64,000 nucleotides of DNA, from contig CM045759.1 of the NCBI GenBank assembly GCA_025200525.1, forward strand, positions 1,550,001 through 1,614,000, in the 5' to 3' direction. Both the position numbers and the translations under genes were made by a program. Numbering within the stretch: position 1 is the first letter of the stretch; every line of letters starts with the position of its first letter. Shown here piece by piece: positions 1-64,000 of the stretch. Below the pieces are notes generated by a model. The model worked only from the letters and a program-made list of their open reading frames with translations, was not told the DNA's origin and did no database searches. Source of the stretch: Camellia lanceoleosa. Lineage: Eukaryota; Streptophyta; Magnoliopsida; Ericales; Theaceae.

Positions 1-240
1 GGTTAGCTCAAAGATGACTTGCAATGGAAGAAGTAGGAGGCAAGAGCTCTCAAGGTATATATATGGTTTCTAGATTTTTGTTCAACCCTTAAAACAATCC
101 CAGAGCTTCGTTTTTATAGAATTCGAGCTCAAAAGCTGATTGAATTCGAATCGCTGCGAATTCATAATTCAACTTTCATCATCGAGTGTATTGAACCAAG
201 TGCCTAAGTCTTACGGGCGGCGAAAAATAGGGTGTCTACA
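1..240. mobile_element. Possible end of an LTR, truncated by the window edge
   Basis: This stretch has a more balanced base composition than the AT-rich DNA after it. It ends in GGGTGTCTACA, which resembles the terminus of some plant LTRs whose other end begins TGTAGACA. The left part lies outside the window, so neither the matching end nor a target duplication can be tested. No coding sequence is recognisable. Confidence 0.2.
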
Positions 241-299
241 ATTGGTTTTTTTAGTCACATCACATTCCTACTTTTTTATACGTCTTTTCATAGTAATAA

Positions 300-481
300 G
301 GGTGGTTTGGGATGTTCTAAATAAGTGTACTTTTTGACTTTTTATGAAATATGGGCTAAGTTTGGGTTGGGTTTAAAATGGTGTGGTAGAGAGATGATGT
401 GACTTAAATAAGAAGATGTGACTTAGATAAGATAGTAACTTTTTGATTTTTTGACTTTTTTAGTACATGACAAACAAAGCC
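300..481. mobile_element. Tourist-like MITE with TAA target duplication
   Basis: The 182-bp element begins GGGTGGTTTGGGATG and ends CATGACAAACAAAGCC, an imperfect terminal inverted repeat. TAA flanks both sides (297-299 and 482-484), which fits the 3-bp TAA/TTA duplication of PIF/Harbinger (Tourist) elements. Its interior, with gacttttt and gatgtgacttaaataag motifs, recurs around 14.5, 15.0 and 15.4 kb. It has no coding capacity. Confidence 0.6.
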
Positions 482-719
482 TAAAAAAGAAAAAAACAAG
501 TCATACTCAAAATAATCTGCTACCTTATTTGTCATTTTTTTTAAGTAAAACAAATTTATACGTGAACAACTAAGTTTGGCAATAGGTTTTTTTAGTTGAC
601 TTTTTGGCTTTTTACTATTTTAACTTGGGATTGAAAGTTCATTTGGTTGACTTTTGTGGGAAAAAAAAATGATTATATTTTAGTTGTGACGTTTTATTTA
701 TTAATTTTTTAGTCTATTT

Positions 720-1450
720 TAAGGATGAGCAACGGATATACCGATCCGTCCAAACAGACCAAACTGAACCGATCAGCTACATTTTGGGCGGATGCATGAT
801 GACGAGCGGACGGTTGCGGATTAATTTTTTCCAACCTGCCTAGTTTTGGACGGATGACAGATTTGAAGTTTCTTTGGCTGTAACCGAACCGCTAAATCGT
901 GAATACCCTTAATAATTTATAAGAATTTGCATTTTCAATTTATTTAGATATTCTATTTGTATTTTCAATTGAAAAAGAGCTTAAATATTCTGTTGAAAAA
1001 GAGTTTTCAACTTGAATATATTTTTTGATTTTTAAATCTAACTCTAAAAATAATAAATAAATAAAAATGATATATGTTGGTTGATTTTTGTTTCCAAAAA
1101 CAAATATAGATGTAACAATACAGAGGCATACAATTTCTACTACTGCTCTGTTTATGGTTTAATGGTTTGAATTGTTTTTAAATTTTAAAAATCATAGATT
1201 GTAATACTTTATGTGGATGAGGCATACAGTGATTGTAATACTTTTTTTTAGGAAGGGCACAAGTTGAATTATGTTGCAATTTCATAAAATTTTAAACCGT
1301 CAAACTGATTCGCATCCATCCACCAATCTACTCAATTCACATTCGCCGGATTGGTGGACGGATGCGGATTGATTTTCTCCAATCCGCCAATTTGGTGAAC
1401 GGATGATGGATTAAAGATTCCGTAATCGCAACAAATCTGCGCCCACTCCT
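720..1450. repeat. Dispersed non-coding repeat, probably a degenerate DNA transposon
   Basis: Both ends are rich in cggatgcggatt-type motifs, found near 770-850 and, in related form, near 1300-1430, around an AT-rich centre. Such paired, partly inverted ends are usual for non-autonomous DNA transposons. No clean terminal repeat or target duplication could be fixed by eye, so the limits are approximate. Confidence 0.35.
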
Positions 1451-2806
1451 AGTTTATTTTATCTTTTTGTATCTAATTTAATCAAAAGAAAAAAAAAAAA
1501 AAAAACATTGCCAAATAAAGCCTAAAATGATTAGGTTGACGTATTACCCCAAAAAGAAAAAAATTTGATGGGTTAAGTAATTCCGGAGTACAAGTACATG
1601 GTAATTTATAGTATTATTATTGGTAGAGAATGTGAGTAAGTGAGGTATTATGTGCCATTTTGGAAAGACACCAAAAACGCCACGTATTTGGCTTGTGAAG
1701 AAAAACGCCAGCAGCCGAAAACGCCGGGACTTGCATTTGGGAAGTGACAAAAAAGTTGCGTTGTGAAATTACCTAAATACCCTCCATGTTATCAAATTAC
1801 TTAAAATTCCAAAGTTTGGCAAGGGTATGTTGGTCATTTTATTTTGATTTGATGCCATAAATAAATATTAAACTAAAAATAAAAAAAGCTTGCTTTTTAC
1901 TAACTTTCCAAATCACCTCCAAAAAAGTTAAAAAACTTGATAAAAAGTCAAAAGTCAGTTTTTTACCAACTTTCCAAAACACCTCTATGTTAAGTGGTTG
2001 AAAAATATGATAAGACATAATAAATAATGGTTGGTTAAAGAATATGAACACGTGATATTTTAAAAATATTTTATAATTTTTTTGACGAAAGTATTCTCTC
2101 TTTCATGTGAAAAGCCACACCAATAAAAAATAGGGGAGGACAAAAAAAAAATTATAAATTCATAATAGCATTTGAAATTTTAATTATTAATATTTATCAT
2201 CTATTTATAATTAAAATTTATTGACGCCACTATGGTCTAGTTTTTTCTAAAAAAAATATGAAAAATCGTTTTCTCTACTGGGCCAAATATCAGCTCCAAT
2301 ACACCATTTACATGAGAAAAATTATATTTATCACCGAATAAATTGTCTTTTATATAAATTTAAACTTTTAAATGTATATTAGACTCATCATATTTAAAAA
2401 ATAATAGAATTCACCTTATTTTTATCTGACATCATTCACCTATTTGGTTTCGGAATTTTTAAAAATAGTTTTCTAAATTTTAATTCGTATTTTTATATTT
2501 TTAATTATTTAAAAAATATTTTAAGTAAATTTTTTTAAAAAAATTTGTAGATCCACTTAATCTTGATACAATTAAAAAGTAAAAAATTTATACATTTTTG
2601 TTTTTAGAAAATTCATTGCATACAACAAAAAATGAAAATCATATTGAATTTTTATATTTTTTTATATTTGGTGAATTTTTTAAGTTTTTTTTTTTCCTAC
2701 AAATATTATACTTTTTAAGTGTATTTAGATTAGGTGTTTAATAAGAAAAATCATAAAATATTAAAAAAATTCACTAAAAATAAAAAAATACGAAAAGAAA
2801 AATTTA
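1451..2806. other. AT-rich intergenic DNA, nothing recognised
   Basis: This stretch is low-complexity A/T-rich sequence with short chance open frames only. I see no gene, RNA or clear element end. Confidence 0.5.
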
Positions 2807-3838
2807 GGTAGCGTTTGGTAGAGTTTTCTAAATATGATTTGAGAATAGAGTTGTATTTTGAGTTTGTAAATTTTGAAATTATGATTTGAGTGTAGAAAAT
2901 TTATTTGGTTATAAGTTTTGAATTGAGTTTTGAGTTGAGTGTTGAATTGAGTTTTTAATGTTTGATGTGACATGTGAAATAAGAAAATTTGTTTGATTAT
3001 AAGTTTTTCAAAACTTAATTCAAATTGTTATAACTCATAATTAAACACACTACTCAAAACTCTATTGAAAATTCTGATCAACATTCATAAGCAAACTATT
3101 TTTAAAATTTAATTAAAAAATTAATTATTAACATAAAATAACATTAATCAATTTTTTTAATTGAAAATATTGCAAAGGTAATAATTTTTTTTTTCAAAAT
3201 AAATATTCAATTACTGATTTAAAATAACTTTTGATTATATATTTGGTTCGAATTTTTTTAAATATTTTTCAGTTAAAATATTTTTATATTTTTAATAATT
3301 AATGTCACAAATTATTTGCTATTTATTGTATTGTTATTTTCAAACAATTGACCAAAAAATTTATCAGTTATTATTTATGTGGGAGTCAAACAAAAATTAG
3401 AATATTATTTTGTTAGCATTTACACAGTTTATCACACACAATTCAATTTTATTCAAATTTTTTTATTCGCTTTTAACAGAAAATTAGTTTACAATAACAC
3501 AAATACATGTATGTATGTATGAAAGAGTTACCAATTTCTTTCTTAAAAAAAGAAAAAAGAAAAAAAGAAAGGCCACTGTAGCGGTCAACCGGCCGGACAT
3601 CCTGTAGGATGTTTAGGGAGATGTCTGAAGGGACGACCGGTAAGCTCAAAAAATTTAAAAACTATACGAAAAGGTGAGCTTTGCGTTGGAAGTATATTTT
3701 GGAATGAGGTCTGCCAAACGTGAAACAGAAATGTGTTTTGAAATGTGTGGTGGAATTAATTTTTAAAAATCCTATCCAAACGCTTTGTTCATGTGAAGGG
3801 GTGGAATTGTGACTGAAAAGCTATACCAAACACTGCCT
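2807..3838. mobile_element. Non-autonomous TIR transposon, long form
   Basis: The element begins AGGTAGCGTTTGGTAGA and ends CTATACCAAACACTGCCTTA, an imperfect terminal inverted repeat built around GTTTGGTA. The first ~150 bp reappear in reverse complement at about 50550-50687. Both copies also hold a GC-richer core with ccggccggac-like sequence (about 3575-3645 here, 50335-50370 in the other). The copy at 50206-50687 is about half as long, as expected of an internal deletion derivative. No transposase is encoded. Superfamily is uncertain; hAT-like is a guess. Confidence 0.5.
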
Positions 3839-4087
3839 TACATTCCATTTTGTTTAGTTTTTAAAATCAGTTTTGAATTGTATTTTGAAAGATTAGTTGT
3901 TGAAAGAGTTTTGAAAATTGAAAATTTATTTGGTTATGCTTTTTGAAAATAATTTTGAAATGATTTGTAATTTTTTTTCCAAAAAAAATCGTTGAATAAA
4001 TAGGTGTAAGAAAAAATTTGATTGATTGATGTGTAAAATATGAGAGAATAGGAGAGGAGAAAAAAATGATTAATTGATTTATTAATA

Positions 4088-4090
<3 letters not shown>

Positions 4091-4134
<44 letters not shown>
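4091..4134. repeat. (GA)22 microsatellite
   Basis: This is a perfect GA dinucleotide run of 44 bp, lying inside an AT-rich repeat (about 3840-4240). That repeat begins and ends with caaac-type sequence and may itself be a small DNA transposon. Confidence 0.9.
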
Positions 4135-4137
<3 letters not shown>

Positions 4138-4274
4138 GAGTTTTGAGATGTATTTTAAAAGTTTATTAACCAAATAAACTTTTTTATTTTTTGATCCAAA
4201 TCATGTTTTAAAAATTAAACCAAACAATACCTTAATTTTCTATAAAGTTGACTCAATTTTCTAGAACCAAACAG

Positions 4275-4711
4275 CATGACTTTGCTTGGTTCCTGTTTTC
4301 AGAAAACACTTTTTAGAAAATTCTATTTTTTTGTTTTTCGTGTTTTTTTATTTTTACTGAACTTTTTTAATATTTTAAGCAATTTTTTTTACTTTTTAGT
4401 CATACCTAAAATAAATATACCTAAAAAATAAAAAAATTGTGAAAAAAATCTTTTAAAAATTTACTAAATACCAAAAATACAAAAAAAATATGAGAATTCA
4501 GTACATTTTTTATATTTTTATGTATTTATTAATTTTTTAAAATATTTTTTCATAAATTTTTTACTTTTTGGATACATCCATGTAAGGTGAATCTAAAAAA
4601 GTAAAAAAAATATTTAAAATTTTAAAAATATTCACTAAAAACAAAAAAACACGAAAACCAAAAAAATCAATTTTCAAAAAACTTAATCCAAAAAACTCAA
4701 ACCAAACACAC
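4275..4711. repeat. Dispersed ~430-bp MITE-like family, copy 1
   Basis: This A/T-rich element begins near tttgcttggttcctg and ends near ccaaaaaactcaaacc. It has internally inverted runs (attttttactttttgg and related). Close relatives lie at about 11440-11850 and 43736-44160. The repeated arrangement in three places, rather than base composition alone, marks it as a mobile repeat. It has no coding capacity. Confidence 0.5.
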
Positions 4712-5422
4712 TGATTGTTTTTGTGAAAAATTCTATGGTATACACTCCTCCAAAAGTGTGCATCATATATACCTTGTTATGTGTTTTTGTGATGTATAAT
4801 ATTTATTTTTGTGATAATATTACATATTTTTCTCATAGAAGTTAATATAATTTATGATTAAGAAATAAAGTTACGCATGTTTGTGGTGATGTTATGTATT
4901 TTGTGGTATTATTACAAATTTTTTGGTTAGAAAATGTTTAGATAAAAAAACATGTGTAACATTATCACAAAAATGTATTACACTATCACAAAATGCGTAA
5001 TTTCATTTCTGAACAAAAAATTGTTGTAATTCCTACAAAAAAACATATGTAATATTTACCATAAAAATACATAATATTTGCCACAAAAATACGTAATGAG
5101 GTGTATATAGTATATAACTTTTGAAGAGTGTGTATCATAACATGACTTGTTTTTGTATGTTGTATGGATCCATATAAGAGGCCAAAAAATGAATAAAATT
5201 CATTGGTTATGACCTATCCACCTTTGGTTATGATCTCTGTGTTAAAAATAAAGTTATACATATTAATTGGTATATCAATTATTGTATTAATAGATGATGT
5301 GACATAATTTAAAAGTTTTGAGTCATATGATCTGTTAGTACACTAATTGATATACTAATAGGTGTGTGTACTGTTGTGTTAATGGTTATGATTATGTATT
5401 ATTAATTATGACACATTGTGAT

Positions 5423-6197
5423 TGTTGGCTTTTTGGCTTTTGAAAGTTATTTTTGTAATTGCAAGCGTCCCAGCAAGGATCAATCAGTCCTTACAAAAAA
5501 TTAATTGCCAACCAATTATCAGACGATTGTGTTTTAGTTCTTTCAGCCTCAATGAAGAGGATTTTTACTCGTGGCTTGATTTAGGAGAATTAAGCAAGAT
5601 AACAATTAAATGAAGAACAATTGAAGCATTTCATTAAAATGAAAAACTTACAATAATTCAAACTCAGCTTCGTAGAGGTTTACAGTAACAATCTACTACT
5701 TGAAACTACTCCTATGAACGAAATGTAGTGCAAGAATTTAAAGTACATGAATGTAAAGAACAGGAAATGTAAGACTGGAAATGTAAAACTGGAAAGGAAA
5801 ATAAGTAGAATAATACTGGTTTTTTGGATCTGAGTCTGAGATTCTTTTTCTGAGACTTCTCTGCTATTTATACTTCTCAAGGATGACCATCGAACTACAT
5901 TTCCAATCGTCGAACTGCTCCTCCATGATCACTGATCATGTTGCCTTATAATTAGCTCCACAGTGCCATCATTTGCAGTTAGGCTTCCCTCATAAATTTG
6001 AATTTAAATGTGCGTAACCGTTGAAGCCACATCACCTTGCATCTCTTTGTTGATCCACTGCTACTCAGATATCGCAATAACCACTACTAATTGCCACGTG
6101 TGCGATCAGAATCGAAGACTTGAATTATCTTCCTGTATTACCCTTATTTTGCTACGCGTCGAATTGTAATTGGCTTATACAAAATATGTAGCCAACA
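5423..6197 (-). mobile_element. Solo LTR with 5-bp target duplication
   Basis: The 775-bp sequence begins TGTTGGC and ends GCCAACA, so the ends are TG...CA within an inverted repeat as in LTRs. The same five bases, GTGAT, flank it on both sides (5418-5422 and 6198-6202). No internal retrotransposon sequence is present, so this is a solo LTR left by recombination between two LTRs. A TATAAATA box reads on the minus strand at 5865-5872, suggesting the parent element was transcribed that way. Ty1/copia versus Ty3/gypsy cannot be decided. Confidence 0.8.
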
Positions 6198-6902
6198 GTG
6201 ATATTGATTATGATATTATTTTGATTATGATTCAAGAGTTATTTGATTATATCTCATCATGCGATATTTGGTTATAACTCATTTTTTTTAAGCTATGACT
6301 CATAATATTAAATTATGCCGTTTATAATAATCAAACTCACAAATGATATGACTTTTATCTAATACACCTTTTACATTAGTAACTCATATTTTGAGGTTTG
6401 TTACACAATTTTGATTTTAAAAAGTTGTCATCTGGTAGTAATATTTTCAGTTTATTTTTTATTTTTAGTAAAAACGAAAGTAGAAAATATGTTTGGTATT
6501 CATGTATATTTTAAAAACTTATTTTGAAAATAAATAAATAAGGTGTGTGAAGTGTTTGTTGACTGTTGGAGATGGTTTTTTGACAAGAGGTGATGGTTGA
6601 CTATGGGAGATGGTGACCAGAGTTGGGTACGACCAAAGGTAGTTGCTAACTTTCCACCAATGGAAGGTGGTTGTCAAAAGAAGTCACCGGAGATGATGCC
6701 AAAATGTAAGGGTGGCCAGATGTGATGCTCGTGTAATGGGCAATGAGCAATGGTTAAAAGAGAAGAGAAAAAGAAGAAAAATGATTTTTTTTTTTTGTAA
6801 ACAAGTCAAATTAATTTTTTTTTTTTATGATTATTAAGATTTAGTAAATTTTATAAACTGTTTACAAGTTTTTAAAAGTAAAAATAAACACCAAATGAAT
6901 TT

Positions 6903-7100
6903 TTATTTATAGTTTTTAATTTTTTTTTATAAATATATATATATATATATATAAAGTATAAATGCTAAGTAGATTTTAGGTGAATGAATAAGCTTATCAT
7001 ATCTAGTCAATAATTGCTATTTTTTTTTTTCCCAAAATTAACCAATATTTCTCACAAAATTGTGCATCACTTATACACTCATATATATATATATATATAG
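6903..7100. repeat. AT microsatellites
   Basis: Two runs of AT dinucleotides lie near 6933-6952 and 7081-7099 in otherwise unremarkable AT-rich DNA. Confidence 0.8.
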
Positions 7101-7499
7101 CAGTCATATTGTCCAAAACTTTTGTGTAGCTCTGAACCAATTCCATAAATTCTTTTTGCTCCCTAGTCTTTCAATTTGGGCTGAACTTAAAAGAAACAGT
7201 AGCATACAAAAAAAAAATGGAGGTTTTATATAAAAGGATATTTTGGAAAGATAGTTAAAAATTATTTTTGATTTTTTTGTGAGAGATGAAAGTGGGTTAA
7301 AAGTTAGGAAATGACTTTTAACCCACTTTCCAAATTAGGCCAAAATTTATACAAATAGGAATATGTTCATTTCAAACTAAAAGAGTTATCAAAGTGATTT
7401 ATTATTTAAAAATATTATTGACATATTATTTTAGTAATTTTTTTTGTAAAAATTTATGTCATATCTATCTATCTATATATCTTATATAAGGAAAAGTAG

Positions 7500-7832
7500 G
7501 GTATGTTTGGTTTGCATTTGGGAGATGAGTTTTGAAAAAAAAATTCTAAAAAATTATTTAGTTTGAGTTTTTCTCAAAATTTTTTTAAAATCACTTTCTT
7601 TCTCTTACACATCAATCAATCACTTTTTTTTTCTCATCTCTCATTCTCAATCACTTTTTCTCTTACACATATCTACTCAAATTTTTTCAAAATATCAAAT
7701 CATCCCAAACTCTCAAAAAAACAACTCTCCCAAAATATACAACCAAACAAACCAAAAAAATTTCTAAACTCTCTTTCCAAATTTTTTTTCAAAAACAACT
7801 CTCCCAAAAATAAACCAAACAAGTCCTGTGTT
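7500..7832. repeat. AT-rich element with inverted GTTTGGTTT ends
   Basis: It begins near gtatgtttggtttgc and ends near aaataaaccaaacaagtcc. The interior carries two tandem similar segments (tctcttacacatca..tcaatcactttt). The ends and the absence of coding capacity fit a small non-autonomous DNA transposon. Confidence 0.4.
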
Positions 7833-7939
7833 TTTAGCAAGGAGCCTTGTGAGAATTTTAATATCTCATACTAATTTTCTTGATTTTTTTAATTTTAAAT
7901 AATTAAGAAAATCTTCATTAGTTAGCTTTTATTTGATAA

Positions 7940-7989
7940 TCTCACATCGAAAAAAGAAGGAAAAAATGAGTTATTTTACTCATATAAAG
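7940..7989 (+). promoter_or_regulatory. USE/TATA pair 1
   Basis: The motif tctcacatcg (7940-7949) is followed, after 33 nt, by TATAAAG (7983-7989). One base differs from the core of the plant USE consensus. This is the spacing reported for RNA polymerase II snRNA genes. Confidence 0.5.
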
Positions 7990-8118
7990 GGAATCTTATA
8001 CTTTCATCCCATTTAGTGAAGAGCCTTGTGAGACTTTCAATATCTCATAATAATTTTCTTGATTTTCTTAATTTTAAACAATTAAGAAAATTTCCATTGG
8101 TTAACTTTTATTTCATAA

Positions 8119-8168
8119 TCCTGCATCGGGAAAATAAGGAAAAAATGAGTAATTTTACTCATATAAAG
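8119..8168 (+). promoter_or_regulatory. USE/TATA pair 2 (degenerate USE)
   Basis: The motif cctgcatcg ends at 8128 and TATAAAG lies at 8162-8168, again 33 nt apart. The USE core has changes relative to TCCCACATCG. Confidence 0.4.
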
Positions 8169-8184
8169 TGAATCTTATACTTCC

Positions 8185-8227
8185 ATCTCACATCGGAAAA
8201 AAAATGAGTAATTTTATTCATATAAAG
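8185..8227 (+). promoter_or_regulatory. USE/TATA pair 3 with short spacing
   Basis: The motif atctcacatcg (8185-8195) is followed by TATAAAG (8221-8227) after only 25 nt. That is close to the shorter USE-TATA distance reported for plant RNA polymerase III snRNA genes such as U6. Confidence 0.45.
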
Positions 8228-8243
8228 TGAATCTTATACTCCC

Positions 8244-8294
8244 ATCCCACATCGGGAAACGAATAAAAAAATGAGTAATTTTACTCATATAAAG
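8244..8294 (+). promoter_or_regulatory. USE/TATA pair 4 (perfect USE)
   Basis: ATCCCACATCG (8244-8254) matches the plant USE consensus RTCCCACATCG exactly. TATAAAG is at 8288-8294, 33 nt downstream. No snRNA follows; the downstream DNA is AT-rich. Confidence 0.55.
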
Positions 8295-8490
8295 TGAATC
8301 TTGTACTCCCATCCCATTTAATATTATAGTGTTGTGTATATTTTAATTTAATATAGTCTAAATTTTTAAAATTTTAATTAATTAATTATGACCTAGGTGA
8401 TTAGTCTAAATCATTTTTAAATTAATTGATTTGTTAATTTTGTATGAAATTTTGAAACTCTCATAATATTTAACTTTAAAATAATTATAA

Positions 8491-8548
8491 TTTCACATCG
8501 AGAAAATAAAGAAGAAAAAAAAAAGTAAGTTGTTTTACTTATATAAAG
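8491..8548 (+). promoter_or_regulatory. USE/TATA pair 5 with long spacing
   Basis: The motif tttcacatcg (8491-8500) and TATAAAG (8542-8548) are 41 nt apart. The extra bases look like expansion of an A-rich run. Confidence 0.4.
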
Positions 8549-8556
8549 TGTTACAA

Positions 8557-8604
8557 ACTCACATCGAGAAAAGAATGAAAAAGTGAGTTGTTTCACTTAT
8601 ATAA
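8557..8604 (+). promoter_or_regulatory. USE/TATA pair 6
   Basis: The motif actcacatcg (8557-8566) is followed by TATAAAG (8598-8604) after 31 nt. Confidence 0.4.
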
Positions 8605-9360
8605 AGTGAATTTTATACTTTCATTTAATATTATAATACTGTGCATGTTTCAGTTCAAGATAGTTTAAATTTTAAAATAAAATTTAAAAGTTTTAATAAA
8701 TTAATTTTGTTATAAATTGATTGATCTTTTGACTTAGCCAATTAGGCTGAATCGTTTTCGGTTTAACTGATTCATTGGTTTAACCATAGTTTTAGATGTT
8801 TTTATCAAAATATATTGTTTAGATTTGTTTTATTTGAAATAAATTAAGATTGACCTTATTAAAAATTGAACGACTGCGATTGCTTGATTAAAAATAAATT
8901 TCCCGTCCAAACAACTAATAACTTTTATTTTACAATCTTATATTAGAAAAAGGAGAAAAAAAATGAGTTGTTTCACTATATAACATTATGCTCCCATTTA
9001 ATATTGTAGTGTTGTGTATATTTCAATTCAAAACAGTTTAAATTTTAAAATTAAAATATAAAATTTAAAAGTTTTAATTAATTAATTTTTGTATAAGTTG
9101 GTTGGTCCTTTAACCTAACTGATAGGGTGAACCGTTTTTGGTTTAACTAATTCGTTGGTTTAACTGTGATCTTAGCAGTTTTATCAAAATATATTGGTTG
9201 AATTTGTTTGATTCGAAATAAATTAAAAATTGACCTAATTAAATATTAAACGGTTTAGATTCCTTGATTCGAAATAAACTTCATGCCTAAACAATTATTA
9301 ACTTTTAAATAATTAAGAAAATTCTCATTGACTAGCTTTCATTTAACTTTTATTTTATAA

Positions 9361-9410
9361 TCTCACATCGAGAAAAGAAAGAAAAAGTGAATTATTTCAC
9401 TTACATAAAG
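9361..9410 (+). promoter_or_regulatory. USE/TATA-like pair 7 (TATA decayed)
   Basis: The motif tctcacatcg (9361-9370) is followed after 33 nt by CATAAAG (9404-9410), a one-base decay of TATAAAG. A further weak copy lies near 8941-8980. Confidence 0.35.
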
Positions 9411-9504
9411 CGAATCTTATGCTCTAATTTATATAAACAAAAAGAGATTTTTAGTGAGAAACCTTATGATCAATATCTCATACTAATTTTTTTGATTTTC
9501 TTAA

Positions 9505-9677
9505 GGGTTCGTTTGGGAAGGGCTCCCGGGCTCAAAGAGCCACAAAAAACAAAATAGGCTCATGAGCCACAAAAAACAAAATATCACATCCAACCCCATA
9601 ATCATTACACTCTTCTCTCACAAAAAAAGCCAAAAAAGCCAAAAAGCCAAAGAGCCAGCCCACTTCCCAAACGGAGG
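9505..9677. mobile_element. Tourist-like MITE inserted in the USE array
   Basis: The 173-bp element has ends GGGTTCGTTTGGGAAG and CTTCCCAAACGGAGG. CTTAA occurs on both sides (9500-9504 and 9678-9682), containing the 3-bp TTA/TAA duplication of Tourist elements. The sister repeat near 8060 reads cttgattttcttaattttaaac without the insert and gives an empty-site comparison. Related copies lie at 28215-28455 and from 62853. Confidence 0.75.
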
Positions 9678-10170
9678 CTTAATTTTTAAACAATAAGAAA
9701 ATCCTGATTAGCTAACTTTCATTTAATTTTTATTTTACAATCTCATATAAAAGTTCTGATTTTAAAAATAATTTTGTATGAGATTTTAAAACTCTTATAA
9801 TATCTCTCCTTAAAAGTATTTTTTCAATAAAATATATAGATATATCGATAATCTTAATGTTACTCTTACTGCTCTTTAATACAAAAATTATGAGATAATT
9901 ATGATAATTTTAAATTTGTATTTAAAACTTATAAATTATGAGATAGAATATTATAATTTTAAATTTATATTGTACCGATTTTAAATTTAAATTAATAGAT
10001 TGCTTTTCATATTTAGTGGCAGTTTAAATTTTAATAAAATAAAATTTAAAAAATTTTAATTAATTTATTTTTATGTAAATTGGTTGGTCTTTTGACCTAA
10101 CTGATTAAGCTAAATCATTTTTGGTTTGAATAATTTACTGATTTAACTGTGATTTTAGCAGTTTTACATA

Positions 10171-12908
10171 TTACGATAATTTTTTCTTACTCATTAAATT
10201 TTTAAAATTTCTTTAATTATTTCCCTTTCAAAAATCAATACGATTTCTATATACCTTTTATAAATTGAAACTAAAGATTTGCCAAGTGAAAACGGACAAT
10301 TATCCTCTGATTTGATTGGTGATCTGTTTTAATTCTTGCAATATTTTGTGCAATAGCAACACTTTAACCCCTCCATAAATCTATATGGTCATGAATCTTT
10401 AGCATCATATAAAATAACAAAATTATACTTAAAAAAAATCTGCAATTATAAAATGTGAATTAAATTCATTATAATTACGATTTATATTAAAATAAATTTA
10501 AATTTACATCATAAATTTACCTTTTCAATATTTTATTAAACTAGTGATTGTGTCTTGTGTGGCATTTTAAATTTTTGTTTTTTTTAATTATAGTAAAAGC
10601 TGTATAATAGTGTATAAATATATAATTGCGGAATATAAAATCATGAAGTCACAGCTTACTTTTTTTTACTAGTACATGAGCACATGGGTGTAGCATGAAA
10701 TCAGAGAGAAATGACCCACAAACCACACCAGCCATCCATTGGATTTCCAATTTCATGGTGAGCAAAACGATGACCTTGCCAATGGATTTTCAGAGTCAGA
10801 ACTGTCTGTCATTCCATGTGTGAAATTGGATAAACCCCAAACCCATAAAATTAGAAAGATTATTGGTTTAAAATTATTGAGCCTGTATTTGGTTAAGGAA
10901 TTTAAGAAAAAATTAAAAAAAAAAAGAGAAAAAATTGAGTAAAATTAGGTAAAATATAAATATATTTTATTTATAGTTTTATTTTTCTTTTTTTTTTCTA
11001 TTTTTTTTTTTCTAAATTTCTCAACCAAACATAATTTAAAATTATTTTTTCTTAAATAATCTTTTATAAAAATATATAAGTGAATAGATACAACGATATA
11101 TAGAATATATGAATGTGAGATAAAAAAAAATGTTCACATTTATAATTATCAACATCTTGTCTTATGTTCGTTCTGTGTCTTGTTCTCCATGAACAATTGA
11201 TTTTTTATTTTTATTTTTTTTATATATAAAAATTGCTATGAGTTCTACTTTAACTACTTCGAATTTATTGTAAAAGAAAGTTTGTGATTGAGATTAAATT
11301 TGTGTGATATGAATTTTACGTGTAGAATAAATCTAAATTACAATATTGATGATTTTGGATATAATTTTTGGGTCTATATTTATAGTGTTAGTGTTTTTGT
11401 ATAGTTGAATTTTTGTTTTAAAGTAACTATCACTTTGTTTGATTATGGCTTTTAGAAAACAGTTTTCAAAAAATTTGAATTTTTTATTTTTCGTATTTTA
11501 ATATTTTCAATTAATTTTTTTAAAATATTTTAATAAATTATTTTTATTTTTTAGACACATTTAACATAAATACACTTAAAAAGTATAATATTTGTGAAAA
11601 AAATCTTTAAAAAATACACTAAATACCAAAAAATACAAAAAAAATATAAAAGTTCAATACATTTTTCATATTTTGTGTATTTATTAATTTTTGAAAATAT
11701 TTTTCACAAATATTTTACTATTTAGATATATCTAAGTAAGCTGAATATAAAAAAGTAAAAAAATTGCTTAAAATTTTAAAAATATTCACTAAAAATAAAA
11801 AAATCAATTTTTAAAAAACTGAGTTAAAAAAACTGAAACCAAATACATTTTGTAGTATTATTGTACTATTATATTAGTACTATCATATCTTCAAATTTTA
11901 TAGAATTAAATCTTAATCGTTCAACAAAATTTAATTTAAGTTCGGTTTGGGAATTACTATTTGGGGTAAAATAGTCAATAAAGATAAAATAAGTTAAAAT
12001 AATTAATAAAAAATATCACATCTAACTCATCATCATTTTATTTTTTTTCTCACAACCATCAATCAAATATAAAAAAACTAACTATATTTCCAAATACAAC
12101 TTTTTTACCTAGATTAAAAGCCAATAAACCAAAATAGTCAACTTCCAAAAGAAGCCTTAATGCTGTATTTGATTGTGGGATTTGAGAAGTAATTTGGAAA
12201 AAAAAATATAAAAGGTAAAGGTAGGTGAAAGGTAAAAATAAGGAAAATATACATATATTTTACTTAATTTTACATATATTTTTTATTTTCTTTTCTAAAT
12301 TTCTTCTTAAATTCTCAAATTAAACCCAACGTAAAATATTCGAATTCAAGACTTTTACTTTGTCCCACTTTTTTACTTTATATTTTTTTAAACAAATGTT
12401 TCTAGGCATAACAACAGACAAATACTTAAGCCTATTGCGAGAAATAATAATTTTAGTAAAAAAAATCACTATATAAAAGTCATTTTTTCCTTTTATTTTT
12501 ATTTTGTCTAAAAATCATTAAAAAATTCAATTCACAAAATAATCTTTAATTTATTTTTTAAAAAATGTTTAACATTTTTGTTAATGAGTGCCAAATACTC
12601 CTATTATTATTTAAACACTATTAACCTACATTTTTACAGCCCTATCTGCTATTTTGTTAAGAAGGTTAGAATAATAATATAGTCTTTATAATATGTAATA
12701 ATTATACAATTATTTAAAACTTCCTCATCAATATATAATTTTTTTGATTAGCAATTAATGAATGCATTTAAGATCCTTTTTAAAATAAGGGTAAACAATA
12801 ATGCTTGTGATCCTCACAATTTTTAATTAATTTGTGACCACTCATTATTTTTTTTTCCTCTCTTTTTCCTCTCTCACTCACAAAATGTGTGTGGGTGTGG
12901 GGTCTCTA
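10171..12908. other. AT-rich intergenic DNA
   Basis: It holds one member of the ~430-bp dispersed family (about 11440-11850). A slightly less AT-rich patch at 10680-10860 is unique in this window but codes for nothing I recognise. The rest is low-complexity A/T sequence. Confidence 0.5.
11440..11850. repeat. Dispersed ~430-bp MITE-like family, copy 2
   Basis: It begins near cactttgtttgattatgg and ends near aactgaaaccaaatac. Internal segments such as taaataccaaaaaatac and tatatctaagtaagctg match the copies at 4275-4711 and 43736-44160 in the same order. Confidence 0.5.
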
Positions 12909-13899
12909 GGGTAAATTATACTTTGTCGTCCTAAAGTTTCATTCATTTTGCACTTTGATGATTTAAGTTTAATTTTTCACACTTTGACCCTTCATATTTG
13001 TAATCATTTTCATTTTGATCCTTTAAGTTTAATTTTTTTTACTTTGGTCCTTCATGTTTGCAACCCATCCCACTTTGACCCTTCATATTTACAATTCTTC
13101 CAAATTTATTTCCATACTAACTTCCATCCAAAAAACTAACAGAATCTGTCACATCATCAACACATCAGCTTTATGTGTGATGTAAAAAATTCACTAAAGA
13201 TGTAAAAAATAAATAATAGAAAACAAAAAATTTGAATTTTTATTTTTAGTCTTTAGTGAACTTTTTCTTCAGATTTATTCATGAACATTATTACATTATA
13301 GATGCGTCTAAATTAGATGTAGCTGAAAAAATAAAAACAAATTTAACTAGAAAAAGAAATTACTAAAGACGAAAAAAATGAAAATACACTGACTCAAACA
13401 TCTGTATTGTCAATTCTGAAATAAAAAATTTATTATTATTTTTTTCATCTTTAGTAAACTTTTTTTTTTTAAATTAAATTTGTTTTAATTTTTTTAGTTG
13501 CATCTAATCTAGATGCATCTATAATGTAATAATATTTATGAATAAATTTGAAAAAAAAAGTTCACTAAAGATTAAAAAAACATTTCAATTTTTTTTTGTT
13601 TTTTATTTTTTGCATTTTTAGTTATTTTTTTACGTCACAAATGAAGCTGATGTGTTAGTGATGTGATAAATTCTGTTACTTTTTTGTATGGAAGTTAGTC
13701 TAAGAGTAAAGTGAGGAGTGTAAATACAAAAGATCAAGGTGGAAAAAATCAAATTTAAAAGGCTAAAATGAGAATGATTGCAAATATAAAAATCAAAGTG
13801 GAAAGAATTATAAACATAAAAGGTCAAAGTAGAAAAAATTATACTTGAAGGCCAATGTGAAAAATGAGTGAAATTTTAGAGGCAAAGTATAATTTACCC
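12909..13899. mobile_element. MULE-type MITE with long terminal inverted repeats
   Basis: The left end starts GGGTAAATTATACTTTG and the right end finishes CAAAGTATAATTTACCC, an exact 17-bp inverted terminus. Each arm continues for several hundred bases with inverted similarity (tttgacccttcatatttgtaa on one side; repeated aatataaaaatcaaagtgg motifs on the other), with the centre near 13400. Long arms and a GGGTAAATTA start are typical of Mutator-like MITEs. A 9-bp duplication is not evident here. Confidence 0.6.
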
Positions 13900-13956
13900 A
13901 TAAAATAATCCTTAGCATTTATCTTATTAAGGAGTTGTTTGAGATGTTCTAAGTAA

Positions 13957-14475
13957 GGCCAAGTTTGGCAAGTCTATAAAAAACAAAAAAGTTACTCAAA
14001 AAGTTAAAAAGTTAACACTATTCACCAAAACTCAAAAATTACGGCTGTACAACTCCCAATCCTAATTTTCCTTACACACTAAGGCCTTGTTTGGGAAGAT
14101 TAATAAGTGCACTTTTTGTCTTTTTGGACAAAAAAGTTGAGGTTGAAAATATGGATGTTTAGGTTAACTTTTTGACTTTTTATGAAAAAATGTGTAATAA
14201 AAAATTGTAAAAATTAGTTTTTAGAGGAAAATTTGAATTGGGAGTTGTGCAGCCGTAATTGTTGACTTTTGGTGAATAGTGTTAACTTTTTAACTTTTTG
14301 AGTAACTTTTTGGCTTTTTGGATTATTTGGGAGTACCCAAACTTAGTCTAATTTATACAATTTTTTAATACACATTTTTTTATAAAAGTTAAAAAATTAA
14401 CCCAAACATCCATATTTTTTTTCTGAATCTAAAAAGACAAAAAGTACACTTATTTATGACACCCCAAACAACCTC
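13957..14475 (-). mobile_element. Tourist-like MITE split by a second copy of its own family
   Basis: Read on the minus strand, the pieces 14475-14349 and 14082-13957 join into one element like the uninterrupted copy at 26841-27107 (gtataaattagtgtgtaagg is continuous there). Between the pieces lies an opposite-orientation copy at 14083-14348. Confidence 0.6.
14083..14348 (+). mobile_element. Inner Tourist-like MITE with TAA target duplication
   Basis: The 266-bp element begins GGCCTTGTTTGGGAAG and ends with cccaaacttagtc. CTAA flanks both sides (14079-14082 and 14348-14351, so the duplicated TAA is secure). The empty site is visible in the related element at 26841-27107. It is non-coding. 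Confidence 0.7.
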
Positions 14476-14844
14476 AGTTCATTTTTGATTTTTTATGAAA
14501 TATAAGTTCGATATGGGTTGGGTTTGAAATGATATAGTAGAGAGGTGATGTGACTTAAATAAGATGATCATCTTATTTAAGTCACATCACCTGTTTAACA
14601 CATCACTTCAAACCCAACCCATATTTAATAAAAAATCAAAAAATACATTTATTTAGATTATCTCAAATCACCTTTTAAATAGGATAGTAATATTTTAACT
14701 TTTTTAAGGGATGACAAACAATACCTCATTTTTTTGTTTTGACTTTCTTGTTTTTTTATTTTATTTTTATTTTTATTTTTATTTTTGTTTTTATTTTTAT
14801 TTATTTATTTTGGGTTGTGTGTGGGGTATTGTTGCAATTTTTAC

Positions 14845-15850
14845 TGGCCCACACATCTATGCCTATTAATAGCCGTTCATATTATGTTAAAAATAAAAGT
14901 TTAGTATAAGCTCAAGTATTATTTTGAAAATAGTACTAGCCGTTCATATTATATTAAAAATAAAAGTTTGGGATGATCTAAATAAGTGTATTTTTTGATT
15001 TTTTATGAAATATGAGTTGAATTTGGATTGTGTTTGAAGTGATGTGTTAGAGAGGTGATGTGACTTAAATAAGATGATGTGACTTAAATAGGATAGTGAC
15101 TTTTTAATTTTTTGTCTTTTTCAAGACATGCCAAACTTGACCTAAATTTTGTTACTTTTTTTTTTGTATGAAAATTAGTTTAGGAATAAAGTGAGAAGGA
15201 GTGTAAATACAAAAGATCAAGATGGAAAAAATCAAATTTAAAAAGCTAAAATGAGAATGATTACAAATATAAAAATCAAAATGGAAAGAATTATAAACAT
15301 AAAAAGTCAAAGTAGAAAAAATTAAACTTAAAGGCCAATGGGAAAAATGAGTGAAATTTTAGAGGCAAAGTATAATTTACCCATAAAATAATCCTTAACA
15401 TTTATCTTATTCAGGGTTTGTTTGAGATGTTCTAAATAAGTATACTTTTTGACTTTTTATGAAATATAGGTTGGATATGGGTTGGGTTTGAAGTGATGTA
15501 GTAAAGAGGTGATGATGTAACTTAGGCTTTATTTGGTATGATCTAAAAAAGTCAAAAAATTAAAAAGTCACTATCTTATTTAAGTCACATCATTTTATTT
15601 AAATCATATTATTTCTTTAACACATCACTTCAAATTCAACTTATACCTAATTTATATTTAATAAAAAATCAAAAAATACATTTATTACTGCCCACACATC
15701 TATTCCTATTAATAGCCGTTCATATTATATTAAAAATAAAAGTTTAGTACAAGCTCAAGTATTATTTTGAAAATAGTACTAGCCGTTCATATTATATTAA
15801 AAATAAAAGTTTATTATAAGCTCAAGTATTATTTTGATAATAATACTATT
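14845..15850. repeat. Segmental duplication with 69-bp repeat units
   Basis: A unit starting agccgttcatattatattaa and ending attttgaaaatagtact occurs at about 14869-14937, in part at 14938-14967, and at 15714-15782 and 15783-15850. The preceding gcccacacatctat..cctattaat is also duplicated (about 14849 and 15685). In addition 15155-15425 repeats 13660-13950, including the right arm of the MULE-type element. The two copies differ mainly by MITE insertions. Confidence 0.6.
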
Positions 15851-16150
15851 ATAAAGCATAATCTCAAATGGGGTGGCGTGACTTGACCTGTCATCATTTC
15901 ATCACAATATAAATGTAATTGGTGGCCCCGTGGGGTGGGGGTGGGGCCCACATTTTTGACGTGTAATTAGATGTAAGCAATAAATAAAATACATTATCCC
16001 AATTGGATGGGGCTCCAATTACTCTGCGGTCCCCCACTCCATTTCCCATTACAGACCAATGAAATTTCGCCACGTCAGGAATTGTTTCCCTGACAAAATA
16101 CTCCACCGTACCGTACCGTAACGTGCGGGGACGGTGATTTCTGGTCACAA
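15851..16150. other. Short GC-richer island, no gene recognised
   Basis: This ~300-bp patch, with runs such as ggtggccccgtggggtggg and accgtaccgtaccgtaacg, contrasts with the A/T-rich surroundings. A minus-strand open frame of about 84 codons crosses it but resembles no family I know. It could be a transposon fragment or a regulatory patch. Confidence 0.3.
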
Positions 16151-16302
16151 ATAATTTCTTCCTTTCTTTCTTTTTCCTTTTCTTTTTTAGCTGAAATTAC
16201 GGCATCTTTTTCATTTTTAGCACAAATTTTACTCTTTTGATGTTGTTACATGATTTTAAATTTAATATATTTTATTTATATTTTTTTATTAATAAATTTT
16301 AA

Positions 16303-16633
16303 GATAAATTATAAATACACATCTAAAATTTATTTAAATAATAAATTATTTTTTATAATTCTGAAAATTATATCTCGCCTACACAAGTTTTTAATTGCAT
16401 AACAACTGATTCATTTTATTAATAAATTATCAAATTAATTAATAATTTTTAATGGTGTTATAAATATATTTTAATTAATAATTTAAATAAATTTATTATT
16501 TTATAAAAAATAATTAAAATTTTATTTTTTCTATTAAATATAAAATTTTAATAATAAAATATTTATAATTTTTAAAATTATAAGAGACAATCTATATTTA
16601 AAAAAATATTAAAAGATGTACTTATAATTTATC
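16303..16633. mobile_element. MULE-type MITE, degenerate
   Basis: It starts GATAAATTATAAATACACATC and ends GATGTACTTATAATTTATC (inverted). The same type of ends is present at 29704-30042. The interior is A/T only. No clean 9-bp duplication. Confidence 0.45.
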
Positions 16634-18839
16634 ATATATTTTAAGTTAACGTGACATATTGAAGGAGTGAGAGAATCAAACCAAATACTATGAGTGAGAA
16701 TTCAAAGTGCATCACCTACCATTACACTAAGAATTCTTTAGGAAGAGTGACTTATAAGATACAATTTTTTCTCAAATAATATAATCAGATAATTCTTGGT
16801 TAATTATTAAAATGAGATAAAATCTATTCCATCCATTTATTTTTGTAATCATAAAGAAAAAGTTCATTCTTTGCAATTCAAAATTAATAATCATTTAAAA
16901 TTCTTTCAAAATTAGAGATGATGAGCAAAGCTGGACCTGTAGATGAAATTTTCAACAATGCCCTATATAAGTGGAGTTCATTTTTATTTATTTATTAGAT
17001 TTAAATGGAAAGTAAAACGTGAAGTTATTTTTATCATTTGCAATATTAATTTGTTTTAATGATATACTTTATTATGAGTTCTATTGGTGACAATTTTATG
17101 GGTTGTATTTGGAAATTACAAAATAGGAATGCTACATGTGCATACTTTTAGATACATAAATTCATTTATAATGATATAGTAAGGAGTTAAGTTTTATGTT
17201 AACAAATTAAGAATTGATACATATCATAGCACATTATTGTAGATACAATGGTAAAACTTTTTAAGGGTTTCTAATATTTTTCATTACAAAATGATAAAAT
17301 ATTTATTATTTCAATATATTTTTGAAAATATTCGTTATAATTATTAAATATTTCATTTAACGTGGAGTTATTTAGAAAGATATATATATATAAATAAAAA
17401 AATGATATAATTTATAAAAGATTAAAAAATGACCATGATCAAGAATGCCAAGCCAAACAATGAATTCACATCATATAGGACCTACATGGTCCCACATTGG
17501 CATATCTATGGATTTACTAATAAAAAATAATAAATTATTACACAATCCTTGAAAATGAGTGAATTATATTTTGATAATCCTTGAAAATGAGTGAATTATT
17601 TTGATTGCTCTGTTTACTGAACAAAACCACATGGTAGGCCAAACCCTTCTTCTCACGTTGAACGGTGACTGCGCATCGCTCCAACTCAACAACAACAGGC
17701 GTTTGCTTTGAAGAGTTGGTTTAAAGTTAAATTTTTAATTTTTTTTATAAAAAAATATGTAAAGAATAAAGAGATAATATGACTTAAAATAAATTAAAAG
17801 TCAAAAATTGACTGAACTATGTTCTCAAACTAACTCTTATAATTTATTTTAATTTAAAAATCGGTATATATAATGTAGTTTTAGAAGTTAGAAAAGAAAC
17901 ATTTTTTATTTTGATTTTTTTAACTTCTAATAAATTAGATCTAGGCCATTGCCGGCCAGAAGAGAGAAGAGAACCCAATTTTTTTTTGAAAAATGTAAAT
18001 AAAAATACTTTTAATAATAAGAAAAAAAAAACGTAAAAAGCAAAGCAAAGTCGCCTAGGGTTATTCACCCAAAAAAAAAGTCGCCTAGGGTGATGACAAC
18101 GCACACTGGCATTGAAAAATGAGTTGGTTTTTTTTATTTTTGATTTTTTTATAATTATTTTAGGTCTTGTTTAAATATTTTATACAAAAAAATTAAAAAA
18201 TTATTATAAATTATCACATCTATTTTTTTATTTTTTTATATTTTTTTTTGTAAAATGTCATACTAAAATAATTTATTTTCAAATAAGACCTTAATTTGAA
18301 GGTAAAAAGTATGGGTTAGACTTTGTATTTTTTTAATTTTTATAAAAAAAAATAATTATAATTTAAATATAATATTTTTTAATTAATTTTTTAATATATT
18401 TTATTTTTTTTAAGAATATTTTAATTTGATAAGCCAAGCCCATGCCAAATAAGGGCACTATAAGCATTCTCTGAGGGGAGAGTCAAACACAACAGGAACC
18501 AGTGGGGCTGAGATGGAGGAGTATCCAAATCCTGGATACCTTATACTACGAGTTGATCTTTTGAACGTCAAACAATGAACAAAAAATAAAATAAAAAATA
18601 AAAATAAATAAAAATAAAAATTCAGAATTCAGAAAATCAAATAAAATACTAGAATAATAATAGCACAAACAAACGCATGTATAAGAAGAAGGAGAATGTG
18701 GATTATTGGTGCAATGGACTATAATAGTAAGTGAGTGAGAGAAAGACGAGATTATACAAAACAATGTGACAACAATAAAAGTCGATTTGTGAAAACTACT
18801 GTGAAACCAGAGGCAGGTGTCCGTGCGTGTTTCATGTGC

Positions 18840-18843
<4 letters not shown>
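16634..18843. other. Intergenic DNA upstream of sucrose synthase
   Basis: It is mostly A/T-rich. A gtcgcctagggt segment is duplicated at about 18047 and 18080. A less AT-rich patch lies at 18425-18545. The proximal part is presumably the sucrose synthase promoter region, but I cannot assign specific control elements beyond the TATA box. Confidence 0.4.

Positions 18844-18878
<35 letters not shown>
18844..18878. repeat. (GA)n microsatellite in the sucrose synthase promoter
   Basis: This is a perfect GA run ending about 42 bp upstream of the TATA box of the sucrose synthase gene. GA/CT tracts this close to plant core promoters can bind GAGA-binding (BPC) proteins; that role here is inference. 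Confidence 0.85.
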
Positions 18879-18881
<3 letters not shown>

Positions 18882-18920
18882 CATTTTCGAAAACCAAAAT
18901 ATATTGGTCAATTATTTGTG

Positions 18921-18927
18921 TATAAAA
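18921..18927 (+). promoter_or_regulatory. TATA box of the sucrose synthase gene
   Basis: TATAAAA lies here, followed about 30 bp later by pyrimidine-rich sequence (caccatctc, tttctctctctg) typical of a plant transcript start. It is about 1.68 kb upstream of the start codon, with a leader intron between. Confidence 0.65.
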
Positions 18928-18949
18928 AGGGTATCCAAGGCCTTGTATC

Positions 18950-20458
18950 TTCACCATCTCAAGCTAAACGAACTCATTCGTTTCTCTCTCTGTTTTTCTT
19001 GCTCTGTTCCGTTCATTCTATTTTTTTCTCTTTCCCTTTCTTCATTTTGATTCTGTTCTTCTTTGGTTTGCTCTCAAGAAGAACGGGAAAAAAAGAAGAA
19101 GAAGGTAATTCTGCTCTTGGGTGTTCATTCATACATATCACACATGTCGGTGGCTAAGATTTTCTGGGCTTAATCGAGATTTTGCTTTGATCTCACATGT
19201 TAATGACCAAAGCTTTAGATTTTCGAAATTTCCTTTTCAGAGTATCTTTTTTGCTATTTGTCTGTTTTCTGAGATCCCTTCCGAGTTATTTTTTATTTTT
19301 ATTTTTATTTTTATTTTTTTGGGGGGAAAAAAATAGTAAAGATTCTCGCAATCTATGGAAAATAAAATGCACAAATCGGAAGTTTCTTGATCCAAAGGTT
19401 TGAAATCCGGGGATTCCAGAAACATAATTTAAAAAAAAAAAAAAAAAAATCACAGTCACTCCTGCTATAGACAGTATTCCTTTGTGATCCTCTGTATATA
19501 TAAAAATCATAGTCTCTAGAATATTCTTACCAAAAATTCAAAATTTGAGGTGTAAGTTGTTATTATTACCATGCTATAAATTTCACCGCATCACGCCTTC
19601 ACAGCACGCTTTTCTGTTTCTTTGCTTCTTCGTCTACTCTTTGTGCTATTATTTTAGGCTTGAGTAAGTAGTATAGTCGCTGTTTTTGTTTTTCTTTCGG
19701 TTGATCCTTTTTTCTCTTGCTCTGTTTTTCAATCACATTCGATTCTTTGTTAACACGTAACGATTTCATACAAAAACTTCTTAAATATTTACTCTTTTTT
19801 TTTTTTTTTTAATTATTATTATTATTATTTATATTTATGATCTGTTCTCAGACCCATCTCTTTTTTATTTTCTGTCCTGTTTTCTTAGGAAAGACAGGTT
19901 CCTCCTTGTAACGATTTCATGCAAAAAAAACTTTTTAAAGATTTTATTTTATTTTATTCTTTTGGATTGTTGTCGCGTTGATTAATAGAAACTGATCTAG
20001 ACAAATCCATGATCTGTTCACTCAAACCATGTGTTTTTTTTACTGAGAAACTGATCTAGACAAACCCGTGATCTGTTCACTGAAACCCTGTTTTTTTTAC
20101 TTCCTGTCCTGTTTTCATAGGAAAGAAAGTGTAACGTGCCCTGTTTTTTCTCTTCCCAGTTTTGTTCACACATCTCACGCAGGATAACTAGATCTTGTTT
20201 ATTTTAATGTAAATATATATCAGATTTTCGTCCAAATCTATTGATGAGTTTTTAAGATAAATATTTACGAAAATTTCGATCATAATGTTTTGGTCAAGTA
20301 CGAAGTCTATTTGTTTTTCAAAAAAAAGGTAAGAAATTTCAGTTGAAATAAATTGCGATCTAATAAATGTATTGCGTGGGTTGGTGCGTTTTGAAAATTG
20401 TGATTTCTCACATTCTAGATCAATATTCTTTATTAATTTGGTGGATGTTTGACTTTAT

Positions 20459-20491
<33 letters not shown>

Positions 20492-20601
20492 TTTTTGGAT
20501 AATCCACATATATGTACCCATTAATTGTATGTATATGTATATGTATGTATTGCAGGTTTAGTTTTGTCTGAGAATCCCTTGATTTTCGTAGTGAAGAAGA
20601 C
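18950..20601 (+). other. Sucrose synthase 5' UTR with leader intron
   Basis: A leader exon from about 18950 to 19104 ends gaagaagaag before gtaattctg. The matching acceptor is attgcag at 20549-20555, and the second leader exon (20556-20601) runs into the start codon. The inferred intron is 19105-20555, about 1.45 kb and T-rich. A (TC)n run (20461-20489) lies near its 3' end. Long leader introns are a known feature of plant sucrose synthase genes and often raise expression. The exact transcript start is inferred. Confidence 0.65.
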
Positions 20602-23600
20602 ATGGCATCTCATGTTCTGACCCGAGTTCACAGCCTTCGTGATCGTCTTGATGGAACACTCTCTACTCATCGCAATGAACTCTTGTTGCTTCTCTCGAAG
20701 TATGTTTGATTTGATCTATTTACATAATGTGATCGAAACAGAGACTACTAAAAAAAGCTTATTATTATTATTATTTTATTTATTTATTTTTTTTTTTGTA
20801 GTATTGAAAAACATGGTAAAGGAATTCTGAAACCCCATCAGATTGAGGCAGAGTTTGAAGCACTCCCCACACATGCTCAACAAAAACTGCACGATGGACC
20901 CTTCGGAGAGGTTCTGAAATCTGCCCAGGTAGTTCAAATGATTTTTACATGCTTTTCTTTCTTTATGTGGTGTTTGTATCATGAATGTGTCATGAATTTG
21001 GGTATGTATATTATTCAAATCTATACTCCAAACACAGCCTAAATTCCTTGAGCACCTTAATACTTCATGATTTGAAATATGATTGGGATGTTGGGTTTTT
21101 GAGTATATCTCATGTTTCTACTCTCTAGGGTTTGTGTTTTTCTCTTTGGTCTGTGCAATTGTGCTTTATTTGTGTTCATCGGATATTCAGTATGTTGGGA
21201 ACTTGGTGTGTAGTGTAGATCTGGGCTGAAATACTCTGATCTGTATTATTATCGTGTATGTATGACAGGAAGCAATAGTTTTGCCTCCATGGGTTGCTCT
21301 TGCTATTCGGTTGAGGCCCGGTGTCTGGGAATACATCCGAGTGAATATTAATGCCCTTGTTGTTGAGGAGTTGAGTGTCCCGGAGTATCTTCATTTCAAA
21401 GAAGAACTTGTTGAAGGACCGTAAGTTGTTAAGCTTAAAATAGTTACTACTTTGGTTTTTTAGTAATGAAATTGATAATGATTAGTATGTCATGTCTTAT
21501 TTACAAGACTTTGGTTTGATTTAGTTTGGTTTTTGTGTAGTCGCAATGGCAACTTTGTTCTTGAGTTGGATTTTGAACCGTTCACCGCATCGTTTCCTCG
21601 CCCAACACTTTCAAAGTCAATTGGGAATGGAGTTGAGTTCCTCAACAGGCACCTCTCTGCAAAAATGTTCCATGACAAGGAAAGCATGCACCCACTCCTT
21701 GAATTTCTCAAAGCCCACAACTACAATGGCAGGGTAATCCTTTTCTTCATTCTCCATTTTCCACAAACATCTATCGTTGTTTGGTTTTTCAAATCACAAT
21801 TTACTTTGTTTTCAATAAAATTTCTAGTATTGTAATACTTGGGTTTTTTTGTTGTCGTTTTTATTGTGCAGACAATGATGCTCAATGATAGGATCCAACA
21901 CCTTAATGCTCTCCAATTTGTTCTGAGGAAGGCAGAGGAGTATCTCCTCACATTTCCTTCGGACACAACATACTCTGAATTTGAACACAAGTTTCAAGAG
22001 CTTGGTTTGGAGAGAGGGTGGGGTGATACCGCCGGGAGAGTGTTGGAAATGATTCACTTGTTGTTGGACCTTCTCGAGGCTCCTGATCCGTGCACTCTTG
22101 AGACATTTCTCGGCAGAATCCCTATGGTTTTCAATGTTGTCATCCTTTCCCCCCATGGCTACTTTGCTCAAGAAAATGTTTTGGGCTATCCTGACACCGG
22201 CGGCCAGGTCTGATCCTAAGAAAAACTAAAAATAGATCTCTCTTGTTTTAAATAATAATATCGGGATATCATAAGTTCAAAATCCCAATACCCTTAAAAC
22301 TTTATATTCACTTGCCAGTAAATGTTAATTTTTTTCAATTTTTTTTTCTTATAGGTGGTTTACATTTTGGATCAAGTTCCTGCCATGGAGAAGGAAATGC
22401 TTTTACGTATAAAGCAGCAAGGGCTTGACATCATTCCTCGTATTCTCATTGTTAGTGTGATGCTTAAATTTCAAACTCTCTCATTTTGGTTTTTGTTTCT
22501 CCTCTCAATTCCTGATCTTGCTAAGTTGCTATTGTATCCAGGTGACTCGGCTTCTCCCCGATGCAGTAGGTACTACCTGCAATCAACGCCTTGAGAAAGT
22601 TTATGGAGCTGAGCATTCTCATATTCTTCGTGTCCCCTTTAGAACCGAGAAGGGTATTGTCCGTAAATGGATCTCACGCTTTGAAGTGTGGCCATACATG
22701 GAGACTTTCACTGAGGTGAAACATATTTATTTTCGTTCTACTATCTTTTCCAAATTATTTTCTATTTCTCTTTAGTATCGATTGCTTATTCAAGTTGTTT
22801 CTAACCTTTTGCTTGTAATGTGATTAGGACGTTGCACATGAAATCGCCTTAGAATTGCAGGCAAAGCCAGATCTGGTGATCGGCAACTACAGTGAGGGTA
22901 ACCTTGTTGCCTCATTGTTAGCTCACAAATTGGGTGTAACCCAGGTGATTTGTTGATGTTCACTTAGATTATTTCAATCTGGAGTTGATCAACATTTCTT
23001 AACTAAATTCAACAACCAATGGGACTAATTTTTTGTTTTTATGATTTTGCTTCTTATTTAGTGTACCATTGCTCACGCGTTGGAAAAAACAAAATATCCC
23101 GATTCTGACATTTATTGGAAGAAATTTGATGAGAAGTATCACTTCTCTTCCCAGTTCACAGCTGATCTTATTGCTATGAATCATACTGATTTCATAATCA
23201 CTAGCACATTCCAGGAAATCGCTGGAAGGTATTGTTTTCTGTTGTTTGTTATATGATTTCTTGTCAGATTGCCCCTCTTTGTTATCCTAATATCTGTTTT
23301 ACCACTTTGGTATTTTCAGTAAGAACACAGTAGGTCAGTATGAGAGTCATACCGCGTTCACCATGCCCGGTTTGTACAGAGTTGTTCATGGTATTGATGT
23401 GTTTGACCCCAAATTCAACATTGTGTCCCCCGGGGCTGATATGTCGATTTACTTCCCTCACACCGAGAAGGAAAAGAGACTGACTAAGTTCCACCCTGAA
23501 ATCGAAGAGCTTCTCTTTAGTGAAGTGGAGAACGAAGAGCATTTGTAAGTCTCAAATCTCTTTTAATTAGTACTTCATTGCTCTGTTTTGTAAAAAACAC

Positions 23601-24681
23601 TAAAACATGCATGGGGTGTCTTAACAGAGGCGTGTTGAAGGACAAGAAAAAGCCCATCATATTCTCTATGGCTAGGTTGGACCGTGTCAAGAACTTGACA
23701 GGGCTTGTCGAGTTGTATGGTAAGAATGCTCGGCTTAGACAGTTGGCCAACCTTGTGGTTGTTGGTGGAGATCGTAGGAAGGAATCCAAGGATTTGGAAG
23801 AGCAAGCCGAGATGAAGAAGATGTATGAAATGATTGAAACCTACAAGTTGCAGGGTCAATTTAGGTGGATTTCGTCACAGATGAACAGGGTGAGGAACGG
23901 TGAGCTCTACCGGTGCATTGCTGACACCAAGGGCGTGTTTGTTCAACCCGCGTTCTATGAGGCTTTTGGTTTGACTGTTGTCGAGGCCATGACTTGTGGT
24001 TTGCCAACGTTTGCAACTAGCTATGGCGGTCCTGCTGAGATAATTATTCATGGCAAGTCCGGATTCCACATTGATCCATATCATGGCGATCAAGTAGCTG
24101 AGCTGCTTGTCAATTTCTATGAGAGGTGTAGTAAAGATCCTTCTCATTGGGATGAGATTTCAGCGGGAGGGCTGCAACGCATCATGGAGAAGTAAGCAAC
24201 CAAAAACCTAAGGAATATTTGGCATCATTTTCATATTCTATTGTCTGTTTTGAAAACTGTTTTTGGAAAACACAAATTTAGTTTCAAATTTCAAAAATTA
24301 TTTCTGCAAAAAAATGAAAATCGTAAGGTGTTTTCGAACAGGGTCTAAATTTTATCTAGTGAACTGAGAAATTTCTCTGTTTTTTGGCTTTTGTAGATAC
24401 ACATGGCAGATTTATTCCGAGAGGCTAATGACACTTGCTGGGGTTTATGGATTCTGGAAGTATGTGTCGAAGCTTGATCGCCTTGAGACTCGCCGCTACC
24501 TCGAAATGTTTTATGCTCTCAAGTACCGCAAGTTGGTAAGTGCCTTTCCCCATACCTGTCTGGTTTTGTGATTGGTTTCTATATTCATGTACCTATTTGC
24601 CCTTGAAAAGGTGTCTTAACTCTTTTGAGTGATTTTATGGCATTGTTTCAGGCTGAATCAGTCCCTTTGGCTATTGAGTAG
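20602..24681 (+). CDS. SUS1: Sucrose synthase (sucrose + UDP <-> fructose + UDP-glucose)
   Basis: Thirteen coding exons: 20602-20699, 20802-20928, 21269-21420, 21541-21733, 21872-22207, 22355-22450, 22542-22715, 22828-22944, 23062-23228, 23320-23544, 23628-24191, 24397-24535, 24652-24681. All junctions are GT/AG and in frame; together 2418 nt, 805 residues, the usual family length. The N-terminus [17 protein letters not shown] carries Ser11 in the known calcium-dependent-kinase site. The GT-B glycosyltransferase part has GGQ (SPHGYF..PDTGGQ), HALEKTKY, the R-x4-K pair in ARLDRVK (about R578/K583) and the E-x7-E motif in [11 protein letters not shown], all needed for catalysis. The enzyme is cytosolic or wall/membrane-associated and supplies UDP-glucose for cellulose, callose and starch. 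It resembles the dicot SUS1 clade. No defect seen. Confidence 0.97.
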
Positions 24682-25030
24682 ATGATGGATTGGAAGCAAA
24701 AGCAAAGAAGGGGTTGTGAATTGGGGGGGATTCCTGAGTTGTGGAATAAACTATCCTGCATTTGAGCTTGTGATGAGAAGAAGAGGCTTCTGTTTTTCTT
24801 TCCTTCTCCTTTGTTTTGTTTTGTTTTGTTGTTTTGTTTCGTTTTGTTTTGGTTTTTTTTTTTTTTTGTTGTTGCCTTCTTAATTGAGGGGCTTTGCTTT
24901 GAATTGTGATTTAAGCAGTTGTTAAATGGTAGTTGGTCTTTTGCATTTCCTTTTCCCTACCCCTATATTAGGATGAAGATTGGATATTTGAGATTCTGAA
25001 ATTGTTAGTGATATAAATAATAATAAGACT
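24682..25030 (+). other. Sucrose synthase 3' UTR (approximate)
   Basis: A T-rich region with tttgttttgttttg repeats follows the stop codon. Candidate polyadenylation signals such as ataaataataataa lie near 25012-25026. The end is approximate. Confidence 0.5.
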
Positions 25031-26285
25031 CAAATTTCAATATATCTTTTCTTTCTTTCTTTCTTTCTTCCTTTTTTTTTTTTTGTGTGATGAAATCGAC
25101 AAGTTAAATAATTTAGTCGTCCAATAGCTGTATGGTTTGGAAACTTGTATTTTTGGGTCTATGGAAGTGGTTATGTTTGATTATGCAGCTTCGGTTTCTT
25201 TTGACCCTTCTTCCATTTTAACAGATAAATGAAAGACTAGTTGATGAAGGGTTATTCTTTTGAAATACTCGAGAAGGCTTGGATTATTCAACAAGAAAAG
25301 AGAGAAAAGAAAATCAAATGCTGACCCATGTTTTTTTGTTTTTTGTTTTTTGTTTTAAAGCATTAGATATATGTTGGTGCTTGTATAATTGGCATGGATA
25401 ACGACGTCAATCTGACATGATGAACAAGTTATGAAGAAAAGTATGAATAAATTCTCAATAAAAGTATTAAGGCTTTATAGTTCTCACTAACCCCACCCAC
25501 CCAACCAACCAACAAAAGTTTTTTTTCAAAAAAGAGTTACTTTTATATGCAAGTGGTATTTTTGAACAAACTTTTATATGTATAATGTTGGTTGATGTTG
25601 CATTTAGTAAGTGGATAGTGTCAAGTTGATCAATCTTGACTTAACTAAAAAATAAAAAAAAAATATCTGAAAGCCACTTTAATGATTCTCATTAATCTTA
25701 CGTGGTTCCATAATTCTTCCCTCTCCTCTTCACATTTCTACCTCACCTAACCCCTTGCACCAAATTCTTCCTTCAACCCCACAGCCCTCGCCTATATGAT
25801 ACCATATCACAAATTTATTTATTTTGTTTAATTTAAAATTTTTTTCCTTAAAAAAAAAAAAAAAAAAACAAAATACTAGGTTAGAACTCCACTTTTAAAA
25901 TTATTAGACTAATAGAGCCAAGCCTTTATCTGGCCAAAAATTTATTTATCTGTTTAAATGTCATTTATCTATATACGTGTCACTTATTTGTCTAATCATT
26001 TGTCCAAATATCACCTAATTATATATATGTCACCTATTTATTCACCTCACCGCTACCAGCCACTGTTGCCAGCTACCGCCATTCGTTGGCCATCGACAAT
26101 TTTTTTGGCAACTTTCATTGCGTGTTCTTATCACAAAAAAATATTAAAATTTGGATCAAATAACATATGGTCCCATAAGTTTGGAAATTTCATCATTAAC
26201 AACAGCAACAACAAAAAAAAAGAAAAAAAAGAAAAGAAAAGAACAACCAATGTATAACAATTCTTATTGACAATCAGACAGAGGA
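25031..26285. other. Intergenic DNA between sucrose synthase and a repeat cluster
   Basis: I see A/T-rich sequence with short T and A runs and no recognisable gene. Around 25930-26100 the phrase tgtcacctatttatt and its variants recur three or four times, a short degenerate repeat. Confidence 0.4.
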
Positions 26286-26618
26286 TTAGGAGTAATGAAT
26301 GAACCAAACAACTTGAGCTCGACTTGTGTTCAACTCATTAAAAACACGCTTGGACTTAGTTCATTAAGTAAATAAGCCAAATTTGAACACATTTTGAAAC
26401 TCATTAAAATTTTCAAATTAAGTTTGAATAGTCAATTACTTGTTCGGCTTTGTTTGATGAATCTAAAACTACCAAATTACTTGAGGTCGGTTTCACAAAA
26501 ACTCATTTGAGATCGACTCAAAAATTTTACGAACCAAACTTAAACAAATTTTAAAATTCGTTAAAATTATCAAAATAAGTTTTAACAATTAATTGTTCGG
26601 CTCATTTATTATCCCTAA
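26286..26618. mobile_element. DNA-transposon MITE with TTAGG(A/G) ends
   Basis: It begins TTAGGAGTAATGAATGAACC and ends GGCTCATTTATTATCCCTAA, an imperfect inverted repeat. The interior repeats ctcattaaaattttcaaa-like segments (near 26400 and 26565). Elements with caaacttaaacaaattt-type interiors are common hAT-like MITEs in plants; the superfamily is inferred. Confidence 0.5.
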
Positions 26619-26840
26619 AGAGAGTTTAAATAAGACTACAACTATTTATCTTTCTCATTTTACATCCCGACCATACCTTATTCTCTCTACTACTTACAAC
26701 ACAATTTGGAAGCAATTATTATTTATTTAGAATCACTTGAAAATAAAATAAAATAAACACTCTAGAGGATGCTTCACCTGGGATGGGTGGGTGAAGGAAA
26801 AAATTTAAGTGTAGAATTTTCAAATGTTTACAAAATTTAA

Positions 26841-27107
26841 GGGTTGTTTGAAATGTCTTAAATAAGTGTACTTTTTGACTTTTTGGATTAAAAAATTGAG
26901 GAAAAAAATATGGTTGTTTGGGTTAACTTTTTAATTTTTTATGAAAAAATGTGTATTAAAAAATTGTATAAATTAGTGTGTAAGGAAAAATTAGGATTGA
27001 GAGTTCTGCAACCGTACTTTTTGACTTTTAGTGAATATTGATAACTTTTTAACTTTTTGAGTAACTTTTTAATTTTTTGACTTTTTTTCAACTTGTCAAA
27101 CTTGATC
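26841..27107 (+). mobile_element. Tourist-like MITE, uninterrupted reference copy
   Basis: It begins GGGTTGTTTGAAATG and ends CTTGTCAAACTTGATC. TTAA flanks both sides (26837-26840 and 27108-27111), consistent with the TTA/TAA duplication of Tourist elements. It is the same family as 14083-14348 and serves as the empty-site reference for that nested pair. Confidence 0.65.
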
Positions 27108-27111
27108 TTAA

Positions 27112-28214
27112 TAAATTTACTTGGACCAGACTCTCTTGTGATATCATCTCCTTCTAGAGTTCTTTCTTTTCAAACATATACATTTCTTCTCTACTCCATC
27201 AAAATTATGTCTATTTTTCTCGTGGGTGGGAAGCAAAAGCATCATTTCAGAATTTCCAGACATTTACATGTCATTCAACAAATTTGACTTCAACCAAAAA
27301 TGATCTTTCTCTTGTGACGTCATCTTCCTCTAGAAATTTTGATTTTCAAACGTCTTCCTTCATCTCTACAATATTATACTTGTCATATATTTTTAATCAC
27401 ATTCTATTGAAAGAAAATCTAAATACATACATATATATATATATATAATGAAACAGAGAGACAAAGAAGCGAGACCCACACATAAGATTTATTATTTGTC
27501 TTGCATTTACATCTTATTTTACAAAATTTAGAGTGGCTCTATTTGCATCTCAAAAGATTAGTTGGACACTCTAATTTAATAATTATTATTTTTACTATTA
27601 TATTCTTATTTCAAATGACTAAAAAATACACGATATTGAAAAAAATACAAATAATTGTATTTTAAACAACCCATATCATAATCAATCTCATATTTCCTTC
27701 TATATTCTCTTCTCACTTTTTTCATTTTACATCTTTCATACTTAATTCTATTTACCTTAAATCTATCATTTTTGTATTCTATTTCATATTCAAATCAATA
27801 ATAGATAATAAAAAAAACGTTTTTAAGCTATTTTATTTATTTATTTATAGCGGAGGTATGGCTTCTCTTCATTTTCTACATTTTCGGTGGTGGGATTTAT
27901 GAAATTTTCAACATTTTGAGTATCCACATATATTGCATTTGTTCAGTATTGAGTATCTGGATGAAGATATTGGAATCAATTTATGACATTTGGAACAATA
28001 AAATTAGTAGAAAAAGAAAGATCTACGGAATACATCAGAACAATTTATCAACTTACAATGATTCACGGATAATGTTAGGTATACCTTCTTTGAAAAGTGT
28101 GTATCATAGGTAACTTATTATATTTATAAGTTTGATTACCATAAATATTATAACTTAATCATATGAGAGTCATAATTAAAAAAAAAAAATTTAAATTATA
28201 ACCAAACACATTAA
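27112..28214. other. AT-rich intergenic DNA
   Basis: No gene recognised. A near-duplicate of about 90 bp occurs: tctcttgtgatatcatctccttctaga (27132-) and tctcttgtgacgtcatcttcctctaga (27309-), each followed by fattttcaaac-like DNA, so a local tandem duplication of roughly 180 bp is likely. A short (AT)n run sits at 27431-27447. Confidence 0.4.
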
Positions 28215-28455
28215 GGTGCCGTTTGGGAAGCCAAAAAGTCAGGCTTTTTGGCTATTTTAACCACAAAAGACAAAATAGACTTTTTTAGTCACAAAAAACA
28301 AAACATTACATCCAATCCATAATCATTACACTCCTCTCTCACAAAAAAAGTCAAAAAAGCCAAAAAGCCAAAAAGCCCTTCCCAAACCAAACTTTTAAGC
28401 CCAGGCTAAAATAGCCAAAAAAGCCAAAAAGCCAACCCACTTCCCAAACGGAGGC
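28215..28455. mobile_element. Tourist-like MITE, GCCTCCGTTTGGGAAG family
   Basis: It begins GGTGCCGTTTGGGAAG and ends CTTCCCAAACGGAGGC. Inside, agccaaaaagcc motifs repeat, and a second internal boundary cttcccaaaccaaac at about 28377 suggests partial internal duplication. The family is the same as 9505-9677 and the sequence starting at 62853. Confidence 0.6.
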
Positions 28456-29225
28456 TACATAAAAAACTTTTAGATCATAATTAAAATAATGTCATGATTA
28501 CAATATGTCATAATTAATACCATAATATGTCACGATAAAAAATCACAAAAAAATATAATTAAAAGTATATATGGTACACACGCCAAAGTGGGTGTGTAAC
28601 CATAGAATTTCCCATGATTCATTATTAATAAAATTCATGCGAAACCCATTGTACTAAGGCCCGTTTATTTTCAGAGATAAAATGAAAGGGATTAATAGTG
28701 AGGAGATTAATAGTAAGGGGATTATTAATGAGGAGATTAGTAAAATTGTGTTTGTTTTGATGATAGTTGTTAGTGTGAGAATTGTTAAATTATTTTTATA
28801 TAAAATAATGAAACAAATAAAATTATGATTTTTACTTAATAAAAAATATAAAATCATTAAACGTTAATGTTAAAAAAAAAATGCCTAACAGGTGTTAAAA
28901 ATTAAAAAAAAAATTTACGTTGACTGGTTGACCGGTCGGACGTTCCGACGGACGACCAGTTACTCAGTAAGCCGACGCACTATTTTCCTAATACCACTTC
29001 TTCGCCTAGACTAGTAATCCGCTCGCCCAAGGCCTATCCTAAGCCGAACAGACTATCAATCTAGAAGACCACAAACAAAACAAACGTGAACTAAGCTCAC
29101 TGTTCATCCATCACAGTCCACTCCGGACTGTGATGGCGGAAAACAAACTGAGCCTAATAGTTATAAGCATATCACAAGAAAGTAAATAAAACGTGATAAA
29201 ACAAAATTTACAAACATAATTACTA
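28456..29225. other. Intergenic DNA with an unidentified GC-richer segment
   Basis: The segment 28910-29160 is less AT-rich than its neighbours and includes tgaccggtcggacgttccgacgg and a palindromic acagtccactccggactgt. It has no coding potential I recognise. Its ccggtcggac motif resembles the core of the 2807-3838 transposon family, so it may be another member or fragment. Confidence 0.35.
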
Positions 29226-29533
29226 GGATAAATTACATTGATTTCTCCTGAAATTTTAAAAAAATACAAGTTTTATAATTTTAACATAATTACATTGAGT
29301 TTCCTCAAGGTTTTAATTCACGTATCAATTAGCCCCATTTTCATCAATAATTTGTTAGTCATACAGATGAAAAAAATAATATTGTTACCTTAAACATTAA
29401 AATGTATATATATGTATATTTGTTTATCTTTTGTGCCTTCACATTATTTGTATAAATTTGATCATTTTAACTTTACTAACTGAAAGGTTGGTGTAATTAT
29501 TGTAAACCTCAAGAAGGTTAGTGTAATTTACTC
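29226..29533. mobile_element. MULE-type MITE with 9-bp target duplication (8/9)
   Basis: The 308-bp element begins GGATAAATTACATTGA and ends TTAGTGTAATTTACTC (inverted). The nine flanking bases are TAATTACTA on the left (29217-29225) and TAATTCCTA on the right (29534-29542), eight of nine identical. A 9-bp duplication is diagnostic of Mutator-like elements. Confidence 0.7.
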
Positions 29534-29703
29534 TAATTCCTATGTATAAACCTCACACAAAATGATATGAAACTAACATTTTTACAATTTTGAGCCACAC
29601 TTATGGATGCTTTGCTTAAAATGAAATAATCACAAATGGCTACATTATTTTGTATAAAATTTGAAAAAAAGATAAGAACATAGACATAGAGGAGAAAAAA
29701 AAG

Positions 29704-30042
29704 GGGTAAATTATAAATGCATCCTTTAAAGTTTGTTTAAAATACGAATTGCTTTATATGATTTTAAAAATTACATCCTGCCTCTTTAAGTTTCTAATCG
29801 GATAGTAAATGACACCTTTTAATTTATTTATAAATCATTAGGTCAATTGACTGTTTCTGATGATGTCAAAAAGATATTTTAATTAACAGTTCAAGTAATT
29901 TTATTCTTGTATAGAAGAATAATTAATAACAATTTTATTTTTTCTATCAATAACTTTGACACAAAAATATTTGTAATTTTCAAAATCATAAAGGACAATT
30001 CGTATTTTAAGTAAATTTCAAAAGATGTATTTATAATTTATC
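29704..30042. mobile_element. MULE-type MITE, second element
   Basis: It begins GGGTAAATTATAAATGCATC and ends GATGTATTTATAATTTATC (inverted, imperfect). It resembles 16303-16633. The flanks are A-rich on both sides, so a target duplication cannot be judged. Confidence 0.5.
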
Positions 30043-30136
30043 AAAAAAAGAAAAGGAAAATTATATTTACACACCACTCAATCTCTCAGTCTACACCATT
30101 TTCTATTTTTTTTTTTTTTTACAAATTTATCTCTTA

Positions 30137-30145
30137 ATTAAATTA
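30137..30145. repeat. 9-bp target-site duplication, left copy
   Basis: ATTAAATTA directly precedes the GGGTAAATTACACTAACACC terminus. The identical nine bases follow the other terminus at 42412-42420. Confidence 0.85.
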
Positions 30146-30997
30146 GGGTAAATTACACTAACACCTCATGAGGTTTATGTTTATTACAGTTCCTCCCCTC
30201 ACCTTTTGAAAATTACATCTCTACCCCTGAGGTTTAAAGTTTCATTACAGATTTCCCCTTCAACAATTTAATTTCTTTAAATACCAATTTTTCCCTCATT
30301 GGATAATTACATTGACACCCCTCACATTTTAGAAATTACAATCCCCTCCCTAAGGTTTAAAGTAACATTACCAATTGCCCCCTTGGTTAGTATTAGTTGG
30401 AAAAAAATTCATTGGAAAAAAAATATTTGAAAAAAAATTAATTGAATTTTTTTTTTTTAGTAAAGTTTTTAAATTTCTGTTTAAAAACCAACGTAAGCTC
30501 ATTTTTTAAATTTACGTTTTTTCTTCAAATTTACAAACTGAGACAACCTTTTTAAATCAAAAAAATTATCAAACAAGTTTTTATGACAATTTTTAAAATT
30601 TTTGTAAATATAAATTGAAAACTGAAAACGAAATGATTACCAAACCAGCTTGATGGTAAAAATGTCGTGAAATTAACAAATAATTAAATAAGTTACCAAC
30701 GTAAGAAATGACTTATCAAAAAATTTTTAGACTATGTATAATTTGATTTTTAGAATTTTTAAAAAAAAATTAAGTTGGTTAAGAAATAAGAAATAAAAAA
30801 TAAAAAATAAAAAATAAAAAATAATTATCAAACCATACGTAGCCTAAGAATCTTTTGATAAGTCATTTCTTACGTTAGTAACTTATTTAATTATTTGTTA
30901 ATTTTATGAAATTTTTACCATAAAGCCTGTTTGATAACCATTTCGTTTTCAGTTTCCAATTTATATTTACAAAAATTTAAAAACTTGTCATAAAAGG

Positions 30998-31587
30998 TGA
31001 TGATACAAATAATATACAACGGGTACCTGGTAGAACGGGTTGGACTGATCCACGTTTCTCGTGCATATATCCGAGTGATCAAACCCACCAATGAACCTGC
31101 AGACAAGTTCAACGGGGAACGGGGAGACCCCCAGTGAACCCTCCGACGAGTAAGTTAGAAAGAGAAGTAGAGTGTAGAAAGAGATTGGAGATAGAAAGCT
31201 TAACCTTCTTCTTGTCTTCAACGTCTGTTTATATCCTTTGGTAATCATTTCGCCATCCCTTCCAACCTGCCACCTTAGCCGAAAGTCTATGCTGTAGCTT
31301 ACCTTGTTCAGGGTGAGGGGGTGCTGTTCCGACGGAGAGGTGTTGTCGTAATAAATGCTGTGATGGGCTGCATTAATGGCGATGTGCAGTGACAATAACT
31401 TTGCAGATCTTTGTTTGCTTATGTGACTTGTTCTTTACCTGTCACATGTCTGAATATCATTGGTTCTTCGTGCCATGTTGGCTTCTAGCTGTTCAGGATC
31501 TCATCATTTGGGTTATGTGTTGGGCTCTAAGTGATGGGCTTGGGTTGTTCATAGTGGGCTATGACCTTTGTGGGCCTAACCACGTCA
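30998..31587 (-). repeat. 3' LTR of the Tat element
   Basis: It starts TGATGATACAAATAATATAC and ends CCTAACCACGTCA in plus-strand reading, matching 41404-41992 over its whole length with about 30 differences, mostly transitions. Confidence 0.93.
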
Positions 31588-31605
31588 GTAGTCCCCCATT
31601 CCCAA
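31588..31605 (-). other. Polypurine tract of the Tat element
   Basis: On the minus strand tgggaatgggggactac lies directly before the 3' LTR, the position and composition of a plus-strand primer for reverse transcription. Confidence 0.65.
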
Positions 31606-31649
31606 GTGCAGCTTTAGCCCAACGAAAGGAATACTAATGGAGAAGATGA

Positions 31650-31995
31650 GGAGGATCGACTGCGAAGGGTGGCCGAGTGGAAGGACCGACCATGAAGAGG
31701 ACCGACCGCGAAGGGTGGCCGAGTATATGGGCCGACCATGAGGAGGACCGACCGCGAAGGGTGGCCGAGTGGGAGGGCCGACCATGAGAAGGACCGACCG
31801 CGAAGGGTGGCCGAGTGGATGGGCCGACCATGAGGAGGATCGACTGCGAAGGGTGGCCAAGTGGGAGGGCCGACCATGAGAAGGACCGACCGTGAAGGGT
31901 GGCCGAGTGGATGGGCCGACCATGAGGAGGATCGACAGTGAAGGGTGGCCAAATGGATGGGCCGACCATAAGGAGGACCGACCGTGAAGGTTGAG
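31650..31995. repeat. 46-bp tandem repeat in the element's 3' region
   Basis: The core gaagggtggccgagt recurs at 31664, 31710, 31756, 31802, 31848, 31894 and 31940, with a truncated copy at 31986, always 46 bp apart. Between cores lies gggccgaccatgaggag or variants. Because 46 is not a multiple of three and the unit lacks minus-strand stops in every frame, three overlapping minus-strand open frames arise as an artefact. Tandem repeats in the 3' untranslated part are known for Tat-lineage elements. Confidence 0.92.
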
Positions 31996-32192
31996 GTGGG
32001 GGGGCGTGGGGCTCAAGAGGTGGCGTGTCACGTGATGACTTGAAGTGGAAAAGACAGGGTAAGGGGAGGTGGCAATGAATCGTGATCGTACACGTGGCAG
32101 CATCTCGTGGGGAGGGAGATTAGGCGTTGGGCCAAAAATGAAATGATAGGTCATGATGCGTGTTGAAAAGACAGTTTTGGCGGATGTTTTGA

Positions 32193-34841
32193 AAAGTTTT
32201 CAAACTGGCAAAAAGTAATTATGACCCTTGGAATACGGGCAAGCCTTGGGCTTTTGATATTATTCGATTTACCTACTTCTTTGCAAAAAATCAAAACATT
32301 CTAAGTGTTAACTCCTTTGTTACTAACGATACACCTCTGCAACATTTCTTGGATTTTCTTACACCCACTTCCGAAGCTATTCGTAGGCACACCACAGAGA
32401 TAGCTCAAGAAGAAGCTGGAACCGCCAGGGTTGATCTGTTTGGGGATGACGACGCAGTGGAGCTGGCGAAGCAGTACAGGACGGAGAGACAAGTGGAGAG
32501 GGTAGGGGAGCCGGTGGTACAATCCCGTTCTTCCACCATGATAGTGGCTCCGAAGCCAATCAACCAGGCGGAACCAGATCACTGGCATACGAAGGCTAAC
32601 AAATCAACGGTTATTGTGGCGGACTTGGAGGTTATACGCGAAAAGTACCAAGTTCCCGCTGAAATAGAGTTACTGTTGCCATCGTCAACGGAGAGGCCAT
32701 CCGATGCCCGGCGGGGGAGTTTGCCCTGTACGAGGAAGCATTGAAAGGAGGACTGAGGTTGCCGCTTCCGCAAGTGCTGGTTGATGTCCTAAACCGGTTG
32801 GAGGTAGTGTCGGGACAACTAATGCCTAACGCGTGGAAGATTGTGTTAGCCTGTGCAAGCACGTGGCAGAAGACGACTGAAGGGGCGGCTATGACGGTGG
32901 ATGAATTTTTCGCGTGTTATAAGGCCTCAGGACAGCAAGAGACTTGGGTGACGTTGCAGCGAGGTGAGGGAGGGTCCGTGATGCCGCCGTCATCTATTAA
33001 GGGTTGGAGGCCGCGGTGGTTTTACGTGTCCGCGAATGGAAGGGTTGGGGTGCGTACGGTGTGGAGAGTGCCCACCAAATCTGTGGAGCCAAAACTGGGG
33101 GCGGCAGCAGAGGAGAGGATAAAAAAGGTGAAGGCATGGAGGGAGAAGGAGGGAGCCAGGTGGGACGAACTCGTTCAACCTTCAGCCTTGTTTGCAGCGG
33201 GATTGGGCCCTCAGTCGAGCGTTGGAGATCTGGGATGGGCTGAACTAGAGGCAAAGAGGAAAACGCAAGAGGCTGAGGATATGGCTATCCTCGCCAAAAC
33301 CAGTAAGTTCAAAGAGTCCCAAGCAGACCGACCGCCAAAATCGATCGCGAGGGAGAGGATTCGACCTCGCCCCAAACCCCTGGGGGAAAAAGACTTAGGT
33401 GGATTTGAGCCACGATCGCCCTCAGTTGATCCTTTGAAGGAGAGGGCCTACAAGGAGATAGAGGTGGAGGGTGGGGTAAAGAAGAAGAGGAAAGTGAGGA
33501 GGAATGAAGAAGAGCCTGCCTTAAAGAGGAGGAAGGAGATGACGGCAGAGGAGACCCCCATGGCCAAGGAGGCAGGGGAGATCCCAAGAAGGGTGGTTGC
33601 CCCAGAAGTTGTGGAGGTCGCCTTAGAGGTCATGGAAGTCGTCTCAGTAGTGGCAGAGATCGCCCAAGAAATTCAAGTAGAAGGTGAGGCAACTGGCCCT
33701 GAGCCAAGGGGAGAGGAACAGCCCTAGGGGGGTTCTGCGCCCCAAGGAGGAGGAGGGTCAGGCTAACGACTGCGATCTACCACGCCCGCGTGGTGCTTGG
33801 GCTACTGGAGGGAGAAAAAGGCCCAGCTAGGGCAGCTGCAGATCGCCTTGTTGGGATCGTGGACGAGGCGGCTGTGCGCTCGGTAGCCAGGTTCAATGAG
33901 GCTGAGCTGTTAAGGGGGTTGTGCTCTGCCCAAATGGAGGTAACCATTTTAATGGGCTCTCGAGAAAGGCGACGCACAGACAGGTCAAGTCGGATGAGGC
34001 CAAGGCTCAACTTGCAAACTTCAAAAGGGAGAGTGCAGGGTGGAAGAAGGCTGCGCGAAGCGCGTGCTCCAGGGGTTGGCAGGAAGCTGGAAAAGCTAAA
34101 AAGATGCAAGTGTTGGCCATTATTCACCGCAATGTTGCCGACAAGCCCAAGCTGAGCTGATCGCGGTCAAGTTGGAGCTAGAAGACGAACGTCGCCAGGT
34201 TATGTCACTCGAGTTCTAAATTTGGTGGCGAGCGAAAAAGCCGGGATGCTCAAAGAACTCTTGCGATCGCCATTGAGCGGCATGAAGAGGCTATGACCAG
34301 TAATAAAGAACTGTGCGTCCAGCAAATGAAAGAAAATGATGAAGTAGTCGTGAAGATTCTTTGGGTTGCGAGAAGGCGGAAGACGGCGTGCTAAGGCAAT
34401 GGAGGAAGGCGAAACTGCGAAGGAGTTGGATGAAGAAAGGGCCAAGACGGCCTCTGAAAAGGCGAGCCTGCAGAAGGAGTTGGAGGAAGAGAGGACCAAG
34501 GCAGCCTCTGAAAGGGCAGCATACCCCGATCTGTATGTCGCAGCAATAGAACAATTTAAGGGGTCTGTTGAATTTCAGATGGCGATCGATGCCGCGGTTG
34601 CCAGCAGCGTGGCGAGGGAGGTGAGGCGGGGCGTCTGGAGCAACCGACTGCTATCGACTTCTATAAACACGAAATGGCTGAGTTTTGGGATAGTGGCTGG
34701 AAGATGTTCAAGCGTAAAGCTGAAGAACTGTTCCTAGGCTTAGACCTCAGTAGTGTAAAAATTGATGAAGACGATGTGGCCCAGACCCCCCTGGATGAGG
34801 GGATTGAAGAAGAAGACCTTGTTTCTAGTGAGGAGGAATAA
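32193..34841 (+). pseudogene. Antisense additional ORF of the Tat element (gypsy-type 'transposon' domain), frameshifted
   Basis: This reading runs opposite to gag-pol. After a stop at 32190-32192 it reads ..NYDPWNTGKPWAFDIIRF.., then ..PLQHFLDFLTPTSEAI... Around 32670-32690 the frame shifts to one reading GEFALYEEALKGGLRLPLP..PNAWKIVLA..FFACYKAS..GWRPRWFYVS. That pattern resembles the 'putative gypsy type transposon' domain (Pfam Transposase_28) in plant extra ORFs. A basic, charged middle with KKKRKVRR (about 33475-33500) may be a nuclear localisation signal. The C-terminal part is a likely coiled coil (KELDEERAKTASEKASLQK..) and, after further frameshifts, ends IDEDDVAQTPLDEG..SSEEE before TAA at 34839-34841. 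No clear ATG start survives. Function unknown. Confidence 0.7.
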
Positions 34842-35966
34842 TTGAAGAAGAAGAAGAAGACCTCGTACTTAGAGTTGTTTTTGTGTGTTTGTTTTTGTTA
34901 TTATTATTTTTTTTTGAAATGCTGTAGTGAACTTATGGACAAGTTTGTGAATAAATAAAATTGCAATTGTGTTTTCATTCGATTGTTGTTGCTTACGCAT
35001 CCAAAATGAATAAGAATGGTGGTTTGTGTGTAAAGCTTGTGTATAAATCGTTGTGAGAATCTCAATATAAATTGAAGTTGAACTTGTATTAAAAACTCAG
35101 TGCAGAGTGAAGTTTAAAATGGAATAAAATTCCAAGTGTGTTTGCCACACTGCTGAAGTGAATGAGAGTGGTTTATTAAAGTTAGGCTTGACTTGTAAAG
35201 AAAGAGGTTGACTTGCAAATGTTGATAAATAAGAAAATAAAAGAGTGTTGGTAAGAATGTCAAAGATGTGAAGTTTCAAATTATGTCCAAAAATGAAGTT
35301 GTAGATCAAGTTGTAAGAGTATTGGTAAATAAAAGATTAGTTTGGAATTTGACCAAGTAAGGTGTAAAAACATGGACCTGGAATTTTGCCCAAGTAAGTC
35401 TACTAATGCCATAAGCATAAAGTTTGCTTGAATGGCTTTGACCGAGCTCTACATGTGTGCTCAGTTGGGGTTAAGTTATGATTCACTGACTATGCAAATA
35501 ATTCAGTAGCTTGAAGTAACTCAGTCTTGCTCTGACCGAGGCGTTTCATGCTCAGTCTGGACGAGCTTTTCCTGGTTGGTCAGCCTGAGGCTGTAAGCTT
35601 TTTGTCGCTCGGTTTGGACGAGGCTTTTGGTGCTTAGTCTGGCTGAGGCTTTTTGTCGCTCGGTCTGGCTGAGGCTTTTGGTGCTCAGTTTGGCTGAGGC
35701 TTTTTGTCGCTCGGTCTGGCTGAGGCTTTTGGTGTTCAGTCTGGCTGAGGCTCTTAGTGCTCAGTCTGGCTGAGGCTTTTTATGGGTGCTGCAATCAAAA
35801 TGTTATGAAGACACCATATAAATAACTGAGATATAAAATTGTTGTCATGAAGAGTGTAGCCCAGTTGATCAAAGATTTACACGATGTGAGGGGAGAACAG
35901 AGATGTTCAAGTGTGTAAATTTGTCGAAAAGAAAATACAATAACTAAGCAATACAAAAGTAGGAAC
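34842..35966. other. Non-coding 3' region of the Tat element between extra ORF and integrase
   Basis: It contains A/T-rich spacer plus the short tandem repeat described at 35560-35785. No ORF of note. Confidence 0.55.
35560..35785. repeat. 25/26-bp tandem repeat
   Basis: Units ggctgaggctttttgtcgct and ggctgaggcttttggtgctc alternate, each extended by cggtct or cagtct to 25-26 bp, for at least seven copies. It is a second, unrelated tandem array inside the same retrotransposon. Confidence 0.8.
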
Positions 35967-36860
35967 TTATTGAAAGTAATGCTTCAAGTGTTCGGCGTTC
36001 CACGGGTGAGGGAGTTCTCGACCTTCCATGTCCTGAAGTCGGTAAGTGCCTAGTCGTGGTCGGGCTTTCACAACGTAAGGTCTCTCCCACTTGGCTGCCA
36101 GTTTGCCCTCAGTCGGATTTTTGGTGGCAAGGGTTACTTTGCGCAAGACAAGGTCCCCCACAGCGAACTCCCTTGATCGGACTTTGCGGTTGTAGTGTGT
36201 TCTCATTTTCTGTTGGTATGAGGCCAGTCTGATAGCAGTGGTTTCTCTGAGCTCTTCGATTAGGTCAAGGTTTGCCCGACGGAGTTCTTCGGTTAGTTCG
36301 GGATTCGGATGTAAAACCCTTGCAGTAGGCAGACTGACTTCCACTGGGATGACCGCCTCAGCGCCGTATGTTAAGTGAAAGGGGGTCTCCCCAGTGGGAG
36401 TCCGAGCGGTAGTACGGTAAGCCCAGAGTACATTTGGCAATTCCTCAGCCCAAAGTCCCTTAGCAGCTTCCAATTTAGTCTTGATGATCTTCAGAAGGGA
36501 ACGGTTGGTAACCTCGACTTGGCTATTGGCTTGGGGATGACCTAGGGAGGAGAAACATGGTTGGATTTGGAGGTCTGCACAGAACTTCCTATACTTGGAG
36601 TTGTTGAATTGTTTGCCGTTGTTGGAGACGATGACTTGAGGGATGCCAAACCTGCATACGATCGATTGCTAGATGAATTTGGTTGTGTTCCGCTCGGTAA
36701 TGGTAGCAAGGGGTTCTGCCTCTACCCACTTGGTGAAGTAATTAATGGCGACAATTACGAACTTGGTCTGGCCTCGGCCGGTGGGCAGTGGACCAACTAA
36801 GTCGATCCCCCATTTGGCGAACGGATAGGGACTGCAAAGTGTGATCAACTCTGTAGGAGG
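35967..36860 (-). pseudogene. Integrase of the Tat element, inactivated
   Basis: The minus strand reads KWGIDLVGPLPTGRGQTKF (first catalytic Asp present), later VIVSNNGKQF where the second catalytic Asp, usual in SDNG, is Asn, then GHPQANSQVEVTN with the catalytic Glu. A TAG stop breaks the chain in ..TTKFI*QSIVCRFG.. near 36667-36672. The C-terminal part (36473-35967) is open: MEAAKGLWAEELPNVLWAYR.., ..FHLTYGAEAVIPVE.., ending EHLKHYFQ. The loss of Asp and the stop make it non-functional. Confidence 0.8.
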
Positions 36861-36959
36861 AGCATGGGGGATATTGGCAAAACGCTGACACGTGGATTTC
36901 CCACATCACATAGGTTGCTTGAGCTGGATTGAGGCATCGCAGATACGAGCATGAAAAAC

Positions 36960-37464
36960 AACATTTGTACAAGACACCACTGATGAGGATGTAATTGGAC
37001 GACCGGGCCCTGACTTTGATGGCCTGCTGTTGGTCATCTAGAAGGTCTTCCGTTGTCAAAAATAGGAAGATGTCGGACGCCCAAGGGATGGGTTCATTTT
37101 GGAGGAACTGCACTTCTTGCTGGTTGGGAGAGATGGCAGGGTGGACTAGGTATTCGAGGCGGACACCATGGCTGAGGTCGGATTGGTCTGCAGAAGCTAG
37201 CTGAGCTATCTCATCTGCCGTAAAGTTTTTCGTCCGAGGGATGTGCTTGATGTGGAAGGTATTGAAGAGGCGAACAAGGGGGAGTGTAATATCCTTGTAA
37301 GCCCGCATTGTATCATCCTTGGCATTGAATTCCCCCGTAATTTGTTCGACAATGAGCTGGGAGTCACTGAACACTCGGATGTGGCTGACACCGATGTCCC
37401 GGGCTAAGCGGAGACCTGCTATCAATGCCTCATATTCGGCCTTATTGTTACTGGCTTCGAACAA
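36960..37464 (-). pseudogene. Second (archaeal-type) RNase H domain of the Tat element
   Basis: The minus strand reads ASNNKAEYEALIAGLRLARD, then HIRVFSDSQLIVEQITGEF, the pattern of an archaeal-type RNase H with its Asp/Glu residues (EYEAL, FSDSQ). This duplicate RNase H after the retroviral-type one is characteristic of Tat-lineage elements. Its upstream join to the pol frame is broken by a frameshift near 37464. Confidence 0.75.
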
Positions 37465-39145
37465 GAAACGGAGAGCACATTTGAAATAACCACCCTCAAG
37501 GGCGGTGAGGATGAGACCATCCCCACTGCCTTCTCTGCAGGATGATCTGTCGACGTTGAGGGTCCAAGAGTGGGGGTCCTCTGGCTTGGCGGGGGTGGAG
37601 GGGCTGTGGTTGGGGTAGGGTTAGTGAATTCCAGGATAAAATCGGCAACAGCCTGCCCCTTAATTGCTGTTCGAGGTCGGTGGGAGATGTCAAACTGGCT
37701 GAGTTCTACTGACCACTGCATGAGTCTGTCGGAAAGTTCTGGTTGCTGTATGACCTTCTTCAAAGGTTGGTCGGTGAGGACCACTATGAAATGGGCTTGG
37801 AAGTAAGGACGGAGTCGTCTGGAGGCGGTGACCAGGGCCAAGGATAGTTTTTCTAACAGTGGGTAATTCTGCTCCGCTCCCCTGAGAGCCCGACTGATAT
37901 AGTAGACCGGCCGCTAGATAGAGCCGTCTTCCCTGATAAGAGCTGCACTGACTGTGGTGCTTGAAACGGCTAAGTAGAGGAAGAGGGGTTCGTCCGCGAT
38001 TGCCTGAGAAAGGAAGGGAGGGTTGGCCATACACTGCTTCAACTGTTGAAAGGCCTTTTCGGATTTGATCGTCCATTCAAAAGTTTGTCGAAGAACTTTG
38101 AAGAAGGGAAGGCACTTATCCGTTGCGCGGGAAATGAAGCGGTTGAAGGCGGTTACTTGGCCAGTGAGTCTCTGAACCTCCTTAACCGTTCTGGGTGACT
38201 GCATTTCAATCAAGGCCTTGATTTTTTCAAGGTTAGCTTCAATGCCGCGCTGACTGATCATGAAACCCAAAAACTTCCCAGATCCTATGCCGAAGGCGCA
38301 CTTCTCCGGTTTGAGCTTCATTTGGTACTTATGTAGGGTGACGAAGGTCTTTCGTAGGTCGGTCAGATGGTCAGCAGAGAGTTTGCTCTTGACGAGCATG
38401 TCGTTGACATATACGTCGACATATACTTTCATATTTCGACCTATCTGATGATGGAAAACAGCATTGACCAACCGTTGGTAGATGGCCCCAACATTTTTAA
38501 GTCCAAATGGCATCACATGGTAGTGGTAGGTACCTCGGTCGGTAATGAAGGAGGTGTGTTCTTGATCAGACGGGTGCATCAGAATTTGGTTGTACCTAAA
38601 GAAAGCATCCATGAAGCTGATCATTTGGTGACCGTCCGTGGCGTCGACTAGCAGGTTATGCGAGGAAGAAGATAGCTATCTTTGGGGTAGGCTCGGTTGA
38701 GGTCGGAGAAGTTGACACAGAGTCACCATTTGCCATTGTTCTTGCGGACTAGGACCACGTTTGATAACCATCTAGGGTAGTCCACGTTTTTGAGGAATTG
38801 GGCCTCAAGGAGCTTATCAACCTCTGCAGCAATAAGAGTATTGCGCTCTGGATGAAAGATGCGCTGCTTCTGGCGGTAAGGTCGGAAATGGGGTTCAATG
38901 CTGAGGCGATGTGTTATGAAGGAGGGGTCAATACCCGACATGTCTGAATGGGTCCAGGCAAATACATTATTGTGCTCGGTCAGGAGGGCAGTAAGGTCGG
39001 CCTTGGCTTGGGGGGATAGTTGGCTGCCGATTTTGGCAGTTTTGGTTGGGTTGGTGGGGTTGATGGGAACCTCAACGAGCTCCTCTACAGGTTCTCCTCT
39101 GACCAGCTCGTCCTCATCTCGGACGTCAAGTCCTTCAATGATCAT
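37422..39145 (-). pseudogene. Reverse transcriptase and RNase H of the Tat element, inactivated
   Basis: The segment 39145-38723 reads through ..SGIDPSFITHRLSIEP.. to RKNNGKW and then meets TGA. A second lesion, a one-base loss, lies near 38655-38660. From 38624 the frame continues ..MPFGLKNVGAIYQRLVN.. and ..VNDMLVKS... The catalytic box is YVND instead of the usual Y(I/V)DD, so one essential Asp is Asn. Later come FLGFMISQRGIEAN and the tether FILEFTNP (37841-37422) with retroviral-type RNase H. The mutations, several of them C-to-T or G-to-A, show the enzyme is dead. Confidence 0.85.
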
Positions 39146-39167
39146 AGCTTCCTTCAGCTTGACTTCC

Positions 39168-39560
39168 TTAAGTGAGGTGACATAACACTACTGGCCGATG
39201 CCTTTTTCCCTTCTTGTCCGGCCTGTGTCGATTGGGGAACTTTATGGCGAGGTGGTAGGTTGATGTGATAGCTTGGAAAGCATTGAGGGCAGTGCGACCA
39301 ACTATGATGTTGTAGGTAGAGGGACAGTCGACAACAAGGAAGGTGAGCAACTTTGTGGTCTACCGTGGGTACTCGCCGATGGTGATGGGGAGATCGATGG
39401 AGCCGATGGAGGTCACCCGGTCGCCAGTGAAACCGACCAAAGGGGTTTGGAGGGGAGACAGACTTTCCTCCCCAATCTTGAGCTAGCGGAAGCAGTTGAG
39501 GAATATGATGTCTGAGGAACTATCGTTGTCGATGAGAACTCGTCTGACCTTGTAGTTGGA
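39168..39560 (-). pseudogene. Aspartic protease region of the Tat element
   Basis: The minus strand reads VRRVLIDNDSSSDIIF (39555-39500), aligned with the usual VDTGSSADIL, so the catalytic Asp is kept but the next residues are altered. Later it reads [20 protein letters not shown] (39350-39270), typical of the end of Tat protease. Stops separate the pieces. Confidence 0.65.
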
Positions 39561-39939
39561 GAGGAGGGCAAAAATGACGAGAGGGTCATCATGTGGGTAA
39601 TGGATGCCTGTACAGTCGGCGTCCGTGAAGGTGATAGGCTCGGTCACTGTTTGGGCTATTTAGAGGGTCGGTCCACCGTTGCCATTGCCTTGTCTGAGCC
39701 TTACCTTATCTTTTTGAGTTTTGCCCTCTGAGCCGAGCGGGATGGTCCGCCACAAGCAAGGCCACCTGAAATAACTCGGATTTCTCCAACTGGTGGAGGG
39801 GGATTACCTGGCGGCCGAGACTGTTGCGGAGGGCGATCATGGCCCTGGTTAGGTTGAGCAGGCCGCCGGGGTGGGGTGCGTCGGCGATTGTTTCTGAGGG
39901 GCTCGGTTCTTTGCCTCTGCTGAGGGCGGGTGTCCGTGA

Positions 39940-41199
39940 ACCGGCTAAGACGTCCCTGATGTATTAGGGTCTCGACCTGATCCTTAAGATTAACACACTC
40001 ATCGGTGTTATGGCCGTGGTCCTAGTGAAAACGGCAATATTTGGACTGGTCTTTCCAGTTGGAAGGGGTTCGCGATGGTTGGGGCTATTTGAGGGGGTAG
40101 TCCCACTGGATCTGATTGAGGACTTGTTCCATGGGGGAGTTTAAGGGGATGTACCGCTCGAACTGACCGGGCGGTCGGACTTGGGCCGACCGATCAGTTC
40201 TGGGGGGTCGGTTGGTATAGTGGAGTGTTTGACTATTATACTGGGTGTTTCTAGGTTCTGAGTTTTTTTGCTTTTCTCTGGGGGTCGGTTTTTGGTTGTT
40301 GGATCTTGCTGGGCAACTAGGGAATCTTCAGCGTTTATGTATTTTTTGACTTTGGAGAGTAGGGTTGCCATGGAAGTCGGGGGGTTTTTGGAGAGGGAGA
40401 AGAGGAAGTCGGACGACCGCAGACCGGCCATAAAAGCCGTAAGGATGACCTTGTCATCGTTTTCTGCCACCTGCAAGGCTTCGGTGTTGAAGCGAGTAAC
40501 GAAGCTGCGTAGGGACTCCCCCTCGGTCTGACGGATGTTGAGGAGTTGGGTTGCCGGGCGGCGTTGGCGCTGGGCTTCAATAAAATAGCTGAGGAAGAGT
40601 CGTTCGAGTCTTTGGAAAGTGGAGCAGTCTCGGTAATGGTTGAACCATAGTCGAGCTGATCCCTTTAGTGTCACGGGAAAAGCTCGACACATGATCTCGT
40701 CAGAGAAGGAATGGAGGATCATGAGGGTTCGGTAGATCTCCAGATGGTCAACTGGGTCCGTCGTACCGTCAAAAGAGTCAATGGTGGGCATTTTGAACTT
40801 GGGGGATAGGGGTTTGTCCCGGATGGAGGCAACAAATGGTAAGTTGGCCATGGTAGAGGGTTTATGTTGGATGTTCTGTATGACCTCTTGGAGTTGGAGC
40901 TTCATGGCTCGGAGTTCTGCGTCCCAGAGAGGGATGTTGTCACCATCGGAGGCGTGAGGATCGACACTCTTGGCTTCCCTTGGGGTTGGTGCGAGATCGG
41001 CGAATCTTGAGGATGGAGGTGATGGATTTATATGTGGGGGTGGAGGTTGCAAGCCTTCCAAGTTGGGTGGATAGGGCTGCGGGATAGTATGGCTCGGGGC
41101 TCGTTCTTGGTTAAAGGGAATATCTAGAGGTGGTGGAGGAGGCATAGGAAGGTTTCTCTGGAGTAAAGCATTTATCAGGGCTTGGTTTTGCTCGGCCAT
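39940..41199 (-). pseudogene. Gag polyprotein of the Tat element
   Basis: ATG at 41197-41199 starts MAEQNQALINALLQRN and the frame stays open to 40141 (352 codons). A Pro-rich N-terminus is followed by the retrotransposon gag core (FDGTTDPVDHLEIYRTLM, FPVTLKGSARLWFNHYRD, LNIRQTEGESLRSFVTRF). After a stop the nucleocapsid remains visible near 40050-39990: KYCRFH*DHGHNTDECVNLK, a CCHC zinc knuckle interrupted by TAG. Length and order fit Tat elements. Confidence 0.85.
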
Positions 41200-41385
41200 G
41201 CGGTTAATGTTGTTGGTAAGCTCGATGAAATACTATGGTGGATTGTTTGGATTGGGAGGGTCGATTTGATGGTGAGAAGCCATAGATCTAGTCGTGACCA
41301 TACACTTTGATTGGTAGTAGGAAAAGGTTGTTGGGACAGGGTCTCCGGCGACAATGAGCACAACTGGCGCACGAAACAAAGTTTT

Positions 41386-41403
41386 CCCACAGACGGCGCC
41401 AAC
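41386..41403 (-). other. Primer binding site of the Tat element
   Basis: On the minus strand TTGGCGCCGTCTGTGGGAA begins next to the 5' LTR. TGGCGCCGT matches the complement of the 3' end of plant tRNA-Asp as I recall it; the rest diverges. Confidence 0.65.
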
Positions 41404-41992
41404 TGATGATACAATTAATATACAACGCGTACCTGGCAGAACGGGTCGAACTGATCCACGCTTCTCGTGCCAATATCCGAGTGATCAACCCACCAATGAA
41501 CCTGCAGACAAGTTCAACGGGGAACGGGGAGTCCCCCAGTGAACCCTCCGACAAGTAAGTTAGAAAGAGAAGTAGAGTATAGAGAGAGATTGGAGATACA
41601 AAGCTTAACCTTCTTCTTGTTTTCAACGTCTGTTTATATCCTTTGGTAATCATTTCGCCGTCCCTTCCGACCTGCCACCTTGGCCGAAAGTCTATGCTGT
41701 AGCTTACCTTGTTTAGGGTGAGAGGGTGTTGTTTCGACGGAGAGGTGTTGTCGTAATAAATGCTGTGATGGGCTGCATTAATGGCGATGTACAGTGACAA
41801 TAACTTTGCAGATCTTTGTTTGTTGATGTGGCTTGTTCTTTACCTGTCACATGTCTGAATATCATTGGTTCTTCGTGCCATGTTGGCTTCCAGCTGTTCA
41901 GGATCTCATCAGTTGGGTTATGTGTTGGGCTCTAAGTGATGGGCTTGGATTGTTCATAGTGGGCTATGACCTTTGTGGGCCTAACTACGTCA
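41404..41992 (-). repeat. 5' LTR of the Tat element
   Basis: The 589-bp LTR runs from TGATGATACAATTAATATAC to CCTAACTACGTCA in plus-strand reading and pairs with 30998-31587. On the element's own strand this is the 5' LTR, since the primer site and gag lie just beyond it. Confidence 0.93.
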
Positions 41993-42411
41993 AAAGATTT
42001 TTAATTTTTTTTATTATTTATAAATAGTTGTCTCAGTTTGTAAATTTGAAGAAAAAACATAAATTCAAAAAATGAGTTTACGTTGGTTTTTAAACATAAA
42101 TTTAAAAACTTTACTAACAAATTTTTTTTCCAATTATTTTTTTTTAATGAAATTTTTTTCTAACTAATATTAATCAAGGAGGCAATTGGTAATGTTACTT
42201 TAAACCTTTGGGGGAATTATAATTTCTAAAATGTGAGAGGTGTCCATATAATTTACCCAATAAGGAAAAAATTGGTATTTAGAAAAATTAAATTGTTGAA
42301 GGGGGAATCTGTAATGAAACTTTAAACCTCAGGAGAGAATGTAATTTCCAAAAAGTGAAGGGAAAAATTGTAATAAATATAAATCTCAGGAGGTGTCAAT
42401 GTAATTTATCC

Positions 42412-42420
42412 ATTAAATTA
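42412..42420. repeat. 9-bp target-site duplication, right copy
   Basis: ATTAAATTA, identical to 30137-30145. Confidence 0.85.
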
Positions 42421-43735
42421 CTTTTTTGGACAAACTTTACACACCAACCACCATCCCTCAATACACACACCAACCACAATCCAACACCAGTGTTGTGCCG
42501 GCGTTAGCGTCAGCCCAACTAACCATTTCCCCTTAACAGTTGCCTTCCATCCTCATTCTCTTCCACAGCACCCACCTTTCCAGCCTTCTTCTTTATCTTT
42601 TTCTTCTCTTTTTCTAGGGTTTCAATGTTTGGTGAAGTTGGGAGGGTTGAAGAGTGAACAGCGATGGGAGGAGATTGCGATCTAGCGATAGCAATTGTGA
42701 GAGAGAGAGGTCACGATCTAATGATCTGGGCCCGAAGGGAGGGGAGCTGCAACTTGATGGCGAAAGGAGGCATTGACGACGGAAAGGGGTTGTGAAGCAA
42801 ATGAATTGAGGTTAGAGAGGAGAAAATGGCAGCACGGGAGGGAGAGGCGGGAGAGGCGGCGATGGGAGGTTGAGAGAGGCTGAGGAGGGAGCAGCCGGCG
42901 ATGGTCAGGGTTATTTTGGTATTATACAAAAATTAATGAGGTGTATCGAGAAGAAGTCAAAAAATTCAAAATGTACGTGTCTTTATGGGATGCGTAAATA
43001 GAATCACTCAAAAAAATAAAATAAAAGACATCTCAAAAGTTTTATTAAAATTTTTACTAAATTTTTCTCATGGGTATGCGATTGACATAGAACTCATATG
43101 ATATAAATTTCACACCCATACAATACATTTGATAAAAATTTTAAGAAAACTTTTAGACACCTTAACATTACCCAAAAAAATACGTCTTACTAGGAAGGGG
43201 GTCCCAACCAGTACGGGTGCCTACCAATTTGTGAGGAGAAAAGTTAGGGATCATAAATTTTTTTTCATAAAAATAATCATGAAAGATTTATGATCATTAG
43301 ATTACCTTAATTAGTGTGTGGTGCTTTAGTCTAAATGTAATCCAAATGTCATAAAAATTTCATGATTATTTTCATAAAAGGTTTTTCATAATACCTAGCA
43401 TTACTGATTTGTGAAGTGAATTTTTTTGTAGATTTTTTAGTTGTAGGATATTATTAGAGATTTTTTTTTTTGTGTGTGTTTGTGAAGATAGTTGAATTTT
43501 TCTGTGGTTGAATGTGATGTTTGTGAGAAAAAAAGTGAAATAATTATATAGTTTCATGTGATATTTTGTTTAAATTGATATTTTTTAATTTTGTAAAATA
43601 TTTGTCTTGTAGTGAAAAAAATAAAAATAAAATCCAAAAATCAACCTGCCAAACACCGCCATTGCTTTACGAAGTTTTTACACAGATTATGTACGGATAA
43701 TATTAGCTTTGGAGAAAAAATTGGGTGATCCTAGC
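42421..43735. other. Intergenic DNA, including a degenerate purine/pyrimidine-rich stretch
   Basis: The part 42480-42930 is less A/T-rich (ttctagggtttcaatg, gggaggagattgcgatc, ggcgggagaggcggcg). It looks like decayed gene- or transposon-derived DNA, but no continuous reading frame resembles a known family. The rest is A/T-rich and empty. Confidence 0.4.
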
Positions 43736-44160
43736 ATTTTGCTTGGTTTTATTTTTTCAAAAACATTTTTGAGAAAATTTTGCTTTCTTTTTTTCCGTAT
43801 TTTTTGTTGTTTTTACTATTTTTTTAATAGTTTAAGCAATTTTTTTATTTTTTAAACAAACTTAATATAAATACACCAAAAAGTAAACAAATTGTAAAAA
43901 AAATCTTTTAAAAATTAACTAAATACCAAAAATATAAAAAAAATACAAAAATATAATACATTTTTTTGTATTTTTATATATTTATTAATTTTTTTAAATA
44001 TTTTTTGACAATTTTTTTACTTTTTAGATACATCTAAGTAACGTACATCTAAAAAAGTAAAAAAAATGTTTAAAATTTTAAAAATATTCACTAAAAATAA
44101 AAAAAATACAAAAACTAAAAAATTCAATTTTCAAAAAACTTAATCCAGAAAACTCAAACC
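43736..44160. repeat. Dispersed ~430-bp MITE-like family, copy 3, next to pectinesterase
   Basis: It begins near attttgcttggttttat and ends at aaactcaaacc (44160). It parallels 4275-4711 in the same segment order (aagcaattttttta, taaataccaaaaat, catctaagtaacgtacatc, cttaatccagaaaactc). It stops 55 bp before the pectinesterase start codon, so it lies in the promoter or 5' UTR. Confidence 0.55.
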
Positions 44161-44215
44161 TTCGCGGAACCACATATTTCATTTGTTCTCACCTGCATTT
44201 CGACTTCTCCCCAGA

Positions 44216-46092
44216 ATGGAGTGCAATACCAACTTCCAGACTTCAACTCAATCCTCCAAGAATCTGAAAAGAACCACCCAATCAAAGACCATCATTCTCT
44301 TCGTCTTTTTTACCCTAATCACCACATTGCTCTTTGCTTCTCTTCTCAGGGACTACTCATCGTCTACCCCGGCCAAGTCCTCTTTGGTTCCACCACCACC
44401 ACCACCACCACCACCACCACCACCACATCCACTGATCAAGAATGCCTGCACCAACACTTTCTACCCTTCTCTCTGCTTCACCACCCTCTCTTCCACCATT
44501 CCCACCTCCAAGAACGGCTCAACAACCCTCCATTATCTTCTTGAGTTTGCGATTAATCAAACCATCAGAACAGTCGTGGACACTGGGTTTGATGTTACGG
44601 ATCTCTTTACCCACCAAGATTTGAATTCTCACGAAAAGAGCGCTCTGAATGACTGTGCAGATATGCTGGATCAAACCCTTTATGAACTTGGACAAGCCAT
44701 TGATGACTTGCGTAGATTCCCAGCTTCTATAGGTTATCTTCGTCGATCGTATGGTAATCTCAAAACCCTTCTCAGTGCGGCGATGACAAACGAGAATACG
44801 TGCATTGATGGAATCTCTGATTTGGAAGAATATGATTTGAAGGGACAGAAGGGTCTCAAAGAATACCTTCAAGGCTTGTTGGATCCCATTTCTCACATGA
44901 TCAGCAATTGCTTGGCCATGATCAAGTATATGGAGACCATAAACCCCCAAGCAATCAGCAAGAATGTACCAATGTTGATCAACAACGTGCCGGAAGATGA
45001 GTTCCCATTGGCGTGGATGACGACGGGTCATCGGAGGATGATGGAAAGAGGGCGCAGAGTGAGGCCACACGTTGTTGTTTCCAGCAATGGGATTGGAAAA
45101 CACCGCACCATTGGAGAGGCGGTCAGGATGGCCCCAAACATGAGCTTGAACAGGTATGTGATAAGAATAAAGGCAGGAAAATACACAGAAAATGTGGTCA
45201 TTCCCAGGGAGAAGGTTAATATCATCTTGGTTGGAGACGGTATGAACTCAACAGTGATCACCAGCTCTAAAAACTTCATTGATGGGTTTTCCACCTTCAC
45301 TTCGGCTACCTTGAGTATGTTGCATTAACACATTTGCTTTCTCATTGTAGATTTTCTGTGCTTTCCCCAAATTTGATTTCTTCCATTATGTTTGCAGCTG
45401 TGGTTGGAGACAAATTCATAGCAACGGACCTTACAATCATGAACACAGCCGGTCCACAGAAACACCAGGCAGTTGCTCTACGGGTGAATTCCAATGCTGC
45501 CTTCTATCGTTGCAACATCATTTCCTATCAGGACACCCTTTACGCTCATTCTCTCCAACAATTCTACCGTGAATGTACAATCCAAGGCACAATCGATTTC
45601 ATCTTTGGCAATGCAGCAGCGATCTTCCAGAACTGTCTCATTCAAGTTCGAAAACCAATCCTGGGTCAAGAGAACATGATCACTGCTCAAGGGAGAGAGG
45701 ACCCAAACCAGAACACCGGCATATCATTACAGAACTGCACCATAGTTGCTGCACCAGACCTTACTGTGGCTGAGAGGGCCAACTTTTCGACCTTCTTGGG
45801 TAGGCCATGGAGGAACTATTCGAGGACAATCGTCATGAAGAGCTATCTCGGGGATCTGATACACCCAGAAGGTTGGCACAAGTGGAATGAATATAGCACC
45901 TTAGACACCGTAGAGTACACAGAATACATGAATTCTGGACCAGGTTCAGATACGAGACGAAGGGTCACCTGGGCAGGGTACAAAAAGAATTGCAGTGAAG
46001 ATGTAGCAAGGCAGTTCACAGTGGGCTCTTTCTTACACGGAGCAGATGATTGGTTGGAATCGACAGGTTTTCCTCTTTCTAATGGTCCATGA
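44216..46092 (+). CDS. PME: Pectin methylesterase with N-terminal inhibitor-like pro-domain
   Basis: Two exons, 44216-45314 and 45398-46092, join in frame to 597 residues. Start MECNTNFQTS at 44216 is the first ATG after the repeat. Residues ~25-44 are a hydrophobic anchor, followed by a run of prolines (CCA repeats near 44390-44425), then a PMEI-like pro-domain (ACTNTFYPSLC; four-helix type), a basic HRRMMERGRR stretch resembling the cleavage site between pro-domain and enzyme, then the pectinesterase domain. Catalytic motifs are present: GKYTE, QAVALR (Q390), YQDTLY (Q411, D412), DFIFGNAA (D433) and LGRPW (R502). The enzyme removes methyl esters from wall homogalacturonan, releasing methanol and allowing calcium cross-linking. 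It acts in the wall after secretion. The loop between Q390 and Q411 is one residue shorter than usual. Confidence 0.95.
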
Positions 46093-46317
46093 GATGCAGA
46101 TTCAGGGAAACCGAAAATGTACAAAGAAACTTCTGTATATATCCCAAACAGCTGTGGATTTACAATAATCACTTGAAAACAATTTGTTAGTATAGCAACA
46201 TAATTCAGACTAACTCTGCAACTAGTCTCCATGAATTTGAGAGTTTTCTGCTTTTGGTGACCCTGCATGCATCAAACATTAAACTGATTGAAGAGGAAAC
46301 AAGAGTGAAAATTATAC

Positions 46318-46323
46318 AATAAA
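46318..46323 (+). promoter_or_regulatory. Probable polyadenylation signal of pectinesterase
   Basis: AATAAA occurs 226 bp after the stop codon, the first exact signal downstream. Plant poly(A) signals are loose, so this is only the best candidate. Confidence 0.45.
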
Positions 46324-46778
46324 CCTGAATGGTTCTTGTGAATATATTATTTGTTTTCCCTCGGATACTAGCCCCACTTTGCTTCAGGGAACTAAACCAG
46401 CCACTTCTCTGCTTAGTAAAAAGAAATAGAATCACTGTGTACACTGATGTAGGAAAAACTCAAAATGTTCATCTGGAAAATTTATATACATTCGATCCCC
46501 TAGTTGCAAAAATTTCCTTTTGTTACACTAGGGGGTTTAGCTAATTATTCACTGTGCTAAATACCCAGGGCATTGAGAAAGCCGGCACTTGAAAGAAAGC
46601 ATGGATGTATGGTTCATTAAAATTTCAAGGTCCTTTTGGTCTGTGTGTTCATGTCCCTTTCTTTCCATTTCTGAAAAATCCAACTCTTCTACACTATGTA
46701 ATCACAGAGGAGCCACCAAATATGCAGCAAACGTTTCTTCATAATCTACCTTTAATTTACTACATTCTTTTACTCATC

Positions 46779-47084
46779 TCATTCCTGAATTTCCCTCGTC
46801 TTTTTCTGCTGGTGGAGTGGCTGCCTTGGATAGAGAACTATTGCAAATATCAAAGCAAAAGCAAGACCAGCAACCCCGCTAAAGGGTTGGAATGGGTGAG
46901 TACCAGTAGCCCACTGGGGAAAATTGGGCTGATATGTCAAGAAACCACCCATTTGTAAGATGAAACTTGAAGCCATTATCCCTGAGCGCAATCCAATTGG
47001 TATGGAGAGGCTACCATGGTTTCTTTGCGAGCCCCTGCAAGACCCAATGACAGAAGCCACAGGCCCGGAACTGCCCACGGAGAC
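46779..47084 (-). other. Last exon of the fusion gene with an apparent one-base frameshift
   Basis: From the acceptor TTTCAG the exon reads, in frame with the previous exon, SPWAVPGLWLLSLGLAGAR and then KETMVASPYQLDCAQG before TAA (46978-46976). From about 47032 the other frame reads QRNHGSLSIPIGLRSGIMAS through to a stop at 46779-46781, and that text, not the first, resembles the family's conserved end. A base seems missing in gctcgcaaag (around 47028-47036). Confidence 0.65.
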
Positions 47085-50000
47085 CTGAAATTGGGTTGAA
47101 GAAAAGGATCATGATATTTTCACTTCCATATAGTCATTAGAAAGAATTGTAATTGCCAGAATTGGAAAAAAAGATCCAGAAGAAAAATATTGTCATGAGC
47201 ATTTCGGACAGTGTTCTTAAAAGGAGGGTTCTGGCATGGGTTGAAATGCAGAGCTTTATACATGTGCATGCATATGAGGAGAGAGAAAAGGTGTTCTTAA
47301 AAATGTTTCTTTTTCCTTTTGTGAAATGCCAATAAATATAAGAAAAAGTAAGACGGAAAGAGAAACTACAAGAACTACAAAGGCTCAATGTCGATCAAAA
47401 TGCAAATGACAAACATACCTCTGAGACAAAGAAAAGGCAAGTCCTGAAATAATAATTCCGCGATAATATCCAAGATCTGTGGCAATTTCATCAGGCAACC
47501 ATGACCTGAATAGCAGTTCTTCTACCAGTGATACACCTGTTGCTGTTACGATTCCTCGAACAAGAAGTAAAAGCATCTTGCCAAATCCTTTGAGCCATGC
47601 CATATCATCTAAAGAAAATGAAATAAAAGTGGAAGGCCATGACAGACGGACACAACCAAGCAGTACATTCAAAGAATGTATTGATAAAACAAGCATAACC
47701 CCTCCAACCAATCCCATAAAAAAATTTCGGATCTGCAAGAAAAAACCCAACATTAGCTTTTTGGTCCAAGCTAAACAACAGGAGAAAAAAATGTTAATAG
47801 CATTTGAAGTCCTTGAACCTCAGCCAAATTTGCTTACAGAAAAATTAAAATATATTATTTTTAAAAAAGATGCATAATTTCTATAAAAAGAAGCAGTTTC
47901 CAACAATGACCTTGGACTCTGGATATCACCCTAAATAGAGCCTAGTGTTGAAAAATTCATATAACTAACCCTAAGTTGGGTAAATTCCATCAATGGTCGT
48001 TTATATATGATATACCTACACTTGCTACTTTAAGGACTTTGTCTTTGCACGATAAGTGAAATCCATACCTTCGATAAAGAAGTAAAATCCAGCCCATATT
48101 GCTCAATTGGATTTTCATACCCTCGAATTCTTTTGCCCCATAACATAAGAAGTATCATAATCGAGGCATAGAGGCCAACAATGCAAACAAGCTCTGCCAT
48201 TTTGGAGGAGTCATGCATCACCCAGCTTCGCACAAGTGTAGGAAGAAGTGGAACAACAATTGGAGACCATAAAACAAGCACCATGAAGACAAACCCAAGT
48301 ATCCTAGTGGAAGAAAGCATGATAGTACAAAGAAGTCAGTAAACTCAATATTTAGGTATACAATAAAACTCAATTGGAAAAGAATGAATAGTCAAAATAT
48401 ATTTGGTAAAAGCATGTGCGTTACATTAGACACATCCACTGCTGGGATCTGCTTATTACACATTATGAAGCTTGTGTTACAAAATGGCAGATCAATGGGT
48501 ATGCTGTTGATTAGTCCAGTTGAATTTTAGAAAACTAGTCCATAGAATCGAATTCTAAACTGGCGTGGCGCAGCTGGATGCTTCTGATCCATAGAACAGG
48601 AAGAGGGGTCAGCCAAAAAGAAACACTAACGACCACCAAAACAATAAAAAGAAGAAGCATTATCGTTTACTTTGCTGGTTTGTATATAGAGGGCTAAATG
48701 AGTGCCAAAAGGGAATATGGCTTGTAATAGATATGATGACCTACTGTCATGGCCCAAGAAGAGTAGGAAAAATATGATTCCTGTTGTTAGCATGGAGTAG
48801 TTGAAATGTAAGGTATCATTAAATTGAGGCATATATTATGATGTGGTTGATGTTGAATGAAGCAATTAATGTCCCTGTGATCTAGGCACTATATCAGATA
48901 TTCTTAGAAATAACTGTAACAGGTGTACAGCTGATGTTTATGATAAATTACTTGGTACAAAATATAATTTTTTAGCTTAGTTTGTCATTTACGTGACGGT
49001 AGATGGTAATGTTAGGAGAAGGGTAGACCTAAATTAACGAGACTAGTGTAGTAAATAGAGATATGAATCTCCTTAATTTGACTAACGAAATGACCTTGGA
49101 TAGAATCAAGTGAATAAGAAGGATTCATGCAGGCGATTCCATTTGATGGGACTTAAGGCTTAGTTTGGCTTGGTTTGGTTTAGTTTGTCATTTGATTGAC
49201 GGATAAGAACTAGTTGAGCACCAGTACCACTGGGAAAACAAGGGTTGCCATCAAAAGCCTGCATTAAGCTAGCTTCAAAGACCATTGGTAAAGTAGATGT
49301 GTTTACTAGGAGAAAATATTATATATCTTGAAGAGAGATAAACGTAACAAGAAAAGTATTTAAAAATTCTTTCCCGGGATCTCAAAATTCTGAGAGAACT
49401 ATTTGTGAATTCCAGAATCTAATGTTGAGGTTGTGGTTAAAATTTACCCAATAACCTTGGGGTTGTGTGTTCAAGTACGAGGGTAACTACTTTTTATAAT
49501 GGTCAAAGGTTAGGTCTGCACCCAATATTGGGTGTATATATATATATATTTTATTTTATTTATATATATGATCTGAGGTTCCTCAATTTACTAGTATGTT
49601 TAGAAGTGAAATTAAAAATCTCTCCCCAAAATTACCCATTACAACCACAGAGTCACACTTGACTAAGCAAAAATTTTATATCCCAGCTACTAAGAGACCT
49701 AGTTAACTAGACAAAATGCTTGTATAGTTTTCACCATTTTACACAATATAGGTTAACTTTTTTATATCAAGAGGGTATTGCTCCATAAGCAATCCTGCTG
49801 TGGAATAGAAGAAATAACAAGAAAAGGAGAAAAAAGGGGCACAGGGGACAGAGCTAGATTTGACTAGCCATATCAGATAATTTTGTTGATTCTCCAAGAC
49901 AATGTTGCAAAAACTAGTGGCTGAACCAAAAGCTATCAACAATAACAACTACATAGCTAAAATCAACAATGAGAATTCCTATGGAACCTTCTTCATTTTG

Positions 50001-53000
50001 CAGCTTCTCAACCCTAAAACACAAGAATAAAGTTGTAAAAAATCTGAAAAGTGATAATATTTCTGGTATAAAGTATGGCAACAATACAATACAAATTGAA
50101 GCACAGTTAATTCCCTGAGTGCTAAGGCTCTCCACCAGAGTTATTAAGTTGTATCTTCTTCATGTGTGATATATTAAAAGTTCTCTTTCTTTCAGAAATT
50201 TAGGCTCTGTTTGGAAGAGCTTTGGAATTGTAATTCCACCTTAGTTTGCACGTGATGTTTGGTTGTAGTTTTCAAAAATTAATTCTACATCCACTTTTGA
50301 AAACTCTTTTCCAGACGAAAAAATTTGGCTAACCCGGTTGTCCTCCCAGACGTCTGGCCGGTTGACCAGAACAATGTACGTTTTTTTTTTTTGCACCTAT
50401 TATTTTTATATTTTAAATAAAAAATACTTCCAGAATTTTTTTAAAATTTTTTATGAGCTTTGAATAAGATTTTGGGTTGTGTGTTTGATTATGAATTGTA
50501 AGTTTTTGAATTAAATATCATATGTTACATCATTCATTTCAAACTCAATTCAAAACTCTTTTCAAAACTCATAATCAAACAAATTTTCCATACTCAAATC
50601 ATAATTCCAAAACTCACAAACTCAAAATACAACTCTATTTTCAAATCATATTTAGAAAATTCTACCAAACGCTACCTTAATCTTCTCCAGTTAGTTTTCA
50701 ATAAATAAACTACAATTTATACTTTTAATGTGAAGAGAGAAGAGAGAACCTCCAGTAACTTAATTTACCTTTGAAACAAGGGTCGTTCAGCAATACGCAG
50801 AAACGAGATAAGCCTATCAGTCAAACTCATAGCACCACGCATACCCCCCCAAAGCAAAGCAAATTTACCAACCATCCTCAACATGCCACCCTTTTGTGCA
50901 AATTCTGTCAGCATCGCCACCAGCCTGAGTGGACAAGGAGAACTGTGAGAATATCAAGGGAAATCAGTATTTATGTGTTAATTAAACAACTGACCAGACC
51001 TGTCATGATCCACTTCGCCATCTTCTTTCATAGGTACCACAGGACCAGCAACAGACATGGCTTTCTCTGCAAGGCTTGTGACCATGCCATTCTGGTTTTT
51101 CTCAGATATTTCCTCCTCGAGCTTGTCAGGCTTCTTCTGATGATTTCCTTTCTCCTCCAAGGACTTGGACAAGCTTTTAGAAGTTTCATTAACTTTGGCT
51201 GAATCCTTCAATGCCCATAAATCACCAACAAACATAAAGACCCAACAAGAAAAAAAAATACACAATGGCACAACCTAGCATGCATCATTATTTATGAAGA
51301 GTTGTTGATGCTGTTCCAGTTAAGACCATAAAGTTTGAGCAAATAACTTCCTTGAATTTAACAAGGGGTAACGTTGAGAGAGGAAAACTTTCAAGACTTA
51401 TTAATATGACAAACTGTAGAAGAGGAAGACAGGAAGAAGGCCAAACTTTGTGAGGCAAAATAAGAAATAATCTGAAAGGGCTTAGTTCATTTCTGTCCAA
51501 GAAAAGTGAATACATGCACAAGATTCAATGACCAAAATGAGAAGGATAAATTGGGTGGCAGTTTTCTTCGAAAGTCAACAGTAAACACATTGAGGGAAAA
51601 GTTAAAAAGGAAGATGTGAAGAAGAAGGCAATGAAAAATTACTCCTAGACAGTTTAGAATGTGCCAGTGTTGTTGGCCAAAAACAGTAAGGCCATTAATG
51701 TAATCTTTCATTTCAGAAAATAACAAACATGACAGTCATGTAATATCAATACTGCATTTTCTAAGTAAATGACACCACTTTCACTCCTTTTTATTAATTG
51801 AAGCAACTTCACACTTTACATGTGCATCAGAACAACTTGCAAGAAATCTGAACAAAGTCATAGTTATTTTGGGGCGATAAGAGACACCCTCTGATGAACT
51901 TGACACAGATAAAATATCCAACTCACTTGTGAGGAATGATATCCCAAAATTTGTCATCATAGGAGCAGGTTAAAAGAATAATACATAGTGTGAAGGGATC
52001 TAAGTGTCACCTGTTGATGCACCAACAAAGCTGATGCTCCCAGGGCAGCTGTAACAGCACCAATCATGACAGAACCATTGTTTAGTTTTTTTAATTCATC
52101 CTTTTCCTCATCTCTGCTTCTGGACAAATTGTAGTTCAGATTGATTTTATTACGAAGCAGTCGATCAGCCTCTGTCTCAAATAGTCGAGCACCATTTCTT
52201 TCCACAGAATGATTAATTTGATCAAGGGCCATGGCTTCACTTTGGTCATTACCATTTACTGTTTCTACATTGAAAAATTTTCTCAAAGCAGCTAAGCAAG
52301 AGCCTACAACAACACCAACTGGGAGTACTCTTGCCAAATAATTGGTTTCCTGAACAGCTAAATAAATAGCCTTTATTATATGCTCTCCATGAAGCGTACC
52401 TATTTTTTCCGAATGATTGTCTTTACCATCCAAAAACCATGTATGATCCTTCCCATGTCCTGCAGCCAGAGACACCACCTTTGCAATTTCTTCCATATCT
52501 CTGGCAAGATTGGGCTCTATCTCTTTCGTGTTATCTGTACTTAGCCTTCGACCCACTTCGACCTTCAATGAATCCAGTACAATATTCTTAACAAAGCTCA
52601 TCACCTCTGAGTCTGATGTTTCATTACCAATTACAAGTTTTTGATTCGAGTTGCCCACTTTCTCATATTCTTGATCTTGAACGGGCTCCTCTTGTTTTTC
52701 AGCATCCATTATAACATATGGTGGTTCAATAAATTCGTCTGTATCTGATTTTGAAGGTGAATGAGCCTGAATATCTTTGTTGGCACCTTCATGAGTAGCA
52801 ACATCACTGGCAGAATCTTCATTATTTCCAGATAGTTCCAAGAACTTCCACTGATCTTCTTCTGGAAAATAGTCGAGAAATAAAGCAGTAGTTGTATCTA
52901 AGTCTAGTGATTTGGTATTTGGCATCTTCGAAAGAAGATATTTACGGAGGAATTCCTTGTAAAGAGAGTCACCATATGGGTTTGTAGTTATAAACAGTGG

Positions 53001-56000
53001 AACATTATATAAATGCCTTATATTTGAATTCTTGGCCAAAAGGTTGCTGCTTACCAAAAGTTCCTTTGTTCCATTTTCCTCCTTACTTTCCCCCTTAAAT
53101 GGATCAGGGCTTCCTATAAGTCTCTCCTTGTCTGGCCATCTGGTTCTCGCATCATTATGTGAAACCGTTCTATCATATGAAGGAAGGTCATCTACCATGT
53201 CAGACTCTGAGCTCCGGTCATTTTTATTTTCTTCTTTCCTTGTTGAGTTATAGTCATTAATGACTTGATGGTTCTCAGGTATAGAGCCAATTCTCCTGTC
53301 CTCAACCTCTTTCTTATCAACTTTAGTTTCATTGTCTTTCTTATCATCAACTTTAGTTTCATTGTCCTTATCAACTTTAGTTTCATTGTCTTTTTCCTCC
53401 TCCATCTGAGTAATCATATCTTCTATTGCACCAAATACGCTGTTAACAGCCACTTGTGTGGAATCATCTATCCCTGTCAAGGTACTAAATGCCTGAGAAA
53501 CACTGAAGGTTGGGGAATCAGAGCTGTTTTGATTCAAAACAGAATGTGTACTGTTTTCCTCCCTTTTCTGATCATCATTTCCTTCGCTTTCCATTGGTTG
53601 GGCATCTCCTTCGCTTTCCATTGGTTGGGCCTCAGAAGATGGTACTGGATGTGACAATCCTTCCTCTGTCATGTTGGATGACATGTTATTTTGATCAGTA
53701 GAACAATTTGTTACTTTTTCTACATTCTCCTGGATATTGTTCTCCTCTTTCCTTTCAAACTTAGCTAGTCCACCATTCTGGTCCACGATGTGTAGGTCAA
53801 CAGTTGCATCCTCACTGCCACCAGGCCTTTCAGACTGGCTGGGAAAATTAGGCTTAGCAACAGTCTCTGACCCATTTTCATTAGAGTCAGGATATTGAGC
53901 AGCTCTTTCTGTAGACATATCCACATTTTCCTGATCTTTTTCCCATTCAACAGTGTCCTTTTTTCCTGAACTGGAGATGTCACCTCCTTGGGTATTTGAT
54001 TGAAAGTGACCACTGTCAGTGTTTTTTTGTAGTGTCTCTGAAGTCTGAAGCTCTGATTCCAGGCCCCCAGCAGGCCTGTCCACAGAAACTTGATTATCAG
54101 TAGAACTATCTGTCAGGTCCTCAACCCTATTGCTTAGATCTGAAGAATGAGGATCTTCATACCCTCCACAACTTGATAGTTCAACATTTTCCTGGATCTT
54201 TGACTTTAATCTGGAAGCCACATTAGGTATCCGATTGATATTCAGAAATCCATCAAGTTTAAAATTTGTTCCCTGATTATGCAAAATTTCAGAAACAGCA
54301 GTTGTAAGCTTGCCACGAACATCCTCAGGCACAGCATCTTGCAAAGCTTTCACAACTGTCTCTCCTTGGCCCACAGCCATCAGGACCTAGACACAAATGA
54401 CAAAAAATTGTGATAAAAATTCCATAATTTTTTGACAGCATAATTATACTTTATCCATTAAGTAGCTCACAGAATCATTTTAAACCAAGTCCTGTGGATC
54501 CAAATATGCAAGTATATCAAAGGAAATTCATTAAGACATGAGACATTCTTAAACAGCTCATAACAGTATTGATGAGACAATTTTGAGTTCTACAAGGTGA
54601 TACTTCATAATTATTATTACCCAGAATCCCTACTCCTTGAAAAAAATATACAACTTTTATTTCTGAACTCATCCTAATGAAATGCCAAGCAGAATCTCAC
54701 ACCACAACATGGAAGCATCATACAAGGAGAGAGAAACAAACTCTATTTTAATTTTTCTCCATAAGGGTAGCACTCTCTAGGACCTATCTATACAATTCTA
54801 CATCAGCCATTTGACCAATATCACAACAATGAAAATAATTTCTTTCAAGGAAAAAGATATTGGCACCAAGGAGTTCAAAAGTGCCAGGCAGTCATTCTCA
54901 CCACCACAAGAATAATTTTGAAACACACTATGATATTACAAAAAAAAAAAAAATTACAACACATAACCTACAATGATTTCTATAGATATAGGGGGGAAAA
55001 ATAATGACATGATATGAAACCAGTTAACAATAAAAAATGTTTTAGCATTAACTGCAAAAATATAGAACTGCTACAGGTTTCATGGTTTCATATTTCATTT
55101 TATGCACACAACATACAGAGCATGTAAAACTAAACATTATTAACTGAAATACAATATATTGAAGATCAGTATGCAACTAATAAAGCAATACCTTCTGCTT
55201 CTGTTCTTCAGTCAGAGTACCAGGCATGGTCACATCAAGCATATTCATAGCCACTTGTGCAGTTTGGAGCACTTGGCCTCTTTCATCATCTATAGGATTG
55301 CCTTCCTCCTTGACTAATACCGCATCAACAGAGCTAGCCTGCTCTAATGTACCATTGCTCTTTTGTTGCAATCCTCTATCTTCAATTTCAGGATTTCTCT
55401 GTGAATCATGTCTGAATCTTGAACTGATGCTAGCTGAGATATCACTTTCTCCAAGCCTCTCCTCTAAAGGATATGAAGAATACCCATTTAAAACATTTGA
55501 CTGGGAAAGATTCAGCAGTTTGTTTACTCTACCACTTTTATCAGATGCTGTGCCTTCCACCCATGCTAAACCTTTTGAAGGATTGAGGGTAACATCGACA
55601 TCTTTCAAAAGAGGATGGCGGCCTTTTAAAAGTCCAAGTTCCACACCTGCAAGCCACTGCACATACCACATGCATACTCATAACATTGACAGTTGCACAA
55701 GTGATATTTACATTGGCCAAAATCCTAGTATACCACTATCAAACATTCCATTCCATATCAATAAAACCAGAAGATCATTACACATGGTGATGGTGGCGAG
55801 ATCAGTATCACACATCCAGACACACATCATTCCAACAATACCAAGATAACTGAAATAGGCATAAAATGAAATTCGTTTTCCCAAGAAAATAATTTTTGAA
55901 AATATTGGTACTCCTTCAACCCCAAATAACTAAGTACTCCAATAGTTCTTTTACTTCAATACAAAATTGACACATCAACACTAAAAACAAACTTAGGATG

Positions 56001-59000
56001 AGAGACAAATATAAAGCAGTCAACATAACAAATAAGATGGTGAGGATTCATAAAATCATTCCTGGAAATAACCAACTTTCAGGAGCTTCCTAAATAAGCT
56101 TGGGCCAGCCAAAATGATATTTTTTGCTCTTCTTTATTGTGACAGTTTGGAGACTAACTTTAGTGTGGCAGTTTGAAGACTAACACAAAGCAGTGGTTGC
56201 GAAGTCCCATTGTGGTTGTGTTTTGAGCTTATCTTAGCACAGGAAAAAAAATGTTGCATTAGTTTTGGGACACTGGTTTTAATTACCTAAAATTGGCCTA
56301 TTTGACTTAACATTAACCTTGATATTTTGGAACTAAAAATTGTGAAAACCAGATTAAGGGCAGAAACTAGATCCTCAATCAAAGCCTGCTTGAAAAGAGC
56401 TTGAGTGGAGCACTCAGTGGTTTCTAAAAAAATATAAAAATTCCAAGAGGCTCCTTCTCGTAGCCTGCTCAAAGAGCGGTCACATGGGAGACAACATTAC
56501 ATGAAAGAGAACAAGGATAGTAGTGTGCTTGAGCTGAGTAACATGCACAAGTTTTTGTAATTCATGCAATGTCTTTTCTAAACAAACTATAAATAGGCAT
56601 TAGGCTAAGGGCTCTCAGAAAACTCTGATATATTAATCAGTGAAGAGACCTGAATGTTCTAATGATTCAATCGCTTTAAATGATTCTTTTCTTTTGACAA
56701 AAGTCCATGGACTTTTGCCCTGCTACATGCCTTTGGTTGATTGAGTATCGAAGCCACGAAGAGAAAAATGGTTGAGACTGTGGTTTGGCTATTCAATAAA
56801 GAGGAGTATAAAGGTTTTAGAGCCACCATGTCTGAAGAATGAATGTTACACATGGAAGACGTCAAAATGTGAAGGTCAACCGGGTTTGGGTTGTAAGTCC
56901 TTACTTTCTTGAGTCTTGTATAAACTCTTAATTGATAGAGGATTGTTATACCGATGGGGTATGCCTATAATTTTTCTTTTAAGGATTGTTTTTCCTAATA
57001 TTTTTTTTGATAAGTTGTTCCTAAACTTTTCCACATAAACTGCCGTCTCATTTCCTTTTACTTGTATTATTACCATTGTGATTGATTAATTTATACAAAT
57101 TGGCATTAGTTTGTGCCTGATAAATTGCTTACCTAATTTTAATTTGTTAAAAAAATGCCTAGGGTAGCGTATTCACCCCCTTTTGACACAAACTTGTCCA
57201 CCTCTACGATTTCAAATTTGAGTTTTCCTCCTTAATCATTCTATATTCTTAAATAGAGCTACATTTCACCTTGAAATTCAACCGTCTAATTCAAGGGTGC
57301 TTACTTCCGCTATTGTTCCTCTTCCATCTCCTACTCTTCTAACACTCATTTCACTAATATTATGCAATAACCTTTTGTTTTACCTCTTATCACTTCTTTC
57401 AAATTTTTACAACAATCATAATCATTCCAACATACCAAAGTTTATATCCTATTCCTTTAATTTTCAAAGATTTCCCCCCACCTTTTTAGTTTCTTTACAC
57501 AAATAATGTTAATTACCCTTCTAATCATAGTATCTACAAATGCCATCCATTTACCTATCAATATTATAATGTTCAAGGCATATCCCACTCTCTTGGACTA
57601 ACTTCGTTACCCGCACTAGTCTATTGAAGTTTGAAAACCCTCACCTAACCCTCACCACACCAATTGTCAATGTGGCATGTTACATGGGGAGAACGCCCTA
57701 GTTATACCCTTCACCATTTATAACTACACACGGGCTTTGATGCAGCATGTCGCAAGTAGGGAATGCCCCAACTGAGCAATTTTAGGATCCATGCTCATAA
57801 AGATGTGACTATAGGTTTTACGTTGGCTATCAACCTCTTGCACAAGGTTTTTTGTTTTTTCCCCCCAAATACTAAATCAAAGGGGTTCTCGTTCGAATCT
57901 TGAGAAACAAGGTGTATACTGATTTTAAGAACTGAAAATATTCTTTTCAATGTTTGATTCGTCTACAAGCATAAACTGATCAGTGACTATGACATACAAA
58001 TATATTCATAGTCTAAAAGGACAATTTTAAGGTTTTTTGCATTTTAAAAGTATAGCATGTTATCTAACATTTTGTTACTGTTAGCAACATATGTTGAAAT
58101 CAAAATAAATGGTGCAGTGTAGACATTAACTTCAATTTCATTTTCCACCTCTAGAAGACTGGTTTGTGGGTGTAGATTGAAAGGGTAAGAAGAATGAAGT
58201 CGGTGGTTGGAATAGTTTGTGCATCGAAGGCATTGTCAGATTGAACAAAAGCACCAAATTCAAGTCATAGTCTCATTGTTTTCTTTTAGTTCCTCAATCC
58301 ATAGCTTGTTCATCTTATTTCGTTGTGATTGGCCCAATACCTTCACAATCTTGAGCTTTTTTCTATTCCATGTAGCTTATGTGTACATATGATTAGTTTT
58401 AACAACTTGTAAGTTGTGACCTCTTGACTGAAGTACGTTGGGAATTGGCCCTGGATTGATGTCAAGGAGGCCAATTTCTCGAAAATAGGTCCTACACATC
58501 AGAATAGACTTGCTCAATGACAAAATAGTAAGCTACTTAAGTTGTTACCTCAATGGTGAGATGCTGGTACCAAGATATGGCAGATCTCTCACTTGCAATA
58601 ACCCTAGATGGTGAACAAGAACATAAAAGCAGGCTTGTAAATGGATTTTCCGCTATCAAACTGCGTGGAATAGAGAACAATGGCACTGTTCCATCATCAT
58701 TCTGTTAAATCAATATAACTGTAACTTGTCAATAATGAATATATGAAGAGGATAATGGAGTAATAGACAATAATATCTAGATGAAGTTTGTGCTTATGTG
58801 ATGGCATAACAATTTCCACATAAATTTTTGCAGAAACTCAGGAACCTGGAAACCAGAGGTCAACTATAAGGATTTCAGAGAGAGAGGGAACAGGGGAAGG
58901 GCAAGAAGAAGAAAAAGAAATAACTACTTGCGCAGTGCCTCAAACTATAGTGATATGGTTCCTGGTCAACCAACATATAAATAAGACGCATGCAAAGCAT

Positions 59001-61753
59001 ACCAACAACAAAAAGCATTGACATAATTATTAGAGTTAATTACACCAAGAACCCCTTAACTATTAGCGAATATCAACTTACCCCCTCATTTATGAACCCA
59101 TACATTTTGACCTCTTCAACTATAAGAATGTTATCACTTTCAGCCCCTCCAGACCATCTTTAGAAGGGGGGCATTTGTACAGTTTTTATAGTTGAGGGAG
59201 TCAATATATACGGGATCATAAATTAGGGGGGTAAGTTGATATTCGCTAGGGGGTCTTGGGGTAATGAACCCTAATTATTAACGCATCTTTACAAGCATCC
59301 TTGATCAATACAACAACCAACTAATCTCAAAATCCAAACAAAACACGAGTAATCTTGTAAAAAATCCAAATGCACATTTCATTACTAGATGCGCACCTGT
59401 ATAAATAGAACAGGAATCTTCACATTTCCAACCACACCTCTAGTGCTAGATTTTGCATAAAAATCTTCTATGGCATCAAATCCATATGATACCATAGATA
59501 TCGCTTTTTCAAAATCTCGGACAGATGTTGCTAGTAGAGCCCTTTCTACATCAAATCCTTTTGCTCTACCCTGAAATAGTCCCTGAAAGCATTGAAAATC
59601 AGTATAAAGAAGTCACTCTAATGAAAAGACAAATGACAAGCACTACATGGTTGACCCACTTGGAGGCTTGCGAAATCTAGCACAATTTAAGTTTTATGTT
59701 GAAACATCTCCAGTCTCAAAATAAAGAAGATTAAAATCCAAACTAAACAAATAGAATCTTTGCAAAATTTACAAACCTTGTTAGATTGTAGAATATCTAT
59801 GAGGCCACCTGTTAGCTTCTGATCAAGAACAATGTGATGAGAGGACCTAGTGGCCTCCTCTAAGTCAAAAGGATTGTCAATGCATGTAGCAGCTGTAAGA
59901 GGTGTTCTTTCTCCAACTTCAGCCAGGTACTTGGTTAGCATGTTTGCACCATAACCCCAGCCAACACCCATCAATGTTGTCCATGGCCTTGCCTTATTGA
60001 TGAATTGTATAGCTGTGCAGATATCATCGCTGTCAGCAGCCGTAAATAACCTACATAAATGAAGTAATTCAGGTGTCCTACTATCAGCTTGTTCTCGGAG
60101 AAAAAAATTCTAAAAAGGACCAGGATTTTCTTATCCACAACCCAGTGTGTGAATGTATCTCATTCTAATACCCAAATATTTAAGGCATATGGTAGGTTCA
60201 TACGCAAAGCATAAAACTAACTATTAATCAAATTAGGATGCTATTCAACTAGCAAGTTTCACCAAGCTGCAAAAAGTCAAGGAACACAATTCAATATTAG
60301 TGAGTAGAAAAGAATAAAGCAGCAGGGACCCAAGCATGTACTGTGGTGAAGTTCAAAGGTTCAGTGAAGTGAGGTGCAGGTGCTCAAACATGCATAGAAT
60401 ACATGCACATATCAAAGTAAACATATGGTTAGCCATATTTTTTTAATTGAGTGATTAATATATATAGTACAGCCGACTCATTTGATAGGATTTAAGGCTT
60501 GGTTTGGTTTGATTAATATATGTAGTAAAAACTTTGCTGAACACATTCCCAGAATAAATTAACCAGACAATCTGAAATCCAAGCCCCCCAAAAATGCAAG
60601 ACCATACATACAATTTTTCTGTATTGCTGAGTCTGCTGACATCGCATTTGCTCAGTTACATGCCTCTCTATTTTGTTTTTGTTTTACTTTTTTAATTTTT
60701 TTTTCCCCCCTTTCTACTTCTTTTCATCTTTTCTGCCAGGAATTCAATGTATAAAAGCTATATCTAGATGTTTTTCCAATCCAATTTAGATCAAAAAATT
60801 GAGTCAATACACCTTCTGTACCAGGAATTCAATGCATAATGCTCTACCCAATTTAGACAACACAACATCTATTTAAAAGGCTATAAAAAATAGCAAACAA
60901 ATTTGTCTAGAGAATTTAAAGTTGACATAATTATGGACAAGCAATAGCAGCAACAGAGTAGAATGGAAAGAAATGACAATGAAACACACCGTGCCGTGGT
61001 GAGTGGTGAACCAGCACACCCCCTAGGATTCATGACAACAGGAAAACAACCGCGCTTCAACGATTCGCACACAAACCACCGAATATTCTTATCCATACTC
61101 CCATCAGCAGTTCCGGGAACAAGCAAAAGCGTGGTATCCAATCCACGCTCCTCCGCCAAGTCCAAATTCGCCGGCCAATCCAAAGAAATGACTCCTCCAT
61201 CATCACTACTCACACACACTCTCTGATACACAAGCTTCTCTTCCACGTCCTCCTCATCACTGTCCCAAACTCGAATCCTCCCACTGTTCAACCTCACGAA
61301 ATGCCTATCCTCCTTCACTAGCTTCTCATTCACGTCCTCCAATTCGAACGATATCGAAGGACAACGAAGAATCACGAAACGGTTAAACGGCGTGGGACTG
61401 GTGAACAAAATCCACTCGCCGATGTCAGAGAGTCGAGGAATTGGATTGGAATTGAAGCGAGAGAGGTAGAGAGAGACTCCGGAGGCGAAACCTAGGGCTG
61501 GAGCGATTAAATCTAGAGAATTGATTGAAGGAAAGTGAGAAACTAAGTTTTGGAACAAATTGTCGAAAGGAGATGGAGATGGAGATGGAGATGGAGATGG
61601 ACCTAACTGAGTGCGAACGAGGAAGATTGGATTGGGTTTGAATCTTCGAGGTCTTCTCCATACTCGATACTCGCGAAGTTGAAATGGTCTTATGTGGAGA
61701 ATTGCGAGGGTTCGATGAGGCTGCTTTAATGGAGATTGTAATTGGAGACTCAT
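46779..61753 (-). CDS. EMB8-like alpha/beta-hydrolase and CPBP (CAAX-protease-like) fusion protein
   Basis: Eleven exons on the minus strand: 61753-60990, 60050-59777, 59582-59397, 58701-58549, 55656-55192, 54386-52011, 51205-51000, 50924-50769, 48303-48069, 47732-47419, 47084-46779. All GT/AG; about 1811 residues if the last-exon frameshift is bridged. The N-terminus is Arg/Ser-rich and acid-poor, like a chloroplast transit peptide, followed by an (SP)n stretch. Residues ~210-460 are an alpha/beta-hydrolase of the EMB8/YheT type (LLLVPGTADGS, NPRGCAGSP, ATCIDNPFDLEEATR). A long acidic region follows in the 2.4-kb exon, with DNETKVD and QPMESEG repeats. Then come transmembrane segments and a CPBP domain with EELLFR (E1676, E1677, R1681). 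Arabidopsis At2g03140 has the same architecture, from memory. Function unknown; probably a plastid membrane protein. Oddities are in the findings. Confidence 0.85.
48990..49205 (+). mobile_element. 3' remnant of an RTE-type LINE in an intron
   Basis: The plus strand reads VNRDMNLLNLTNEMTLDRIK, then RRIHAGDS (stops between), followed by tgatgggacttaaggcttag. That is the C-terminus and 3' tail common to plant RTE retroposons (..DLxLTExMALDRxxWRxRIHVADP..). It is 5'-truncated, antisense to the host gene, and inside the 2.5-kb intron 48304-50768. Confidence 0.6.
49520..49570. repeat. AT-type microsatellite in an intron
   Basis: gtatatatatatatatatttta followed by ttatttatatatatat lies in the same intron as the LINE remnant. 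Confidence 0.7.
50206..50687. mobile_element. Non-autonomous TIR transposon, short form, in an intron
   Basis: It begins GGCTCTGTTTGGAAGAGC and ends TCTACCAAACGCTACCTTAA. The right ~150 bp are the reverse complement of the start of the 2807-3838 element, and the ggttgaccag-type core matches too. At about 480 bp it is half the length of that copy. It lies just inside the intron next to exon 8 (50924-50769). Confidence 0.5.
56140..57180 (+). mobile_element. Possible LTR relic in the large intron
   Basis: The region contains a TATA box followed by a transcribed-leader-like segment (actataaataggcattagg, 56589-56607; then ctaagggctctcagaaaac) and ends with gtattcaccccctttt near 57168, a phrase often found after LTR ends of plant Ty1/copia elements. 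No second LTR or duplicate ends are visible. The host intron is 55657-58548. Confidence 0.35.
59024..59032. repeat. Target-site duplication of the intronic MULE MITE, left
   Basis: TAATTATTA, identical to the nine bases at 59272-59280 beyond the other terminus. Confidence 0.85.
59033..59271. mobile_element. MULE-type MITE in an intron with perfect 9-bp duplication
   Basis: The 239-bp element begins GAGTTAATTACACCAAGAAC and ends TTGGGGTAATGAACCC. Longer inverted arms are visible (tagcgaatatcaacttacccc against ggggtaagttgatattcgcta). It lies in the intron 58702-59396 of the fusion gene. No coding sequence. Confidence 0.85.
60440..60530 (+). mobile_element. Second RTE-type LINE or SINE tail, intronic
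   Basis: gtacagccgactcatttgataggatttaaggcttggtttgg matches the 3' tail motif of the 48990-49205 remnant (tttgatgggacttaaggctt). It is very short, so it may be either a truncated LINE or a SINE sharing its tail. Confidence 0.45.
61566..61600. repeat. Coding (GGAGAT)n repeat
   Basis: ggagat is repeated about five times on the plus strand inside the first exon of the fusion gene. On the coding strand it gives alternating Ser-Pro residues (SPSPSPSPSP) after the likely transit peptide. Its length probably varies between individuals. Confidence 0.85.
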
Positions 61754-62852
61754 TCTGGTGATCAACAGCAACAAGAGATGAGTCTGGTCATTGAATGCTC
61801 TTTGAATGTTAACGTCAAGTTAAAAATAAAGAGAGCTCGAAGCAGAGAGAGAGAGAGAGAAAGATTAGACGAACCGTGAAGCCTCCAGAAGAATTGCAGA
61901 GGCGGGAATGGATGGTGATCGGGAAGGCGGTGGAGGCTATTTTCAACCAACTATGTGGACAGAACAGAAGGGAAGGGAGAAATTATCCTGTGTTTCCGAA
62001 CACAATATTAGCAGAGTGCTGTTCCAATTACCTTAGTTGTTATTAATTTTTCCTTCTTTTCTAGATTGATATTGAGGTACACACCGATAATAACATAGTA
62101 TTCAGCGTACATACGATAAAAAACGGATTCCTTTCCTAGGTCCCACCGCTAAGGCACCTAGTCCGTCCACTCACTTGGGCTGCTTTGTTAGATGTTCAAG
62201 GGCTTGTTTTGGATGGGCTGGGTTCGTTAGACATAGGCAGTCCTAATTTCAAAGCCCACAGACCAGTAGTGTTGTCAAACACTAATAAACGACTGTAGCC
62301 CAATTGAACTTCGCATGGCGATGTCCAAATTGGACTGGGCAGCAGCCTGGCCCTAATGAATCTCTTTTCTCTCTGTTTCCTCCTATATGCATTACTTCTG
62401 TCAATTCTTAAGTCAATTTTTAAATGATATGAATATAATCAGGGACATTTAAACAGAAGTTTTAATTTATGAACTTAAATTTAATTAAATTTTAATTATA
62501 ATTTTTTAGACTTTCAAATTGTATTAGATTTTTAATAGTTGGAATTACCTTTTAAATAATAATTGTTCATTATTTATAAAGGAATATAATGATTTGATAT
62601 TTATTTTGATTTTTAAAATTTTAAAATATCAACTTTCAAATTGAAAAAACTAAAAAAAAAAAATTATGTGCAAAAAAAAAAAATTTTTTTTGAAAAAATT
62701 AAGAAAACTGAATTATTTTTTGTGCAAAATTAAAAATTTTGTATCTATAAAGAAACATGATGATGGAACATTGATGCGCAAAATTAAAAAAAAAAACTTT
62801 AAAAATAAAAAAACTAATTATGTTCTGAGTTTTAAAATTAGAAAAAACTGTT
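61754..62852. other. Upstream region of the fusion gene and adjoining intergenic DNA
   Basis: The first ~230 bp are GC-richer with a GA run (61845-61860) and probably hold the 5' UTR and core promoter of the minus-strand gene; I see no clear TATA box. The rest to 62,400 is unremarkable, then A/T-rich. Confidence 0.4.
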
Positions 62853-64000
62853 AGCTTCCGTTTGGGAAGTGAGCTGCCTTTTTGGCTTTTTTAGCTATAT
62901 GAGCCTGGGCTCAAAAACTTGGTTTGGGAAGGACTTTTTGGCTTTTTTGACTTTTTGGCTTTTTGGTGAGGTGTCACCCTGATAAATTACCAAACTGCCC
63001 TTTTTTACTTTTGTTTTTTATTTTGATTTTTATTTTGGGTTTGGATTTCCCATATTTTGCTTAATTTTTTTATTTATTTTTTTTATTTTAATTTTGGATT
63101 TGGATGTGGCGTTTTTTGCTTAATTTTTTTTTAAAATTTTTTTATTTTGGTTTTGATTTGGCCAATTTACGTTTTTTGCCGTTTTTATTGAAATTTTATT
63201 ATTTTTTATTTTATTATTTTGGGTTTTATTTTGGCTTATTTTGGTAAAATAAATTTTTTTTTTTTGGATTTGGCGTCTTTTGTAAAAATTTATTATTTTA
63301 TTATTTTGGGTTTTATTTTGGCTTATTTTGGTTAAAATTAATAAAATTTTTATTTTGAATTTGGCGTGTTTTGCTTAACTTTTTTTTAAAAAAATTTATG
63401 TTTTTGTTTATTTTATTTTTTTATACTTTAATTAGTTCTTGTTCTTTAATTTTATTTGAAGTATTAAAATAATGTAAATAATGTAAATAATTTAATAAGC
63501 AAAAATTTAAAATAAATATTCAAAAAATTATTAATTTACGTTTCTACGGTTTTGTCATTTTTTTACGATTTCGTCGTTTTTTTATAATAATTTTTTTTAT
63601 TTGTAATTTTTTTTTATTAATTACTAATTTACGATTTTGTCGTTTTTTTATTTGTAATTTACATTTTTTGCCGTTTTTATTAATTTAAAATGTTATTATT
63701 ATTTTTATTTGTAAATTATTTTAAAATGTTATTAATGTTATTAATTTAATTTTTTTTAATTTTAAATAATTTAATTTTAATTTAATTTTAAATATTTATT
63801 TTTATTTTAATTTTAATTTGCTTTTTAAATTTTATATTTATTTTTATTTTATTTTAAGTATTTAAATAATGTAAATAATCTAAAAATTCTTTCAATAGTA
63901 AAAAATTAAAATAAATATTCAAAAAATTTAAATCGTAAAAATTTAAATAATTTAAATATTCAAAAAATTATTTTAACAAAAAAATTTAAATAATTTAAAT
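62853..64000. repeat. Start of a Tourist-family element followed by T-rich degenerate repeats
   Basis: agcttccgtttgggaagtg at 62853 matches the GCCTCCGTTTGGGAAG terminus seen at 9505-9677 and 28215-28455. A second ttggtttgggaagg follows at 62919. The rest is T-rich, with ttattttgggttttattttgg repeated (63212, 63301) and ggatttggcgt-type phrases spaced about 85-130 bp. The right end of the element is not in the window. Confidence 0.45.

Follow-up and report, generated by a model that had tools for sequence, protein, structure and literature searches.

An array of promoter-like modules on the forward strand of the Camellia lanceoleosa genome probably represents a small nuclear RNA (snRNA)-type promoter that was acquired and multiplied by transposons. 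The array spans positions 7939-9410 (+ strand) of the window, i.e. the whole 64,000-nt stretch of contig CM045759.1 that was analyzed. This interpretation is based on sequence comparison, from which we infer promoter activity. A transposon carrying the promoter of a small RNA gene would be of a known kind; its upstream, snRNA-type form appears to be what is new. A sequence-only reading of the window had described an array of snRNA-type promoter modules that may be a transposon carrying a promoter or a source of unknown short transcripts, an interpretation that is partly supported by the results presented here.

Seven motifs resembling the plant upstream sequence element (USE) start at 7939, 8118, 8185, 8244, 8490, 8556 and 9360 (7939-9370, + strand), each with a TATAAAG-like box 3' of it. 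Counting from the end of the USE to the start of TATAAAG, five of the seven pairs (7939, 8118, 8244, 8556 and 9360) are separated by 33 nt, while the gaps of the other two amount to 25 nt (8185) and 41 nt (8490). The sequence-only reading had counted four pairs exactly 33 nt apart, which is true for TATAAAG; a fifth, at 9360, exists with CATAAAG instead. It had also placed (T/C)CACATCG in front of all seven boxes, which holds for six of them but not for 8118, where the motif is ATCCTGCATCG (2 mismatches to the USE) and reads CTGCATCG. The one perfect USE that it had reported was found at 8244, while most modules in the window are decayed. The array contains the following features:

7939-7989, + strand: module 1, USE at 7939-7949 (1 mismatch), 33 nt, TATAAAG at 7983-7989
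8118-8168, + strand: module 2, USE at 8118-8128 (2 mismatches), 33 nt, TATAAAG at 8162-8168
8185-8227, + strand: module 3, USE at 8185-8195 (1 mismatch), 25 nt with a shorter A-rich spacer, TATAAAG at 8221-8227
8244-8294, + strand: module 4, perfect USE ATCCCACATCG at 8244-8254, 33 nt, TATAAAG at 8288-8294
8490-8548, + strand: module 5, USE at 8490-8500 (2 mismatches), 41 nt with a longer A-rich spacer, TATAAAG at 8542-8548
8556-8606, + strand: module 6, USE at 8556-8566 (2 mismatches), 33 nt, TATAAAG at 8600-8606
8656: 3'-box-like CAAGATAGTTTAA, 3' of module 6
8938-8985, + strand: eighth module, decayed and with no recognisable USE, identified from the window repeat families D6 and D7 together with the sequence
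9360-9410, + strand: module 7, USE at 9360-9370 (1 mismatch), 33 nt, decayed box CATAAAG at 9404-9410

Since module 4 is the only one in the window that keeps a perfect USE together with its box, residual activity, if any, would most likely be located there. Between the USE and TATA of this module lies a perfect 8-bp inverted repeat (ATGAGTAA-TT-TTACTCAT, 8271-8288), which reaches as far as the initial T of the TATA box and is less perfect in several other modules. The modules at 8185-8227 and 8490-8548 are each 8 nt off the 33-nt gap, and the 25 nt of the former is near the host U6 spacing.

In the whole window YCACATCG occurs 8 times against 1.07 expected, a number that was reached in 0 of 100 shuffles, and 6 of the 8 copies lie inside the array. 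A USE with at most 2 mismatches followed by TATAAA at exactly 33 nt was found four times on the + strand of the region 7000-10500; such pairs were found in none of 1000 first-order simulations of this region and in none of 60 simulations of the whole window. Pairs at a fixed distance are thus indeed not expected at random, as had been argued earlier, but the repeated distance was inherited by duplication. The window modules are tandem and dispersed duplications of one unit (with steps of 179, 59 and 67 bp among others), some of them running directly into the next repeat, so that the seven pairs do not represent independent events. Independent evidence is provided by other element families of this genome and by the snRNA genes of the host itself.

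In the host genome, the pattern TCCCACATCG-32..35-TATA-20..45-ATACTTACCTGG was matched at 12 places (control 0). At these twelve U1 starts, assigned by their first 12 bases only and limited to those U1 genes that fit the search pattern, the distance from USE to +1 is 65-66 nt by coordinates. The spacing of USE and TATA in the array, which the sequence-only reading had called snRNA-type, matches the geometry of these twelve starts. A search for host U6 genes listed 47 matches, nine of them at top score. Perfect GTCCCACATCG was present 54-55 nt before +1 in all 10 upstream regions taken from eight of these nine and from the next two matches. Nine of these regions have a TATA-like box that follows the USE at 24-28 nt, and the tenth (L066) has GATAAAG. 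The USE of U6 lies ~11 nt closer to +1 than that of the twelve U1 starts. This difference agrees with the literature on Pol II and Pol III snRNA genes, which, in the accessible part of the source, gives RTCCCACATCG as USE consensus and places the USE of Pol III snRNA genes one helical turn nearer to TATA than in Pol II genes (PMC9845283). One perfect USE with a U2 start 68 nt downstream was found as well; a TATA at exactly 33-34 nt was looked for at this single U2 start and not found, so that the matching geometry is demonstrated for U1 only. The array shares with plant Pol II snRNA promoters (U1, U2, U4, U5) the USE RTCCCACATCG and a TATA at the spacing of the twelve host U1 starts, but differs from these genes by the lack of an snRNA body and by its tandem modules inside a transposon-like repeat.

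Genome-wide, TCCCACATCG-33/34-TATAAAG was found 572 times (308+264) and the reversed control 0 times. With 28-29 nt between TCCCACATCG and TATAAAG only 12 matches were obtained (control 1), and with 38-39 nt only 19 (control 0). In these searches, where reversed patterns and neighbouring spacings served as controls, the 33-34 nt spacing thus outnumbers both neighbouring spacings tested, in line with the earlier claim. The wider pattern of TCCCACATCG, 15-45 nt and TATA gave 6826 matches (2815+4011; reversed control 239), a count in which a single USE may be included more than once. Reading 76 of the 572 strict matches by hand revealed 56 Helitron-type modules and 20 of a divergent-pair type. 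Among about 100 matches listed for the wider 15-45 nt pattern, covering the first 59 Mb of one contig, 85 with distinct USEs fell into 17 spacer clusters. The commonest gap to the first TATA was 24-27 or 31-36 nt in 15 of these 17, bands that were fixed after viewing the list, and some of the clusters are possibly related. Among the 100 USE/TATA matches listed in another search, a gap of 24 nt occurred in 20, of 33 nt in 23 and of 34 nt in 10; the sorting of these 100 by regular expression was rough and left some Helitron-type modules as 'other'. Matches of the L008 type (GGTTCGAACCCCACATCGAG) were rejected as USEs and resemble, by eye, a tRNA-like B box.

A single chance match in A/T-rich repeats, copied many times, would also yield large numbers of pairs. 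Indeed, all window modules are copies of one another, the element is A/T-rich and most of the strict genome matches that were read belong to the family of the array. However, such a coincidence is made extremely improbable by the absence of a 33-nt pair from the 1000 simulated regions, by the 572 matches against 0 for the reversed pattern, and by the occurrence of 15 of the 17 spacer clusters in two snRNA-like bands, although bands set post hoc and clusters that are perhaps related temper the last of these.

With a profile made from the seven window modules, 315 matches were found in the fetched loci, 183 of them distinct. The consensus of these 183 modules consists of a perfect USE ATCCCACATCG, 33 nt and TATAAAG; because these loci had been selected for their similarity to the window, it describes the family and not the genome. 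Copies elsewhere thus retain, in consensus, both the USE core and the 33-nt spacing, the two properties on which the sequence-only reading had made its interpretation depend. Both motifs were matched in 67 modules, and in 38 of these the gap between them is 33-34 nt. Of 156 distinct USE contexts (at most 1 mismatch) in the fetched loci, again chosen by likeness to the window, 119 have a downstream TATAWA, which is 31-36 nt away in 79; an upstream TATAWA, taken as control, is present in 25, where minor peaks were seen at 8 nt (10) and 35 nt (7). The two bases following YCACAT in 102 modules are CG in 48, CA in 20, TG in 18, TA in 10 and others in 6. Module copies therefore show ordinary CpG decay, as is the case for neutral copies, without visible constraint.

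The carrier of the array looks, by its sequence features, like a non-autonomous Helitron. Helitrons are characterized by a 3' hairpin followed by CTRR, a 5' TC, and insertion between A and T without duplication. A search of the genome (3.0 Gb, 790 contigs) with 7833-8330 as query yielded 2819 first-look candidates, 40 of which were scored, and at least 86 matches; the best ones after the window itself cover query positions ~1-358 at 86-91 % identity. The array thus lies in a dispersed transposon-like family, in line with the earlier suggestion that it may be a transposon. Two or more USE/TATA pairs were present in each of the 16 copies that were retrieved with long flanks, a count that is partly circular because these copies were picked by likeness to the window. 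The copy in the window is built up as follows:

7462-7499, + strand: element 5' end (TATCTATCTATCTATATATCTTATATAAGGAAAAGTAG), resembling the left end of copies at other loci
7500-7829, no strand assigned: nested MITE-like insertion (approximate borders) that bears imperfect inverted repeats close to its ends
7830-9504, + strand: main element body with the module array; copies of 7833-8190 occur genome-wide at ~86-91 % identity
9505-9678, no strand assigned: second nested MITE-like insertion, flanked by TTAA at 9501-9504 and 9679-9682
9679-10180, + strand: remaining part of the element, end approximate; 9850-9999 is matched by 4-6 of 33 loci and homology stops near 10180

The window copy is interrupted by these two insertions, the first of which cuts off the left end at 7462-7499 from the element body. 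This insertion, with an inverted repeat (7504-7561 and 7764-7821) that is 74 % complementary, is matched by 0 of the 33 loci carrying the element, and the adjoining stretch ~7450-7499 by 11 of the 33. At 9550-9649 coverage by other element copies falls to 1-2 of the 33 loci. A Helitron 3' hairpin was looked for in the window copy and not found, and the copy therefore appears to be 3'-truncated.

A recognisable left end of the type TATATATTATATAAGG is present in 15 of the 16 long-flank copies (the exception is L053), ~130 bp before the first module and in many copies preceded by, or merging with, a TCTA microsatellite. Right ends differ among the fetched copies. L042 contains a head-to-tail junction in which a 3' end with hairpin and CTAG (CCCGTGCATAGCACGGGTGATATACTAG) immediately precedes the next left end. 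Similar versions of this 3' end were found in L041 and L050 (hairpin and CTAG) and at L051:2997 (CTAA), and the base following CTAG is T in L041, L042 and L050. What precedes the 3' end in L041 and L042 corresponds to the tail of L045, a locus that carries a left end as well as a decayed form of the same 3' hairpin. Related loci appear to resemble known non-autonomous Helitrons in the GC hairpin, the CTAG 3' end and the head-to-tail copies, whereas the element differs from them by its internal array of snRNA-type promoter modules. In L051 three Helitron-type 3' ends (594, 1150 and 2997) occur within 2.4 kb as a head-to-tail array, each directly followed by the apparent 5' end of another element; those at 594 and 1150 belong to a different family from 2997. 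Elsewhere in the window, a tandem array of a 46-bp GC-rich unit (31646-31990, 7.5 copies) overlaps a - strand open frame (31585-32154), and - strand open frames at 35589-41199 resemble, by eye, gag and pol fragments of an LTR retrotransposon; this gag/pol-like region includes a tandem repeat of 51 bp (35589-35780). For the protein encoded at 51957-54380 (- strand), the nearest named relative is from Camellia sinensis (84 % identity, 98 % of the query covered).

Rfam revealed no snRNA or other family over the gathering threshold in the window, confirming the earlier remark that no snRNA follows the array, nor did it reveal any in nine further loci. In the region 7400-10300 the best weak matches had E values of 0.47 or worse and none was a spliceosomal snRNA. 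A hidden snRNA or other RNA gene was thus rejected for the window and the nine loci, and the array is not classed as an snRNA gene, as the snRNA body was looked for and not found. The plant snRNA 3' box is described as CA(N)3-10AGTNNAA in the accessible part of the source (PMC5079582). Sequences of this kind follow 18 of 24 C-type, 0 of 16 A-type, 1 of 12 next-USE and 22 of 78 other modules, with a chance expectation of 5-12 % per 100 nt. Since chance alone would give one ancestral sequence such a box in 5-12 % of cases, the 3' box is not counted as support for a promoter. A gene under the control of the modules was likewise rejected for L039, L041 and L042, where the downstream sequence resembles the LTR of another retrotransposon; in L041 and L042 this LTR-like sequence is followed by TGGTATCAGAGC, i.e. 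a nested insertion.

The pair of USE and TATA was also found in dissimilar element families. These loci were picked from match lists partly for fitting the gap, and thus indicate that dissimilar carriers exist, not how frequent they are. L070 represents a Cassandra element, in which GTCCCACATCG-24-TATAAAAG occurs twice, 364 bp apart, and a primer binding site (TGGTATCAGAGC) lies at 262. Its box A and box C are exact and 18 nt apart, the distance given for the 5S-like boxes of Cassandra in the accessible part of the source (PMC7215508). L049 contains a solo LTR of the same Cassandra family; Rfam gave no 5S match in this locus. In the LTRs of both (L070:1-461, reverse strand; L049:6822-7067) a U6-type USE/TATA pair precedes the 5S-like region, and the gap is exactly 24 nt in all 20 rows sorted as Cassandra among the 100 matches listed. 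L071 and L072 are TRIM-like LTR starts (TGTTGGAATG... and TGTTGGGACA...) in which the USE begins within the first 15 bases and TATA follows 26 nt after it. L005, L055, L057 and L058 belong to a repeat family with divergent USE/TATA-like pairs on opposite strands, with gaps of 32-34 nt both ways, GACGTCGTTTG-like sequence near the pairs and GAGCCGAGCTCGAG-like sequence downstream. Further sequences with a 33-nt gap are L056, L059 and L073.

The strongest rival to acquisition and use of the promoter by transposons is its passive capture. Helitrons capture host sequence, and one of them may have taken up an snRNA promoter, or part of some other element that contained such a promoter, which was then passively multiplied and never used by the element. 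The decay of the module copies without visible constraint, the lack of an RNA gene downstream and the modules that run straight into the next repeat would all fit such a passenger. A non-autonomous Helitron, moreover, requires no transcript of its own to move, so that selection for a promoter is not obvious. However, 38 of the 67 modules that could be read retain 33-34 nt although the A-rich spacer has undergone indels, and repeated passive capture explains less well why dissimilar families carry the pair at snRNA-like spacings. Taking all of this together, we regard a mere passenger as rather unlikely, and the recurrence in dissimilar families at two snRNA-like spacings argues against passive capture as the whole story.

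It could also be speculated that a different factor reads CCCACATCG in transposons, as an ordinary enhancer or core-promoter site, and that the match to the USE and to the snRNA spacing reflects convergence. In L070, L071 and L072 the motif is found at, or close to, the beginning of LTRs, a position at which an ordinary Pol II promoter would be expected. A study on Asteraceae, moreover, took the TATA boxes of Cassandra-like TRIMs, situated 48 nt from the 5' end of the LTR, as Pol II signals (PMC10853983). The match to the full 11-nt consensus and the two spacing bands, which correspond to host U1 and U6, render a different factor improbable.

Acquisition of an snRNA-type promoter would place the array beside other elements with promoters of small RNA genes. 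Cassandra TRIMs likewise are small mobile elements using such a promoter, and the LTR studied here also has GTCCCACATCG-24-TATAAAAG. Cassandra differs, however, in being an LTR element whose promoter is internal and 5S-like and whose spacing is U6-like; the array does not belong to an LTR element, and its spacing is longer and Pol II-like. The TRIMs Helenus and Ajax are likewise non-autonomous elements that took their promoters from small RNA genes (tRNA and 5S); these promoters are gene-internal (PMC10886601), while that of the array is of the upstream snRNA type. The terms 'upstream sequence element', 'snRNA' and CCCAC have 0 occurrences in PMC10886601, and CCCAC, CACATCG and 'upstream sequence element' have 0 occurrences in the Cassandra papers PMC10853983 and PMC7215508. 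In the literature covered by our search, to which subscription papers mostly do not belong, no description was found of USE-type promoters in plant transposons or of a Helitron with an internal array of snRNA-type promoters. It is conceivable, and suggested here tentatively, that several classes of plant mobile elements independently adopted the host snRNA promoter code. Helitron-type and divergent-promoter elements would then have the spacing of Pol II (U1-like, 33-34 nt), and Cassandra and other TRIM-like LTRs that of Pol III (U6-like, 24-26 nt).

The preferred scenario for the array is as follows. The ancestor of the present, decayed element would have been a non-autonomous Helitron-type transposon carrying one plant snRNA-type Pol II promoter, i.e. 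the USE ATCCCACATCG, 33 nt and TATAAAG. This module would then have been multiplied by tandem duplication within the element and by transposition across the genome. In intact copies SNAPc and TBP are predicted to bind, with Pol II starting ~65 nt after the USE and short non-coding transcripts as the putative product. The pair may recur in other families because it gives elements transcription via a housekeeping pathway.

To our knowledge, the transposons known to use a promoter from a small RNA gene mostly have an internal Pol III promoter (tRNA, 5S, 7SL). An upstream snRNA-type promoter with polymerase-specific spacing would, if true, constitute a different route, namely expression through SNAPc, in dividing cells generally and outside ordinary enhancer control. 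The reading predicts hundreds of start sites that can be tested (572 strict modules), and the natural spacing variants in the array (25, 33 and 41 nt) allow study of the rule for Pol II or Pol III choice. The modules could give rise to new small RNA genes. They could also be misleading for annotation and for searches for CRISPR promoters that rely on USE plus TATA. If the snRNA code was indeed widely adopted, expression of these elements would be tied to SNAPc and the genome would be full of latent snRNA-type transcription units, of which the Helitron arrays would be the most multiplied form here.
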